A DNA stretch of 64,000 nucleotides from Bacteroidota bacterium (GTDB lineage Bacteria; Bacteroidota; Bacteroidia; AKYH767-A; 2013-40CM-41-45): NCBI GenBank assembly GCA_004295015.1, contig SHNE01000017.1:101819-165818 (forward strand), in the 5' to 3' direction. The position numbers and the translations under genes were made by a program. Under the pieces are notes generated by a model. That model worked only from the letters and a program-made list of their open reading frames with translations. It was not told the DNA's origin and made no database searches. Below are positions 1 through 64,000 of the stretch, one piece after another. Positions within the stretch are counted from its first letter, which is position 1. Each line of letters starts with the position of its first letter.

Positions 1-185
1 GTACTACTGATGTGACAGGAGAAATTTCACTTCCTGAAGGACGCGAAATGGTAATGCCTGGTGACAACGTAAGTATCACTGTAGAATTGATTCAGCCGGT
101 GGCTATGGACAAAGGACTTCGCTTCGCGATTCGTGAAGGTGGACGTACTGTTGGTGCCGGTCAGGTTACCGAGATTATTAAGTAA
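1..185 (+). CDS. tuf: Elongation factor Tu, C-terminal fragment (gene starts before the window)
   Basis: The first 185 bases encode the last 60 residues of EF-Tu, ending in TAA. The frame opens at base 3. The end reads [14 protein letters not shown], the characteristic EF-Tu C-terminus, preceded by the domain 3 segment [22 protein letters not shown]-Tu delivers aminoacyl-tRNA to the ribosome as a GTP complex. The GTPase domain lies outside the window, so the gene is partial only because of the window edge. It is followed by tRNA-Trp and secE, the usual order of this block in many bacteria. Confidence 0.97.
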
Positions 186-204
186 TCCAATTGAACTCGA
201 GGCG

Positions 205-234
205 ACAGCAGGCGGTGTAAGCACGGTCTGCTGT
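205..234 (+). other. Hairpin between tuf and tRNA-Trp
   Basis: ACAGCAG at 205-211 pairs perfectly with CTGCTGT at 228-234, with a possible inner GTG/CAC pairing. Only three T follow, so it is a weak terminator at best. It may protect the tuf 3' end or mark a processing site before the tRNA. The pairing is visible; the role is inferred. Confidence 0.4.
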
Positions 235-327
235 TTCCTGTCAATAAACGGTTAGGCTTTCCTGAGAATTATTCGGATCCAGACTCAATGTCGGAATCAG
301 TTTTCTCACAAAGCTTAATCAGGGTTT

Positions 328-403
328 ACGGGTGTAGCTCAATTGGTAGAGTAGCGGTCTCCAAAACCGTTGGCTGGGAGTTCGAGTCTCTCCACCCGTG
401 CCA
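328..403 (+). tRNA. tRNA-Trp (anticodon CCA), 3' CCA encoded
   Basis: A full cloverleaf can be folded. The acceptor stem ACGGGTG (328-334) pairs with CACCCGT (393-399), with discriminator G400 and an encoded CCA at 401-403. The anticodon stem GCGGT/ACCGT closes the loop CTCCAAA, giving anticodon CCA at 361-363, which reads the Trp codon UGG. The T arm contains TTCGAGT. It sits between tuf and secE, a conserved location for tRNA-Trp. Confidence 0.97.
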
Positions 404-484
404 GATCAGATATGTTAGAATTATCCGTCTTAATGTCATCAGGAATAATTTCAACAGAAAGAAAATTCATAACGAACAACCAAC

Positions 485-679
485 ATGAGCAAAATCAGCG
501 CTTACATCAAAGAAAGTTACACCGAACTGGTTCATAAGGTAAGTTGGCCTACGTGGGAGGAATTGCAGAGTAGTGTCATCGTAGTGATGGTCGCTACTGT
601 CATTATTACGTTAATGATCTTCGTGATGGATTTTGGATTCAATTCTATCATGAACATCTTCTATAAAATGATTGCATAA
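485..679 (+). CDS. secE: Preprotein translocase subunit SecE
   Basis: This 64-residue protein matches the short single-membrane-span form of SecE. It has an amphipathic N-terminus, the conserved core VSWPTWEELQ around residues 19-28, and one transmembrane helix at about 31-56. SecE clamps SecY in the SecYEG channel of the inner membrane. The gene lies 81 bases after tRNA-Trp and 11 bases before nusG, and is presumably co-transcribed with nusG. Small size is normal for the family. Confidence 0.95.
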   Translation: MSKISAYIKESYTELVHKVSWPTWEELQSSVIVVMVATVIITLMIFVMDFGFNSIMNIFYKMIA

Positions 680-690
680 GGTTTATTGTC

Positions 691-1254
691 ATGGCTGAAG
701 CGCAACAACCTAAAGAACTTATCAGAAAATGGTACGTGGTACGTGCCATTAGTGGTAAGGAGAAAAAGGTTAAGCAATATATTGAGTACGAAGTAAACCG
801 TTTGAAGTTGACGGACTATGTTACTCAGGTACTTATTCCTACGGAGAAGTTTTATCAGATCCGCAATGGGAAGAAAGTAAGCAAGGAAAGAAATATTCTT
901 CCCGGCTACGTACTTATTGAGGCAGCATTAACAGGGGAGATACCACATATCATTGAGGGAGTAACCGGAGTTATCTCTTTCTTGGGTGCAAAAGGTGAAC
1001 CTCCGGCTCCACTAAGACCATCCGAGGTGAGTAGAATTCTCGGTAAAATGGATGAGCTGGCCGATAGTGAAGCAGTGATGAATGTACCATATGTGGTTGG
1101 AGAAACGGTAAAAGTTATCGATGGACCTTTCAATAGTTTCAGTGGAGTAATCGAAGAGATTAATGAAGAGAAGAAAAAATTAAAAGTGATGGTAAAGATC
1201 TTCGGACGGAAAACACCGCTGGAGTTAAATTATATGCAAGTAGAGAAGGAGTAA
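691..1254 (+). CDS. nusG: Transcription termination/antitermination protein NusG
   Basis: This 187-residue protein has the NusG N-terminal (NGN) domain, starting at KWYVVRAISGKEKKVKQYIE and including NILPGYVLIEA. It is followed by a KOW domain around residues 133-165 (VKVIDGPFNSFSGVIEEI). NusG binds the RNA polymerase clamp, increases processivity, and links polymerase to Rho or the ribosome. It lies in the standard secE-nusG-rplK order. The ATG at 691 is well placed 11 bases after secE. Confidence 0.97.
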   Translation: MAEAQQPKELIRKWYVVRAISGKEKKVKQYIEYEVNRLKLTDYVTQVLIPTEKFYQIRNGKKVSKERNILPGYVLIEAALTGEIPHIIEGVTGVISFLGAKGEPPAPLRPSEVSRILGKMDELADSEAVMNVPYVVGETVKVIDGPFNSFSGVIEEINEEKKKLKVMVKIFGRKTPLELNYMQVEKE

Positions 1255-1349
1255 ATAAACCTTAACCGGATACAGTCAGAAACAAAACGCATAGATAGCT
1301 TCCACTAAAATCGTTCAGTTGCAGACTTAATCCCGAATAAATTAAAATC

Positions 1350-1787
1350 ATGGCTAAAGAGATAGGAACATACATCAAATTACAGGTCAAAGGAGGAGCA
1401 GCTAATCCTGCACCGCCAATCGGACCGGCACTCGGTGCAAAGGGTGTAAACATCATGGAGTTCTGCAAGCAGTTCAACGCTCGTACGCAGGATCAACCCG
1501 GTAAAGTGTTACCGGTAATTATCACCGTATATGTCGATAAGTCTTTTGACTTCGTCATCAAAACACCTCCTGCAGCTGTTCAGTTATTGGAGCTCTCTAA
1601 GTTAAAGAGTGGATCCAAGGAGCCTAACCGTAATAAGGTAGGCAGTGTGAGTTGGGATCAGGTTAAAACCATTGCGGAAATAAAAATGCCTGATCTGAAC
1701 TGTTTCACTATTGAATCAGCAATGAGCATGGTAGCAGGAACTGCACGCAGCATGGGAATTACTGTCGATGGCCAAAAGCCATTCTAA
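1350..1787 (+). CDS. rplK: 50S ribosomal protein L11
   Basis: This 145-residue protein shows the L11 N-terminal signature [20 protein letters not shown] and a C-terminal RNA-binding domain ending near [13 protein letters not shown]11 binds the GTPase-associated centre of 23S rRNA at the base of the L7/L12 stalk. It is preceded by a 95-base gap after nusG and followed by rplA. Length is normal for the family. Confidence 0.97.
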
Positions 1788-1889
1788 GCAGGTCGAGTAA
1801 GGAATACGATTTTCATTAAATATATTATTGATAACAAGAAGGAGGGCGAGATCCTATCAACCCCGATCGAACTTCAAAATTTTAATTCA

Positions 1890-2582
1890 ATGGCTAAGAT
1901 CAGTAAAAAGAGAAAGCAGATTCTTTCGAAAGTTGATCAGAGTAAGACTTACAATTTGGCTGAAGCCTCTAAGATTGTAAAGGATATTACTACTACAAAA
2001 TTTGATTCATCTGTTGATCTGAGTATCCGTTTGGGTGTTGATCCACGGAAAGCAAACCAAATGGTTCGTGGTGTCGTGACGCTTCCGCATGGCACAGGAA
2101 AAGTTAAAAAAGTACTTGTACTCTGTACACCTGACAAAGAAGCTGAGGCTAGAGAAGCCGGAGCTGATTATGTTGGATTGGATGAGTATATCACGAAAAT
2201 TGAACAAGGCTGGACAGACATCGATGTGGTGATCACCATGCCAAGCGTAATGGGAAAAGTGGGTAAACTTGGTAAAGTTCTCGGTCCACGTAACCTCATG
2301 CCTAATCCGAAAACAGGAACTGTTACGACTGATATCGGAAAAGCTGTGAATGAAGTGAAGGCGGGTAAAATAGACTTTAAAGTTGACAAGCAGGGAAGTA
2401 TCCATGCTTCCATCGGAAAGGTTTCTTTTGACGCTAAAAAGATCGAGGAAAATGCTAATGAATTGCTAAATACAATTATCAAGTTGAAGCCTTCATCTGC
2501 CAAGGGAACGTATATGAAAAGCGTGTACTTATCATCAACGATGAGTCCATCTGTTCAGATCGATACCAAAACATTATCGTAA
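1890..2582 (+). CDS. rplA: 50S ribosomal protein L1
   Basis: This 230-residue protein has the L1 signature [20 protein letters not shown] near the middle and the flanking two-domain fold typical of L1. L1 forms the mobile stalk that helps eject deacylated tRNA from the E site. In many bacteria it represses its own operon by binding the mRNA leader. Here a 102-base gap precedes it and contains a purine-rich AAGAAGGAGGGCGAG tract about 40 bases before the start, too far to be a normal ribosome site. Confidence 0.97.
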
Positions 2583-2622
2583 TCAGGGATCTTATCCTGT
2601 TAAATCCTAAAATTATTAAAAC

Positions 2623-3147
2623 ATGAAAAGAGAAGAAAAGGACGTGATCATTGGTGAGATTACGGAACTCCTCGATAAATATCCGACTATTTATGTCACC
2701 GATACATCGTCGATGTCAGCTGCGAAAACTAACCAGCTGAGAAGACTTTGTTTCAACAAAGGTGTCAAAATGCTCGTAGCCAAAAACACGCTTATCCAGA
2801 AAGCGATGGAAAAGAAAGATGCCGAAGGGTATCAGGAACTTTTCTCTTCTCTCAAAGGAACAAGTGCATTATTGTTCAGTGAAGTTGGTAACGTACCTGC
2901 AAGACTGATAAAAGATTTCCGTAAAGCGACTGACCGTCCACAGCTCAAAGGAGCCTGGATAGATACAGCCGTGTTTCTCGGAGACAGTCAGCTGGAGACG
3001 TTGACTCTCCTGAAATCAAGAAATGAACTCATTGGTGATATCATTGCATTGTTACAATCACCTGCGAAGAATGTTATTTCTGCTCTTAGTAGTAGCGGAG
3101 GTAAGCTTGCGGGAATTGTAAAGACATTGTCTGAACGCCCTGAGTAA
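2623..3147 (+). CDS. rplJ: 50S ribosomal protein L10
   Basis: This 174-residue protein is L10 by sequence and position: an N-terminal rRNA-binding domain with VAKNTLIQKAME and GTSALLFSE, followed by a C-terminal helix that carries L7/L12 dimers. It is the scaffold of the ribosomal stalk. The gap to rplA is only 40 bases, so the long L10 leader known from other phyla is not present in that gap. A 99-base spacer separates it from rplL. Confidence 0.97.
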   Translation: MKREEKDVIIGEITELLDKYPTIYVTDTSSMSAAKTNQLRRLCFNKGVKMLVAKNTLIQKAMEKKDAEGYQELFSSLKGTSALLFSEVGNVPARLIKDFRKATDRPQLKGAWIDTAVFLGDSQLETLTLLKSRNELIGDIIALLQSPAKNVISALSSSGGKLAGIVKTLSERPE

Positions 3148-3246
3148 ATGACCCCTGTGTGAGCAGGAATTGAATAGAATGCTTCCAGTGCCCAATATAA
3201 ATTACATTATTAAACTGAAATCCTTAACAATCAAAACCCTATAACA

Positions 3247-3624
3247 ATGGCAGATTTAAAAACATTCGCTGAGCAGTTAGTTAACCTGACAGTGAAAGAA
3301 GTAAACGAATTAGCGAAAATCCTTAAGGATGAGTATGGCATCGAGCCGGCAGCAGCAGCAGTTGCAGTAGCAGCAGCAGGTGGTGGCGGTGGTGGTGAAG
3401 CCGCAGCTGAAAAATCAACATTCGATGTAATCCTGAAAGCACCAGGTGGTGCAAAATTGAATATCGTTAAGTTGGTAAAAGAAATGACTGGTCTTGGTTT
3501 GAAAGAAGCAAAAGACTTAGTTGATGGTGCACCAAAACCAGTAAAAGAAGGTGTGTCTAAAGAAGAAGCCAATTCTATCAAATCACAATTGGAAGAGGCT
3601 GGAGCGGAAGTTGAAGTTAAATAA
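3247..3624 (+). CDS. rplL: 50S ribosomal protein L7/L12
   Basis: This 125-residue stalk protein has the N-terminal dimerisation domain (residues 1-35), an Ala/Gly-rich hinge with a run of six glycines around residues 45-50, and a conserved C-terminal domain. That domain contains KSTFDVILK and the factor-binding helix region [20 protein letters not shown]. It recruits translation GTPases. It is followed by a strong hairpin and then rpoB. Confidence 0.97.
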
Positions 3625-3650
3625 GGCTTCGGCGTCAGTTCGCGAGCATT

Positions 3651-3689
3651 TATAGACCTTTCCCGGCCAAAAACCGGGACAGGTCTATA
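3651..3689 (+). other. Strong hairpin in the rplL-rpoB gap (possible attenuator or processing site)
   Basis: TATAGACCT (3651-3659) pairs with AGGTCTATA (3681-3689), and TCCCGG (3661-3666) pairs with CCGGGA (3674-3679). The loop is seven bases, with one unpaired base on each side between the two helices. It is followed by TCCTTTTTAA. In Escherichia coli the same gap holds a partial terminator and an RNase III site that set the ratio of ribosomal protein to polymerase subunit mRNA. By analogy this hairpin could do the same. The structure is directly visible; the function is inferred. Confidence 0.7.
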
Positions 3690-3762
3690 TCCTTTTTAAT
3701 TGGTGTGTTTCCGGAACATCACCGTTAGAAAAATTTAATCTCAAAATCTAAACCCAAGCAAC

Positions 3763-6700
3763 GTGTCCACAGCCATTAGTCCTTCGAAGAGAATTAACTT
3801 CTCCACAAGTTTACATAAAATTGATTATCCAGATTTTTTGGATATCCAGCTGAAATCTTTTCAAGATTTTTTCCAGCTTGAAACAACCTCTGACAACCGT
3901 CAGAAAGAAGGTCTGTACAAGGTCTTCAGTGAAAACTTTCCCATCTCGGATTCTCGAAACAATTTCGTTTTGGAATTCCTTGATTATTTTATCGATCCGC
4001 CACGCTATTCCATCGAAGAATGTATTGAGCGCGGATTAACTCATAGTGTACCTCTGAAAGCGAAATTGAAACTTTATTGCACCGACCCGGAGCATGAGGA
4101 TTTCGAAACGATAGTGCAGGATGTATACCTGGGTACAATACCATACATGACTCCGAAAGGAACCTTCGTAATCAATGGTGCAGAACGTGTTGTTGTATCT
4201 CAGCTTCACCGTTCACCTGGCGTTTTCTTCGGACAGAGCCGTCATGCCAATGGCACAAAACTATATTCAGCCCGTGTTATACCTTTCAAAGGATCATGGA
4301 TCGAATTCGCTACTGACATCAACAGTGTCATGTATGCATACATTGATCGTAAAAAGAAATTCCCTGTAACGACGCTTCTCCGTGCCATCGGTTATCAGAC
4401 CGATAAAGAAATATTGGAGATCTTCGGTTTGGCTGACGAATTTAAAGTTACCAAGTCAGGAATTAAGAATATACTTAACAGGAAACTTGCAGCACGTGTT
4501 TTGAAAACATGGGTTGAAGATTTCGTAGATGAGGATACCGGTGAGGTTGTTTCTATCGAGAGAAATGAAGTAATTATCGAGAGAGAGACTGTAGTTGAAG
4601 AAAACCATCTTGATCTGATTCTTGAATCAGGAGTTAAATCAATCATCTTACACAAGATTGATACTAACACGAATGATTACGCTATCATCTATAACACACT
4701 CCAGAAAGATACTTCGAACTCCGAGAAGGAAGCTGTGGAGCACATCTACCGTCAGCTGAGAAATGCTGAGCCGCCTGATGAAGAAACGGCACGTGGCATC
4801 ATCGACAAATTATTCTTCTCTGATAAGCGTTACGATTTAGGTGACGTTGGTCGTTACAGAATTAATAAAAAATTAGGATTGCAAATTGAAGATGATATCC
4901 GTGTTCTTACGAAAGCCGATATCATTGAAATCATCCGTCAGCTGATTCAGTTGATTAACTCTAAGGCTGAGGTGGATGATATCGATCACCTTTCGAATCG
5001 TCGTGTGCGTACAGTGGGAGAGCAGTTGTTCTCTCAGTTTGGCGTTGGACTTGCCAGAATTGCTCGTACAATTCGTGAAAGAATGAACGTTCGTGATAAC
5101 GAAGTATTCACTCCGGCAGATTTGATCAATGCTAAAACATTGTCGTCTGTAATTAATTCATTCTTCGGAACGAATCAGCTATCACAGTTTATGGATCAGA
5201 CCAATCCACTTGCTGAGATTACTCACAAGCGTCGTCTGTCGGCACTCGGGCCCGGTGGTCTCTCCAGAGAGCGAGCAGGATTTGAGGTTCGTGACGTACA
5301 CTATACTCACTACGGACGTCTATGTACCATTGAAACACCGGAGGGTCCGAACATCGGACTTATCTCTTCATTGTGTGTATACGCAAAAATTAATAACCTC
5401 GGATTTATTGAGACGCCATACCGTACAGTAACGGAAGGTAAAGTTGATGTAAATACCGAAGTAATATATCTAACAGCGGAGGAAGAAGATAACCGGGTTA
5501 TCGCGCAGGCAAATGCAAATGTTGACGTAAAAGGAAATTTCCTCGATGGAAAGGTAAAAGCCAGATATGAAGGTGACTTCCCGGTTGTAGAGCCTGACAA
5601 GATTAACCTGATTGACGTAGGTCCGAACCAAATTGCATCAATTGCAGCATCACTGATTCCATTCCTTGAGCATGATGATGCCAACCGTGCCCTGATGGGC
5701 TCGAACATGCAACGTCAGGCTGTTCCCCTTCTTCGTCCGCAGGCTCCAATTGTTGGAACCGGCCTGGAAGGATTGATTGCACGCGACTCACGCGTACTCA
5801 TCAACGCAGAAGGCGATGGAGTAGTGGAGTATGTTGACGCAAGAGAAATCGTAATTCGGTACAGTCGTAAAGAGACTGAGAAGCTTGTGAGTTTTGAGGA
5901 TGATGTTAAATCATACCCGCTTACTAAGTTCCAAAAAACAAACCAGAGTACTTGTATTAACCTTCAGCCAATTGTTGTAAAAGGACAAAAGGTGAAGAAG
6001 GGACAGGTATTATCAGAAGGATATGCAACGCAGGGTGGTGAACTGGCGCTCGGAAGAAATCTAAAAGTGGCATTCATGCCATGGAAGGGTTACAATTTCG
6101 AGGATGCCATCGTTATTTCTGAGCGTGTTATCCGTGAAGATATATTCACTTCAATTCACGTGGATGAGTATAGTCTCGAAGTTCGTGACACTAAGCGTGG
6201 AATGGAAGAGCTAACTGCTGATATTCCTAACGTGAGTGAGGAAGCAACCCGTGAGTTAGATGAGAACGGAGTTATCCGTGTAGGTGCTGAAGTGATGGAA
6301 GGTGATATCCTTATTGGTAAGATTACACCTAAAGGTGAAACGGATCCTTCACCTGAAGAGAAACTATTACGTGCCATCTTTGGTGACAAAGCAGGTGATG
6401 TAAAGGATGCTTCATTGAAAGTTCCACCATCTGTTAAGGGTGTTGTTATCGATAAGAAATTATTCTCACGTGTTCTTTCAAAAGATAAATCACAGAAGAG
6501 TGATGAGAAAGTTCAGCTGGAAAAACTGGACAAAGAATACAATCAGCAAAGTGCTGAGTTGAAAGAGAAGCTTATTGATAAGTTATTCCTTCTCGTTAGT
6601 GGAAAGACCTCACAAGGTGTAATTGATATCTTTAAGGAAGTAATTATTCCTAAAGGAGCGAAGTTCACGCAGAAGATGTTGTCTGAAATTAATTACGAGA

Positions 6701-7578
6701 CAATCAATCCTGATAAGTGGACAACCGATAAAGAAAAGAATGACCAGATTAAGCAATTGCTTCACAATTTCAACATCAAGTTTAATGATGTAACAGGATT
6801 GTATAAGCGCAAGAAGTTTGCCTTGGTTGTTGGAGATGAACTTCCGGCCGGTATTGTTCAGTTAGCGAAAGTTTATATCGCTAAGAAACGTAAGTTGAAA
6901 GTAGGAGATAAGATGGCCGGTCGTCACGGAAACAAAGGAATCGTTGCGAAAATTGTTCGCGATGAGGACATGCCTTTCCTGGAAGATGGAACTCCGGTTG
7001 ACATAGTATTGAACCCATTGGGCGTACCGTCCCGAATGAACCTTGGGCAGATCTATGAAACAATTCTTGCATGGGCCGGGGAGAAGTTGGGGTTGAAGTT
7101 CAGCACACCAATTTTCGACGGAGCATCTATTGAGCAAATTGATGATTATGTTTCCAAGGCAGGTCTGCCAAAATTCGGATCTACTTATTTATATGATGGT
7201 GGAACAGGACAGCGTTTCGATCAGCCTGCAACCGTTGGAATCATCTATATGATGAAACTAGGTCACATGGTTGATGACAAGATGCACGCCCGTTCTATCG
7301 GACCATATTCATTGATCACGCAGCAACCACTGGGTGGAAAGGCTCAGTTTGGAGGTCAGCGTTTTGGAGAGATGGAAGTGTGGGCATTGGAAGCATTTGG
7401 TGCTGCCAATATCCTGCAGGAAATTCTTACCATCAAATCTGACGATGTAATTGGACGAGCGAAGACTTATGAAGCAATTGTGAAAGGAGATAATCTCCCT
7501 ACACCTGGAATTCCTGAGTCCTTCAATGTATTGCTCCATGAGCTACGAGGATTAGGACTTAAGATTACACTTGACTAA
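3763..7578 (+). CDS. rpoB: DNA-directed RNA polymerase subunit beta
   Basis: This 1271-residue protein is the beta subunit of RNA polymerase. Visible landmarks are [20 protein letters not shown] near residue 140, the rifampicin region with [20 protein letters not shown] and [20 protein letters not shown], and the C-terminal [18 protein letters not shown] near residue 1196. The start is a GTG at 3763, reading [14 protein letters not shown]. The next in-frame starts would remove conserved N-terminal sequence. In the rifampicin region the usual residues Gln, Asp, His and Arg are present, so nothing suggests resistance. Confidence 0.98.
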
Positions 7579-7652
7579 GGTTAAATTGAATCGGGTCCGC
7601 TGAAATTTGCAAAGCATATTTCGGTTTATTCCAAATCCAAAAAATTAAAAAG

Positions 7653-10600
7653 ATGGCAACCAGAAAAGAAATAAAGATCAAATCAAATTTTACCAAGATT
7701 ATTATCAGTCTTGCTTCTCCGGAACATATTCTTGAGCAGTCGAGTGGTGAAGTCTTGAAGCCTGAAACGATCAATTACCGTACTTATAAACCTGAGCGTG
7801 ACGGATTATTCTGTGAACGTATATTCGGACCGGTAAAAGATTGGGAATGTCATTGCGGTAAATACAAACGTATTCGATATAAAGGAATTGTTTGTGACCG
7901 TTGTGGAGTAGAGGTGACCGAAAAGAAAGTGCGTCGTGAACGGATGGGCCATATCACGCTTACCGTCCCTGTTGCACACATTTGGTACTTCCGTTCTTTG
8001 CCAAATAAAATTGGTTACCTGTTAGGGCTTCCTACCAAGAAGCTGGACATGATCATATACTATGAACGTTATGTGGTTATTCAATCCGGAATTAAGGAAG
8101 CAGATGGAATCCATTATCTGGACTTTCTGACTGAAGAAGAGTATCTTCAGATTTTAGAGGAGCTTCCAAAAGACAACCAGCACCTTGATGATACTGATCC
8201 AAATAAGTTCATCGCAAAAATGGGAGCAGAGGCACTTTACGATCTTCTGGCTCGCTTGAATCTTGATGAATTATCTTATAATCTTCGTCACCAGGCAAGC
8301 AATGAAACTTCTCAGCAACGTAAGAATGAAGCCTTAAAGCGATTAAATGTTGTTGAGGCTTTCCGTAGTGCGAATGGACATATTCAGAATAATCCTGAGT
8401 GGATGATTGTGAAAGTAGTTCCTGTAATTCCACCTGAATTGCGTCCACTCGTTCCATTGGATGGTGGTCGATTTGCGACATCTGACTTGAACGATTTATA
8501 TCGTCGGGTAATTATACGTAACAATCGTTTGAAACGCCTTCTTGAAATTAAGGCGCCTGATGTCATTCTTAGAAATGAGAAAAGGATGTTGCAGGAGGCG
8601 GTTGATTCCTTGTTTGACAATTCCCGTAAGGTGAATGCTGTTAAGACAGAATCAAATCGTGCCTTGAAATCTTTATCTGATTCTTTGAAAGGAAAGCAAG
8701 GTCGTTTCCGTCAGAATCTCCTTGGAAAGCGTGTCGATTACTCAGCCCGTTCTGTAATTGTTGTTGGACCGGAAATGAAATTACACGAATGCGGATTGCC
8801 TAAAGATATGGCTGCAGAACTTTTCAAACCATTTATCATTCGCAAAATGATAGAGCGTGGTGTTGTTAAGACTGTGAAATCTGCAAAGAAAATAGTAGAC
8901 AGAAAAGATCCTCTGGTTTGGGACATTTTGGAGAATGTTTTGAAAGGTCATCCTGTTCTGTTGAATCGTGCCCCGACTCTTCACCGTTTGGGAATTCAGG
9001 CATTTCAGCCAAAGCTGATCGAAGGTAAAGCGATTCAGTTACACCCTTTGGTATGTACTGCCTTCAACGCCGACTTTGACGGTGACCAAATGGCTGTTCA
9101 CGTTCCATTGGGACACGCAGCTATTCTGGAGGCACAAATGTTGATGTTAGCTTCCCATAATATTCTAAATCCTGCAAATGGTGCACCGATAAGTGTACCT
9201 TCTCAGGACATGGTATTGGGACTATATTATATAACGAAGGAAAGAGTTAGTGATAGTACGATGACCGTAAAAGGTCAGGGTATGAAGTTCTATTCGCCGG
9301 AAGAAGTTATTATCGCACACAATGAAGGTCGTGTTGAATTACATGCAGCGATTGAAGTAAATGTGCCGGTAATGACGAACGGTGTTACTAAGATCGAGAA
9401 AATCAAAACTACCGTTGGTCGTATATTATTCAACCAGGTTGTTCCTGCAGAAGCAGGTTATATCAATCAGCTTTTGACTAAGAAAGCTCTTCGTGATATT
9501 ATCGGCGATGTATTAAAAAGTTGTGGTGTTGCAAAGACTGCAAAGTTCCTTGATGATATTAAAGATCTTGGATTCGGAATGGCATTCAAAGGTGGATTAT
9601 CATTCAACCTTGAAGATGTTAAGATTCCTGAAGTGAAATTGGAACTGATCGCTAAAGCAAATGCTGAAGTAGATGAGGTAATGAGTAACTATAATATGGG
9701 ATTCATTACTTACAATGAACGTTACAACCAGATTATTGATATCTGGACTCGTACCAGTTCAAGGATCACTGAAACATTGATGAAGCAACTTTCAACGGAT
9801 CGTCAGGGATTCAACTCCATCTTTATGATGTTGGATTCCGGAGCCCGTGGTTCTAAAGAACAGATTCGTCAGTTGGGTGGAATGAGAGGTCTGATGGCAA
9901 AACCACAAAAGAGTGGTGCCACCAGCGGTGAGATTATCGAGAATCCAATCTTGTCTAACTTTAAAGAAGGACTGTCGATTCTTGAGTATTTTATCTCAAC
10001 TCACGGAGCCAGAAAGGGTCTTGCAGATACTGCCTTGAAGACGGCCGATGCCGGTTATCTAACCCGTCGACTTGTTGACGTAGCACAGGATGTGATTATC
10101 ACCGATGAAGATTGTGGAACCTTGCGTGGATTGGTTGAGACGGCCTTGAAGAATAACGAAGATGTGGTTGAATCACTCTACGACAGAATATTAGGACGCG
10201 TATCGGTGCATGATGTTTTGCATCCATCCACCAATAAGGTAATCATCCCTTCCGGGGCTGAAATTACTGAAGCTATTGCTAAGACTATTGAAGAGTCTCC
10301 GATTGAAAGTGTAGAGATTCGCTCAGTTTTAACATGTGAATCAAGCAGAGGTGTTTGTGTAAAGTGTTACGGAAGAAATCTGGCAACTGGTCGGATGGTT
10401 CAGAAGGGTGAAGCTGTTGGAGTTATAGCAGCCCAGTCTATCGGAGAGCCTGGAACACAGTTAACGCTTCGTACTTTCCACGTAGGTGGGGTTGCACAAA
10501 AAGGTGCAACTGAATCAGAATTGAAAGCAAAATTTGCCGGTAAACTGGAATTCGAAGAAGTAAAAACTGTTACTAAAAAAGATGGTGCCAAATCACACGA

Positions 10601-11945
10601 AGTTGTAATTGGACGTTCGGGTGAATTCAGAATTGTTGATACATCCACAGGTACAGTCCTCACGACTTCTAATATTCCTTACGGTGCCAAGCTGAATATG
10701 AAGGCGGGTGACATCGTCGATAAAGGTGCCGTGATTTGTGAATGGGATCCATTTAACGCAGTAATCATTTCTGAATTCGCAGGTAAGATTGATTTCGATC
10801 ATATTGAAGAAGGAATTACTTTCCGTGAAGAGTCAGATGAGCAGACCGGTTATAAAGAGAAAGTAATTATCGAAACACGCGACAAGACGAAGAATCCTTT
10901 GATTAAAGTTCTCGATGAAAAGAAAGAGCAACTTAAAGGATACAATATTCCTGTAGGAGCTCACGTGATGGTTAATAAAGGGCAGAAAATTATTGCCGGT
11001 GAAATTCTAGTAAAGATTCCAAGAGCAACCGGTAAGTCAGGAGACATCACCGGTGGTCTTCCACGAGTTACTGAATTGTTTGAAGCAAGAAATCCAAGTA
11101 ACCCGGCAGTAGTATCGGAGATCGATGGAATTGTTTCTTATGGTGGTATTAAACGTGGTAACCGAGAGGTAATTATAACCTCACGCGATGGAGAAGTGAA
11201 GAAGTATCTTGTACCTCTTTCCAAGCACATCCTGGTTCAGGACAATGACTTCGTGAGAGCCGGTGATCCTTTATCTGATGGAGCTATCACACCAAGTGAT
11301 ATCCTTTCTATCAAAGGACCTAAGGAAGTTCAGGAGTATCTCGTTAATGAGGTACAGGAAGTTTATCGTTTACAAGGTGTAAAGATTAATGATAAGCATT
11401 TCGAAGTAATCGTTCGGCAGATGATGCGTAAAGTGATCATTGACGATCCGGGTGATACCTCATTCCTCGAAAGAGAATCTGTGGATCGCGTAGATTTCAT
11501 GAAAGAGAATGATGACATCCTGGATAAAGTGGTAGTACTTGATCCGGGAGACAGTTCGGACATCAAACCCGGACAGATTATTTCACTTCGTAAACTGAGA
11601 GAAGAAAACTCTATTCTGAAACGTAAAGATTTGAAACCGGTAGAAGCAAGGGATGCAATCTCTGCTACATCTTCACCGGTACTTCAGGGAATTACTCAGG
11701 CTTCACTTCATACCAAGAGTTGGATTTCGGCTGCCTCCTTCCAGGAGACGACCAAGGTTCTCAATGAAGCAGCCGTTAACGGTAAGATAGACGGACTCTT
11801 AGGATTAAAGGAGAATGTTATCGTTGGGCATCTTATCCCGGCAGGAACGGGTCTCCGTGACTATGAGAAGCTGATTGTAGGATCACAGGAGGAATATGAT
11901 CTTCTCATGGCTTCTAAGCAGGAAGAGGAACTCAGTCCTAATTAA
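7653..11945 (+). CDS. rpoC: DNA-directed RNA polymerase subunit beta'
   Basis: This 1430-residue protein is the beta' subunit. It has the N-terminal zinc-binding cysteines (CHCGK and CDRCG, residues about 66-84), and the catalytic magnesium loop [14 protein letters not shown] near residue 470. The second zinc-site cysteines lie around [17 protein letters not shown], and the trigger-helix region [16 protein letters not shown] follows. It starts 74 bases after rpoB and ends just before a strong terminator. Length is typical of Bacteroidota. Confidence 0.98.
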
Positions 11946-11963
11946 TACATGATTCATTCAATG

Positions 11964-11997
11964 AACCGCTTTGCATTCGCTGCAAAGCGGTTTTTTT
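11964..11997 (+). terminator. Rho-independent terminator after rpoC
   Basis: AACCGCTTTGCA (11964-11975) pairs perfectly with TGCAAAGCGGTT (11981-11992) around a five-base loop, followed by a run of T to 11997. It closes the secE-to-rpoC transcription block. Confidence 0.93.
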
Positions 11998-12071
11998 ATG
12001 CCATTATACCGTTTTAGTTCAAGGAAAGAGATTTTTTACGAACTTTGTTGAAATATTTAATAAAACCTATC

Positions 12072-12386
12072 ATGGACGAAAATCAGAATCAAGCGAACCA
12101 ACTAAATATCGAATTATCTGAAGAAATTGCAGACGGTATTTATTCTAATCTGGCCATCATCACGCATAGTAATTCAGAATTTGTATTAGACTTTGTTAAA
12201 GTGATGCCGGGAGTTCCTAAAGCAAAAGTAAAAGCTCGTATTTTGTTAACCCCTCAACATGCTAAAAGACTTTTGGCAGCAATTCAGGATAATGTATCAA
12301 AATATGAAAGCGTTCACGGGCCGATTAAGCAAACTGAAGGGATTGGAATTCCAATGAACTTTGGAGGACCTGCAGCACAGGCATAA
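12072..12386 (+). CDS. DUF3467 family protein
   Basis: This 104-residue protein matches the DUF3467 family common in Bacteroidota, with the pattern YSNLAIITHSNSEFVLDF, VMPGVPKAKVKARILLTP and AKRLLAAIQDNV. The function of the family is not established. I chose the ATG at 12072. An upstream in-frame TTG at 12045 would add residues without family similarity and overlaps a possible -7 box (GAACTTTG at 12040-12047). It lies between two terminators and looks monocistronic. Its position directly after rpoC suggests a housekeeping role, but that is inference. Confidence 0.85.
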   Translation: MDENQNQANQLNIELSEEIADGIYSNLAIITHSNSEFVLDFVKVMPGVPKAKVKARILLTPQHAKRLLAAIQDNVSKYESVHGPIKQTEGIGIPMNFGGPAAQA

Positions 12387-12402
12387 TCTTACTAAATTAT
12401 TT

Positions 12403-12429
12403 AATCCGGGTTTAGCCCGGATTTTTTTT
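12403..12429 (+). terminator. Terminator after the DUF3467 gene
   Basis: AATCCGGG (12403-12410) pairs with CCCGGATT (12416-12423) around the loop TTTAG, followed by T residues to 12429. It separates the DUF3467 gene from the convergent patatin gene. Confidence 0.9.
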
Positions 12430-12438
12430 ACCCGATAA

Positions 12439-14733
12439 TTAATCTAAGGCACTTTGGTTGAAGATGAAAAAACCAACATGGAATAAAACAGAAAATTTAT
12501 TTTCTCTGTCATCATAATAATTTAAAAACAGACTCACAGGTCCAACAGGACTGTGGTAGACAGCACCGAGGGAGCCAAGGTAATAACGCTTTGAGAAGGC
12601 TTTCCCGTATTCTGTTTGCAGGTTTTCGGTTTGGATGAGTTCTTTATAAGGCATAAATACAAATCCCTCTATTCGCATGTCAAGATTTGGGCGAATCATT
12701 ACTACATTTTTCAATCCAAACCCTGCATACGAATGAGAATGAAAATTCGTTAGAAAGAGAGTTTGTGATTCCTGTATTGGTTCAAATGCAGGAGAATTAA
12801 GAACAGTCGAAACATAGTTCGACAAAAATGGCATTGTTGTAGTTGCCGCTTCCGCATAGAATCCGAGTTTTAGTCGCCCTCTGCGTTTATAATAATTATC
12901 ATAAACAAATTTGAACTGAAACCATTCCCTTGGCTTGTTCGAAATTTCCTTTTCGAATGAAGTTGAACCCGGAATTGTTGATTCGTTGACATTCACATAT
13001 CTAAGTTTGAATTGTAAAAAGGTTCCCTGGTTGGCGTATTGTTTTCGGTTCAAAGTACTTCGTTCAATCGAAATTGATCCTGTTACACCATCTAATAAAG
13101 ATTTATCTGCTGTGTCTTTCTGTAAAAAGTCCTGAGTTTGATAGTACTTGTCTGCAATCCTGATATAGGCTGCTGAAGAAATCAATCTTCCTTTATTTCT
13201 GAGGGGAATTCCAAAATTCAATCCAAAATTATAATCAGATTTAACTACGTAAGCCGGTTTTTGATCTGAGAAAAAAGCATTGCTGCTTCTGAAAAAATCA
13301 TATTGATTAAGTGTGACATCTGACTCAATAAAATATGGAATGCTTGCCGGGTAGTCCATCCGGATTTTTAATTGTCCCGAAGTATACAATTTGCCGAAGT
13401 AGAAGTTGCTAAAGATTGAATAAGAGCGCCTGTTCCAAAATTTATATTGTATTCCCACAAATCCTTCGCTGACAGGACGAGATGAGAGGTTGCCACCAAA
13501 TTGTGCGATGAGATCATTTTCTCGCTCAATCCTGAGTTTGACATCATAATAACCCGAAACCTTATTGTATTTTATGGTAGGATAAATGAATCTGACATTA
13601 GGATCAGCTACCAGCCGAAAGTAAGTAGATTTGAATTTTGAGAATGAAATTGGTTCGTATGAAGGTTTGATAATTTGCCTCACATAGTCAGCCTGTTTAC
13701 TGCTTATACCTTCGATAACAATATGATCGATTTCTATTTCTTTATCCAGTTTTCTAAATTCTTTTCGTCGTGCATCGACAAGTTTTTTGTCGATTCTTCT
13801 CTGTGTATAAAACTTAATTTGATCAATTTGTTTCAAGCCTTGTTCATATCCTGCTGCAATAATTTCAGAAACTCTTGTAAAGTCAAATGCGCCAAATGCG
13901 TTGGTGTTAACATCAATGAGGACGCTATTTTCACAAATGACGGAAAAGGATGTAGGAATAGTCATCATTGCCCGTATATGTGAAAGAACATTTTCTTCAG
14001 AAGTTTCGGGATTTGCTCCTGCAGAATTTACACCAATTATAATATCAGGCTGAAATTCTGTGAGCGCAATTTCTGCCGGGAAGTTATTATACATTCCTCC
14101 ATCATAAAGCAATTTTCCGTCATTCAATAATGGTCGGAAGTAAAAGGGGTAGGCTGACGATGCACGAACTGCATCAGAGAGAATTCCATTCCGGAAAATT
14201 ACACTCTGTTTTGTCTCTATATCTGCTGCTACACAACGGAATGGAACGAAGAGAGAATCAAAATTGTATCCTGTTTTGGCATTTAGAGCTGCTGTAAGTT
14301 CAAGCAGTGCAAAATCTAAGGGAATTGAATTTACAAGATGAGTCGGAAGTCTGGTTTGTAGAGTTGAATCGATAGAAAATTTCAGATTTATCCAGGAAGC
14401 ATTTTCGTCATTCTTCCTGAAAAAATAGGTGTAGTCTTCATCGATCACCCCGGTTGCCCAATCATAAAAATCTGTTGTGCTTATGAGAGAGTCCATTTCT
14501 TCAGGAGAATAGCCCAGCGAATACAAGCAGCCTATAATTGCACCTGCAGATGAACCCGCGATATAATCTATCGGTATCCCGTTTTCTTCGAGAGCTTTGA
14601 TAACACCAATATGAGCCATTCCACGTGCACCACCACCACTAAGCACTAAGCCAACCCTTTGTGCGGAGACAAATTGAAGAGAGGAGCAGATTAAAAGGAC
14701 TGCTAAAAGTACGGTGGATCTGAATAGACTCAA
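12439..14733 (-). CDS. Patatin-like phospholipase with POTRA-like and outer-membrane barrel domains
   Basis: This 764-residue protein begins with a signal peptide (about residues 1-24, ending VSAQ). A patatin domain follows, with oxyanion motif GGGARG at 33-38, nucleophile motif GSSAG at 60-64 and catalytic DGG at 211-213. Residues about 335-405 look like a POTRA domain (IDHIVIEGISSKQADYVRQI), and the rest is rich in alternating beta strands as in BamA/Omp85 barrels. This order matches the RssA/PlpD-like class, in which a lipase is tethered to or exported through its own barrel. Likely activity is lipid acyl hydrolysis at the outer membrane or surface; the substrate is unknown. It lies 30 bases after the binding-protein-like gene and may share its transcript. 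Confidence 0.88.
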   Translation of the reverse strand: MSLFRSTVLLAVLLICSSLQFVSAQRVGLVLSGGGARGMAHIGVIKALEENGIPIDYIAGSSAGAIIGCLYSLGYSPEEMDSLISTTDFYDWATGVIDEDYTYFFRKNDENASWINLKFSIDSTLQTRLPTHLVNSIPLDFALLELTAALNAKTGYNFDSLFVPFRCVAADIETKQSVIFRNGILSDAVRASSAYPFYFRPLLNDGKLLYDGGMYNNFPAEIALTEFQPDIIIGVNSAGANPETSEENVLSHIRAMMTIPTSFSVICENSVLIDVNTNAFGAFDFTRVSEIIAAGYEQGLKQIDQIKFYTQRRIDKKLVDARRKEFRKLDKEIEIDHIVIEGISSKQADYVRQIIKPSYEPISFSKFKSTYFRLVADPNVRFIYPTIKYNKVSGYYDVKLRIERENDLIAQFGGNLSSRPVSEGFVGIQYKFWNRRSYSIFSNFYFGKLYTSGQLKIRMDYPASIPYFIESDVTLNQYDFFRSSNAFFSDQKPAYVVKSDYNFGLNFGIPLRNKGRLISSAAYIRIADKYYQTQDFLQKDTADKSLLDGVTGSISIERSTLNRKQYANQGTFLQFKLRYVNVNESTIPGSTSFEKEISNKPREWFQFKFVYDNYYKRRGRLKLGFYAEAATTTMPFLSNYVSTVLNSPAFEPIQESQTLFLTNFHSHSYAGFGLKNVVMIRPNLDMRIEGFVFMPYKELIQTENLQTEYGKAFSKRYYLGSLGAVYHSPVGPVSLFLNYYDDRENKFSVLFHVGFFIFNQSALD

Positions 14734-14763
14734 GATATGCTGACGTTGACTGAATGGGTAAAA

Positions 14764-15564
14764 TTACGAATGAGAATTGATTTCTTTAAGAATTGTCTTG
14801 AAATAAACAGGGGCTTTTAACAAACGAGAACCATACCAGGAAAACATCTCTCCTTCAACTATATGAATGTCTGATTCAGGTAGGAGACTCTTAAATTCTT
14901 TAATATGTTCATGCGAAAAGGGGTAAGGCTCTGAGGAGATGAAGAGGAGATCCGGTTTTAAATCGGACATCTGCTGCGCAGTTATTTCAGGGTAACGAAT
15001 TTCATTTGCAAGACAATTAGATAATCCGCATTTTGTTAACATATCATGAATAAAGGTGTCATTGCCAATGGATATATAGGGATTCTTCCAGATAAGGTAT
15101 AGCACACTTTGTTTTTTGGTCGATTTATGTTGCTGAAGTGATGCGAAGTTTTCATTAATGGAATGAATTATCGACTGAGCCATTTCATGTTTACCGCAGA
15201 TCCGTCCAAGTTCCTCAATCATGAGTGTTGCATCTTTCAAATTTCGGACATCGCTAATCCAAACAGGGAATTCATTTGCCAGTTCAAGAATTTGTTCTTG
15301 TTCGTTTTCTTCTTTATTGGCAATAATCAAATCCGGTTTGAGGGATTTTATTTTTTCAATGTTGATGTTTTTTGTACCCCCAATGATGTTCTTACCCGAC
15401 TTCCAATGTTCAGGATGCACACAAAATTTTGTGATCCCTGTTACTTCAGTACCTAGTCCCAGATCATAAAGTAGTTCCGTTTTAGAAGGTACAAGCGAGA
15501 CAATTTTCTTAGCCGGCTCATTTAAGAAGACCATTCGATTTAGTTGGTCCTGAGACTTTATCAT
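14764..15564 (-). CDS. ABC transporter substrate-binding-like protein (BtuF/TroA-like fold), no signal peptide
   Basis: This 266-residue protein resembles periplasmic binding proteins for cobalamin, haem or iron chelates. It has KKIVSLVPSKTELLYDLGLG at the start, then IKSLKPDLIIANKEEN and the C-terminal half LKPDLLFISSEPYPF. It begins directly with cytoplasmic-type sequence. There is no hydrophobic leader, and an in-frame TAG stands two codons upstream of the ATG, so no upstream leader can be added. No permease or ATPase for it is nearby. Either it acts in the cytoplasm or it has left its transport role. A possible RNA switch lies just upstream. Confidence 0.82.
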   Translation of the reverse strand: MIKSQDQLNRMVFLNEPAKKIVSLVPSKTELLYDLGLGTEVTGITKFCVHPEHWKSGKNIIGGTKNINIEKIKSLKPDLIIANKEENEQEQILELANEFPVWISDVRNLKDATLMIEELGRICGKHEMAQSIIHSINENFASLQQHKSTKKQSVLYLIWKNPYISIGNDTFIHDMLTKCGLSNCLANEIRYPEITAQQMSDLKPDLLFISSEPYPFSHEHIKEFKSLLPESDIHIVEGEMFSWYGSRLLKAPVYFKTILKEINSHS

Positions 15565-15578
15565 GTGCTAATAAATTA

Positions 15579-15615
15579 AAAGCCTGATGCGAGAGCAAAA
15601 GGCTTTAGCTCTCAC
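15579..15615 (-). promoter_or_regulatory. Two mutually exclusive hairpins just upstream of the binding-protein-like gene
   Basis: On the minus strand, GTGAGAGC (15615-15608) can pair with GCTCTCGC (15596-15589), eight pairs including one G-T. AAAGCCT (15606-15600) can pair with AGGCTTT (15585-15579), seven pairs. The partners interleave, so they form either competing hairpins or an H-type pseudoknot. The second hairpin is followed by T-rich sequence (TAATTTATTAG), like a weak terminator. The last paired base is 14 bases before the start codon at 15564. It may be an attenuator, a riboswitch-like element or simply the terminator of the upstream enzyme gene. Confidence 0.45.
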
Positions 15616-15669
15616 TAATTTTGTAGTGTGAAGCAAGTTAAAATTTCGGGATGTTTTGTTGAATAAATG

Positions 15670-16668
15670 CTAGTCTATGTAACCCATTTTTTTCATCCAT
15701 TCGTCATTAAAAATCTTTCCCAAATACCTTGAGCCATGGTCATGGAATATTACAACGACCATATCCTTCTCAGTCAATTGATCTTTCAGTTGAAGAAGAC
15801 CTGCTATGGCGGAACCGGCAGAGTTTCCAACCCAAATTCCTTCTTCCCTCACAATTCTTCTTGTCATAACGGCGCCATCTTTATCCGTGACTTTTTCAAA
15901 ATGATCGATAACATCGAAGTCATAATTCTTCGGAATAAAATCTTCACCTATTCCTTCAGTGACATAGGAGTAAATCTCATCCTGATCAATAATGCCTTTA
16001 TCTTTGAATGCCTTAAGGGTAGATCCATACGTATCAATTCCCCAAATCTTTATGTTCGGATTTTTTTCTTTTAAAAATTTTCCTGTTCCGGTGATTGTTC
16101 CTCCGGTTCCCGCTCCTACAACGAGATGAGTAATTTTTCCGTCTGTTTGATCCCAAATCTCCGGACCGGTTTGTTCATAATGGGCTTTATAATTGGAAAG
16201 ATTGTCGTATTGATTAGGATAAAACGAGTTTTCTATTTCTTTGTTGAGGCGTGCAGCTACAGAATAATAAGAGTTGGGATCTTCAGGCGCAACATTCGTA
16301 GGGCAGACGATTACCTCTGCTCCGAAGGCACGAAGTGCATCCATCTTTTCTTTAGATTGTTTATCGGTTGTCGTGAATATGCACTTATAACCTTTTACAA
16401 TTGCTGCAATTGCAAGTCCCATTCCCGTGTTTCCTGAAGTTCCTTCTATGATGGTTCCTCCGGGCTTTAGGATGCCGGCTGCTTCCGCATCCTCAATCAT
16501 CTTTAAGGCCATCCGGTCTTTGATAGAATTGCCCGGATTAAATGTTTCCACTTTGGCTAAAACAGTTGCTTTAATCTCTTTAGTAACACTATGAAGTTTT
16601 ACCAACGGTGTATTGCCGATGGTTTCAAGTACATTTTCACAAATTTTTTTCTTTGGTTGAGCAGACAT
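15670..16668 (-). CDS. Cysteine synthase / cystathionine beta-synthase-like PLP enzyme
   Basis: This 332-residue fold-type II PLP enzyme has the internal lysine K50 in NPGNSIKDR, the substrate loop EGTSGNTGMGLA (75-86) and the phosphate loop VGAGTGGTITGTGK. The C-terminal third is closer to the catalytic core of cystathionine beta-synthase than to CysK: EGIGEDFIPKNYDFDVID, GNSAGSAIAGL and the ending HDHGSRYLGKIFNDEWM. There is no regulatory CBS-domain pair and no haem segment. It probably makes cystathionine or cysteine from activated serine; which one cannot be settled from sequence alone. It is transcribed alone or with the downstream binding-protein-like gene. Confidence 0.88.
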   Translation of the reverse strand: MSAQPKKKICENVLETIGNTPLVKLHSVTKEIKATVLAKVETFNPGNSIKDRMALKMIEDAEAAGILKPGGTIIEGTSGNTGMGLAIAAIVKGYKCIFTTTDKQSKEKMDALRAFGAEVIVCPTNVAPEDPNSYYSVAARLNKEIENSFYPNQYDNLSNYKAHYEQTGPEIWDQTDGKITHLVVGAGTGGTITGTGKFLKEKNPNIKIWGIDTYGSTLKAFKDKGIIDQDEIYSYVTEGIGEDFIPKNYDFDVIDHFEKVTDKDGAVMTRRIVREEGIWVGNSAGSAIAGLLQLKDQLTEKDMVVVIFHDHGSRYLGKIFNDEWMKKMGYID

Positions 16669-16761
16669 ATTGGTTATTTATAGTGACTAAACGAATCGTA
16701 ACACTTCAGGCGAGAATTAAAATACTGTAAATCAAGTAGATGTATTAACTATGATTGAACA

Positions 16762-16769
16762 CAAATGTA
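16762..16769 (-). promoter_or_regulatory. Putative -7 box for the cystathionine synthase-like gene
   Basis: The minus strand reads TACATTTG, a match to the Bacteroidota TAnnTTTG element, about 93 bases before the start codon. No TTG element was found at the usual distance upstream, so support is partial. Confidence 0.35.
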
Positions 16770-16870
16770 CAAAACCTCTTAAAATATTGTGGCATTTTAA
16801 GCAAAAGGTTTTCCTGAATGTTGGGGAAATGGATTCAGTCAGGATAGATTATGTGAGGAAAATTGGCGCA

Positions 16871-18094
16871 TCATGAAAAGCGTAGTGCTTTGAGAGGAGA
16901 AATTCGTGTGATCATTATCGTTGGCAGTATCATCATAATCAAGCAGGCACTGAGCGTTCCCACATTAAGCAAGAGTAAATGAGGGATTGATAATTCAATA
17001 GGAACCTTGGATATGTAGTAGGATGCCTGATCTAAAGTCAGCAGTCCGAATTGTTGCTGTATGAGACATAGGCCTATACCAATAATATTTCCCCAAAGGA
17101 GACCTCTTCCTATCAGGAAAGCTGCGACATAGATAAATATTTTCCGGACAGAATAATTTCCTGCTCCCATTGCTTTAAAGGTCCCAATCATATTTACACG
17201 TTCAAGTATTATGATTATGAGAGCAGAAATCATGTTTATCGCAGCAACTACGATCATCAGTATAATTATCACAATTGCATTAATATTTTGCAAGCCGAGC
17301 CAGTCAAATAATTGGGGGTAGATTTCTTTGATAGTCTTTGCGTTTAGGTCTGAACTTATTTGAGCGTAAACCTGATCACCGACTTCATCCAATTTATTAA
17401 AATCCTTCACCGTGATTTCTATCCCACCAACATCTCCATCATTCCAATCATTTAATTTTTGAATATGTTTAATATCACAAATGAGGTACAGGTTATCAAA
17501 TTCTTCAAGTCCGGTCTCATAAATACCTGAGATTAAAAATTTTCGAACTCTCGGTGGTTGTTGAATAAAGTACATAATTACATGCTCGCCAACGTGCAGC
17601 CGTAATTTACGGGCATTGTTAGAGGAGATGATGATCTCATCCGATTTAATGTCATCACTCAAACTGAATATTTTTCCTTCTACCATCCTTGAATTGAAAA
17701 AACTCCAGTCAAAATCCTTACCAATACCTTTTGCCACGACTCCCCCGATCTCATCACCGGATTTTAATATTCCTGCTTTGGTAGCAAAAACCTGAATGTG
17801 TGATATTTCAGGATTTAATTTGAGTGAACTGATAAGTGAAGAATCATTTTGTATTGATTGTGTTTCAAATGAATTGTTCTCAGCATATTTACTAATCTGA
17901 ATATGTGAACCAAATCCAATAACTTTTTCACTGATTTCTTTTTTGAATCCTGTAACGATAGAGAGGGCGAGGACCATGATGGTAAATCCCAGAGCAACAC
18001 CAATAAGCGCCAGACGGATTATAGGCCGTGCGATCATATTTCCTTTTCTTTCAAAGAAGGCAATACGCCGGGCAACAATTAGTTCATAGTTCAA
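16871..18094 (-). CDS. FtsX-like ABC permease, LolC/LolE type (lipoprotein release)
   Basis: This 407-residue protein has the LolC/E layout. A first transmembrane helix around residues 25-50 is followed by a periplasmic MacB-type domain from about 50 to 270. Three C-terminal helices follow (for example NINAIVIIILMIVVAAINMI and the segment ending MIMILPTIMITRISPLKALR). LolC/E proteins hand outer-membrane lipoproteins from the inner membrane to LolA. No LolD ATPase is adjacent. It is divergent from the DUF1343 gene with a gap of only 57 bases, which must hold both promoters. Confidence 0.88.
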   Translation of the reverse strand: MNYELIVARRIAFFERKGNMIARPIIRLALIGVALGFTIMVLALSIVTGFKKEISEKVIGFGSHIQISKYAENNSFETQSIQNDSSLISSLKLNPEISHIQVFATKAGILKSGDEIGGVVAKGIGKDFDWSFFNSRMVEGKIFSLSDDIKSDEIIISSNNARKLRLHVGEHVIMYFIQQPPRVRKFLISGIYETGLEEFDNLYLICDIKHIQKLNDWNDGDVGGIEITVKDFNKLDEVGDQVYAQISSDLNAKTIKEIYPQLFDWLGLQNINAIVIIILMIVVAAINMISALIIIILERVNMIGTFKAMGAGNYSVRKIFIYVAAFLIGRGLLWGNIIGIGLCLIQQQFGLLTLDQASYYISKVPIELSIPHLLLLNVGTLSACLIMMILPTIMITRISPLKALRFS

Positions 18095-18129
18095 TTGGAA
18101 TGGAATTAATTTTTAATTTCGTCGTTAAA

Positions 18130-18137
18130 TATATTTG
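18130..18137 (+). promoter_or_regulatory. Putative -7 box of the DUF1343 gene
   Basis: TATATTTG matches TAnnTTTG exactly and lies 14 bases before the ATG at 18152, inside the short gap shared with the divergent permease gene. It implies a very short leader. Confidence 0.5.
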
Positions 18138-18151
18138 TTTCAATCCGTTTG

Positions 18152-19384
18152 ATGAGCAATACCGCTAAAATACTTTCCACATTCTTTTACTTCTGGCTTA
18201 TTTGTGTTAATATCTCATGTAGTCATGCCGGTAAATCAGTGGAGGATTTCTCAGACAGAGTCAAATCTGATAGAATAGTCGTTGCTGCGGAGAGGATAAA
18301 TGAATATGTGCCTCTTCTAAGAAATAAGACAATTGCCATTGTTGCAAATCAAACTTCTCAATTAGGTCAGAAACATCTGGTCGACTCACTTATTTCATTG
18401 GGAAGCAAGATAAAATGTGTTTTTGCCCCTGAACATGGCTTTCGGGGTGAAGCAGGTGCAGGTGATAAAATACCGGACGGCATTGATCGCAAAACAGGCC
18501 TCCCAATTATTTCCTTATATGGCAAGCATTTAAAACCAACAAGAGAGGATCTCAGGAATGTTGACATCGTTTTGTTTGATATCCAGGACGTAGGGGCAAG
18601 ATTTTACACATACATTTCCACCCTCCAGTATGTGATGGAATCCTGTGCGGAGAATAATGTCGAGATGATTGTTCTCGATCGTCCTAACCCCAACGGATAT
18701 TATGTAGATGGACCTGTTCTGGAAGACAACTTCAAGTCTTTTGTAGGAATGTGCAATATTCCTGTGGTACACGGTATGACTATCGGAGAATATGCCAAAA
18801 TGTTGAAAGGAGAGAAGTGGTTTATGCAATCAGATTCTTTGAAATTAAAAGTTGTGTTGATAGAGAATTATACTCATGATAGTCTGTATAAATTGCCGAT
18901 CCGACCATCGCCTAATTTGCCAAATATGGAATCGGTTTATTTATATCCTTCATTATGTTTTTTCGAAGGAACATCAATTAGTCTTGGAAGAGGAACGCCA
19001 TTTCCTTTTCAATGCATTGGCTTTCCGGGATTGAAGAATGGAACTATTTCGTTCACACCTGTGAATATTAAAGGTGTAGTGAGTAATCCACCTTACAGAG
19101 ATACTCTTTGCCAGGGACTGGATCTTCGATCAAGTGTATTCAATGAGGGTAAATTAGATGGGAAAATTCAGATTCATTTGTTACTTGACATGTATGATTC
19201 ATTTCCCGCAAAGCATAAGTTCTTTAATTCATTTTTTGAAAAGCTCGCCGGTACCGGAAAATTGAGAGAACAAATTATCAACCGGACAAGTGAAGCAGAT
19301 ATTAGAAAGTCATGGGAGCCTGAGCTTTCAGCATTTAAAAAAATCCGAAAAAAATACCTGCTGTACCCTGACTTTACAGAATAA
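18152..19384 (+). CDS. DUF1343 / NamZ-like exo-beta-N-acetylmuramidase, probable lipoprotein
   Basis: This 410-residue protein belongs to DUF1343, whose characterised members (NamZ, glycoside hydrolase family 171) release N-acetylmuramic acid from peptidoglycan fragments. Family landmarks are FAPEHGFRGEAGAGD, VDIVLFDIQDVGARFYTYIS, VLDRPNPN and IRPSPNLPNMESVYLYPSLC. The N-terminus is a signal sequence with a Cys after ISC (LICVNISCSHAG), which suggests lipidation, although the lipobox is not textbook. I chose ATG 18152 over TTG 18149. A role in cell-wall recycling is inferred from the family. Confidence 0.87.
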   Translation: MSNTAKILSTFFYFWLICVNISCSHAGKSVEDFSDRVKSDRIVVAAERINEYVPLLRNKTIAIVANQTSQLGQKHLVDSLISLGSKIKCVFAPEHGFRGEAGAGDKIPDGIDRKTGLPIISLYGKHLKPTREDLRNVDIVLFDIQDVGARFYTYISTLQYVMESCAENNVEMIVLDRPNPNGYYVDGPVLEDNFKSFVGMCNIPVVHGMTIGEYAKMLKGEKWFMQSDSLKLKVVLIENYTHDSLYKLPIRPSPNLPNMESVYLYPSLCFFEGTSISLGRGTPFPFQCIGFPGLKNGTISFTPVNIKGVVSNPPYRDTLCQGLDLRSSVFNEGKLDGKIQIHLLLDMYDSFPAKHKFFNSFFEKLAGTGKLREQIINRTSEADIRKSWEPELSAFKKIRKKYLLYPDFTE

Positions 19385-19452
19385 GAAAAATTGCTATTGT
19401 CTCAATAAATGTGACAATAACATTTGTACTGCGATTATAAGCTGAATGTAGA

Positions 19453-20685
19453 TTATGCCTTTCCTGAACCTGATAGCTCTGCCTTATGCATTCTTTTGTT
19501 CGGGTATGCATCAAGAGCGTGTTTGAGACAGGTCATTGCATTCTTCAAGTCATTAAGGTTAAGAACGTAGGCAATCCTGACTTCATCAAGTCCTAAACCC
19601 GGGTGAGAATAAAAACCGGTAGCAGGAGCGAGCATCACTGTTTGATTCTCAAAGCTGAATTCTTCCAAGAGCCATTGACAAAAAGCATCTGAGTTGTCGA
19701 TAGGTAATCTTGCAATGCAATAGAATGCTCCACTTGGTTTAGGACAAAACACACCCTCCATTGAGTTTAGTGCTGACACCAGATAGTCCCGCCGGGAAAC
19801 ATATTCTTCTTTCACTTCATTGAAGTAACTTTCGGGTGTGTCAATTCCTGCCTCGGCAGCGATTTGTCCAAATGTTGGGGGACTCAGTCTGGCCTGAGCA
19901 AATTTTAACGCTGTATTCATCACTTCCTTATTGTGAGAAACGAAGGCGCCGATTCGGGCCCCACAAGCACTATAGCGTTTCGATATTGAATCAAGCATAA
20001 CAACATTGTTTTCTATGCCCTTCAAATGCATAACTGAAGTATATGGCTTAGCATCGTAGCAGAATTCACGGTATACTTCGTCTGAAAAAAGCCATAGATC
20101 GTGTTTTTTAACCAATGCTGCCAGGGATTCCAATTCTGATTTGCTGTAGAGATATCCGGTTGGGTTACTCGGATTGCATATCATTATTGCCTTTGTCTTA
20201 AGCCCTATAAGTTTTTCAAATTCTGAAATGGGGGGGAGGGCAAATCCTGTTTCGATACTCGACTGAATAGGAACAATTTTGACATTTGCCTGAGTACAGA
20301 AGCCATTATAATTCGCATAAAATGGTTCCGGAATGATAATCTCATCGCCCGGATCCAGGCAACTCATCATGGCGATTTCAATGGCTTCCGATCCTCCTGT
20401 TGTGATGATGATTTCTGAAAAGTCAACCTGAATTGAGTATCTATTATAGTATTCTGTAAGTTTTTTCCGGTAGGATTCAATTCCGGCTGAGTGGCTGTAT
20501 TCTACAATTTTATCAGAATAATTTCGAATAGCATTTAGCATAACCTCCGGAGTCTGAATATCAGGTTGTCCGATATTCAGATGATATATTTTTAAACCCT
20601 TTTGCTTCGCTGCCTCGGCATATGGAACAAGTTTTCTGATTGGTGATGGCGGCATTTCGCGGCCTTTGGTTGAAATATGTGGCAT
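19453..20685 (-). CDS. PLP-dependent aminotransferase, class I/II
   Basis: This 410-residue fold-type I aminotransferase shows HLNIGQPDIQTP near the start, MICNPSNPTGYLYS, WLFSDEVYREF and the PLP lysine K236 in SISKRYSACGARIGAF. The arginine in VRIAYVLN at the end is the typical carboxylate-binding residue. It is aspartate-aminotransferase-like; substrate preference cannot be read from sequence. The gene is separated from the upstream DUF1573 cluster by a strong terminator. It lies convergent with the DUF1343 gene, 68 bases apart. Confidence 0.88.
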   Translation of the reverse strand: MPHISTKGREMPPSPIRKLVPYAEAAKQKGLKIYHLNIGQPDIQTPEVMLNAIRNYSDKIVEYSHSAGIESYRKKLTEYYNRYSIQVDFSEIIITTGGSEAIEIAMMSCLDPGDEIIIPEPFYANYNGFCTQANVKIVPIQSSIETGFALPPISEFEKLIGLKTKAIMICNPSNPTGYLYSKSELESLAALVKKHDLWLFSDEVYREFCYDAKPYTSVMHLKGIENNVVMLDSISKRYSACGARIGAFVSHNKEVMNTALKFAQARLSPPTFGQIAAEAGIDTPESYFNEVKEEYVSRRDYLVSALNSMEGVFCPKPSGAFYCIARLPIDNSDAFCQWLLEEFSFENQTVMLAPATGFYSHPGLGLDEVRIAYVLNLNDLKNAMTCLKHALDAYPNKRMHKAELSGSGKA

Positions 20686-20719
20686 CGTATCAGGGCTTTG
20701 CTGAACAGAATTTGAAATA

Positions 20720-20756
20720 AAAAAAGAAGCCCTCCCTGTGACAGGGAGGGCTTCAA
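20720..20756 (-). terminator. Terminator of the DUF1573 gene cluster
   Basis: GAAGCCCTCCCTGT and AGGGAGGGCTTC form a 12-base-pair GC-rich stem at about 20727-20755. On the minus strand it is followed by a run of T (the A-run at 20719-20725 on the plus strand). It stops transcription from the DUF1573 genes before the aminotransferase gene. Confidence 0.92.
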
Positions 20757-20781
20757 AAATACAAAAATAAATAGCGTTCTC

Positions 20782-21240
20782 TTATTTTTTATTGCCTTCT
20801 TCGTCGGTTTTTACCGGTGCCGGAGCTTCAACATTGCCTTTTAAGTGAAGCACAACCTGAGGGTTTTTAGCGTTGGAAGAAATAGTAACCGTTTTGTCCT
20901 GCATCCACATCTTACCTGCCGAGTTGAATTCAACATGAATGGTTCCCTTAGATGATTTGGCTATAGGCTCTTTTGTCCATTGAGGAACGGTGCAACCGCA
21001 GCTTCCCTGAGCATTTGAAATGATGAGTGGTTCTTTACCTGTGTTTGTAAATGCAAAATCATAGGAAACCTTATCTCCTTGTTTGATAGTTCCGAAATCG
21101 TAAGTCTCAACATCAAACTTAATTTCAGCTGCATTTTTATTTTCCTTCGCAGGTGTTTCAGCTGTAGTACTTTTAGGTTCTTGTGCATTGGTCGAAACAA
21201 CTATGAACAGGAGGGAGGCAAACATTATTAATTTTTTCAT
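20782..21240 (-). CDS. DUF1573 protein, copy 3 of 3
   Basis: This 152-residue secreted protein has a signal peptide (residues 1-19, ending STNAQ) and one DUF1573 domain. The hallmark sequence is DFAFTNTGKEPLIISNAQGS, followed by CGCTVPQW. The domain is an Ig-like beta-sandwich of the ASH/MSP type by family knowledge, and its molecular role is not known. The paired cysteines in GSCGC are kept. It is the most distal gene of the tandem set, 45 bases after copy 2, and ends before a strong terminator. It has a polar, Lys-rich tail. Confidence 0.88.
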   Translation of the reverse strand: MKKLIMFASLLFIVVSTNAQEPKSTTAETPAKENKNAAEIKFDVETYDFGTIKQGDKVSYDFAFTNTGKEPLIISNAQGSCGCTVPQWTKEPIAKSSKGTIHVEFNSAGKMWMQDKTVTISSNAKNPQVVLHLKGNVEAPAPVKTDEEGNKK

Positions 21241-21285
21241 TCGGGTCGTTTTTGTTTTTGATTTTGCTAAACTATTTGTTTAAAA

Positions 21286-21747
21286 TTATTTTGGTGTTGT
21301 GCCGGGCGTGCTTGCGGGTTCAGAAGGCTTTTCAACAATTCCTTTCATGTGCAACACCATAGGGTTTTGTTTGGCGTTAGAAGTGATAGTCACTGTTTTA
21401 TCCTGAACACCGGACTTCCCTGTAGAATTGAAAGTCACCTTGATAATTGCCGTTTGGCCTTTCATAATCGGTTCTTTAGGATAAACCGGAACTGTACAGC
21501 CGCAAGAGCCTTCAGCTTTGCTGATTACAAGGGGTTCGGAACCTTCATTCGTAAATTTGAATTCATAGGTTGAAGATTCTCCCTGCTTCAGGTTGCCAAA
21601 ATCAAACTCATCTTTCTCAAATTTAAAACTTGCCTGATTGGAGTTTTCATTGACAACATTTGTCAAAACTTTTTTGCCTTGGTCCTGTGCGTACGAACAC
21701 AAGCCAATTAATACAAAGGATAGGAGGAAAATTAAATTCTTTTTCAT
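21286..21747 (-). CDS. DUF1573 protein, copy 2 of 3
   Basis: This 153-residue protein has a signal peptide (to about residue 20, LCSYAQ) and one DUF1573 domain with FKFTNEGSEPLVISKAEGS then CGCTVPVYPKEPI. It is clearly paralogous to the genes on both sides. The C-terminal tail is rich in Pro, Thr and Ser. It starts 29 bases after copy 1, so the three copies look like one transcript. The function is not established. Confidence 0.88.
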   Translation of the reverse strand: MKKNLIFLLSFVLIGLCSYAQDQGKKVLTNVVNENSNQASFKFEKDEFDFGNLKQGESSTYEFKFTNEGSEPLVISKAEGSCGCTVPVYPKEPIMKGQTAIIKVTFNSTGKSGVQDKTVTITSNAKQNPMVLHMKGIVEKPSEPASTPGTTPK

Positions 21748-21776
21748 GTTTGATTAATTGTTTTCTGTAATTTGAT

Positions 21777-22256
21777 TTATTTGGTGTTTTCCAGTGGTAA
21801 GCCACTTGTTTTTTTAACGGGTAAAGCAGGTTCAGCGGCCTCTTCTGCAACTCCTTCAACAAGACCTTTGATCGTTATCACTTTAGATTCAGTTTTTGCA
21901 TTGGAGGTGATAGTTACCGTTTTTGTGAAAGCTCCTACGCGCTTGGTATCATAGTGTACTTTGATTATTCCTGTTTGATTAGCCATGATGGGTTCCTTTG
22001 GATAAGTAGGAACAGTACACCCGCAACTACCTTTTGCAGCGGAAATAATCAATGGCTCCTTGCCTGTATTTTTGAATTTAAATTCGCAAGAACCATCTGC
22101 GCCCACTTTAATAGTACCATAATCATGCACGTCGCTTTCGAATGTGATTTCTGCAGCATTCGGGTTATCCGTTTTTACTGCTTCTTGTGCATTTGTCGAA
22201 AGAATTCCGACGAAACTCAGTACGAAGAAAAGCGATAAGAATTTTAGAGATTTCAT
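21777..22256 (-). CDS. DUF1573 protein, copy 1 of 3
   Basis: This 159-residue protein has a clear signal peptide, MKSLKFLSLFFVLSFVGILS followed by TNAQ, and a DUF1573 domain with FKFKNTGKEPLIISAAKGS then CGCTVPTYPKEPI. The start at 22256 is chosen because it opens the signal peptide. The frame is open further upstream to 22439, but that stretch has no signal-like sequence and contains a -7 box. It is first in the tandem set. All three copies are of similar length and probably periplasmic or surface-exposed. Confidence 0.88.
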   Translation of the reverse strand: MKSLKFLSLFFVLSFVGILSTNAQEAVKTDNPNAAEITFESDVHDYGTIKVGADGSCEFKFKNTGKEPLIISAAKGSCGCTVPTYPKEPIMANQTGIIKVHYDTKRVGAFTKTVTITSNAKTESKVITIKGLVEGVAEEAAEPALPVKKTSGLPLENTK

Positions 22257-22708
22257 AGGTTTATGTATATTGATTGGTTTTTTGAAGGTTGACTCAGCAT
22301 TTGTCCGAAATGCCTTGATTGTATTTGGTTTGTAATAGTAAGCCAAAAGTATAGAAAGGCTATGAAGGTTATATGAATAAATGTATGAAAATTGATCAAA
22401 TTGACAGAAAATATTAAATTCTACTTCGCAGAAATGCAAATAATATCTGAATTTGAAGCGTTTTGCCTTGTTTAAGGTAAAATCCGGCTTTTTACGTTAG
22501 TTTGGGAATGGCAGGGCTTTCGTGCAACAAAGCTCGGGAATTAAGCCTAATTTATATGAACCACTAAGCTGATTTTAAATCTTGCCGTAAGTTGATATAG
22601 TTTTATCCATTCTCCCTAAAGACTTTCTTTTGATTTTCGTTCTGTCCGCAAATGAAAGTAAGTTTCCCGGTTAATCAGGAACATTATCTATCTCAATAAA
22701 ACTACCAA
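22257..22708. other. 452-base gap between DUF1573 copy 1 and porX
   Basis: No convincing gene lies here on either strand. It holds the putative promoter for the DUF1573 set (22344-22351) and, to the right, AT-rich sequence downstream of porX. No clear terminator hairpin for porX was found. Confidence 0.6.
22344..22351 (-). promoter_or_regulatory. Putative -7 box of the DUF1573 cluster
   Basis: The minus strand reads TACTTTTG, matching TAnnTTTG, about 87 bases before the start of the first DUF1573 gene. It supports the start at 22256 over longer readings. No matching -33 element was seen. Confidence 0.4.
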
Positions 22709-24265
22709 TTACTTCGAAACAAGTGTTGCAAATGGAACGATCATTTCCTCGAGTGATATTCCACCATGTTGCAATGTGTTTTTGTAATATGTCACGTAGT
22801 GATTAAAATTATTAGGATAGGCAAAAAATTTATCCTGCTTTGCAAAGACAAAGACCTGGGATAAATTTTGTTTTGGCAAGAAAGCGTCAGCCGGATTTTT
22901 TATTTCAAAGACTTCCTTTTTTTCATAGTTCATGTTTTTACCTTGTTTGTAGCGAAGATTTGTATTGAGAGTTCGATCGCCAACAATTTTACTTGGTTCT
23001 TTTACCCTTATCGTTCCATGATCAGTTGTAATAATTAATCGAACTTTTTTATCGGATAATTTTCGTAAAGCTTCTAAAAGCGGTGAGTGTTTGAACCACG
23101 AAAGTGTAAGTGATCTGTATGCAGCTTCGTCATCTGTCAGTTCTCTTATCATGTCCATCTCAGTTCTTGCATGAGAAAGCATGTCTACGAAATTATAAAC
23201 GATGACATTCAGCTTATTTTCTAGTAATTGAGGTATACTGTCGACAAGATTTTTCCCGTCTGTATTATTGGTAACCTTGGTATAAGAATGTTTATAGTCT
23301 TTTCTGAAACGGGAAAGTGCGTCCTGAAAGAAGTCTTTTTCATGCAGGTTTTTACCTCCCTCATCTTCATCATTGAGCCACCACTTTGGGAAACGGGCTT
23401 CGATTTCTGAAGGCATGAGTCCGGCAAATATTGCGTTTCTGCAATATTGTGTTGCAGTTGGAAGTATGCTCAGATAAAGTTCATCATCCTGCAATCGAAA
23501 CATATCATCAAGTACAGGTTGAATAATTCTCCATTGATCATAACGTAAATTATCAATCAATATCATGAAAACCGGCTCAGAGCTTGCGTCAACGAACGGA
23601 AGAATTTTATTTTTCATCAGTTGATGCGACATGGTAGGTGTGTTCTCACCCGGTTCTTTTAACCATTTTAGGTAATTGTTTTCGATGAATTTTGCGAATA
23701 GATGATTCGCTTCACTTTTTTGTGAAGTGAGAATTTCATACATGCTTTCATCGGTAGACTTCTCTAATTCCAGCTCCCAATACACAAGTCTTTTATATAC
23801 ATCTTCCCATTCTTTCCAGCTAAGCCTGTCGCTCAGTGTCATTCCCAGGTTTCGAAATTCCTGTTGGTAGGATGAGGCTGTCTTTTCACTAATCAGCCTT
23901 TTGTTTTCTAAATTCTTTTTTAAAGTAAGCAGAATCTGATTCGGATTGACCGGTTTGATAAGATAATCGGCAATTTTACTGCCTATGGCTTCATCCATTA
24001 TTTGTTCTTCTTCACTCTTCGTGATCATTATCACCGGAATTCCCGGCTTAATATTTTTAATTTTAGATAAAGTTTCGAGTCCGGATAAACCAGGCATATT
24101 CTCATCCAGGAAAATTATTTCAAAATTATTGGTGCGAACCTGTTCTAATGCATCATCTCCATTTGTGACAGTTGTTACCTCGTATCCTTTCTCACGAAGA
24201 AATAAAACGTGTGGTTTTAATAAGTCTATTTCATCGTCTGCCCAAAGTATATTTATTTTATCCAT
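22709..24265 (-). CDS. porX: PorX: response regulator with PglZ domain, regulator of type IX secretion
   Basis: The 518-residue reading from ATG 24265 matches PorX in length and order. An N-terminal receiver domain (residues 2-120) has acidic pair D10/D11, phospho-acceptor D54, T82 and K104. A helical linker follows, then a PglZ domain of the alkaline phosphatase superfamily with metal ligands around LIDNLRYDQW (D238) and IITTDHGT. In Porphyromonas and relatives PorX works with the kinase PorY to control type IX secretion genes and hydrolyses oligonucleotides. No porY-like gene is beside it. The window also encodes two T9SS cargo proteins. A longer reading from 24328 is rejected because a -7 box lies between the two starts. 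Confidence 0.93.
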   Translation of the reverse strand: MDKINILWADDEIDLLKPHVLFLREKGYEVTTVTNGDDALEQVRTNNFEIIFLDENMPGLSGLETLSKIKNIKPGIPVIMITKSEEEQIMDEAIGSKIADYLIKPVNPNQILLTLKKNLENKRLISEKTASSYQQEFRNLGMTLSDRLSWKEWEDVYKRLVYWELELEKSTDESMYEILTSQKSEANHLFAKFIENNYLKWLKEPGENTPTMSHQLMKNKILPFVDASSEPVFMILIDNLRYDQWRIIQPVLDDMFRLQDDELYLSILPTATQYCRNAIFAGLMPSEIEARFPKWWLNDEDEGGKNLHEKDFFQDALSRFRKDYKHSYTKVTNNTDGKNLVDSIPQLLENKLNVIVYNFVDMLSHARTEMDMIRELTDDEAAYRSLTLSWFKHSPLLEALRKLSDKKVRLIITTDHGTIRVKEPSKIVGDRTLNTNLRYKQGKNMNYEKKEVFEIKNPADAFLPKQNLSQVFVFAKQDKFFAYPNNFNHYVTYYKNTLQHGGISLEEMIVPFATLVSK

Positions 24266-24595
24266 AGTGTCGACATCGGAGTTGTTTGATTTTTGTTTTT
24301 CAAAGGTAGCAAAGTTGTTTCGATTCATGCTTGTGTATTTAGTTTAATATGTTGAATAATATGATACTTAAATTGCGCTTGCTGTACATACGAACGTAAA
24401 TACCCCGGCTTTATTCTGAGATTTAAATTTTGACCATCCGATCGGTAATTGTCTTAGGATGTGCAGACATCAGAATGAATGGGTTCAAGCTGAGGTATAT
24501 TGGTTTTGTGACGAATCTTGTTGGAATTAGTAGTTTTATCATGAGATGTCATTAACGATTACGATATTTGCCATCCCACTAATGATGAACAGCTT
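24266..24595. other. 330-base divergent gap between porX and the HD hydrolase gene
   Basis: The gap carries the porX -7 box. Near its right end is GATATTTG (about 24562-24569), one mismatch from TAnnTTTG, for the plus-strand gene. No other gene, repeat or RNA structure was seen. Confidence 0.5.
24301..24308 (-). promoter_or_regulatory. Putative -7 box of porX
   Basis: The minus strand reads TACCTTTG, a full TAnnTTTG match, 35 bases before the porX start at 24265. It falls inside the longer open frame and so argues for the shorter start. Confidence 0.5.
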
Positions 24596-25828
24596 GTGTC
24601 TATAAAATCAACCCGGTTAAAAATTATCAATGATCCATTGTATGGCTTTATTACCATACCCTTTGAACTTGTCTTCAAACTGATCGAACACCCTTATTTC
24701 CAGCGACTGAGAAGAATACGTCAGCTAGGCATGACCCACTTAGTCTACCCCGGTGCTCATCATACCCGTTTTCATCATGCCTTAGGAGCAATGCATTTGA
24801 TGGGAGCAGCCATAGAAGTATTAAGATCCAAAGGTCATACGATTTCGGTTGAGGAGGCAGAGGCAGTTAGCATTGCCATATTGCTTCATGATATTGGCCA
24901 TGGTCCCTTTTCACATGCTCTGGAGGATAGTATAGTTCCGGGGATAAAACATGAAGAGTTAAGTAAATTATTCATGGATCGCCTCAACGAAGAGTTTGGC
25001 GGTGCATTGACATTAGCCATCACCATCTTCCAGAATGAATATCCAAAGAGATTTTTGCATCAGTTGGTAAGCAGCCAGCTCGATATGGACAGGCTTGATT
25101 ATTTGGGAAGGGATAGTTTTTTTACGGGAGTGTCGGAGGGGGTAATAAGTCACGAGCGGATCATAAAAATGTTGGAAGTGCATGATGATAAACTGGCGAT
25201 CGAAGAAAAGGGAATATATTCTATTGAAAAATTCATTGTAGCCAGAAGGTTGATGTACTGGCAGGTTTACCTGCACAAGACTGTAGTAAGTGCGGAGTGG
25301 ATGTTAATTAATATTCTCAGAAGAGCAAGAGAGATTGCCCGGATAGATGATTCCTTGTTTGCAACTCCATCTCTTCGTGTATTTCTTTTAAAGGATTATA
25401 ATATTTCGGATTTTAAAAAATCTCCTGATTTGCTCGAAAGTTTTGCGCGCCTCGATGACAGCGACATTACGACTTCGGTTAAGCTTTGGAGCGACTCGGG
25501 CGATTCCGTTCTTTCCTATTTGTCTAAAGGAATGATGAACAGAAAATTGTATAAAATCCTCTTGAGTAAAGATGCCATCCCTCAGCAAACACAGGAAAAA
25601 ATTAAGAAGGAAATCATGGAAAGGTTAGGAATTGAAGAGAGTGATCTAGGCTATTACCTGATGACCGGCGAGATTGTGAATAATGCATACAATACATCTA
25701 TCGACAAGATTAACATCCTTCGAAAGGATGGAACAGTTCTTGATATCAGCGAAGCAGCTGATACCTTAAATATCCGGGAACTAAGCGCACCCGTACTCAA
25801 ACATTTTATCTGCTATCCTAAATTTTGA
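24596..25828 (+). CDS. HD-domain phosphohydrolase
   Basis: This 410-residue protein has the full HD signature: HTRFHHALGAMHLM supplies the first histidine, LLHDIGHGPFSHALED the central HD pair, and SSQLDMDRLDYLGRD the last aspartates. Related proteins are dNTP triphosphohydrolase-like enzymes of unknown substrate. The start is GTG 24596, reading MSIKSTRLKIINDPLYG, which fits the family start. In several Bacteroidota, porX, this HD gene and the lpx genes are neighbours (from memory); here the order is kept, with a receptor gene inserted before lpxD. It ends in TGA. Confidence 0.87.
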   Translation: MSIKSTRLKIINDPLYGFITIPFELVFKLIEHPYFQRLRRIRQLGMTHLVYPGAHHTRFHHALGAMHLMGAAIEVLRSKGHTISVEEAEAVSIAILLHDIGHGPFSHALEDSIVPGIKHEELSKLFMDRLNEEFGGALTLAITIFQNEYPKRFLHQLVSSQLDMDRLDYLGRDSFFTGVSEGVISHERIIKMLEVHDDKLAIEEKGIYSIEKFIVARRLMYWQVYLHKTVVSAEWMLINILRRAREIARIDDSLFATPSLRVFLLKDYNISDFKKSPDLLESFARLDDSDITTSVKLWSDSGDSVLSYLSKGMMNRKLYKILLSKDAIPQQTQEKIKKEIMERLGIEESDLGYYLMTGEIVNNAYNTSIDKINILRKDGTVLDISEAADTLNIRELSAPVLKHFICYPKF

Positions 25829-25989
25829 CTTTAGCGTTTTCGATGGATTTTACTTCTTGTTTACAGCTTATCCTTCATCGCTAAATCTTTTTAATGTATT
25901 AACGTGTGTTAACATGATTTAACTTCATATTAACTGCCGTCCTATATGAATTGACTTATTTTCGGTGTTGTAATTTTTTGTCGACTACG

Positions 25990-28422
25990 ATGAGAGTAAA
26001 TTTATTGATGCTTGTTTTCTTGTTATCAGCGCAAAGCGTATTGTCTCAAACCGGTCATTCGCTGAAAGGCACTGTAACTGACATTAATTCCAGTCCTCTG
26101 GCATTTGTAAACGCTATATTACTCAACAGTACTGACTCTTCTATTGTAAAAGGAGCTATCACCGATGAAAAGGGCTTCTATTCATTTGATGAAGTGGAAC
26201 CCGGTACTTATCTGTTGATGCTTTCCCAAATTGGTTATTCAAATTCTTATTCTTCTGCCATTATAATCACAGAGGAGTCAGGGAATCAAACAATGCCTAC
26301 TTCTACATTACTTGAAAACACAATCCAGTTGAAGGAAGCCAACATCGTTGCGCTTAAACCGTTCATAGAACGCCGTATGGACATGACAGTTGTTAATGTA
26401 GAGAATAGTATTGTCGATGCAGGCGCTACAGCTCTGGAAATATTAAAGCGATCGCCGGGAATTGTAGTAGACAATGATGGAAATATCAGCATTAAAGGAA
26501 AACAAGGTGTCATGGTGATGATTGATGATAAACCTACATACTTGTCATCTTCTGATCTGCAGAACCTTCTTAGAAATATGTCTTCTGACCAGCTTTCCAG
26601 TATTGAAATTATTACAAACCCTTCAGCACGTTATGATGCTTCCGGGAATTCCGGTATCCTTAATATTAAATTGAGGAAGAAACAGAATCTTGGAATGAAT
26701 GGCTCTGTGACATTGAGTTATGGACAAGGGCAGTATCCTGATTTTGGCGGAGGCCTTAGCTTGAACTACAGGAATGAACGGATTAATCTTTTTGGGAATT
26801 ATAATTATTCCTACGGATATTACTTTGAAGATGTAGAATTAAACCGCAGGTTTAAAGAGCCGGATCACACGTCAAGTTTTATACAACGAACTTCAGATAA
26901 GGGGAGGTATATTAACACAAATTTCAGAGCAGGTATAGATTATTCTTTAGCAGAGAATCAAACTCTTGGCTTGCAGGTACGTGGCTACAATTCAACAAAC
27001 CGGGACAGGACCACCAGTCATACCGAAGTTTTTAATTATAATGTTCTTCCTGATTCAGGATATGTTACAAGGAACGAGAATGATAGTAAATGGGTTAACG
27101 TTTCTACAAACTTAAACTACCGCTATAAATTGGATTCTCTCGGGCGCGAACTTTCGGCAGATATCGATTATGGTATTTTTAATAACAAGAGTGATTTCAG
27201 GTTTCAAACCGACCATTACTATCCGGATCAATCTCAAAGCACTTACAGAGACTTAGCTACTAACGACCAACCGGCAAGTATAGATATCAGGACTATAAAA
27301 TTGGATTATATACATCCATTCTCAAAAGCTGTAAAAATTGAAGCCGGTCTTAAAAGCAGTTTTGTAAAAACCGATAGTGATGTCAAGTATAAAAATATTG
27401 TCAATCAGGTTGAGGTATTAGATACAGGAAAATCCAATCATTTTATTTATAAGGAGAATATCAACGCACTATATATCAGCTCTGCATTTGAGTATAAAAA
27501 ATTTGGTATACAGCTTGGGTTAAGAGCAGAGCAAACCGTCGCAGATGGAAATCAAGTAGCGATTGCCTCAACGTTTCACAGAAATGAACTTGAATTTTTT
27601 CCGACTGCATTTCTGACCTATGAATTTACAACGAATCATGAGGGCAGGTTTTCTTACAGTAAAAGAATCGAACGACCGGGATACCAGCAATTGAATCCAT
27701 TTAAGTATTTTCTGGACCCGTATAACTACATGGAAGGAAATCCTGAATTGGAGCCGCAACTCACCAACTCTTTCGAAATGTCATATACCTTGATGAAGAT
27801 GTTCAGTATTTCTTTTAATTATAGCCATACGCAAAATGCTATGGCACAGATATCCAAACAAATTGATTCAACAAGAACAACCTTTGTAAGGACAGAAAAT
27901 CTGAATGCAAACGATCATTATGGAGTGAGTTTGAGTGTTCCTGTTCAGATAACAAAGTGGTGGTATAGCAGCAATAACTTTAATCTGTTTAACAACAGAT
28001 ACCAAGGGCTTTCATCGATAGGTGAAGTAGATCAACGTTTGAGTTCATATTCCTTCAACTCGTACAATTCCTTTACGCTTCCGGGTTCATGGTCTGTGGA
28101 GCTAAATGCATATTACAATTCCAGAATGGTTTGGGGTACATTATTAGTGGATCCGGTTTATTCAGTCTCAGCGGGAATAAGGAAATCATTTCTTGATGAA
28201 AAAATTTCTCTTAGAATTAATGTGAATGACATCTTTCACACTGAAACCTTTAATTCAGTTATGAAATATCAAAATGTAGATGCAGATTTTAACAGAATCT
28301 ATGATACTCAGTTTATACGAGTTCATTTATCTTATAATTTTGGAAAGAAAAATGTACCTGAAGCCCGTCAAAGAACTTCCGGCTCTCAGGAGGAGGAAAA
28401 CCGAATTAATACCGGTCGCTAG
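25990..28422 (+). CDS. TonB-dependent receptor-like outer-membrane barrel protein
   Basis: This 810-residue protein has a signal peptide (MRVNLLMLVFLLSAQSVLSQ) and a carboxypeptidase-regulatory-like domain (about 25-105, LKGTVTDINSSPLAFVNAIL). A plug-like domain follows (about 125-230, ALEILKRSPGIVVDNDGNIS and LSSIEIITNPSARYDASG), and a large C-terminal barrel ends in an aromatic-rich strand. It belongs to the group of Bacteroidota outer-membrane barrels that resemble TonB receptors. There is no SusD partner and no transporter beside it, so the ligand is unknown. I chose ATG 25990 because it opens the signal peptide; the frame is open upstream to 25951. Confidence 0.87.
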   Translation: MRVNLLMLVFLLSAQSVLSQTGHSLKGTVTDINSSPLAFVNAILLNSTDSSIVKGAITDEKGFYSFDEVEPGTYLLMLSQIGYSNSYSSAIIITEESGNQTMPTSTLLENTIQLKEANIVALKPFIERRMDMTVVNVENSIVDAGATALEILKRSPGIVVDNDGNISIKGKQGVMVMIDDKPTYLSSSDLQNLLRNMSSDQLSSIEIITNPSARYDASGNSGILNIKLRKKQNLGMNGSVTLSYGQGQYPDFGGGLSLNYRNERINLFGNYNYSYGYYFEDVELNRRFKEPDHTSSFIQRTSDKGRYINTNFRAGIDYSLAENQTLGLQVRGYNSTNRDRTTSHTEVFNYNVLPDSGYVTRNENDSKWVNVSTNLNYRYKLDSLGRELSADIDYGIFNNKSDFRFQTDHYYPDQSQSTYRDLATNDQPASIDIRTIKLDYIHPFSKAVKIEAGLKSSFVKTDSDVKYKNIVNQVEVLDTGKSNHFIYKENINALYISSAFEYKKFGIQLGLRAEQTVADGNQVAIASTFHRNELEFFPTAFLTYEFTTNHEGRFSYSKRIERPGYQQLNPFKYFLDPYNYMEGNPELEPQLTNSFEMSYTLMKMFSISFNYSHTQNAMAQISKQIDSTRTTFVRTENLNANDHYGVSLSVPVQITKWWYSSNNFNLFNNRYQGLSSIGEVDQRLSSYSFNSYNSFTLPGSWSVELNAYYNSRMVWGTLLVDPVYSVSAGIRKSFLDEKISLRINVNDIFHTETFNSVMKYQNVDADFNRIYDTQFIRVHLSYNFGKKNVPEARQRTSGSQEEENRINTGR

Positions 28423-28553
28423 AAAGTCTTGCTTATGGTCAATTTTAAGATCAATTTGTGGAATTTATAACTGAAATCATCCCGGAAAAGCTTTTATGGA
28501 TTGATTACAATTTAAACTATTCGGGAACGTTTTTGTCTTGTATGGTCAGTCGA

Positions 28554-28584
28554 TTGACTCCTATTAATTAATTGACTAAATTCG
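28554..28584 (+). promoter_or_regulatory. Putative promoter of lpxD
   Basis: TTG at 28554-28556 is followed after 20 bases by TAAATTCG (28577-28584), one mismatch from TAnnTTTG. The ATG is 18 bases further on. Spacing is right for a Bacteroidota vegetative promoter. Confidence 0.4.
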
Positions 28585-28602
28585 TGCCTCATTTTAGAAT
28601 CT

Positions 28603-29646
28603 ATGGAATTCACAGCCAGGCAAATCAGTGACTTACTCCAGGGAACCGTCGACGGCGATGCTGATGTAAAAGTGCGTGGTTTGAGTAAAATTGAAGAAGG
28701 CAAGCCGGGTGACCTGACTTTTCTGGCAAATCCAAAATATACGTCTTATATCTATTCTACCAAGGCATCATTGGTAATTGTCAATAAGAGTTTTGTGCCC
28801 GAACATAAAATAATGCCAACCCTCATCAGGGTTGAAAATGCCTATGAGTCTTTTGTGCATTTGTTGGAAATCTATAATCAAATTCAAAAGGATAAGAAGG
28901 GCATTGAGCAACCATCATTTATTTCAGATTCTGCCAAATTAGGTCTTGATTGTTATATTGGTGCTTTCGCCTATGTAGGGAACAATGCCAGAATAGGGAA
29001 CAATGTGAAAATTTATCCTCAGGTATATATTGGTGATAACGTCATAATAGGGGATAACACAACGCTTTTTTCCGGAGCCAAGGTGTATAGCGACTGTGTG
29101 GTGGGTAGCAACTGTACACTGCATACAGGAACCGTAATTGGAGCAGATGGGTTTGGATTCACACCTAATCGGGAGAATCAATATCAGAAGGTTGCACAGA
29201 TTGGCAACGTGATCATTGAAGATCATGTGGAAATAGGAGCAAATAGCACCATTGACAGAGCCACATTGGGCTCAACAATCATCAGAAAGGGTGTGAAGCT
29301 GGACAATCTTATCCAAATTGCACATAATGTGGAAATCGGCGAGAATACGGTTATTGCAGCTCAGACCGGAGTTGCGGGCTCAACAAAAATTGGAAAAGAT
29401 TGCATGATAGGCGGGCAGGTTGGAATTGTAGGTCATATTACAATTGCCGATAAAGTAAAAATAGCAGCTCAATCAGGTATAGGAGCCAGCATCACGGCCG
29501 AAGGTGAGATTGTTCAAGGTTCACCTGCATTTAATATCGGAGATTATAAACGGACTTATGTTGTTTTCAGAAAGCTTCCGCTACTTGAGAAACGGATAAA
29601 AGAACTTGAACAAATGATTTCAGATTTGCGACAAATCACTTCCTAA
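28603..29646 (+). CDS. lpxD: UDP-3-O-(3-hydroxyacyl)glucosamine N-acyltransferase LpxD
   Basis: This 347-residue protein has the LpxD N-terminal uridine-binding domain ([19 protein letters not shown]), then a left-handed beta-helix of hexapeptide repeats ([19 protein letters not shown] and many more). The catalytic histidine lies in [20 protein letters not shown], and a C-terminal coiled helix follows. LpxD adds the second, N-linked acyl chain in lipid A synthesis in the cytoplasm. It leads a cluster with lpxC-fabZ and lpxA. Confidence 0.96.
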
Positions 29647-29724
29647 CTGTTCCCTTGTTTTTGGCCAAAATTGAGGTTCTTTTGAGCAATTAATTTCTAT
29701 CCTTTCAATTCCCTTATTTATTTT

Positions 29725-29732
29725 TATTTTTG
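29725..29732 (+). promoter_or_regulatory. Putative internal -7 box before lpxC-fabZ
   Basis: TATTTTTG matches TAnnTTTG, 50 bases before the ATG at 29783. With the 136-base gap after lpxD, this suggests that lpxC-fabZ can be transcribed separately. Confidence 0.35.
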
Positions 29733-29782
29733 ACGACTTTGAATTTTGGTTGGGAATCCCCATCCTTTCATAAACAAACAAA

Positions 29783-31267
29783 ATGCCTGAAAATCAGATA
29801 GTTGATATTTCTCCTGTGAAGGAGATCAAAAACTTGGCTGAGGCGCCGACAGCTAATTCTACTTCGATGATTATTCGACAGACAACTCTTGCAAATCAAA
29901 TTACCATTTCCGGAGTAGGCTTACATACAGGAGCCTCTGTAAATCTGACATTCAGACCGGCGCCAGAAAATCACGGCTTTAAGTTTCAACGTGTGGATTT
30001 ACCCGGTAAACCGATTGTTGAGGCTGATGTGGATAATGTCACTGATACTGATCGCGGTACAACCATTAGCAAGCATGGTGCTAAGGTGAGTACTATTGAA
30101 CACGTTTTGGCTGCTTTGGCAGGAATGGAAATTGACAATGTGCTGATGGAAATTGATGGTCCGGAAGTTCCTATTATGGACGGAAGTTCCATGCCTTTCA
30201 TTGAACTATTGGAGAAGGCAGGGGTTCAGCAGCAAAAGGAAGAACGTCATTACTATTCACTCACCGAAAATATTTCTTACGAAGACCCTACCCGTAAAAC
30301 TGAAATGCTCGCAGTTCCAAGCGATGATTTCAGAATCACTGTTATGGTGGATTACAATAGTGATCTGTTAGGAACACAGCATGCTACATTATATAATATC
30401 CGTGAGTTCAAGGAGGAAATAAGCGATAGCAGAACCTTTTGTTTTCTACACGAACTTGAGATGTTATTGGATCACAACCTTATTAAAGGTGGAGACATTA
30501 ATAACGCAATCGTTGTGGTTGACAAACCTGTCTCACAGGAAAAGCTGGAGCACCTTGCAAGGGTATTTAAAAAAGATAAGATTGTAGCTGAGCGCGGTTT
30601 TTTAAATAACGTGAAGTTACGGTTCCAAAACGAGCCGGCGCGACACAAGCTGTTGGACATTGTTGGTGACCTGGCTTTGGTAGGTGCACCACTAAAGGGA
30701 CATATACTCGCAGCCCGACCCGGTCATGTAGCCAACGTAGCATTTGCGCGCAAGATAAAAGAGATGATGAAGCGCGATCGTTTTCGCGAACGTGCACCAC
30801 GATATGATCCAAGTGTAAAGCCATTGATTGATATCCATGGAATCATGAAGTTGCTCCCTCACAGGGCTCCCTTTTTATTCATTGACAAGATTACTGAGAT
30901 GAGTGATAAGCACGTCATCGGTGTCAAGAATGTCACGATGAACGAGTGGTTTTTTCCGGGACATTTTCCGGGAGCACCTGTATTGCCCGGAGTGATTCAA
31001 ATAGAAGCAATGGCCCAGGTTGGAGGGATTCTTGTCCTGAGCACCGTTCCTGATCCGGAGAATTACCTTACTTATTTCATGAAGATTGAGAATACAAAGT
31101 TCCGTGATATGGTTCTTCCGGGCGATACACTTGTATTCAGTCTTGAATTAGTCTCGCCAATCAGAAGAGGAATTTGTCACATGAGAGGCAAAGCCTATGT
31201 GGGTGATAAAGTAGTGATGGAGTCAGAAATGATGGCTCAAATTGTCCGTAAGGAAAAAAAGAAATAA
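29783..31267 (+). CDS. lpxC: LpxC-FabZ fusion: UDP-3-O-acyl-GlcNAc deacetylase and 3-hydroxyacyl-ACP dehydratase
   Basis: This 494-residue protein joins two enzymes. Residues about 33-310 are LpxC, with zinc ligands in STIEHVLAALAG and in HKLLDIVGDLALVG. Residues about 350-490 are FabZ, with LLPHRAPFLFIDKI near 356, the catalytic histidine in FFPGHFPGAPVLPG near 390 and the following glutamate in IQIEAMAQVGG. LpxC commits UDP-GlcNAc to lipid A, while FabZ diverts hydroxyacyl chains to fatty acid synthesis. The fusion puts both branches on one chain and is typical of Bacteroidota. It is followed within 41 bases by lpxA. Confidence 0.97.
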   Translation: MPENQIVDISPVKEIKNLAEAPTANSTSMIIRQTTLANQITISGVGLHTGASVNLTFRPAPENHGFKFQRVDLPGKPIVEADVDNVTDTDRGTTISKHGAKVSTIEHVLAALAGMEIDNVLMEIDGPEVPIMDGSSMPFIELLEKAGVQQQKEERHYYSLTENISYEDPTRKTEMLAVPSDDFRITVMVDYNSDLLGTQHATLYNIREFKEEISDSRTFCFLHELEMLLDHNLIKGGDINNAIVVVDKPVSQEKLEHLARVFKKDKIVAERGFLNNVKLRFQNEPARHKLLDIVGDLALVGAPLKGHILAARPGHVANVAFARKIKEMMKRDRFRERAPRYDPSVKPLIDIHGIMKLLPHRAPFLFIDKITEMSDKHVIGVKNVTMNEWFFPGHFPGAPVLPGVIQIEAMAQVGGILVLSTVPDPENYLTYFMKIENTKFRDMVLPGDTLVFSLELVSPIRRGICHMRGKAYVGDKVVMESEMMAQIVRKEKKK

Positions 31268-31308
31268 AATAATTGTGGAATTCTGAAAAGGACAATCTAA
31301 ACATTTCA

Positions 31309-32097
31309 ATGAATTCAAATTTAGTCAGCATACATCCCGGAGCAAAGATCGGGAAGGGAGTCAGTATTGATCCTTTTACTACCATTCATGATGATGTAGA
31401 AATCGGTGAAGGAACCTGGATCGGAAGTAATGTCAGTATTTTTCCCGGAGCAAGAATTGGAAAGAATTGTCAGATTTTTCCGGGCGCAGTTATTTCTGCC
31501 ATACCACAGGATTTGAAATTTTCGGGTGAGAAGACGACAGCTGAAATAGGAGATGGTACCATAATCCGCGAGTTCGTAACTGTAAACAGAGGCACCAAAG
31601 CCTTGGGTAAGACAGTTGTTGGTAAAGGGAATTTGTTGATGGCTTATGTACACATTGCGCACGACTGTGTTGTCGGGGATCATTGTATTCTGGCGAATGG
31701 GGCAACTTTGGCAGGCCACATCACCATAGATGATTACGCCATCATAGGCGGACTTTCGGCCATACATCAATTTGTGCGAATTGGATCACATGTAATGATC
31801 TCAGGTGGTTCATTGGTCAGGAAAGATGTTCCTCCTTATGTAAAGGCCGCACATGAGCCTTTGTCATACGTAGGACTCAATTCTGTCGGCTTACGCAGAC
31901 GTGGGTTTAGCAATGATAAAATAGCAGAAATTCAGGAGATATACAGACACCTTTTTGTGCGCGGAAATAGTAACAGTACTGCTATTGAGATCATTTCAAG
32001 GGAAATGCCTGAAACTCCTGAAAGAGATATTATATTGTCCTTCGTGAAAAATTCCTCCAGAGGCATAATGAAAGGATATAAGAAAGATGAGGACTAA
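31309..32097 (+). CDS. lpxA: UDP-N-acetylglucosamine acyltransferase LpxA
   Basis: The ATG at 31309 gives 262 residues, the classic LpxA length. The protein is a hexapeptide beta-helix from SIHPGAKIGKGVSIDP onward. It has QDLKFSGEKTTAEIGDGTII, REFVTVNRGT, and the catalytic histidine in LLMAYVHIAHDCVVGDHCIL. LpxA adds the first acyl chain to UDP-GlcNAc, the first step of lipid A synthesis. A TTG at 31273 is in frame but adds unrelated residues and was rejected. Confidence 0.96.
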   Translation: MNSNLVSIHPGAKIGKGVSIDPFTTIHDDVEIGEGTWIGSNVSIFPGARIGKNCQIFPGAVISAIPQDLKFSGEKTTAEIGDGTIIREFVTVNRGTKALGKTVVGKGNLLMAYVHIAHDCVVGDHCILANGATLAGHITIDDYAIIGGLSAIHQFVRIGSHVMISGGSLVRKDVPPYVKAAHEPLSYVGLNSVGLRRRGFSNDKIAEIQEIYRHLFVRGNSNSTAIEIISREMPETPERDIILSFVKNSSRGIMKGYKKDED

Positions 32098-32114
32098 ATT
32101 CTTTTCGAAGCCAG

Positions 32115-32735
32115 GTGAAAATTGAACTACAGAAGGCAGGTAAAAAATATTTTCGTGAATGGATTTTTCGAAATGTAGATATCTGTCTTGAACCCGGGGA
32201 AAAAGTTGCAGTACTTGGGCCGAATGGTTCGGGTAAGTCTACCTTCTTGCAATTATTATCGGGAGCACTCCTTTCCACTGAAGGCTCAGTCATTTTTTCG
32301 AGGAAGGGCGAGGTCATCAATTCGGAATCGGTCTTTAGAAATGTGTGTATAGCCGCTCCATACCTTGAATTAATTGAAGAGTTTACACTGAAAGAAATTA
32401 TAGACTTTCATTTTTCATTTAAAAAATCAGTGAATGGATTTAAGTCGGATGATATTCTGCAGATCTCAGGCCTGGAAGCCTCGAGGAACAAGGTTTTTAA
32501 ACACTTTTCTTCCGGAATGAAGCAAAGAGTAAAACTCTCTTTGGCTTTATTATCTGACGTTGAGATTGTACTGCTGGATGAACCCTGTTCCAATCTTGAT
32601 GCAACAGCAATTAACTGGTATAAGGATTTGGTCAGAGACTATGGGATGGAAAGGCTTATTGTAGTTTGTTCCAATAATCAATTGGATGAATTTGCCTACT
32701 GCAGCAGAAAAATGAATATGCTTGATTGGAAATGA
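32115..32735 (+). CDS. ABC transporter ATP-binding protein, orphan
   Basis: This 206-residue protein is a single ATPase domain. The Walker A motif GPNGSGKST lies at 35-43, the signature SSGMKQR near 135 and Walker B IVLLDEP near 152. Q-loop and H-loop are less clear: the region after Walker B ends VVCSNNQLDEFAYC, where a histidine is usual and asparagine or glutamine stand instead. The start is GTG 32115, 17 bases after lpxA. No permease lies nearby. Its place in the lpx cluster hints at an envelope role, but the partner is unknown. Confidence 0.82.
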   Translation: MKIELQKAGKKYFREWIFRNVDICLEPGEKVAVLGPNGSGKSTFLQLLSGALLSTEGSVIFSRKGEVINSESVFRNVCIAAPYLELIEEFTLKEIIDFHFSFKKSVNGFKSDDILQISGLEASRNKVFKHFSSGMKQRVKLSLALLSDVEIVLLDEPCSNLDATAINWYKDLVRDYGMERLIVVCSNNQLDEFAYCSRKMNMLDWK

Positions 32736-32780
32736 AATTTGATTCCCCCTGGAGTTTCTTGTTTATACATATTTTAATCA

Positions 32781-33221
32781 ATGCAATCAGAGAATAATAA
32801 GAGTGTTGTTTTAGAAATTAAAACTGAGGATGAGCTTCACTCAGCAGCTGAACAATTGCTTAAATTTGCCGGTGAAACCAGAAACTTCACATTCTCCGGT
32901 GAAATGGGAGCCGGAAAAACTACTTTCATTAAGGCCATTTGCAGGATGTTAGGTGTTGAACACGGTATGAGCAGCCCAACCTTTTCAATTGTAAACGAAT
33001 ACATAGGCAAAAACAATCGTCCGATATATCATTTTGATTTTTACAGGATAAAGTCTGAAAGGGAGGCCTTGGAGATAGGGGTAGAAGAATATTTTGAAAG
33101 CAATGGCTTTTGTATGATAGAATGGCCGGAAAAAATTCTAAATTTATTGCCTGAAGACAGGGTAGCAATCAATATCCTTGTTGAAAACAATCAACGTCTG
33201 ATTACTTTTTCTCATGAATGA
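32781..33221 (+). CDS. tsaE: tRNA threonylcarbamoyladenosine biosynthesis ATPase TsaE
   Basis: This 146-residue protein has the TsaE P-loop GEMGAGKTT at 40-48, SSPTFSIVNEY, YHFDFYRIKSEREALEIG and MIEWPEKI, all typical of the family. TsaE is the ATPase that supports TsaB/TsaD in making the t6A modification next to the anticodon of ANN-decoding tRNAs. Its last 8 bases overlap the start of the alanine dehydrogenase gene, so the two are translationally coupled or at least co-transcribed. Confidence 0.93.
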   Translation: MQSENNKSVVLEIKTEDELHSAAEQLLKFAGETRNFTFSGEMGAGKTTFIKAICRMLGVEHGMSSPTFSIVNEYIGKNNRPIYHFDFYRIKSEREALEIGVEEYFESNGFCMIEWPEKILNLLPEDRVAINILVENNQRLITFSHE

Positions 33222-34443
33222 CAGATTTCCAACAGGCTTATCGGCATTAGCAGCATCTGCAGCTCTGCAACCGAGGGAAGCCATGCTTGAAGTAAAAAAG
33301 CAGAAAAAACAGCTGTTTATTGGTATTCCAAAGGAAACATCCTTTCAGGAAAACAGAATGCCATTAATCCCTCAATCGGTTTCTTTATTGGTTAATAATG
33401 GCCACGATGTTCGGGTTGAAGCGGGCGCCGGCGCTCAGTCAAATTTTCAGGATTCCGATTTCAGTGAGGCGGGCGCGCAGATTGTCTATACTCCTGAAGA
33501 AGTATATAAGTCTGACATTGTTATAAAAGTTGCACCCCCTTCTCTGGAAGAATTAGAATTTATTCAACCTCGACAATACCTCATTAGCATTTTACAAATG
33601 AATATGCAGAATGAGGAGTATATCCGAAAATTGTCTGCAAAGAAGATCACAGCTATCGGTTACGAATACATGCACGAGGCTACCGGTGTGTACCCGATAA
33701 TTCAGGCGATGAGTGAAATTGTCGGAAGTACGGGAATTTTGGTCGCTGCCGAATACTTGAGCAATGCCTTTAATGGAAAGGGAGAATTACTGGGAGGGAT
33801 TGCAGGGATTCCACCTACAGAAGTTGTTATTATTGGAGCAGGAACTGTCGGAGAATATGCTGCCAGAGCTGCTTTGGGACTAGGTGCATCAGTGAAAGTA
33901 TTTGACAATTCCATATATCGTCTTCGACGCCTTCAGAATCGTTTGGGTAATCGGATTTATACTTCCACATTAGTTCCAAGTATTTTACTCAAAGAACTTA
34001 AAAACGCTGACGTAGCCATTGGTGCTCTGAGGAGTAATGAAGGAAGAACTCCTGTTGTAGTTACTGATGAAATGGTAAGTGAGATGCGTGTCGGTTCAGT
34101 AATTGTTGATATCAGTATCGATCAGGGTGGTTGTTTTGAGACTTCTGAAGTTACCAATCACTCCCAACCAATTTTTAGAAAATACGGAGTTGTGCATTAT
34201 TGTGTTCCCAATATTGCATCCCGGGTTAGTCGCACAGCTTCCACTGCACTTAGTAATATTTTTACACCAATTTTATTGGAAGCAGGAGCGGAGGGTGGTA
34301 TTGATGAAATCCTATGGAAAAACAGGGTGGTTTGCAATGGAGTGTATATGTTCCGTGGCGCAATTACAAATCGATATGTTTCTGAAGTTTGTAATTTACC
34401 ATTCAAGGATCTGGATTTATTAATGGCAGCATCCAGAATTTAA
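33214..34443 (+). CDS. ald: Alanine dehydrogenase
   Basis: This 409-residue protein has the alanine dehydrogenase / NAD(P) transhydrogenase alpha fold: FIGIPKETSFQENRMPLIP near residue 35, VEAGAGAQSNFQDSDF, and the NAD-binding loop VVIIGAGTVGEYAARAALGL. SVIVDISIDQGGCFETSE and HYCVPNIASRVSRTAS follow. It interconverts alanine and pyruvate plus ammonia with NAD. The first 30 residues form an extension before the conserved core, as in Bacteroidota homologues known to me. It overlaps tsaE by 8 bases and runs convergent to proline dehydrogenase, 10 bases away. Confidence 0.9.
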   Translation: MNDRFPTGLSALAASAALQPREAMLEVKKQKKQLFIGIPKETSFQENRMPLIPQSVSLLVNNGHDVRVEAGAGAQSNFQDSDFSEAGAQIVYTPEEVYKSDIVIKVAPPSLEELEFIQPRQYLISILQMNMQNEEYIRKLSAKKITAIGYEYMHEATGVYPIIQAMSEIVGSTGILVAAEYLSNAFNGKGELLGGIAGIPPTEVVIIGAGTVGEYAARAALGLGASVKVFDNSIYRLRRLQNRLGNRIYTSTLVPSILLKELKNADVAIGALRSNEGRTPVVVTDEMVSEMRVGSVIVDISIDQGGCFETSEVTNHSQPIFRKYGVVHYCVPNIASRVSRTASTALSNIFTPILLEAGAEGGIDEILWKNRVVCNGVYMFRGAITNRYVSEVCNLPFKDLDLLMAASRI

Positions 34444-34453
34444 AACCTTTGGG

Positions 34454-35638
34454 TTATTTTTTTGAATTCCTTCTTCTACGCTTTTCTGTTTGGATTAAGG
34501 AAAGCTCCCGACCGGTTTGTCCCGCTACTGATGTATTTTCCTGAGCCCTTCTGATGAGATAGGGCAGTACCGAAGTGATTGGCCCATAAGGGACATATTT
34601 TGAGGTGTTATAATTTTCTTTGGCAAGGTTGTAAGTGATATGATCACTCATTCCATAGAGCTGAGAAAACCAGATATGTTCGTGATTATTTTTAAGATTT
34701 TTTTCGTGCATCAATTGAGTAAGGCGCATGCAGCTTTCTTCATTATGCGTACCGGCACACAAATAAATTTTATCAATGTGCTCAACACACAATGCAATTG
34801 CCGCATTATAATCCTGATCAGTTGCTGATTTGTTTTCCTGTATTGGTGAAGCATATCCCATTTTAGAAGCTCTTTCTCTCTCTTTTTCCATGTAAGCCCC
34901 GCGAACAATCTTCAGACCGAGATAATACTCATGTGTCTTTGCGTGATCGATACAATTTAGCAGATAATTCAGGCGATCAACACGATACATTTGTAGTGTA
35001 TTATAAATAATGGCCTTGTCTTTATTGAACTTTTGCATCATTTCTCTTGCCAACTCATCTACGACTATTTGTATCCAGGATTCTTCTGCATCAATATATA
35101 TTGGCACATTATTATCGTAACCGGCTTGACAAATGGTAAATACTCTCTTGTAAAAACGGGAATATTGTTCCTTCTCTTCTAAGCTTAGTAATTTGCCATC
35201 GTTTTTCTTTTCGAGAAGTTGAATGCTTCCAACGCCACTAGGTTTAAAAACTGAAAATGGAATATTTTTATCGCTCTTAGCTTTTTCGATAGTAGACAAG
35301 GTTTGTCGGAGAGACTTTTCGAAATCTTCTTCAGATTCCTTTCCTTCAACTGAATAATCAAGTATAGTACCGATATTGAATTTGCTAAGTTTGTCGATGG
35401 TGGCATTACAGGAATCAATTGACTCTCCTCCACAAAAATGACGAAAAGCAGTGGCACGGATTAGCCCTTTAATTGGCAGGTGCATCCACAAGGCTATCTT
35501 TACCAATACGGGACTAGCCTGAACCAGCCAGTTGAACGACAGTAGTTTGAAAAGCCAATAAGCCCTGTTTAAATCAGCATTTGATTTAGAGCGGAACGCT
35601 GTTTCCGTATCATTGAAAGAAACGATGGATTTGTTCAT
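34454..35638 (-). CDS. Proline dehydrogenase
   Basis: This 394-residue flavoenzyme is a stand-alone proline dehydrogenase (PutA-type TIM barrel). Characteristic segments are YIDAEESWIQ, KIVRGAYMEKERERA and the C-terminal substrate-binding helix YVPYGPITSVLPYLIRRAQE with the RRxxEN pattern. It oxidises proline to pyrroline-5-carboxylate with FAD. The second enzyme, P5C dehydrogenase, is not in the window. The promoter is well defined, and the gene is divergent from the aromatic amino-acid genes with a 69-base gap. Confidence 0.92.
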   Translation of the reverse strand: MNKSIVSFNDTETAFRSKSNADLNRAYWLFKLLSFNWLVQASPVLVKIALWMHLPIKGLIRATAFRHFCGGESIDSCNATIDKLSKFNIGTILDYSVEGKESEEDFEKSLRQTLSTIEKAKSDKNIPFSVFKPSGVGSIQLLEKKNDGKLLSLEEKEQYSRFYKRVFTICQAGYDNNVPIYIDAEESWIQIVVDELAREMMQKFNKDKAIIYNTLQMYRVDRLNYLLNCIDHAKTHEYYLGLKIVRGAYMEKERERASKMGYASPIQENKSATDQDYNAAIALCVEHIDKIYLCAGTHNEESCMRLTQLMHEKNLKNNHEHIWFSQLYGMSDHITYNLAKENYNTSKYVPYGPITSVLPYLIRRAQENTSVAGQTGRELSLIQTEKRRRRNSKK

Positions 35639-35651
35639 AGTCTTATGGATG

Positions 35652-35682
35652 CAAACCTAATTTATTCATATGAATCAGCAAA
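35652..35682 (-). promoter_or_regulatory. Promoter of proline dehydrogenase
   Basis: On the minus strand TTTG (35682-35679) is followed after 19 bases by TAGGTTTG (35659-35652). This is a full match to the Bacteroidota TTTG / TAnnTTTG promoter. Transcription should start only a few bases before the ATG, giving an almost leaderless mRNA. Confidence 0.6.
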
Positions 35683-35692
35683 AATCTAATTG

Positions 35693-35700
35693 TATCTTTG
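35693..35700 (+). promoter_or_regulatory. Putative -7 box of the DAHP synthase gene
   Basis: TATCTTTG matches TAnnTTTG and lies 7 bases before the ATG at 35708. It supports 35708 as the true start of the interrupted gene. A good -33 element was not found. Confidence 0.5.
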
Positions 35701-35707
35701 TGTGCTT

Positions 35708-36823
35708 ATGAGCAACAAAAATCTAACAGGCATTTTACCCTTAAACTCATGGGGTTTTGGGGAGGCTCTCCCTTTCATTATTGCCGGTCCATGCTGAATG
35801 GAATCTGTTGAACAGATCAATGAAATAGCTGCGAAGCTCAAAGGTAGCAAAGTCAATATGCTTAGAGGAGGGATCTGGAAACCTCGTACAAGACCTGACT
35901 CCTTTCAAGGCATTGGAGAAGAAGGGCTTCAGTGGTTAAAAACGGCCGGAATTGAGAATAATTTGCCTGTTACCGTCGAGGTTGCTCACCCGAGGCATGT
36001 GGAGCAAGCACTTAAATTAGGAATTGATTGCCTTTGGATCGGGGCACGTACAACGGTTAACCCTTTTTTAGTGCAGGAAATAGCTACTTCCTTAGACGGG
36101 GTAGATATTCCTGTTTTTGTTAAGAATCCTATTAATCCGGAGCTTGAACTCTGGATTGGAGCAATCGAACGGTTTTACAATGCCGGAATTAGAAAATTAG
36201 GAGCAATCCATAGAGGCTTTTCTTCTTATGAAAAATCGAAATACAGGAATGTTCCAAATTGGCAAATTCCAATAGAATTGAAAAGAAGATTGCCTGAACT
36301 TCCGGTCTTGTGTGACCCAAGCCATATTGGTGGTTCTCGTGAACTAATAGGTCCGATAGCACAAACAGCCATGGATTTAAGTTTTGAAGGCTTGATGATT
36401 GAAGTACACCCGGACCCATCCAAGGCGCTGAGTGATAAAAATCAGCAACTGATTCCTGCTGAATTTCTTGCTCTTATCGAGTCCTTAGTGGTGCGAAAAA
36501 AATCTGTAGACGATGTAATCTTTCTAAACCTGCTTGAAGAGTTGCGTGACAGAATTGACAAGATTGATGAAGACATTCTTCAGTTTATGGCGGAACGCAT
36601 GAGTATTGCACGTGAGATCGGACAGTATAAAAAGGAGAATAACATGACGATCCTGCAGGTGGAGCGCTGGAATGAAATTTTGAGGACGCGTCAGTTATCC
36701 GGCTTACAAAAAGATTTGAGTCGTGATTTTATCATCCAGTTGTATGAAAAAATTCATGATGAATCTATCTATCATCAGACTCAGGTTATGAATACTTCTG
36801 AAACTCAAAAGCAAAAACACTAA
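35708..36823 (+). CDS. DAHP synthase-chorismate mutase fusion, interrupted by an in-frame TGA
   Basis: The frame opens at ATG 35708 (MSNKNLTGILPLNSWGFGEA), runs 29 codons to IIAGPC, meets TGA at 35795-35797 and continues at once with ATG 35798 for 341 more codons. Family members read GPCSAES or GPCSVES here, so the stop replaces a serine beside the metal-binding cysteine. Downstream, DAHP synthase motifs are intact (GGIWKPRTRP, LWIGARTT, CDPSHIGGSRE, MIEVHPDP), followed by an AroQ-type chorismate mutase domain (LRDRIDKIDEDILQFMAERM). The enzyme starts the shikimate pathway, and the fused mutase usually gives feedback control. A product starting at 35798 would lack the metal-ligand cysteine. 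Explanations are readthrough, reinitiation giving two chains, a true null allele, or sequence error. aroB and aroA follow intact. Confidence 0.85.
35795..35797 (+). other. In-frame TGA at the serine position of the GPC[S] motif
   Basis: The codons read GGT CCA TGC TGA ATG GAA TCT, in the same frame on both sides. TGA is a normal stop elsewhere in the window (for example aroA and the HD hydrolase), so a reassigned genetic code is not indicated. Confidence 0.9.
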
Positions 36824-36835
36824 TTTTTTTCAGGC

Positions 36836-37924
36836 ATGGGAGCTGTACTTTCCAACACTTTTAGTGAGGTGCATATAGGAGAAGGTGCTCTAGCGGATTT
36901 AAGCAACTTACTTTGCGAGGAGTTTTCAGCATCAAAGAAATTTATTCTTGTAGATTCCAATACCCGGAAGCATTGTTTGCCGGTTCTTTTGAAATTTTTT
37001 CATGAGAGTATAAATTATGAACTCATAGAAATTGCTGCAGGAGAAGAGCATAAAAGTTTGGTGTCATGTGAAAAAATCTGGAAAGCCTTAACAGCCGGAG
37101 AAATTGATAAGCACTCAGTGATAATTAGTTTGGGTGGCGGCATGATCGGTGACCTGGGTGGCTTTTCTGCAGCAACAATACTTCGGGGCGTTAAACACAT
37201 TCAGGTTCCAACCTCTTTGCTTGCGATGGTGGATGCTTCGGCAGGAGGAAAGACAGGAATTAATTTATCCGGATTGAAAAATCAAGTCGGAACATTTTCT
37301 CATCCCTTGGCCATTTATATCTATCAGCCATTTCTAAATACTTTACCTGAAAGAGATTTTAATTCCGGCTTAGCGGAAATTGCCAAGCATGCCTTGATTG
37401 CAGATGCTGAATTATGGGAAAGCTTTCGTAAGAAAAAAACATTTGATGATGAAGACATAAGGCAATTTGTTCTACGATCCATTGAGATTAAAAGCGGATT
37501 TGTTGCAATGGATGAAAAAGATTTAAGGGAACGGCACGCACTCAATTTTGGCCATACAATAGGTCATGCCATAGAAGCATTCTCCCTGGCTAAGTATGAA
37601 CTTGCCTTTTTGCATGGAGAAGCTGTGGCGGTTGGCATGATTGCAGAGTCTTACTTGTCTGAAATCGTGTCCGGACTTCCGACACATGAAGCGGAGGAAA
37701 TTGTTAATTGTCTGGCATCACGCTATCATTATTTAAATTTTGATTTTGAACCTACCCAATTGATGCCGTATATTAAGCATGATAAAAAGAATAAAAATTC
37801 TATTCCTGATTTTACCTTACTACCCTCTATCGGTTCCGTTAAAATAAATCAACATACATCTGAGGAGAATATTGAAATCGCGATTAGAAAAACCCGGAAT
37901 CTCTTTTTGAATCCTGTTGTATGA
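36836..37924 (+). CDS. aroB: 3-dehydroquinate synthase
   Basis: This 362-residue protein has AroB landmarks: SLGGGMIGDLGGFSAATILR, VPTSLLAMVDASAGGKTGIN, ERHALNFGHTIGHAIEAF and FLHGEAVAVGMIAE, with the zinc-binding Glu and His residues in these segments. It converts DAHP to 3-dehydroquinate, the step directly after the upstream DAHP synthase. The start is 12 bases after the DAHP synthase stop. Its last four bases (ATGA) overlap the aroA start. Confidence 0.95.
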   Translation: MGAVLSNTFSEVHIGEGALADLSNLLCEEFSASKKFILVDSNTRKHCLPVLLKFFHESINYELIEIAAGEEHKSLVSCEKIWKALTAGEIDKHSVIISLGGGMIGDLGGFSAATILRGVKHIQVPTSLLAMVDASAGGKTGINLSGLKNQVGTFSHPLAIYIYQPFLNTLPERDFNSGLAEIAKHALIADAELWESFRKKKTFDDEDIRQFVLRSIEIKSGFVAMDEKDLRERHALNFGHTIGHAIEAFSLAKYELAFLHGEAVAVGMIAESYLSEIVSGLPTHEAEEIVNCLASRYHYLNFDFEPTQLMPYIKHDKKNKNSIPDFTLLPSIGSVKINQHTSEENIEIAIRKTRNLFLNPVV

Positions 37925-39174
37925 GGCCACTGATTGTTCATCCTCCTAAGAATAAAATAAACGGTGATGTCAATCTGCCTACGTCTAAGAGTATGGCAAA
38001 CCGTTATCTGATAATTAAAGCTCTCAGCAATAATTTGGATACGGAGTTTATTCCCTCTCAGTCTGAGGACAGCATACTTCTTCACAAACTACTCAATAAT
38101 TTGCATGCAGATATTGATGCAGGGGATGCAGGAACCGTTTATCGTTTTTTGACAGCTTTTCTTTCGTGTAAGCCCGGTGAGTGGAATTTAAGTGGCTCCG
38201 ACAGGATGCTTGAAAGACCCATTGGTCCGCTGGTAAATGCATTAATTCAAGCAGGAGCAAATATTTCATTCTCCGGAAAAACCGGTTACCCTCCATTGAA
38301 AATCCATGGAAAGCCATTAAATGGGGGGCTTGTAAAAATTGATGGGGACTTGAGTTCACAATTTATTACAGCTATTCTCTTAGTTGCACCATACATGGAA
38401 CAAGGCATTAATCTTATCCTGACGTCAAGGCCATCATCTGTTCCTTACATTCAAATGACCATTGAGTTCATGAGAAGACTGGGGATTTCGGTGAATTGGG
38501 AAGGAGACACAATTGTTGTTGAACCGGGAGTGTATAAAGAGAATTCTATTAAGCTTGAATCTGACTGGAGTGCGGCTGCATTTTTTTTCGAATTATGTGC
38601 GCTAAGCAAAGCCGCTTCAATTCAAATCAGAGGATTGTCGGAGGAAAGCATTCAGGGCGATTCCAGGCTGTGGAAAATCATGCAGAACTTTAACGTGGAC
38701 ACTATATTCGGCAATTCCGGCTTGCATATTGAGAAGCTTTTCAGTGGAAATCAGGTGTCAAATTTTTTAATGAACTGTAATGAAATTCCGGATCTTGTTC
38801 CTGCTTTGGTTTGTACTTGTGCGGGTTTAGGAATTGATGCAAGTTTTTCCGGAATCCATACCTTGCTCATTAAAGAGTCGAACAGAATTATTGCTTTGCA
38901 AACAGAATTAAGAAAACTTGGCTTGAAGTCCGATTACGACGCAAAGTCCGACATTCTTCGCATTCATAAGGGTCGATTGAAACCATATAAAGGAACTTTA
39001 AGGACCTATAATGATCATCGCATTGCTATGTCGCTCGCTCCATTAGCGCTTGTATGTGGAGAATTGTCTCTTGATGATGGCTCTGTAGTTGCAAAATCAT
39101 TTCCTTCATATTGGGAGCAATTAACAAAGCTTGGTTTTAATATCGAAGATGTTCAGGTTAAAAGCGAATTCTGA
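37921..39174 (+). CDS. aroA: 3-phosphoshikimate 1-carboxyvinyltransferase (EPSP synthase)
   Basis: This 417-residue protein starts with the EPSP synthase pattern INGDVNLPTSKSMANRYLII and has DAGDAGTVYRFLTAF, GDLSSQFITAILL, and LLIKESNRI then RTYNDHRIAMSLAPLAL. It forms EPSP from shikimate 3-phosphate and phosphoenolpyruvate. It overlaps aroB by four bases, a sign of coupled translation. Its last 17 bases overlap the end of the convergent helix-hairpin-helix gene. Confidence 0.94.
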   Translation: MRPLIVHPPKNKINGDVNLPTSKSMANRYLIIKALSNNLDTEFIPSQSEDSILLHKLLNNLHADIDAGDAGTVYRFLTAFLSCKPGEWNLSGSDRMLERPIGPLVNALIQAGANISFSGKTGYPPLKIHGKPLNGGLVKIDGDLSSQFITAILLVAPYMEQGINLILTSRPSSVPYIQMTIEFMRRLGISVNWEGDTIVVEPGVYKENSIKLESDWSAAAFFFELCALSKAASIQIRGLSEESIQGDSRLWKIMQNFNVDTIFGNSGLHIEKLFSGNQVSNFLMNCNEIPDLVPALVCTCAGLGIDASFSGIHTLLIKESNRIIALQTELRKLGLKSDYDAKSDILRIHKGRLKPYKGTLRTYNDHRIAMSLAPLALVCGELSLDDGSVVAKSFPSYWEQLTKLGFNIEDVQVKSEF

Positions 39175-41191
39175 TCTGAACTTTAATTTCCTTTTTTGCT
39201 TCCTTGATGCCATTCGGAACCTCTGCACTAGGGATTTCTTTTGCGTATCTGGTGTTTGCAAAGCGTAACCATATTTCAAAAAGTCTGCTCATGCGATAAT
39301 GGACATTTATATACATTCTTTCGCCTTTTCCTTGCATTGCCGGAATTGAATAGCTGAATAATACGTCATTTTCATAGGCATAAATTCTTGTGTCATAATC
39401 TTCTGTTTCGAATAGTGCATACCTCAAACCAAACGAAATCGGACTGTTCAAAGGATGGAAAATCAGATCCTGATAAAGCACGAAACCATAAGTATTTTTT
39501 TGATTTGCTTTTTTGTTAAAACTGTTTTCAATCCTGCTTCCCCAGTCCCAGCTATCACTAAGTTTTATCCTTAAGTTCCAACGAAAATTACAGTGTCTGT
39601 TTTTTTCCAGATGATTCAATGTCGCATTTGTTGATGCTGCGTTTTGTTCCTTTGTCTTCGATTTGAAAAGCAGATAGGTTTCAAATGTCCTTTTAGGTTT
39701 CCATTTAAGTTGTATCAGGTATTCATAGCCTGAACTTGGTGCATCAACTCCAAATTTTAACCAGGGAAAAACGAAATAATCTGCATAGGCAGATAAGATC
39801 AGATTTTTAGGAAGCCTTAGCTGAATACCGGAGAATATTCCATTCTCATTTGCTGTCTTTGAATTTTCTGCAAAACCACCGGATTGCAAAGCCTGATAGT
39901 CTGAGTCATAATTTCTCCATGTAAAAGCATAACTCAGTTTTGGGTGGAGGTGGATCAACGATCCAAAGAGAATAGCCGTACCACCATTCAGACTCCGGGA
40001 AATTTCGGCAAATGAACTTATGTTCTTATACAGGTAGGATCCGTTGATACCATAATTTAAATTTTCTGAACCTCTAAACTCGAACTGATTGTAAAGGGCC
40101 TTTTCTTTTTCTATTGGTTTGGAGAACTTTGTCAGATAAGCTATAGAACCCAATTTCAACGCTCCAAATGACTTGTCGATTTTAGTTCCGATGATTGTCT
40201 CCTTTACACTTTTTCGATCTTCAAGTTCTGCCTCTGTTCTATGATAACCGGAGCTTTGTAATGAGCTTACTGTTTCCCTGTCTTCAACAATTTGAAGATT
40301 CCCGTCTTTTCGGTGTGATGAGTAGAAGAAATCAGAATTCCAGTTCTTTATGGTAGTGCTCAAACAAATTCCCCTCAGATAATTGTTTTCATCCACAGAA
40401 GTATAGGGCTTAATTGCTCCTCCGGTTTTTTGTATTGCCAACACTTCCGAACTTTTCCCAAATCCCATTCCTGACCACATCACCAATCCCTGTCCATGTT
40501 GTACAGAATAGTCTCCTAAGCTGACCTGTCTTAAGAAGGATCTTGATTTAATTATCAGGTGTCCGGAGTAGAAGTCAAATCCCTTGCTGACCGAATTCTG
40601 AAAAAAATATTCTCCGGGGTCTTTTTCTGCTGTAAGTCCTAACCTTATGCGATCTGCTAATTGATACTTATATCGGAGGTAAAGTTTTTCGGGAGTTCCC
40701 GGATAAGATTGCTCATCTGTTTCCTTAGTCAGATATTTTTGATAACGAAACATGATCGTACTTTGTCCTTCCTTAATAATATTTCGAACAGAAATGTTTT
40801 TTTGTCCGGCGCTCTGTCCGATGCTTAGCATTGGCTTGATTGTTCTGATGTTATCAGCATTAAATCCATCTACTACCTGAAGCTCTTCTAAGGCAATAAA
40901 ATGGCCATAGTTTTGTCTGTGTTTTAGGATTGCTTGAATTTGAAATTCATTCAGGTAGGGGAATGATCGTAACTCAAGTTCAGAGGCGGAGTTTAATTTA
41001 AGTGGCGAATGACTGAATTGTTCTATGGCCTCGAATTGTGTATAATCTTCCTGACTTTGTTCGTTTTTTTCAATTTCATTTTCCAAAATGGATTCTGATT
41101 TTTTCAGCACGTCTTGCATCACATCAAATTGCGCTCTGCATACTGCCGGGATAATGATGAAGAGGAGAAGAATTGTAAAAACATGTTTCAT
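39158..41191 (-). CDS. Helix-hairpin-helix (ComEA-like) protein with a predicted outer-membrane barrel
   Basis: This 677-residue protein has a signal peptide (about 1-20, AVCRAQ). An N-terminal region of about residues 55-120 holds two helix-hairpin-helix units: LNSASELELRSFPYLNEFQI, KHRQNYGHF and VVDGFNADNIRTIKPML. The remaining 550 residues are rich in alternating hydrophobic and aromatic strands such as YQDLIFHPLNSPISFGLRYA, consistent with a beta barrel, and end in an aromatic residue (IRIRF). ComEA-like motifs usually bind DNA, but here they may bind protein or wall. It lies one base from the PorV-like gene on the same strand, so the two probably work together. Function is not established. 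Confidence 0.8.
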   Translation of the reverse strand: MKHVFTILLLFIIIPAVCRAQFDVMQDVLKKSESILENEIEKNEQSQEDYTQFEAIEQFSHSPLKLNSASELELRSFPYLNEFQIQAILKHRQNYGHFIALEELQVVDGFNADNIRTIKPMLSIGQSAGQKNISVRNIIKEGQSTIMFRYQKYLTKETDEQSYPGTPEKLYLRYKYQLADRIRLGLTAEKDPGEYFFQNSVSKGFDFYSGHLIIKSRSFLRQVSLGDYSVQHGQGLVMWSGMGFGKSSEVLAIQKTGGAIKPYTSVDENNYLRGICLSTTIKNWNSDFFYSSHRKDGNLQIVEDRETVSSLQSSGYHRTEAELEDRKSVKETIIGTKIDKSFGALKLGSIAYLTKFSKPIEKEKALYNQFEFRGSENLNYGINGSYLYKNISSFAEISRSLNGGTAILFGSLIHLHPKLSYAFTWRNYDSDYQALQSGGFAENSKTANENGIFSGIQLRLPKNLILSAYADYFVFPWLKFGVDAPSSGYEYLIQLKWKPKRTFETYLLFKSKTKEQNAASTNATLNHLEKNRHCNFRWNLRIKLSDSWDWGSRIENSFNKKANQKNTYGFVLYQDLIFHPLNSPISFGLRYALFETEDYDTRIYAYENDVLFSYSIPAMQGKGERMYINVHYRMSRLFEIWLRFANTRYAKEIPSAEVPNGIKEAKKEIKVQIRIRF

Positions 41192-41192
41192 T

Positions 41193-42002
41193 TTATCGAA
41201 ACTTTTGTTGAATACTGATTCCGGGGCTGAAGCCTAAATAGCTTTGTGCACTCATACTAAAGTCGATCCGTGTGTTTTTCCAAACCAGACCTGCCCCAAA
41301 GGACGGACGGAATGGATGGCTGCTAAATCCTGTCCTAAACTGAAATTGTTCAATAGGGATATACTCAATACCTGCAGAATAGGAGGCAGCTTGTTCTGAT
41401 TCTTTTATTACCTGAGTATAAACTATTGCTTTAGCAGAGAGGCTAATACTGCTTCCAATTCGGAGTACTGAAGGCAGGTCAGTGCTAAGGCTATTGTTCC
41501 ATTTTGATTTTGTAGGGTTTGAAATGGATGCTCCAAGAATGAAACCCTGCAAAGGACTTGCCGATAAACCGAGTGTGGCTGACCAGACCGACATAGCTAA
41601 ATCTGTTTCTGACGAATAGAATTTGTTTCTTCTTTCAATTTGAGCACCTAAATTTAATTTTGTAGAAATTCTAAGCCCATAAGACAGCATGACGGACTGG
41701 TCATAAAAGTACTTTGTGCCATTGCGGGCATAATGGATTGCTGCTGCCTGCGAGTTTTTTATCGGAAGAATAAATGAACAACTCATGGAGTTCAAACCGG
41801 GGATACTGAAAACGCTTTCGAAGCCTGCCGAAATCATCGTGTTTCTGACTGCAGTATTTTGTGCTGGATTTTGTGAAACCGAATGTGCATCTGCCAATAT
41901 AACTCCGGCACCTGAGAGGCCTGAACTTCTTGCTGAATAGAGTGTTTGCCCAAAGATGTCGAAACTTGACAGAAAGAAAATTGTAATGAGAGTTATTTTC
42001 AT
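41193..42002 (-). CDS. PorV/FadL-like outer-membrane barrel protein
   Basis: This 269-residue protein has a signal peptide (MKITLITIFFLSSFDIFGQ) and then YSARSSGLSGAGVILADAHS and VSQNPA, the N-terminal pattern of the PorV/PorQ/FadL-like barrels of Bacteroidota. The rest consists of beta strands ending IQQKFR. PorV shuttles T9SS cargo; this copy is shorter than PorV and more like small uncharacterised members. I chose ATG 42002 as it opens the signal peptide. A near-consensus -7 box (TATTTTCG, minus strand, 42024-42017) lies just upstream. It is paired with the helix-hairpin-helix barrel gene. Confidence 0.72.
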   Translation of the reverse strand: MKITLITIFFLSSFDIFGQTLYSARSSGLSGAGVILADAHSVSQNPAQNTAVRNTMISAGFESVFSIPGLNSMSCSFILPIKNSQAAAIHYARNGTKYFYDQSVMLSYGLRISTKLNLGAQIERRNKFYSSETDLAMSVWSATLGLSASPLQGFILGASISNPTKSKWNNSLSTDLPSVLRIGSSISLSAKAIVYTQVIKESEQAASYSAGIEYIPIEQFQFRTGFSSHPFRPSFGAGLVWKNTRIDFSMSAQSYLGFSPGISIQQKFR

Positions 42003-42080
42003 GGTAATTGTGTCCACGAAAATAGATTTCTCTATCCGGATTTATAACTCCATATATGCAGGAAAAATTATGAAGGGTAG

Positions 42081-42117
42081 AAAAATAAAAAAAACTCATC
42101 AATTTAGTTGATGAGTT
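42081..42117 (-). terminator. Terminator after the T9SS type A cargo gene
   Basis: AACTCATCAA (42093-42102) pairs with TTGATGAGTT (42108-42117) around a five-base loop. On the minus strand it is followed by a T-rich run (plus-strand A-run 42085-42094). It separates the cargo gene from the downstream PorV-like gene. Confidence 0.88.
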
Positions 42118-42139
42118 CTTTTGAATTTGTGTTATAAAA

Positions 42140-43627
42140 TTATCTGCCGGAAATGATGACCCCGCCTTTATTCAAAGAAGAGCTTTTTGCCTTGTAAAAG
42201 TATAAACCACCGGAAATGGAATTCAAAGAGATGATTTCCATTGAATTCATAATCGTTTTTTGCAAAATTAATTTACCGCTGGCTTCGAAGAGGCTAAATT
42301 CAAATGGAAGAGCTGCATCAGTTTCAATTACCAGAGAAGAATTGTTGTAAGATTGTTTGACTTTGAAATTTATCGCTGATTTGTTGGTCTCATCAATGCT
42401 TGTTGAAACTCCTGTAATGTTGACGTCTCGGCAAATCTCGTTTCCGAGCGCATCAGATATACAAACGGTATATGTTCCTGAGGCCAGGTTATCGATTTTT
42501 GTGCCGCTTATTGTTCCTGCATCCGGAGTTATTTTGATCTGATATCCCGGTACTCCGCCAATTGCAGTTAGTTCCACCGATCCGTCCATGCATCCTGAGC
42601 AGCTGATTCCTGAAACAGAAAAGTTTGCATTGAACAATTTGTAATAGTAAGATGAGTTTCTGGAGAATGTTTCAGTAACATTAGTTCCTTCATGAGAATA
42701 AAAGCCTGAAATCAGATTTTTATCATTGTATTGAAAATACTTGTGTTCGAAGACCCATGATTGCGAGCTGCCAAGTGTTTGTCTTCCATGCACCTCAGCC
42801 GGCATATCAAACGAATTGTATAAATAGTCTATTGTGTATTCATATTCAATTTCAGTTTCAATATAATTTGTATCCTGATCAGAGTATTGGTATGAAATAA
42901 AATCCCTGTTGATTTTACGGGCAATTTTACCGGATGTATTGTAGGTATAGCTTACAGCTTGTGATAACAGGTAATGTGGAGAAAGGTAGAAAAAAACAGA
43001 GTCAGTAGTTTTTGAAGAACCTGCTGCATTGTAAGAATGTGATTTAAGACTAATTGTATCCCATTGTGAACCATTCCAACTTTTGCTGAGCACGTTTACC
43101 GGCAAAGAATTTATATTGTATTCAAAAATTAGTTGGTTAGTTGGATTCCAGTTACCTCCAAGCTGAATGTAGTCGGTTATAATACTATCCTTTGATTGTT
43201 GAGATAGAAGGTGCTCTTTTTTTGTATTTGCGACCCAATTGCCTGCGTTGAATTGATAACTTATCTCGCTTAGCAAATTTCCTGTTCCATCATAGATCAT
43301 TTCTCTTTTTATCTGCGGAATAAAAATGCTTCCATCCCAGATAAATTTTATGTATTCAGAAAGATTACCTGCGAGGTCATAATAAAACGATTCGGTCCTG
43401 TCATTAATCCAATTAGCACCATCCCATTTTCTTTTTGATTTGGCAGTGATCACTCCATTATTATCGATGCTGTCAATTTCCTGAACATTTAAAGTCCATG
43501 GACCTAATGAGTCGTTAGCGACTTCAATATTTTTTACGTTAACAGAATCAACAGAAGAGTAGGAGGGCAGACCGCTTATGAGTAGCATGCAGAGAAGAAG
43601 AAAGCTGCGATTTAAAATTGTCATCAT
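42140..43627 (-). CDS. Secreted protein with YD-like repeats, SprB-like repeat and T9SS type A sorting domain
   Basis: This 495-residue protein has a signal peptide (about 1-25). A middle region has repeated W-N/D-G and Y-D/N-x-x-G units (YYDLAGNLSEYIKFIWDG, MIYDGTGNLLSEISY, YNAAGSSKTT) resembling YD repeats. One SprB-type repeat follows around residues 340-400 (VSGISCSGCMDGSVELTAIG). The last 75 residues resemble a type A T9SS C-terminal sorting domain (FSLFEASGKLILQKTI, LNSISGGLYFYKAKSS, GGVIISGR). It is predicted to be exported by type IX secretion and attached to the surface. The precise function is unknown. Confidence 0.82.
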   Translation of the reverse strand: MMTILNRSFLLLCMLLISGLPSYSSVDSVNVKNIEVANDSLGPWTLNVQEIDSIDNNGVITAKSKRKWDGANWINDRTESFYYDLAGNLSEYIKFIWDGSIFIPQIKREMIYDGTGNLLSEISYQFNAGNWVANTKKEHLLSQQSKDSIITDYIQLGGNWNPTNQLIFEYNINSLPVNVLSKSWNGSQWDTISLKSHSYNAAGSSKTTDSVFFYLSPHYLLSQAVSYTYNTSGKIARKINRDFISYQYSDQDTNYIETEIEYEYTIDYLYNSFDMPAEVHGRQTLGSSQSWVFEHKYFQYNDKNLISGFYSHEGTNVTETFSRNSSYYYKLFNANFSVSGISCSGCMDGSVELTAIGGVPGYQIKITPDAGTISGTKIDNLASGTYTVCISDALGNEICRDVNITGVSTSIDETNKSAINFKVKQSYNNSSLVIETDAALPFEFSLFEASGKLILQKTIMNSMEIISLNSISGGLYFYKAKSSSLNKGGVIISGR

Positions 43628-43771
43628 ATATTTTGTATGAAAGACAATTATATCCCCTCAACTTGGTGAACACCGCTTTTATTTGGTAAACGTCAGGAAT
43701 ATGTTGATTAATATGCCTTCAAAAAGGCAGAATGCTAGTGTTGACAGACATTTAAAAGGCAATAAAAAGCA

Positions 43772-44266
43772 TTATCCTGAAATATCATCATTGCTTTTAT
43801 TCACTTTGTCCTTCAGTTTTTCTTTAAAAACGGACACACGGTCCAAAACAATACTGTTTGAAGAACCTATAATTTGCGCAGCCAAAATACCGGCATTTTG
43901 TGCTGCATTTAAAGCTACTGTTGCAACAGGTACACCATTTGGCATTTGTAAAATGGAAAGTACTGAATCCCAACCGTCAATTGAATTTGTCGATTTAATG
44001 GGTACTCCAATAACCGGAAGAGGGGTTAATGATGCAACCATACCGGGAAGGTGAGCTGCGCCACCGGCACCGGCGATAATAACTTTCAACCCTCTGTCAA
44101 CAGCATTCTTAGCATATTCATACATCCGCTCTGGCGTACGGTGGGCTGAAACAATGGAGATCTCATAGGGTATTTGCAGTTCGTTCAAAATTTTTGCTGC
44201 CTCATTCATTACAGCCAGATCACTCTGACTACCCATTATAATTCCAACCTGTGTAAGTTTGCTCAT
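43772..44266 (-). CDS. purE: N5-carboxyaminoimidazole ribonucleotide mutase
   Basis: This 164-residue protein has the class I PurE motifs GIIMGSQSDLAVMNEAA near the start, SAHRTPERMYEYA with the catalytic histidine, and IAGAGGAAHLPGMVASLTPL. It moves the carboxyl group of N5-CAIR to give CAIR in purine synthesis. It lies 42 bases downstream of purK on the same strand, and the two catalyse consecutive steps. Confidence 0.95.
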   Translation of the reverse strand: MSKLTQVGIIMGSQSDLAVMNEAAKILNELQIPYEISIVSAHRTPERMYEYAKNAVDRGLKVIIAGAGGAAHLPGMVASLTPLPVIGVPIKSTNSIDGWDSVLSILQMPNGVPVATVALNAAQNAGILAAQIIGSSNSIVLDRVSVFKEKLKDKVNKSNDDISG

Positions 44267-44308
44267 GATACGTGGATTATAATTTATACTGATTGTGATG
44301 TGACTTGA

Positions 44309-45463
44309 TTAAAGTTCGTCACCTGAAACTACTTTTATAATTTTTTTAATTTGAATCGCTTTGATTTTTGCTTCTTCTAAAGTATCGGCAATCACTGTGA
44401 TATGACCCATTTTTCTGAATGGTTTGGTGAATTTTTTACCGTACAAATGAACATAGGCTCCTTCAATTCCCATTACCTCTTTGAGTCCTTCGTAAACCGC
44501 AATTCCGCTGTGGTCTTGTTCACCCAATAAATTGAGCATGACCGAAGCTTTATTCATTTTGGTACTGCCAAGGGGAAGACCTAGAATTGCACGCAGATGT
44601 TGATCGTACTGCGAGCTGATATTTGCTTCTATGGTTTGGTGTCCACTATTATGGGGTCTTGGTGCAATTTCATTTACAAGGATATTCCCGTCTTTTGTGA
44701 TAAACATTTCTACGGCAAGTACGCCTACTATTTGCAATTCATTGGCGACTTTTAATGCGACCTCTTTTGCTTCGTTTTCAATTGCAGGGGCTAAACTGCT
44801 GGGAGAGTAAAGATACTCAACCAGGTTTGCTTCCTTATTGAAATCCATATCAACAGCGGGATAAACAGCAGTTTCACCTTTCCGGTTTCTTGCAACAATT
44901 ACAGAAATTTCTCTTTCAAAATCGATGAGTTTTTCGATGATGCATGGCGCATTTAAAGCTGAAGTAATGTCTGATAGTTTATTCAGTTTCATAACACCTC
45001 GTCCGTCATAGCCTCCCTTTCTTGCTTTTTGCATGCATGGAAACATAGCAGTATAACGACCGATATGTTCGATAGAATCAATAAGGTGAAATTCAGCAGT
45101 TGGTATACCGTGTGTTCTGAAAAATACTTTTTGAGATCCTTTGTCCTGCACAAGGGATATAATCCGGGCCTGAGGGAATACACCTACTCCTTCCTTTTCT
45201 AAAAGAGCTAATGCATCAGCGTTAACATGCTCAATCTCAATGGTGAGAATATCAGAATTCTTCCCGAAATTATAAACGGTGTCAAAATCCTTAAATGATC
45301 CTTCGACGAAATCATCAGTCAGGTATCTGCAAGGAGCATCAGGATCAGGATCCAGAACACTTGCTGAAATGTTGTAATCTGTCGCTTTTTGCAACAACAT
45401 GCGGCCTAGCTGACCGCCACCAAGAATTCCAAGCCTGAGCTTATCGTAAAAGTGAGCCTTCAT
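44309..45463 (-). CDS. purK: N5-carboxyaminoimidazole ribonucleotide synthase
   Basis: The reading from ATG 45463 gives 384 residues in the ATP-grasp family. It shows LRLGILGGGQLGRMLLQKA at the start, QKARKGGYDGRGVMKL, IIEKLIDFEREISVIVARN and VNEIAPRPHNSGHQTIEA. It carboxylates AIR with bicarbonate and ATP. The frame is open to 45532, but the added residues lack the family pattern, and 45463 fits the usual start just before the glycine-rich loop. It is divergent from hpt, another purine gene. Confidence 0.94.
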   Translation of the reverse strand: MKAHFYDKLRLGILGGGQLGRMLLQKATDYNISASVLDPDPDAPCRYLTDDFVEGSFKDFDTVYNFGKNSDILTIEIEHVNADALALLEKEGVGVFPQARIISLVQDKGSQKVFFRTHGIPTAEFHLIDSIEHIGRYTAMFPCMQKARKGGYDGRGVMKLNKLSDITSALNAPCIIEKLIDFEREISVIVARNRKGETAVYPAVDMDFNKEANLVEYLYSPSSLAPAIENEAKEVALKVANELQIVGVLAVEMFITKDGNILVNEIAPRPHNSGHQTIEANISSQYDQHLRAILGLPLGSTKMNKASVMLNLLGEQDHSGIAVYEGLKEVMGIEGAYVHLYGKKFTKPFRKMGHITVIADTLEEAKIKAIQIKKIIKVVSGDEL

Positions 45464-45525
45464 TCGGTCTGCAAAATACTCAATAGTTTTTCTTCTGAAA
45501 ATTCCGATAAATATATCCCATTTGA

Positions 45526-45556
45526 TTGGCAAGCCCGTTCTTAAATCTTACTTTTG
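45526..45556 (+). promoter_or_regulatory. Promoter of hpt
   Basis: TTG at 45526-45528 (just after a TTTG) is followed after 20 bases by TACTTTTG (45549-45556), a full TAnnTTTG match. The ATG lies 18 bases downstream. Confidence 0.55.
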
Positions 45557-45574
45557 CGCAACTTTATATAAATT

Positions 45575-46111
45575 ATGGAGCGGATAACCATTAAAGATAA
45601 GACCTTTGCCATAAATATTCCTGAGTCGAAGATTCAGGCCAGGATAATTGAACTGGCAGGGGAGATCAATACTGATATGCGTGGAAAATCTCCTGTGTTT
45701 CTTTGCGTGCTGAATGGAGCATTCCTCTTTGCTGCAGACGTTTTTAAAAACCTCGATATAGAATGTGAGATAAGCTTCTTGAGGGTCTCGTCTTATGAAG
45801 GAACCGCTTCAACAGGCCATATAAAAAATCTTGTTGGTATATCTGCAAGTTTGAAGGATCGCCATGTGGTGATTCTTGAAGACATTGTTGACACAGGTGA
45901 TACTGCGATCTATTTGCTTCAGGAGATTAAAAAGCACCAACCCAAAGAAATTCGTTTTGCGAGCTTGTTGTTCAAACCAAAAGCATTAAGACATGAAGTG
46001 AAGTTGGATTATGTAGGCTTTGAAGTACCCAATGATTTTTTGGTTGGTTATGGATTAGATTACGATGGTTTGGGTAGAAATTTGCGTGATATATATAAGC
46101 TTGCCGAGTAA
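45575..46111 (+). CDS. hpt: Hypoxanthine phosphoribosyltransferase
   Basis: This 178-residue protein has the PRPP-binding loop VVILEDIVDTGDTAIYLLQ, FLCVLNGAFLFAADV near the N-terminus and SFLRVSSYEGTAS for the flexible loop. It salvages hypoxanthine (and probably guanine) to the nucleotide. It starts a plus-strand group with adk and obg, and is divergent from purK, so both purine synthesis and salvage meet here. Confidence 0.93.
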   Translation: MERITIKDKTFAINIPESKIQARIIELAGEINTDMRGKSPVFLCVLNGAFLFAADVFKNLDIECEISFLRVSSYEGTASTGHIKNLVGISASLKDRHVVILEDIVDTGDTAIYLLQEIKKHQPKEIRFASLLFKPKALRHEVKLDYVGFEVPNDFLVGYGLDYDGLGRNLRDIYKLAE

Positions 46112-46215
46112 TTCTTGTGATTGAAAGAACGTGCTTGGGAATCAATTCCCTATATTGGTCACTTGTCATTGTAGATTAAGGTAAATAGTGCGAAATTTAA
46201 ATTCCATTTTTGTCT

Positions 46216-46788
46216 ATGTTAAATATTGTTTTGTTTGGTCCTCCGGGAGCAGGAAAAGGAACACAGTCGACAAACCTGATTGAGAAATATCAATTGGTTC
46301 ATTTGTCTACAGGAGATATTTTGCGTTCAGAAGTTGCCAACAAAACTTCTCTGGGCCTGGAAGCCAAAAAACTAATGGATCAGGGTTTATTGGTTCCTGA
46401 TGATGTGGTCATAAGAATGATTGAGGCAAGAGTGGATGCCAATAGAAATGCCAAGGGATTTATTTTCGATGGATTTCCAAGAACAACCAAGCAGGCTGAA
46501 GCATTGGATGAATTACTAAAAAAGAAGCATACTTCAATTACGATGATGCTTGCTTTGGAAGTTGACGACGCAGAATTAATAACGCGTCTGCTTAACAGAG
46601 GGAAAGACTCCGGCAGGCCCGATGATCAGAATAAGGAAGTAATTAGCAAGAGAATTATGGAGTATAATTCAAAAACAGCGCCATTGAAAAATTATTATAC
46701 GGAACAGGGAAAGTTTCATGGTGTTAAAGGCGTTGGAACTATTGAGGAGATTTTTGATCGCCTTACCGGTGTAATTGAAATGTACTGA
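46216..46788 (+). CDS. adk: Adenylate kinase
   Basis: The reading from ATG 46216 gives 190 residues with P-loop GPPGAGKGTQS at residues 8-18, HLSTGDILRSEVA for the AMP site and IFDGFPRTTKQAEAL. The lid is short and contains no zinc cysteines (RLLNRGKDSGRPDDQ), as in the short-lid form of the enzyme. It balances AMP, ADP and ATP. A TTG two codons upstream (46210) is also in frame but less likely. Confidence 0.96.
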   Translation: MLNIVLFGPPGAGKGTQSTNLIEKYQLVHLSTGDILRSEVANKTSLGLEAKKLMDQGLLVPDDVVIRMIEARVDANRNAKGFIFDGFPRTTKQAEALDELLKKKHTSITMMLALEVDDAELITRLLNRGKDSGRPDDQNKEVISKRIMEYNSKTAPLKNYYTEQGKFHGVKGVGTIEEIFDRLTGVIEMY

Positions 46789-46864
46789 AATTCCATAACA
46801 AATTTTTTACCGAATGGATTTCGGAATTAACTAATAATATACAAGGACCTTCAGGGTTAAATTC

Positions 46865-47854
46865 ATGTCTTCCAACTTTGTTGACTTTGTTAAAATTTGC
46901 TGTCGCAGTGGGGCAGGTGGTGCTGGTGCCGTACATTTTCATCGTGACAAGAATACGGCCAAAGGTGGTCCGGATGGTGGAGATGGAGGACGAGGCGGTC
47001 ACATCATTCTGAGAGGCAATAGGCAACTCTGGACTTTACTTCACCTGAAGTATCGCAAACATGTAATTGCAGAAGAAGGACAAAGTGGTTCCGGTGCAAA
47101 TAAAACCGGTCATGAAGGTAAGGACGAGATCCTTGATGTACCTATAGGAACTATAGCGAAAGATGCAGAAACGAATGAATTTCTTTTTGAAATTACTGAA
47201 GATGGACAGGAAGTGATCCTTGCCAGTGGAGGAAGAGGAGGAAAGGGAAATAATTTTTTTAAGTCACCTACACTGCAGACTCCGCGCTTTGCTCAACCGG
47301 GAGAACCGGGTTTGGAGGAGTGGAAGATTCTTGAACTTAAATTACTCGCAGATGTAGGACTGGTCGGATTTCCGAACGCAGGTAAATCAACTTTGTTATC
47401 AGTAGTCAGTGCAGCCAAGCCTGAAATAGCTGATTACCCTTTCACCACCCTTGTTCCAAATCTTGGAATGGTAAGTTACAGAGAAGGGAAATCCTTTGTG
47501 ATGGCAGATATTCCGGGAATTATAGAAGGTGCTCATACAGGTAAGGGAATAGGATTACGATTTCTTCGTCATATAGAAAGGAATTCGATATTGCTGTTTA
47601 TGATTCCGTGTGACAGCAAGAACATTCGTGAAGAGTATTCTATTTTGTTAAATGAATTGAAGCAATTCAATCCTGAATTGCTCGATAAAGCAAGAGTTCT
47701 TGCAATAACAAAGGCAGATATGCTGGACAATGAGCTGATTGAAGAAATGAAGAAGGATGTTCCGGAGGAGTTACCAAGTATTTTTATCTCTTCTGTTGCT
47801 CAAATGGGGATAGCTGAACTGAAGGATATGTTGTGGAAAGAATTAAATAAATAA
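46865..47854 (+). CDS. obg: GTPase Obg
   Basis: This 329-residue protein has the glycine-rich Obg fold ([39 protein letters not shown]) over the first 155 residues. The GTPase domain follows, with G1 GFPNAGKST near residue 169, G3 [20 protein letters not shown] and G4 TKAD. It ends after the GTPase domain without the extra C-terminal domain of Gram-positive forms. Obg acts in late 50S assembly and stress response. It starts 76 bases after adk. Confidence 0.96.
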
Positions 47855-47864
47855 TTTCAGAAAG

Positions 47865-48437
47865 ATGCTCCAAATACTTAAAGAATTTGATGTAGCACTT
47901 TTTCTGTTTTTGAATAAACTACACTCTCCTCTTCTTGATGTTGTTTTTTATTGGATCAGCCAGAAATTTTTTTGGATACCGCTGTATGTTTATCTTTTGT
48001 GGTATTTATACAAAGAAGAGAAAAAAGATATTGTTGCTTTGTTGATAGGGGTTGTATTTACCATTACCTTGAGTGACCAGCTCGCGTCGACCGTATTAAA
48101 AAATCTGGTAATGCGACTTAGGCCTTGTCATGAGCCTGATCTCGCAGGTTTGGTCCATACCGTTAATGGATACTGTGGTGGATTGTATGGCTTTGTTTCT
48201 TCTCACGCATCCAATTCATTTTCACTTTTCGCATTTGTTTTTACCATAGTTAATGGCCGTAAATGGGCATTCAGGTATTATTTATTATTTTGGGCAGTCA
48301 TTCATTCATACAGCAGAATATACCTTGGTGTTCATTATCCCGCTGACATCGTTTGTGGCGCCTTCCTCGGGCTGGTGGTAGGATATGTTATCGCCAAATT
48401 ATATTTATACTATAAAAAACTTCGACATCCTTATTGA
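47865..48437 (+). CDS. PAP2-family membrane phosphatase
   Basis: This 190-residue protein has about five transmembrane helices and the three PAP2 motifs: KNLVMRLRP (Kx6RP), GFVSSHASNSFSLF (replacing the usual PSGH with SSHA) and SRIYLGVHYPADIVCG (SRx5Hx3D). It probably dephosphorylates a lipid carrier such as undecaprenyl diphosphate or a phospholipid. It follows obg by 10 bases and lies just ahead of the PafA-like gene, so they may share a transcript. Confidence 0.9.
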   Translation: MLQILKEFDVALFLFLNKLHSPLLDVVFYWISQKFFWIPLYVYLLWYLYKEEKKDIVALLIGVVFTITLSDQLASTVLKNLVMRLRPCHEPDLAGLVHTVNGYCGGLYGFVSSHASNSFSLFAFVFTIVNGRKWAFRYYLLFWAVIHSYSRIYLGVHYPADIVCGAFLGLVVGYVIAKLYLYYKKLRHPY

Positions 48438-48480
48438 GATATCCGGTACACGATCAAAAAACATTCAATTGCAACCTATC

Positions 48481-50121
48481 ATGACCCAACGAAATTTTAT
48501 TTTATCATTTTTAATACTTGTGTGTATAAATACCCATGCGCAGAAATCATCCCTTAGCGCACCTGATAAGCCGAAATTGGTAGTAGGCATTGTCGTTGAC
48601 CAAATGCGATATGATTATCTTTTTCGTTTTGAAGAAAAATATTCGGAAGGAGGTTTTAAGAGGTTAATGAGGAATGGATTCGTGTGTCGTAATGCCAATT
48701 TTAATTATGTTCCAACCCATACAGCACCCGGACACGCAACAATTTTTACAGGCGCAAATCCATCCGTTCATGGAATAATTGGTAATGATTGGTTTGACAG
48801 GTATGTCAAGAAAGAAATTTATTGTGTAGGTGACAGCACGGTAAAGCCTGTCGGGACTACTTCAATTTCGGGTAAGATGTCACCTGCTAATTTATTTTCT
48901 ACCACTTTTTCCGATGAGTTGAGGTTGAGCACGAATTTCCGATCACGTGTTTTTGGAATATCCTTGAAAGATCGTGGTGCCATATTGCCGGTAGGGCATA
49001 CAGCCAACGCTGCTTTCTGGCATGACCCATATCTGAATAATTGGGTGACGAGTACTTACTATATGAATGAACTTCCAAAATGGGTAAGCGAATTTAATGT
49101 TAGAAAAGTCTCCGACTCCCTGCTTAGCAATCCATGGAACACGCTTCTCCCTATAAAAAATTATACCGAAAGCGGGCCCGATAATACCCCTTATGAAGGC
49201 TTGTACAAGGGTGAAAAAGCTCCTGTTTTTCCACATGATTTGCCGGCTTTACGTGCAGTTGAGTCAGAGCTGATCAGAAAAACGCCTTTCGGAAATACCT
49301 ATACAAGAATGTTTGCTGAAGAGTTGATCCAGAATGAAAAACTGGGAAAAGGGGGGGAGGTTGATGTTCTTACCGTGAGCTTTTCTTCAACGGATTATAT
49401 AGGACATATGTATGGAACGAATGCGATAGAGCTTGAAGATACCTACCTTAGATTGGATTTGGATATTGAACATTTTCTAAACTTCCTTGACAAGAATATC
49501 GGAACAGATAACTATCTGCTTTTTCTTACTGCAGATCACGGTGCCGCACATAATCCTGATTTTTTACGAGACAATAAAATTCCTGCCGATTTCATTAATG
49601 ATTATGGCATATCTGACTCAATTAGAACTTTCATGAACAGAACTTTTAGCGATACAAATTTTGTGCTTGACATATCATCGAGCGCAGTTTATTTAAATCG
49701 TCCATATATTGACAGTAAGAAAGTAAGCATTAACGAAGTCGAAGAGAAATGTGCGGCGTATATAGCAGGCTTACCCGGTGTTGCTGCTGCCCTGACATCT
49801 GAAGAGTTACGCAATGGCTTAAGCCGCGAATCTCATTTTCGATTTTATCTCAATGGATTTAACCCTAAAAGATCCGCCGACATTTTAATTCAATACAGGC
49901 CGGGTTGGCTATCATGGTACAACCGTACCGGAACTACTCATGGAGTCGCATACAGTTACGATACACATGTACCTTTGATCTTTTTTGGAAATGGGGTTGC
50001 TCCGGGTTCTACATCATATCCTGTAAATATGATAGACGTTGCCCCTACAATTTCAACACTTCTCAACATAGAATTTCCAAACGGAAATACGGGGAATCCA
50101 ATTCTACAATTGATTAAATGA
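48481..50121 (+). CDS. pafA: PafA-like alkaline phosphatase / type I phosphodiesterase family
   Basis: The reading from ATG 48481 gives 546 residues with a signal peptide (to about residue 20, INTHAQ). It resembles PafA, the phosphate-irrepressible phosphatase of flavobacteria. Metal ligand D40 lies in VVDQMRYDY, the catalytic Thr T81 in YVPTHTAPGHATIFTG, and K163 and R165 in SLKDRGAILPVGH; FLTADHGAAHNP supplies further metal ligands. It should release phosphate from monoesters in the periplasm. The frame extends up to 48385, overlapping the PAP2 gene, but those residues are not signal-like. Confidence 0.9.
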   Translation: MTQRNFILSFLILVCINTHAQKSSLSAPDKPKLVVGIVVDQMRYDYLFRFEEKYSEGGFKRLMRNGFVCRNANFNYVPTHTAPGHATIFTGANPSVHGIIGNDWFDRYVKKEIYCVGDSTVKPVGTTSISGKMSPANLFSTTFSDELRLSTNFRSRVFGISLKDRGAILPVGHTANAAFWHDPYLNNWVTSTYYMNELPKWVSEFNVRKVSDSLLSNPWNTLLPIKNYTESGPDNTPYEGLYKGEKAPVFPHDLPALRAVESELIRKTPFGNTYTRMFAEELIQNEKLGKGGEVDVLTVSFSSTDYIGHMYGTNAIELEDTYLRLDLDIEHFLNFLDKNIGTDNYLLFLTADHGAAHNPDFLRDNKIPADFINDYGISDSIRTFMNRTFSDTNFVLDISSSAVYLNRPYIDSKKVSINEVEEKCAAYIAGLPGVAAALTSEELRNGLSRESHFRFYLNGFNPKRSADILIQYRPGWLSWYNRTGTTHGVAYSYDTHVPLIFFGNGVAPGSTSYPVNMIDVAPTISTLLNIEFPNGNTGNPILQLIK

Positions 50122-50428
50122 GATTTTAATCAACATGTAGAAATCGCAGATACCTTGCCAAGGAGTCCTGCACATTAAAATAAAGCTATTTTAGGATAAT
50201 TTTGGAGATGTTTTTCTTTTACCAATTTAAATATACTGTTCACCCCATCTTTATCTCCGTTTACCCACAAGCCTCTTTGTTGAAAAAATCCAAGAAGAGA
50301 TGTGTTAAATTTCTGGGATAGATTAGATAAAATGGCTATATTTGGAGGTCATGATTATGAATTGGTTCTTAGTGGGACTTTTTCATAAACATGAACTCTG
50401 TATAACCATTAAAACTAACCTCAGCAAC
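50122..50428 (+). other. 307-base gap before the giant surface protein gene
   Basis: The gap holds a TAnnTTTG box (TATATTTG at 50337-50344), about 85 bases before the chosen start. No small gene, terminator or repeat was seen. An in-frame ATG at 50351 would extend the protein by 26 residues without improving its signal peptide. Confidence 0.5.
50337..50344 (+). promoter_or_regulatory. Putative -7 box of the giant surface protein gene
   Basis: TATATTTG is a full match to TAnnTTTG. No TTG was found at the expected -33 distance. Confidence 0.45.
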
Positions 50429-53400
50429 ATGGGTAAAATCTTCAACTCTACTGCAAAATTAATTTTAGTTCTAATCTGCTTTTTACTTTTCCAGAAACAG
50501 GACTTGAAAGCCTCACATGCGATGGGAGCGGACCTGACTTATGAGTGCTTGGGGCCCAATCAGTACTTGTTGAAGTATTCATTTTACAGGGATTGTGATG
50601 GTATTAATGCCATGACATCAGTAACAGTGAACTACACTTCCAGTTGTTTCGGTGGGGGAAGCGTGGTGTTGAATCCAATTCCTCAACCATTTGATTCACT
50701 GCGTTGGGTTTATGCAACATGTCCTACTGCACGGACTACCTGTCAATCGCCTCCGGGAACATTTTTAGGAATTGAAGAATGGATTTATACCGGAATAGTA
50801 AATCTTCCCGGACCTTGCGCAGATTGGAATTTTAGTGTGAGTACTAACGCAAGAAATGCTACCATTACTACGATTGGTGCAAATCCTCAGGTAAGCTTGT
50901 ATGTGTATACCTTGATGAATAACATTGTGGCTCCCTGCAATAATTCACCAACTTTTAGCAATAAGCCTGTTCCTTTGGCCTGCGTCGGTCAGCAATTTAA
51001 TTTTAACCATGGTGCCTATGATGTTGATGGTGATTCAATCGCTTACTCTTTGATTACACCTAAGATCACAGCAACACTTGACGTTACCTATGATGCAAAC
51101 CATTCATACCTGAATCCTGTTCAATCATCCACCGGAACTATTTTTAATCCCGCCACAGGCGATTTTGTTGTGAAACCGGATGTAGTGGAAGTGACAATTT
51201 TTGCTGTGCTGGTAAGTGAATACCGAAATGGAGTTCTTATTGGTCAAGTGGAAAGGGATATACAGCTAAACATTATTCCTTGTACGAATGCTATTCCTGT
51301 ACTCTATGGAATTAATAATACGCCTAGCCACCGCCAGACAATTTGTGCTAATGCGCCATTTTCTTTTTACTCATCCACTGCAGATTTGGATTTAGATGAC
51401 ACTACACGTGTCACCTGGGACTTCGGTATCTCCAATGCTACCGTAACTTTTTCAGGGCCTAAGAATGATACAATGTATTTTTCATGGACTCCAACAACTG
51501 CTGATATTTCACCGATTCCACAATGTTTTACTGCTACAGTTACCGATGATAACTGTCCATATTTAGGTAGATCAACTTATTCATACTGTTTCACTGTTTG
51601 TGGTGTAGATGCTGACGCAGGGCCGGATCAGGTTGTTACTTGTGGTGCAACGGCAAATCTTTCAGGAAGCGCGCTCACAGGATGTGGTGCCATGACCTAT
51701 CGATGGCTTCCGAGCGGATTGGCCGGACAAAATTTAAATGGAGTAGGTGTTGGAAATTATTACCTTGAAGTAACTGCCGGGCCTGCCATGTGTAAAGATA
51801 CGGACACTGTTTCTGTACTGCCCGGTGTTGGCGTAGCCGCTGCAAATTTCACCTTTACTTCAAATTGTAGTGGTTTACCGGTGCAGTTTACCGATCAAAG
51901 CGTTGGAGCAGCATCATGGAATTGGGATTTTGGTGACATGACTACCAGTGCACTCCAGAACCCAAGTCATTCCTTTCCTGCTAACGGAACATATACTGTA
52001 AAACTGACAATAACTTCTGCAGCAGGATGTACAGACACTTTGTCGCAACAGGTTGTGGTTAATACTAATATTCCTACTGCTAATTTTAGTGCACCTAGCA
52101 GATGCATTGGTACCACGACGCCTTTTTCTGATTTGTCAGGCGGTTCTCCGGTCAGCTGGTCATGGAATTTCAATGATCCGGCCAGTGGCGTTAATAATAC
52201 TTCGGTCTCACAAAATCCAACACATACCTTCACAGCACCCGGTCCATACAATGTTACATTGATTGTAACCAATGCTGCCGGATGTACACATCAGATTCAA
52301 CAGAGTGTAACTGTAAATCCAAATCCTGTTATTGCAGTTCCTGATGTTGCAATTTGTTCAGGAGATCAGACTACGCTTAGTGCACCTGCAGGATATACTG
52401 CTTATGCCTGGGCACCGGGAGGTAATACTCAAACAATAACTGTTTCTCCGCTTGTAAATTCAGCTTATTCCATAACCGTAACTGATGCCAATACATGTCA
52501 GGGTAACGATGTGGTTAACGTGACTGTTAATCCATTGCCGACAGCTGTAGCAGGTGCAGATCAAACAATTTGTGAAGGTACATCTGCAAATTTATCGGGA
52601 AGTGGTGCCGGTGCAGGAGGCATATACCTTTGGAATCCCGGAAATCTGGCAGGGCAAAATGTTAGTGTTTCTCCGGTGATCACTACTGATTATACTGTTC
52701 GTGCAACTGATGTTCTTGGGTGTTCGAATACAGACGTACTAAGAATTAATGTTAATGCCATGCCTCAGGTAAATGCAGGTACTGATGGCGGGATTTGTAA
52801 GGGATCTTCTACAGTATTGTCTGTAGTTTCCGGTAGTGGAAGTTATTCCTGGACTCCCGGAGGTCAAACAACAGCATCAATCACTGTTTCACCTGCTGTT
52901 ACAACTACCTATACACTGACTGTTAGTGATGGTATAGGATGTTCCGGGATTGATGAAGTAACTGTTGTTGTGAATCCACTCCCTGTCGCTTCCTTCAACA
53001 CTTCCGCTCCTGTTTGTATGGGAAATGCGGTGAGCTTTACTGATGCTTCAAATATCCCTACGGGTAATATTAGCAGTTGGTATTGGAAATTCGGGGATGG
53101 ACAGACTTCAACCCTGCAAAACCCAAGTGCCACATATGCTTCTTCAGGTGGTTTTAATGTAGATTTATTAGTCACATCGAATGCCGGTTGTAAAGATTCA
53201 TCTGTTCAGTTTATCAATATTAACCCATTACCTACGGCCAATGCAGGGGCAGATGCAAATATTTGCCCTGGCTTTAATGCTACTCTAAACGGTGCGGGTG
53301 GGACTCAGTACTTATGGAATCCCGGAGGATTCACTACTGCCTCCATCACCATAAGTCCTGGCGCCACTACATTATACACCTTGAAAGTTACCGATGCAAA

Positions 53401-55171
53401 TGGCTGTGAAAATACAGCTCAGGCTCAGGTAATCGTAAATCCGGTTCCGGTTGCGAATGCCGGTGCAGATCAGAATATTTGTTATGGTGAAGCTACTTCC
53501 TTGTTTGCTTCAGGAATTGGAAATTATACATGGACACCCGGTAATGTAAACACTGCCGGTTATAATGTGAGCCCGGCTTCAACAACCACTTATACTGTGA
53601 GGGTTGTAAATGCATTTGGGTGCGAAGATTCTGATGACATAACTGTACAGGTAAATCCATTACCGGTTTCCAATTTTATTAATAGCGGACCCGTTTGTCA
53701 AAATTCGAATGTCAGCTTTAATGATTTATCGAACATCAGCACCGGTTCAATCGGCTCCTGGGAGTGGGATCTGGGTAACGGAACTCAAAGCACCTTACAG
53801 AACCCGTCTCTCAACTATGCTACAGCAGGTAATTTCAATGTTAAGCTGATTGTTACATCTAATCAGGGTTGTAAGGACACGTCTAATTCAATTTTAACGA
53901 TTTGGGCTGAACCGGTTGCTTCATTCGTCAATACTAATGTATGTGAAGGAAATCCTATTCAGTTTACCAATACATCTACTATCAGCGATGCTACACCGCT
54001 TATATATTCCTGGGCACTTGGAGATGGTACGCCTTCAGCTGCTGCTTCACCATCGCATTTATATGCTGCCTATGGCAGTTATCAGGCTGTTCTTAATGTG
54101 AGTTCACAAAACGGATGTACCAGTACAATTTCACGGGCAGTAAATGTTTATGCAATTCCTACGGCTAGTTTCGTATTTGATCCTGCCTGTGAAGATAGTC
54201 CTGCTCAATTCAATGACAGAAGTACAGTTCCTGACGGGAATATAAGTTCATGGTATTGGACATTTGGAGATGGTAGTATCGGTACACTTCCGAGTCCTGC
54301 GCATACCTATGCGGATCAGGGCGAGTATCCTATTCATTTATTGATTTCAAGCAACCATGGATGCAGGGATAGCACGAATGCAATGATTCGTATTATTCCA
54401 AGACCTCTGGTTGACTTTAGTACAGAAAGTGCATGTCAGGGAACTGTTATTCAATTGACCAGTTTGGCTACTCCTGTTACAGGTACTATAGTACAATACA
54501 ATTGGAGTTTTGGTGATGGAATGAGTTCAGGTGATGAGAATCCAACTCACCTCTATTCTCAGTATGGTTGGTACGAAGTCAGTCTTAGTGTTGTAACTGA
54601 TAGTGGCTGTACGACGACCCTTGCAAGGCCAAACGCATTAGAGATTTATCGTGCACCTGATGCTGTATTTACAAGCAGTTCAGAGCAGGCAAGTGATATA
54701 TATCCACTCATTAATTTTGTCAATGGTACCGGAAGTCAGGGCACTTACTTGTGGGATTTTGGAGATAGTACATTCTCCACCGAATATTCACCTACACACA
54801 TGTATGCAAGCGTAGGAGCTTATGACGTCCAGCTTATTGCTATTGATATGAATGGTTGTGTAGATTCAATTTATCAAAGAGTTGAAATCAGACCAAGCTC
54901 AACTATTTACATTCCGAATGCTTTCACACCAAACGGCGATCGCAAGAATGATCAGTTCAAAATCTACACTTATAATGTCGTGAAACTTGAAGCACAGGTT
55001 TTTGACAGATGGGGATTGAAAGTTTATGAATGGGATTCTTTGGATGGAGGATGGGATGGAGTCGTTAAAGGAAATCCGGTTCAATCGGACGTTTACGTTT
55101 ATCGGGTGTCAACGGTTGACGTGAATAACAAGCGTGAAACCAGGGTAGGACATGTAAGTTTGGTAAGATAA
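50429..55171 (+). CDS. Giant PKD/Ig-like repeat surface protein with gliding-type (type B) C-terminal domain
   Basis: This 1580-residue protein has a signal peptide ending near KASHA and an N-terminal region with SHAMGADLTYECLGPNQYLL, shared by many gliding-associated proteins. Two classes of repeat follow. At least eight PKD-like units show the W-x-F-G-D or W-x-L-G-N pattern (WDFGDMTTSALQNPSHSF, WTFGDGSIGTLPSPAHTY). Five or six Ig-like units have the AGADQxIC and NPLP pattern. The end (IYIPNAFTPNGDRKNDQFKI, FDRWGLKVYEWD) is the gliding-motility-associated C-terminal domain, a T9SS signal. It is probably an adhesin or filament on the cell surface. I chose ATG 50429 for the signal peptide; an in-frame ATG at 50351 is possible. 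Confidence 0.88.
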   Translation: MGKIFNSTAKLILVLICFLLFQKQDLKASHAMGADLTYECLGPNQYLLKYSFYRDCDGINAMTSVTVNYTSSCFGGGSVVLNPIPQPFDSLRWVYATCPTARTTCQSPPGTFLGIEEWIYTGIVNLPGPCADWNFSVSTNARNATITTIGANPQVSLYVYTLMNNIVAPCNNSPTFSNKPVPLACVGQQFNFNHGAYDVDGDSIAYSLITPKITATLDVTYDANHSYLNPVQSSTGTIFNPATGDFVVKPDVVEVTIFAVLVSEYRNGVLIGQVERDIQLNIIPCTNAIPVLYGINNTPSHRQTICANAPFSFYSSTADLDLDDTTRVTWDFGISNATVTFSGPKNDTMYFSWTPTTADISPIPQCFTATVTDDNCPYLGRSTYSYCFTVCGVDADAGPDQVVTCGATANLSGSALTGCGAMTYRWLPSGLAGQNLNGVGVGNYYLEVTAGPAMCKDTDTVSVLPGVGVAAANFTFTSNCSGLPVQFTDQSVGAASWNWDFGDMTTSALQNPSHSFPANGTYTVKLTITSAAGCTDTLSQQVVVNTNIPTANFSAPSRCIGTTTPFSDLSGGSPVSWSWNFNDPASGVNNTSVSQNPTHTFTAPGPYNVTLIVTNAAGCTHQIQQSVTVNPNPVIAVPDVAICSGDQTTLSAPAGYTAYAWAPGGNTQTITVSPLVNSAYSITVTDANTCQGNDVVNVTVNPLPTAVAGADQTICEGTSANLSGSGAGAGGIYLWNPGNLAGQNVSVSPVITTDYTVRATDVLGCSNTDVLRINVNAMPQVNAGTDGGICKGSSTVLSVVSGSGSYSWTPGGQTTASITVSPAVTTTYTLTVSDGIGCSGIDEVTVVVNPLPVASFNTSAPVCMGNAVSFTDASNIPTGNISSWYWKFGDGQTSTLQNPSATYASSGGFNVDLLVTSNAGCKDSSVQFININPLPTANAGADANICPGFNATLNGAGGTQYLWNPGGFTTASITISPGATTLYTLKVTDANGCENTAQAQVIVNPVPVANAGADQNICYGEATSLFASGIGNYTWTPGNVNTAGYNVSPASTTTYTVRVVNAFGCEDSDDITVQVNPLPVSNFINSGPVCQNSNVSFNDLSNISTGSIGSWEWDLGNGTQSTLQNPSLNYATAGNFNVKLIVTSNQGCKDTSNSILTIWAEPVASFVNTNVCEGNPIQFTNTSTISDATPLIYSWALGDGTPSAAASPSHLYAAYGSYQAVLNVSSQNGCTSTISRAVNVYAIPTASFVFDPACEDSPAQFNDRSTVPDGNISSWYWTFGDGSIGTLPSPAHTYADQGEYPIHLLISSNHGCRDSTNAMIRIIPRPLVDFSTESACQGTVIQLTSLATPVTGTIVQYNWSFGDGMSSGDENPTHLYSQYGWYEVSLSVVTDSGCTTTLARPNALEIYRAPDAVFTSSSEQASDIYPLINFVNGTGSQGTYLWDFGDSTFSTEYSPTHMYASVGAYDVQLIAIDMNGCVDSIYQRVEIRPSSTIYIPNAFTPNGDRKNDQFKIYTYNVVKLEAQVFDRWGLKVYEWDSLDGGWDGVVKGNPVQSDVYVYRVSTVDVNNKRETRVGHVSLVR

Positions 55172-55190
55172 AAAACCAACTATATTTTAG

Positions 55191-55228
55191 AATCGGCTGT
55201 ATTTCAGAGAAGTACAGCCGATTTTTTT
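55191..55228 (+). terminator. Terminator after the giant surface protein gene
   Basis: AATCGGCTGTA (55191-55201) pairs with TACAGCCGATT (55213-55223) around an eleven-base loop, followed by T residues to 55228. Confidence 0.9.
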
Positions 55229-55366
55229 ATGTTTAAAAACATGCTCATAAATTAGTTAGGAGGTCAACAGGTTTTTTTTAATCTGGACTAACTTTATCAT
55301 TGAAGAGGCGTATACCGTTACGTCTAAATTCACCCTACTTAAAATCGTTCGAATCCCGAAACCACT

Positions 55367-56638
55367 ATGTCTGAATTGAAAAGCAAGCATGAAATGGTGA
55401 TCGAAATTGTCAACCAAGTTGCATCGATCGCAGCCAAACTCGGTATTGTACATAATACTACCGATGACGTATCCCTTGACGGGAGACATATCACCATCAG
55501 AGGAAATAAGCTTCTGTATTTTGGTTCATGTGGTTATCTGGGACTGGAACATGACCCCAGATTAAAGCAAGGTGCTATTGATGCCATTAATCGGTATGGA
55601 ACGCAGTTTTCCTCTTCTCGAGCATATGTCTCTTCGTCCTATTACCAGCAGTCCGAGGAATTGTTAAGTAAGATTTTTGACAATAAACCTTTGTTGCTTT
55701 TGCAGTCTCTCACTGTCGGGCACATGTCTAACATACCGATTATTGTTGGAAACGAGGATGCTGTTATACTTGATTCACAGGTCCATGATAGCGTTCAAAC
55801 AGCTGTGCAATTATTGAAGTCCCGCGATGTGCATGTCGAAGTCATCCGACATAATCGCATGGATATGTTGGAAAGCAGGATCAAGGCATTGAAAAATAAT
55901 TACCAGAAAATCTGGTATATGGCCGATGGGGTGTATAGTATGCAAGGTGATTTTGCACCTGTGAAAGAGTTGTTTAGAATGGCCGATCAGTATGAGCAAT
56001 TACATTTATACATTGATGATATCCATGGAATGAGCTGGGCCGGACCGCATGGATCAGGGTACGTTTTAAGTCAGGGAAATTACCATCCCAGACTTTATCT
56101 CACAACCGGACTAACAAAAGCCTTTGGAACTGCAGGAGGCTTATTGATTTATCCTGAAGAAGCCATCTTCAATCTGATTAAGAACACCAGTAAAGCGTTT
56201 ATTTTCTCCATTCAAATGCCACCAATGGTATTGGGTGCAACGATAGAGGCAGCGAAGATTCACCTGAGCGATGAAATATATACTTATCAGGATGAAATGA
56301 AGCAAAAGATGGAGTTCTTCAATATGACTGCGAAGAAACTTGGTTTACCATTAATTAATGAAACCTTATCGCCCATTGGATTTATTGGGGTAGGAAAGCC
56401 CGATGTAGGCTATAACATGGTACGTCGGATGATGAACCAGGGCTATTATTTCAACTTAAGCGTTTTCCCTAGCGTTTCTTATAACAATACAGGCCTCCGT
56501 ATTCCGGTAAACCGACTGCATACTTTTGAGGACATTGAGAATCTCCTTACTGAGATCTCAATTCAATTGCCCCAAGCTCTTTCTGATTCCCAGTCAAGCA
56601 TGTCAGAAATCTTTAAGCATTTCAAATTGGTTGCATAA
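55367..56638 (+). CDS. Alpha-oxoamine synthase-like PLP enzyme (KBL/BioF/SPT-related)
   Basis: This 423-residue fold-type I PLP protein resembles 2-amino-3-ketobutyrate CoA ligase, BioF and serine palmitoyltransferase: LLYFGSCGYLGLEHDPRLK, SSSRAYVSSSYYQQSEELLS, and IWYMADGVYSMQGDFAPVKE. The hallmark motifs are altered. The usual DEAH[SG] reads DDIHGM, and the PLP-lysine segment reads TTGLTKAFGTAGG with K251. There are no fatty-acid or biotin genes beside it. It may have a different acyl or amino substrate. It is monocistronic, between two terminators. Confidence 0.8.
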   Translation: MSELKSKHEMVIEIVNQVASIAAKLGIVHNTTDDVSLDGRHITIRGNKLLYFGSCGYLGLEHDPRLKQGAIDAINRYGTQFSSSRAYVSSSYYQQSEELLSKIFDNKPLLLLQSLTVGHMSNIPIIVGNEDAVILDSQVHDSVQTAVQLLKSRDVHVEVIRHNRMDMLESRIKALKNNYQKIWYMADGVYSMQGDFAPVKELFRMADQYEQLHLYIDDIHGMSWAGPHGSGYVLSQGNYHPRLYLTTGLTKAFGTAGGLLIYPEEAIFNLIKNTSKAFIFSIQMPPMVLGATIEAAKIHLSDEIYTYQDEMKQKMEFFNMTAKKLGLPLINETLSPIGFIGVGKPDVGYNMVRRMMNQGYYFNLSVFPSVSYNNTGLRIPVNRLHTFEDIENLLTEISIQLPQALSDSQSSMSEIFKHFKLVA

Positions 56639-56659
56639 GCCGCCCACACTGAACAACAT

Positions 56660-56690
56660 AAAAAAAGCCCGGATTTCCGGGCTTTTTTTA
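56660..56690. terminator. Bidirectional terminator between convergent genes
   Basis: AAAAAAGCCCGG pairs with CCGGGCTTTTTT around the loop ATTT. It has A-rich and T-rich flanks, so it can work for both the oxoamine synthase gene and the convergent response regulator gene. Confidence 0.92.
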
Positions 56691-56710
56691 TGTTCAAGAA
56701 TGTTGGTTTT

Positions 56711-57136
56711 CTATGGCTGCTCACATAATTGCCAGAAATTGTTTAAGATGGCCACAGAGGCAACAAAGTTTTCGAAAGAAATTGGTTTGATAATATAGCC
56801 AGCCACATTATAATTGTAAGCTTCAAATCTGTCTTTATCATCATTGGAAGTAGTCATTACAAAGACGCTAATGGTATGTAATTCTTTGTCTCCCCTTAAT
56901 TCTTTTAGGAATTCAAGCCCATTCATTTTAGGCATATTAATATCTAACAGAATGATCCTTGGAGTAGGAGTAATCTTTGTGGCACCATTAGTACCCCGTA
57001 ATAAATCCAGTGCCTCAACTCCGTTATGAGAAATAAATAGCGGATTAGATATGTTACTTTTTTTGAATGCACGCTGCACATTCATACAATCAACCTCATC
57101 ATCGTCGACAAGGAGAATATTGACTAATTTTTCCAT
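56711..57136 (-). CDS. Single-domain response regulator (Rcp1-like)
   Basis: This 141-residue protein is a receiver domain alone, with acidic residues at 11-13 (LLVDDDEVD), phospho-acceptor D65 in ILLDINMPKMNG, and K117 in YIIKPIS. It has the extended first loop (QRAFKKSNISNPLFISHNGV) typical of Rcp1-type regulators that work with phytochrome-like kinases. It is divergent from the histidine kinase gene 245 bases away, its likely partner. It has no output domain, so it probably acts by phosphotransfer or protein contact. Confidence 0.9.
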   Translation of the reverse strand: MEKLVNILLVDDDEVDCMNVQRAFKKSNISNPLFISHNGVEALDLLRGTNGATKITPTPRIILLDINMPKMNGLEFLKELRGDKELHTISVFVMTTSNDDKDRFEAYNYNVAGYIIKPISFENFVASVAILNNFWQLCEQP

Positions 57137-57381
57137 AATTGATTAAAGTTTACGATTCAGATGTCGAAGGGGTTACATCTCAAAATTTCCGCTACCGGGT
57201 AAAAATAGCAATTAATTTTGTTTTAATTAACACTGGAAATCTTGTTAATTAAGTTAACAAAAATAAGCAAACAGGGCATATTTTATTTATTTGGAGTCAA
57301 AAATCACCTGTTTCTTACAGTTAGGAATCTAAAGGTGTACTTTAGCGTAAGATAATTACTAATCTTATATATAATAAGGTC

Positions 57382-58764
57382 ATGAAAAACATCTTTCGAT
57401 TCTTATTCAGGAAAGATTTCTACGAAAGTATTCCGTATGAGGATTTGATGTCCCGTCAGCGGTTTACACTCTATAGAATTTTTACCTATACGGCTTTTCT
57501 GGCCAGTATCGCTTCGGCTTTCCAAATTCAAGCTCCTTTTAAAGAGGTGCAGACTGTTCCGGTCGTGCTGGTAGCCTTAGCATTGATAATCCTTACGAAT
57601 TTCTTCCTTGTGAAGCGTGAAGATAAATTACCTCTGGCTTATATGATCAGCATATTCGTCGGATTTTTAGTCGTTCACATTCAGGCCTATAGTGCAGGTG
57701 GATTGATTAATTCCGGTACGATATATCTTACCGTTTTATTGATGACAGCATTCATGCTGCTCGGAACTAAAGGTGGAAAGTGGTTCACTGTAATGGCTAT
57801 TGCAAGCGTTGGAGTATTGTTTTATGCTACTGAATTTACAACATGGACTTCCTATGCCATGTTTCAGAACGATATTCATTTGATTCGACAAGATGCGCTC
57901 AGTACTTTTATACTAGGAATTTTCCTTGTAGCTGCTCAAAGTAACTATATGCATAGTGGAAAAAATGTGATTATTGAGCGGATTACAATCCAGAAGGACC
58001 AACTCGAAATCAGTAACAGAAAACTACAAGAATACACTGTCCACCTCGAACGTACTAACCGTGAATTGGACAAGTTTGCATCAATTGTCTCCCATGACCT
58101 CAAGGCTCCTTTGAGAGCTATCGGAAATCTTACAGGATGGATCGAGGAGGATGCCGGTGATACCCTTGTTCCGGAAGCAAGAGCTCACTTTAATATGATC
58201 AAGCAAAGGGTGACGAGGATGGAAGACCTGATCAATGCTATTCTTGACTATTCCCGTGCCGATGAACGCACAGGTGAGGATGTGAAGATTGTGACAAGCG
58301 ATCTGATTACAGAGACAATGGATTTCATTGGAAAACCGGAAAACGCCACGCTCGAAATCCATCCCGGAATGCCTTTAATGGTTAGTGATAAAATCAGACT
58401 TCAGCAGGTTTTTTCCAATTTGCTTGGCAACGCCGTGAAGTATAATGATAAGGAGAATATCCATATTGAGGTTTCAGTTAAAGAGAGTGATTCTCATTGG
58501 GAGTTTTCTGTCAAGGATAATGGTCCGGGAATTGAAGAACAATACCATGAAAAGGTATTTGTGATATTTCAAACCCTTAACCGGAGAGATGATGTGGAAA
58601 GTACAGGAGTCGGATTAGCCATTGTGAAAAAAATAATTGAAGACCAGGGTGGTAAGATATGGGTTGAATCTGATGGCAAAACAGGCAGTGATTTCAAATT
58701 CACCTGGCCTAAAGTTAAAAAAGTGAAGGATTCCATATTAATTGCTGCACCAATCATCGTGTAA
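57382..58764 (+). CDS. Membrane sensor histidine kinase
   Basis: This 460-residue kinase has about six transmembrane helices in its first 195 residues and then a short coiled coil. The phospho-acceptor H238 lies in FASIVSHDLKAPLRAIG, followed by the N box FSNLLGNAVKYND, G1 VKDNGPGI, F box VFVIFQTLNRRD and G2 STGVGLAIVKKI. The kinase core resembles phytochrome-associated kinases, but there is no chromophore domain, so the signal must be sensed in or near the membrane. The divergent Rcp1-like regulator is its probable partner. Confidence 0.9.
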   Translation: MKNIFRFLFRKDFYESIPYEDLMSRQRFTLYRIFTYTAFLASIASAFQIQAPFKEVQTVPVVLVALALIILTNFFLVKREDKLPLAYMISIFVGFLVVHIQAYSAGGLINSGTIYLTVLLMTAFMLLGTKGGKWFTVMAIASVGVLFYATEFTTWTSYAMFQNDIHLIRQDALSTFILGIFLVAAQSNYMHSGKNVIIERITIQKDQLEISNRKLQEYTVHLERTNRELDKFASIVSHDLKAPLRAIGNLTGWIEEDAGDTLVPEARAHFNMIKQRVTRMEDLINAILDYSRADERTGEDVKIVTSDLITETMDFIGKPENATLEIHPGMPLMVSDKIRLQQVFSNLLGNAVKYNDKENIHIEVSVKESDSHWEFSVKDNGPGIEEQYHEKVFVIFQTLNRRDDVESTGVGLAIVKKIIEDQGGKIWVESDGKTGSDFKFTWPKVKKVKDSILIAAPIIV

Positions 58765-58833
58765 GATCAGCCATAAAATGGGACAACTCTTCGCCGGAGT
58801 TCAAGTTATATTGCTTAGAAAAAAGAACACTCC

Positions 58834-59181
58834 ATGCGAAAAGGAAAAATCAACAACAAAGAAACACACGAACCTATCCTGAAGGTTATCTCGATTGAAC
58901 AGGATCGCAAACAAATCGAAACAGAAATCGACAGACATGTTAAAAGCATACAGTCGTTAATCCTGAAACTGGGTCCACCCGAAAGACAAAAATACTATAA
59001 CGGTTTGCTTTCACATCTCCTTGCGGAGGAAGTAAATTATCCAATGCCTTCATACACATCTAAAACTGTTAAAAGGGAAAGAGATTACAGCCGTCTAAGT
59101 GAAAATGAATTGCAATTGATCCGTGAACTGTCTAGTCAGATTAATTCATTGTATACTAATATCGGTGACACGATGAGCTAA
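58834..59181 (+). CDS. Small charged protein of unknown function
   Basis: This 115-residue protein is rich in Lys, Glu and Arg, with a predicted helical middle (EQDRKQIETEIDRHVKSIQS) and a second helix at the end (LSENELQLIRELSSQINSLY). It has no signal peptide or membrane segment, and I recognise no family. It starts 69 bases after the histidine kinase and ends before a terminator, so it is probably co-transcribed. It could be an accessory of the kinase; that is inference. Confidence 0.65.
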   Translation: MRKGKINNKETHEPILKVISIEQDRKQIETEIDRHVKSIQSLILKLGPPERQKYYNGLLSHLLAEEVNYPMPSYTSKTVKRERDYSRLSENELQLIRELSSQINSLYTNIGDTMS

Positions 59182-59199
59182 TTGCTTAAACTCCATAAA

Positions 59200-59238
59200 C
59201 AAAAAGAGCAAGCTGATTATTTCAGCTTGCTCTTTTTG
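59200..59238. terminator. Bidirectional terminator
   Basis: CAAAAAGAGCAAGCTGA (59200-59216) pairs perfectly with TCAGCTTGCTCTTTTTG (59222-59238) around a five-base loop. It lies between the small unknown gene and the convergent carboxypeptidase gene and can stop transcription from both sides. Confidence 0.93.
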
Positions 59239-59253
59239 TTTAGTGTTGGACAA

Positions 59254-60990
59254 TTAGTGCATCAACCTATAAATCGGATAGCGCTTAAATCCCTTTTCAA
59301 AATATTTCGAATTTTTATAAATAAAATATAATTGAGAGAAAGAATTCGAAGCAAAGGAAGGGTCGGTATTTTTAAGTGCATCAAAATCCTTTTTGAGTTG
59401 TACGTTTTCCATTAATATTGAAGAAGCGAGTTCTTCAAATGCATAGGCGGAAAACCATTCCTTTTGTTGTAAAACACCATCAAAAAATCCCCAGTTAAAA
59501 TAACTGTCAATCGATTGTGGTTCTAAAGTCTCAACAATGTATCTGCTTCCTTCCTGCATAAGTGGAATCAGGAAATCACCTTTCCTTAACTGAATAATTT
59601 CGGTGCTTTTTTTAACTTTAGTATTGGAGTGGACATAATGGCCTTCATATGGATTCTCAGTGGTAGAGTATTCATCCAGGTAATATACTTCGGCCGAACA
59701 GCTGCTGTCCTGTTCAAGCCTGATTAAACTAATGCCATTCAGCCTGAGCAGATCCAATACTTTTTCCCAGGCTTGCGGTATAAAATAATACTTCGGTGCA
59801 ACAATACTGTCCTGAGGAATATAATTACCGTAATACAGCAAATTTCTTTCATAGGGTTTTGTACGATCATAATATAAGCGATCCATTCCTGTTACTTCAC
59901 TTTTTTTGTAGCTGTGTTCATAACCCTTAAATGGAATCATGTCAAATTTGGATTTGTCCAGTTCCCAATTTACCGGAAAGGTTTTTCTGGTGACATTTTC
60001 CTTTCTTGCTTTTTTCCTGACATTAGAAATATCTGTGTAATTCTCTTCACACACTTCAATTAAAGAATGAAGTAAATCCACAGTGGCTTTTACGCGATGA
60101 GCAAAAGGTTTTAGCATGTGTGATTCACTTATGAAGCCGAACGTATTAAACAAAGCTGCATATCCGGAACCGTATCTTGGGGTTTCTAGGAAGGCTTTCA
60201 TTCCGCTATCCGGAGGAAGGTTCCAGGTAAGGGTCTCGATATAGGGCCCCATTTCTTCGTTTTTCTCTTTCATTTTTTCAAACAAGGCCGGGCTTAAAAC
60301 CTGTTTCATATATTCTCCCTGTGTGGAGTATAGCTTATCCGGCTGAGAAGCAATCAAAGTCATTGAGTATTGATAATCCGCACCATCACTAACATGTGTA
60401 TCCATCAATACATCCGGATCCCATTCTCTGAAGATTTGTATCCAACTGATCATATTCTTTGAGTCCGCCTTAATGAAATCTCTGTTCAAATCAAGATTCA
60501 GATCATTGCCCCGAAAGCCATATTCAGGAGGGCCATCCTGATTGACTCTGCTGCAACAACCTCTGTTTAGCGCACCTTCAACATTCATAACCGGGATAAT
60601 ACAGATACAAACATTTTGAGGAATATTTTTTCCGTCATTCTCGAGTAAGGACTCCAGGAGGAGCAGACTTGCATTAATACCATCAGGCTCTCCCGGATGA
60701 ATCCCGTTATTGATGAGCAATATCAGGATTCCCATTTCTTTGAGTTTCTTCAGCTCAAAGATTTTATTTTTTGAAAGAACTAATAAATGTAATTGATTGC
60801 CGCCATCAGTTTTTCCATAAGGAACTAATTTGGCATAAGGGCTGGATGAATCCAATCTTTCATATCGTTCAATAATTTCCCGGTAGCTTGGTGTTGAACG
60901 ATAAAGTGTAGAATCCTCCATTGCATGTGACGAATGCACCAGGATTAGTAATAAAATAAGACTCAGGGAGCAAAATAATCTTTTGTTCAT
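59254..60990 (-). CDS. M14-family zinc carboxypeptidase
   Basis: This 578-residue secreted protein (signal peptide about 1-24, VHSSHAM) has a zinc carboxypeptidase domain. H98 and E101 lie in GIHPGEPDG, the third ligand His in VLMDTHVSDGADYQ, and the catalytic Glu in FGFISESHML. The domain covers about residues 35-330, and the last 240 residues form an extra region of unknown role. It should trim C-terminal residues from peptides in the periplasm or outside. I chose ATG 60990; 61002 is an alternative four codons upstream. Confidence 0.87.
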   Translation of the reverse strand: MNKRLFCSLSLILLLILVHSSHAMEDSTLYRSTPSYREIIERYERLDSSSPYAKLVPYGKTDGGNQLHLLVLSKNKIFELKKLKEMGILILLINNGIHPGEPDGINASLLLLESLLENDGKNIPQNVCICIIPVMNVEGALNRGCCSRVNQDGPPEYGFRGNDLNLDLNRDFIKADSKNMISWIQIFREWDPDVLMDTHVSDGADYQYSMTLIASQPDKLYSTQGEYMKQVLSPALFEKMKEKNEEMGPYIETLTWNLPPDSGMKAFLETPRYGSGYAALFNTFGFISESHMLKPFAHRVKATVDLLHSLIEVCEENYTDISNVRKKARKENVTRKTFPVNWELDKSKFDMIPFKGYEHSYKKSEVTGMDRLYYDRTKPYERNLLYYGNYIPQDSIVAPKYYFIPQAWEKVLDLLRLNGISLIRLEQDSSCSAEVYYLDEYSTTENPYEGHYVHSNTKVKKSTEIIQLRKGDFLIPLMQEGSRYIVETLEPQSIDSYFNWGFFDGVLQQKEWFSAYAFEELASSILMENVQLKKDFDALKNTDPSFASNSFSQLYFIYKNSKYFEKGFKRYPIYRLMH

Positions 60991-61182
60991 GGTATCAAAC
61001 ATCCGGTGTTATGGTAGGTGAGAATAATGATTGTGAAAGATGAATATCGGCTTTAGCTGAATATTCGAATTTAATTTCAATCGAAATATACTAATTCCTT
61101 ATAAATTTTCCTGTCAGGCTATACCTTCAGCAGGAATTTTATATCTTGTCGAACCAAAACTTATACCGATTCAAATTCCATT

Positions 61183-63981
61183 ATGATGAGAAATATTATT
61201 TTATTCCTGTTATTCTTTGCCATGCTCTTTCCAGCTAAAGCCCAGCTGGAGCTAAGCAGTACTATGGGTGTCGACACTTCCATTCGCACCGGGGTTTTAC
61301 CTAATGGTATGAAGTATTATATCCGTAAAAATTCTAAGCCGGAGCAAAGGGCAGAATTCAGGATAGCAGTTAATGCCGGGTCAACATCAGAAAATGATGA
61401 TCAACAAGGCTTGGCTCACTTTGTTGAGCATATGGCTTTTAACGGAACAAAGAATTTTAAGAAGAATGAAATTATTGATTACCTGGAATCGATAGGAACA
61501 AAATTCGGTGCGCATCTGAATGCATATACAAGTTTTGACGAAACTGTATACATGATTCAATTACCAACCGATAAACCTGAAATAGTCGACAAAGGATTGG
61601 AAATATTGGTTGAGTGGGCTCACAATTTATTGTTCGATTCTTTGGAGGTAGAAAAGGAGCGAGGTGTTGTTGTAGAGGAATGGCGACTTGGACAAGGTGC
61701 CGATGAACGTATGAGAAGAAAATACTGGCCGGTGATATTTAACGATTCACGTTATGCTGTCCGTTTACCCATCGGAAAAAAAGAGATCATCGAGCAAAGT
61801 AAACGATCTACACTTGAAGCTTTCTATAAGGACTGGTATCGCCCGGATCTGATGGCAGTTATTGCTGTTGGTGATTTTGATCCGATTCAAATGGAGCAAA
61901 AAATCCGCAAGCAGTTTGCTGATGTTAAACCGGTGGCTAATCCCAGACCGGTGGTGAGTTACCCTGTCGGGGACAATAAAGAAACATTGGTTGCTACAGC
62001 AACAGATAAAGAAGCAGTTTATGGAATGGTCCAGCTTTTTTACAAACAGCCAAGAGAGATAGCCAGGACAGTTGGAGATTATCGTAAGAATATTTCTTAT
62101 AGTTTGTTTTCAGGAATGTTGAATGCCCGCACTGCAGAATTGCAGAGGGAGGCAAACCCTCCTTTTATGTATGCAGCTAGTGGGTACGGTGATCTGGTTC
62201 GTACTAAATATGCATATTATTCTGTTGCAGCATGCACAGAGGATGGTATTGAGCGAGCTTTGGAAACAGTGGTAAGGGAAAATGAACGTGTTCGGAGGTT
62301 TGGTTTTACCGAGTCTGAATTAAAACGTCAAAAGGCTGAGCTGATGAGTGGCATGGAGAAAGCCTATAATGAGCGTGACAAAACAGAATCAAGAAATTTT
62401 GCCCGAGAGTACGTTAGTAATTTCCTGACTGAGGAGCCAATTCCGGGAATTCAATTTGAGATGGAAATTTATAAGAAATACCTTGATGGTATTAGCCTTG
62501 AAGAAGTGAATGCCTTGGCAAAAAGGTGGATTACAAACGGTGAAAATTGCGTTGCAATAATTACTGCGCCGGATAAAGAAACCACAAAGATGCCTAGTGA
62601 TGCAAGAATAAAAGAAATTATATCCTCATCTTCTAAACTTGATTTAAAACCTTATGAGGATGAAGTATCTGATGCACCTCTCGTATCTGCAGAACTAAAG
62701 GGTTCAAAGGTGAAGAACAGTAAGTCGGTAGAAGATTATGGTATCACGGAATGGATCTTAGAGAACGGAGTAAAAGTCTTACTAAAACCTACGGACTTTA
62801 AAAATGACGAAATTTTGTTCACCTCATTTTCATGGGGTGGTTGGTCACTGTACTCTCCTGAGGACTTTTGGTCTGCTTCTTCAGCTGATTATATTATTGA
62901 CCAAAGTGGTGTCGGTTCTTTTAATGCCACATCTCTTGAGAAAAAACTGACAGGTAAGACAGTAAACCTTACACCTTATATCAGTGAATTACAGCAAGGG
63001 TTCAATGGTAGCTGCGCTCCAAAAGATCTTGAAACAATGCTACAACTGACCTATGAATATTTTACTGAGCCCAGAAAAGATCCGGAAGCGTTTAACTCAT
63101 ACATCGATAAACAGAAAGGTGTTCTGAAAAACAGAAGTTCTGATCCGCAGGCAGTTTTCTTCGACACCGTTGCTTATGTGATGTCAGGGTATAATCCAAG
63201 AAGTCAACCGCGCACTGTAAATACTTTAGGTAAAATTGAGCTTGATAAAGTTTTTCGTTTCTATAAAGAACGTTTTTCTGATGCATCCGGATTTACGTTT
63301 GTATTTGTAGGAACTTTTAAACCTGAAGAATTAAAACCCTTGGTTGAAAAGTATCTTGGAAGCTTACCAGCTTTGAATAAGAATGAGAAATGGGCAGATA
63401 TAGGATCTTCCTATCCGAAAGGCAAAGTTGAAAGGATTATAAAAAGAGGAGTAGAGCCAAAGGCGGTGGTGATGCTGCGATTTAATTCTCCTTTCGAGTA
63501 TACCAGGAACAATAGAAATGAGGTAACTGCCCTCTCAAAACTTTTGAATATTCGTCTTCGTGAAGTGCTTCGTGAAGATAAGAGCGGCGTGTATGGTGTG
63601 AGTTGCTCTTCAAGGCCAAGCCATTTTCCTAAGGAGAATCTGGAGACTATCATCTATTTTGGTTGCTCACCGGACAATGTTGATATGCTTATAGACGCTG
63701 CATTAACTGTAGTCAAAGAAGTGAAAGAACAGATATGTGAAGAGAAGAATCTCACCAAAATTAAGGAAACTGCATTGAGAGAGCGGGAGTCAGGCATTAA
63801 AGAGAATCAATTTTGGTTGAGCGCCATATCTTCTTCGGCTCAAAACTCCGAAGACATTCTTGAATTGAAGTCGTATAATGACTGGGTAAAAAGTTTAAAG
63901 GCTGAAGATTTAAAGAGCTTTGCCGGGAAATATTTGAGTACTGAAAATTATGCGAAATTTATTTTATTGCCAGAAAATTAA
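61183..63981 (+). CDS. M16-family zinc peptidase (insulinase/pitrilysin-like)
   Basis: This 932-residue protein has a signal peptide (about 1-20, FPAKAQ) and an active M16 domain. The inverted zinc motif H79-F-V-E82-H83 (GLAHFVEHMAFNGT) and third ligand E159 in EVEKERGVVVEEWR are present. Three further M16-like domains follow, including an inactive half starting near residue 525 (YGITEWILENGVKVLLKPTD). This two-half layout is typical of the larger M16 enzymes that break down peptides. It is complete in the window, ending in TAA. Its left neighbour, on the opposite strand, is the carboxypeptidase, so both face the divergent gap at 60991-61182. Confidence 0.92.
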   Translation: MMRNIILFLLFFAMLFPAKAQLELSSTMGVDTSIRTGVLPNGMKYYIRKNSKPEQRAEFRIAVNAGSTSENDDQQGLAHFVEHMAFNGTKNFKKNEIIDYLESIGTKFGAHLNAYTSFDETVYMIQLPTDKPEIVDKGLEILVEWAHNLLFDSLEVEKERGVVVEEWRLGQGADERMRRKYWPVIFNDSRYAVRLPIGKKEIIEQSKRSTLEAFYKDWYRPDLMAVIAVGDFDPIQMEQKIRKQFADVKPVANPRPVVSYPVGDNKETLVATATDKEAVYGMVQLFYKQPREIARTVGDYRKNISYSLFSGMLNARTAELQREANPPFMYAASGYGDLVRTKYAYYSVAACTEDGIERALETVVRENERVRRFGFTESELKRQKAELMSGMEKAYNERDKTESRNFAREYVSNFLTEEPIPGIQFEMEIYKKYLDGISLEEVNALAKRWITNGENCVAIITAPDKETTKMPSDARIKEIISSSSKLDLKPYEDEVSDAPLVSAELKGSKVKNSKSVEDYGITEWILENGVKVLLKPTDFKNDEILFTSFSWGGWSLYSPEDFWSASSADYIIDQSGVGSFNATSLEKKLTGKTVNLTPYISELQQGFNGSCAPKDLETMLQLTYEYFTEPRKDPEAFNSYIDKQKGVLKNRSSDPQAVFFDTVAYVMSGYNPRSQPRTVNTLGKIELDKVFRFYKERFSDASGFTFVFVGTFKPEELKPLVEKYLGSLPALNKNEKWADIGSSYPKGKVERIIKRGVEPKAVVMLRFNSPFEYTRNNRNEVTALSKLLNIRLREVLREDKSGVYGVSCSSRPSHFPKENLETIIYFGCSPDNVDMLIDAALTVVKEVKEQICEEKNLTKIKETALRERESGIKENQFWLSAISSSAQNSEDILELKSYNDWVKSLKAEDLKSFAGKYLSTENYAKFILLPEN

Positions 63982-64000
63982 AATTTATTTTTTTTAGTTT

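Follow-up and report, generated by a model that had tools for sequence, protein, structure and literature searches.

The DAHP synthases PgiDAH7PS-CM of Porphyromonas gingivalis and PniDAH7PS-CM of Prevotella nigrescens combine a synthase barrel (PF00793) and a PF01817 domain in one chain of about 370 residues. According to PMC12202928, separating the two whole domains of the P. gingivalis homologue lowers the kcat of the DAHP synthase from 6.3 to 0.58 per second and raises the Km for chorismate from 19 to 207 uM. The same architecture, an N-terminal DAHP synthase barrel fused to a C-terminal PF01817 domain, is encoded in the window, i.e. the whole stretch of 64,000 nucleotides analysed here, but this copy differs from the two described enzymes by a TGA placed right after the GPC motif. 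Both Pfam families are present in the 120 listed database matches of the interrupted protein. The nearest structures are solved DAHP synthases, by sequence for the window protein and by fold for its best database match, designated P0001. An aroB gene lies directly downstream (36836-37924, above the NCBIfam cut-off) and is followed by aroA (37921-39174), for which aroA is the best model with 274.7 bits, slightly below the cut-off of 287.25. Both reading frames are uninterrupted, as the original prediction had stated.

The gene can be read as a frame extending from the ATG at 35708 to the TAA at 36821-36823, of which the TGA at 35795-35797 is the sole interruption. Rereading the sequence confirmed that this frame is open on both sides of the TGA and that an ATG follows immediately, two points already made in the original prediction. 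The translation around the site runs ...PFIIAGPC, TGA, ATGGAATCT..., with the cysteine codon of IIAGPC directly before the stop. The features of the locus are the following:

35693..35700, plus strand: TAnnTTTG promoter box (TATCTTTG), 7 nt before the start codon (from the sequence and the spacing in 10 family members)
35708..36823, plus strand: gene for a fused DAHP synthase-chorismate mutase, interrupted by a TGA (sequence, domain and structure matches)
35708..35794, plus strand: the 29 codons 5' of the stop, comprising the N-terminal stretch, the first barrel strand as predicted, and the GPC cysteine (sequence, alignment and predicted fold)
35795..35797, plus strand: in-frame TGA at a position that is a sense codon in relatives, for Gly in the majority of the nearest ones (sequence and DNA-level loci)
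35798..35800, plus strand: ATG abutting the stop, a possible restart codon; Met is found there in 0 of 119 readable database relatives
35798..36823, plus strand: downstream ORF of 341 residues, with the barrel lacking its first strand and the chorismate mutase domain
35803..35817, plus strand: perfect 7-bp inverted repeat with a 1-nt loop, beginning 2 nt after the ATG codon

The cysteine that precedes the TGA is presumably a metal ligand of the DAHP synthase. This role is not stated in the accessible portions of PMC9936198 or PMC8115020. The agreement between the promoter box and the upstream start, proposed earlier, is borne out by comparison: the box ends 7 nt before the ATG at 35708, and a TAnnTTTG box is found 6-11 nt before an in-frame ATG in nine of the ten family members examined, the window included (loci L033-L037 appear to duplicate genomes already counted). 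The lone member without this spacing is the same-genus locus L006. Since the spacing is common to the family, the upstream start is very likely correct, and a box so close to it suggests a message that would be leaderless or nearly so. Scans for sigma-70-type promoters and terminator patterns gave nothing of use.

With the 341-residue chain as query, 59 of 60 relatives gave a DAHP-synthase-type match with an E value of at most 1e-20, the exception (G021; best match 2.9e-8) being a genome that is 58% complete. This query begins after the stop and the site was therefore read separately in the DNA. A sense codon occupies it in 108 of 109 related loci (L004-L112, some genomes being counted twice), and the remaining one (L048) is masked. 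A first pattern fitted 100 of these loci and gave 101 places, all sense, with Ser at 76 (AGT 38, AGC 19, TCT 8, TCG 7, TCA 2, TCC 2) and Gly at 25 (GGT 15, GGA 6, GGG 3, GGC 1); eight of the nine loci outside this pattern are sense under a looser one, the ninth being the masked L048. The same-genus genome G001 has GGA GTG at the two positions, and Ser is found at the site in the contaminated genome G008. A stop common to the relatives can be rejected, as no readable related locus has TGA at the site, and the conserved UGA expected in orthologues of a selenoprotein or readthrough gene is not seen. The observation is real, but the stop is private and not conserved.

The database proteins give a similar view of the amino acids involved. 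Among the best 120, the 119 that are readable at the site and the next position have Gly-Val (99), Gly-Ile (6), Ser-Val (12), Ser-Ala (1) or Ala-Val (1), and Met directly after the site in no case; these proteins are ORF translations, unable to show a stop, for which the DNA-level loci count. The classical motif has Ser after GPC, whereas most of the nearest relatives of the window gene have Gly: GPCG is found in 105 of the 119 and replaces the usual GPCS in eight of the nine family loci first read (L004-L011, L018). The reading GPCSAES or GPCSVES, initially attributed to the family, does not describe most of these nearest relatives. Among the matches flagged for stops in the search of the relatives, the seven of the DAHP-synthase type were read and the KDO8P-synthase-like rows left aside. 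Six of these stops simply close a full-length fused protein, and the seventh (G047) lies 234 residues past GPC, the position expected for the end of a DAHP synthase that has no fused domain.

No interruption is found in the best database protein, P0001 (373 aa), which agrees with the window protein at 368 of 371 residues. The only differences, given as P0001/window, are Leu/Ile at residue 24, Gly/stop at 30 and Val/Met at 31, and the remainder of the gene is thus intact, as first described. P0001 is listed with two contigs, the longest of 2,445 bases, and three cluster members; the contig of the window has 165,818 bases and its aroB is listed with it. P0001 probably comes, then, from contigs other than the window's own, and the sample may coincide. 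The Ile of the window at residue 24 is the common state, found in 96 of the 119 readable database proteins, so that P0001 represents a slightly different haplotype and the private changes of the window are reduced to the stop and the Met, in adjacent codons. Random placement puts three differences inside a span of 8 of the 371 codons in about 0.1% of draws, and two of them next to each other in about 0.5%. Ordinary divergence is low, since the adjoining proline dehydrogenase differs from its near-identical database copy (P0128) at two of 394 residues, 52 and 122, far apart. Further decay, such as additional stops, frameshifts or lost conserved residues, was not seen in the gene, which does not have the appearance of an established pseudogene. 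Two private adjacent changes with none elsewhere in 371 codons point rather to one local error or multi-base mutation than to a lasting feature. The earlier view that the need for two base changes makes an error less likely therefore finds no support here. The TGA is one base away from a Gly codon, and the Val/Met change in the next codon is separate.

The genome (3,862,699 bases in 56 contigs; completeness 99.98, contamination 0.14) contains no recognised substitute for this gene. PF00793 has two matches, the window gene and a protein on contig C2 that was rejected as a second DAHP synthase, being a KDO8P synthase above the curated cut-off; PF01474 has no match in the genome. A second chorismate mutase was likewise rejected, PF01817 matching solely the window gene. 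Within the families tested, the genome has no recognised DAHP synthase or chorismate mutase besides the window gene. Of the two observations that the original prediction had set against itself, an ordinary sense codon in relatives was therefore found, and a second functional DAHP synthase was not. A chorismate synthase was found in the genome and, together with aroB and aroA, makes it probable that a fixed null allele of the sole recognised DAHP synthase would be costly.

A separate observation concerns the use made of chorismate in this group. Prephenate dehydratase (PF00800) and prephenate dehydrogenase (PF02153) have no match in the window's own genome. Among 41 genomes (G000 and 40 relatives of the same family or order), PF00800 is found in a single one and PF02153 above cut-off likewise in one, in both cases G008, which is 7% contaminated, and one weak PF02153 match below cut-off is present in G020; both families are present in 14 of 14 control genomes. 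From these matches, the bacteria would either lack Phe and Tyr synthesis or possess unknown enzymes for it. The fused chorismate mutase domain is kept despite the near-absence of PF00800 and PF02153 in the 41 genomes, and it may be retained since it holds the DAHP synthase dimer together. No paper was found on a missing prephenate dehydratase in Bacteroidetes. The sole chorismate-binding enzyme (PF00425) of the genome (G000:C6:97063-97833; L153:1468-2769, minus strand) is nearest to PabB, with 320.8 bits, just below the cut-off of 328.4, and the PF00425 search gave no further candidate for an anthranilate or isochorismate synthase.

The exceptional character of the TGA within its own genome was assessed by comparing, with tblastn, 394 ORFs taken from 393 kb of the same-genus genome against 442 kb of this genome. 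This comparison yielded 76 non-overlapping stretches (28,123 aligned columns), 45 of them within the window, and four stops. Three of these lie within 7 columns of an alignment end and the fourth is the TGA at 35795-35797, so that no other mid-protein stop is present in the 76 stretches. This lone interior stop indicates that UGA is an ordinary stop here and that similar lesions do not abound in the assembly; a genome-wide reassignment would place UGA within many conserved genes, which was not seen in the 442 kb compared. An interior-stop scan based on codon usage was discarded, with a weak coding bias and the TGA at 35795 absent from the 40 listed of 459 candidate stops, and was superseded by the same-genus comparison.

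Taken together, these results make a local error in the sequence or a rare broken copy the most likely origin of the stop, rather than a new mode of gene reading. The preferred explanation, with a probability of roughly one half, is that a local base-calling or assembly error has placed a TGA in an otherwise intact DAHP synthase-chorismate mutase gene. In that case the ATG at 35708 would start a single chain of 371 residues, codon 30 would encode an ordinary amino acid, likely Gly, and the two private changes would be artefacts and not a real rare allele. This explanation is preferred because of the near-identical uninterrupted P0001, the lack of decay, the status of sole DAHP synthase and the position of the adjacent private changes by an inverted repeat. 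The perfect short repeat at 35803..35817, which follows the stop and the ATG, would count in its favor if the window was sequenced by Illumina: PMC3622629 reports Illumina miscalls after inverted repeats. No paper was found on premature stop codons as MAG errors. An erroneous consensus base is nevertheless rare in a 166-kb contig, and the 76 stretches free of any other mid-protein stop show that the assembly is not generally poor. P0001 differs at residue 24 too, which leaves room for a real strain allele, and it is perhaps not independent of the window's own sample.

The same clean assembly lends weight to a second explanation, which is credible even if less probable than a sequence error. 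A real and very recent null allele may have arisen by a nonsense change in the sole DAHP synthase, in a population living on environmental aromatic compounds. The demand for chorismate may be low, as the genome has no PF00800 or PF02153 match and a single chorismate-binding enzyme nearest to PabB, and this also adds to the weight of a null allele. On the other hand, folate would still require chorismate, aroB, aroA and chorismate synthase are present, and the relatives retain a strong DAHP-synthase-type match, with the single exception of the incomplete G021. The near-identical uninterrupted copy in the database is a further argument against a null allele, which in addition leaves the adjacent second change unexplained.

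Termination followed by reinitiation, in which a real stop and a restart at the adjacent ATG would give a 29-residue peptide and a 341-residue chain, is improbable. It would account for the adjoining TGA and ATG, for a Met without counterpart in the readable database relatives and for the intact downstream ORF. The structural cost, however, can be estimated from the structure predicted for P0001, with a mean pLDDT of 80.9 and lower certainty in the chorismate mutase part. The first of its eight predicted barrel strands spans residues 25-29, corresponding to window residues 23-27, and all 30 aligned proteins have the Cys of GPC. The chain from the ATG at 35798 would lose both; an uninterrupted chain containing the strand and the Cys is found in P0001 and not in the window gene. 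The retained chorismate mutase would have no known prephenate-using enzyme in the genome, and in the Porphyromonas homologue the splitting of whole domains already cuts activity strongly, as reported in PMC12202928. A working enzyme made of two pieces is unlikely.

Programmed or basal readthrough of the UGA, by a suppressor tRNA, selenocysteine or near-cognate reading, is even harder to sustain. The frame is open on both sides of the TGA and shows no decay, but the stop is found in no readable related locus and the 76 stretches contain no other mid-protein UGA. Candidate tRNA-Sec and suppressor tRNAs were rejected among the tRNA matches scored: ten matches to the tRNA-Sec model were obtained, none above cut-off (150 of 251 candidates scored), and none of the 35 matches to the general tRNA model (150 of 234 candidates scored) has a UCA anticodon, each having been typed by ARAGORN either directly or inside neighbouring loci. 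A stem-loop following the UGA was rejected as well, the fold of 35795-35900 being no better than that of shuffled sequences (z -0.73). No paper was found on a DAHP synthase with an in-frame stop codon. In the course of this tRNA survey, a weak match of 33.9 bits was observed just before the window (G000:C7:100639-100712), typed as His with the anticodon gtg at an odd position; a normal tRNA-His is present on contig C9, and the weak match is perhaps a degenerate tRNA gene. Very little credence can finally be given to a freshly split enzyme, in which a nonsense change after the metal-binding Cys and a change of the next codon to ATG would allow coupled reinitiation, the pieces reassembling as a weak DAHP synthase tolerated since the lineage needs little chorismate. 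Among the options originally listed, a sequence error and a null allele therefore stand, in this order, whereas readthrough and reinitiation are unlikely.

The consequences differ with the origin of the stop. In the case of an error, a few wrong bases are sufficient to make a single-copy gene of a central pathway look dead or recoded, and a near-identical uninterrupted protein in public data largely answers the question. A real and expressed stop would mean either a TIM barrel divided, unusually, behind its first strand or the loss of the entry step of a pathway in a bacterium that retains the later steps.

UGA is recoded in selenoproteins and in the UGA-to-Gly codes of some candidate phyla. 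The window gene resembles these systems by an in-frame UGA where near relatives have Gly; it differs from them in that no matching tRNA was found in its genome and in that TGA ends six of the 33 open stretches of at least 200 codons in the window, together with 25 TAA and two TAG. Nonsense alleles and consensus errors, for their part, occur in draft genomes. The window gene departs from these by a second private substitution, which creates an ATG in the next codon, and it shares with them a single private stop, an undecayed gene and a near-identical uninterrupted copy elsewhere.
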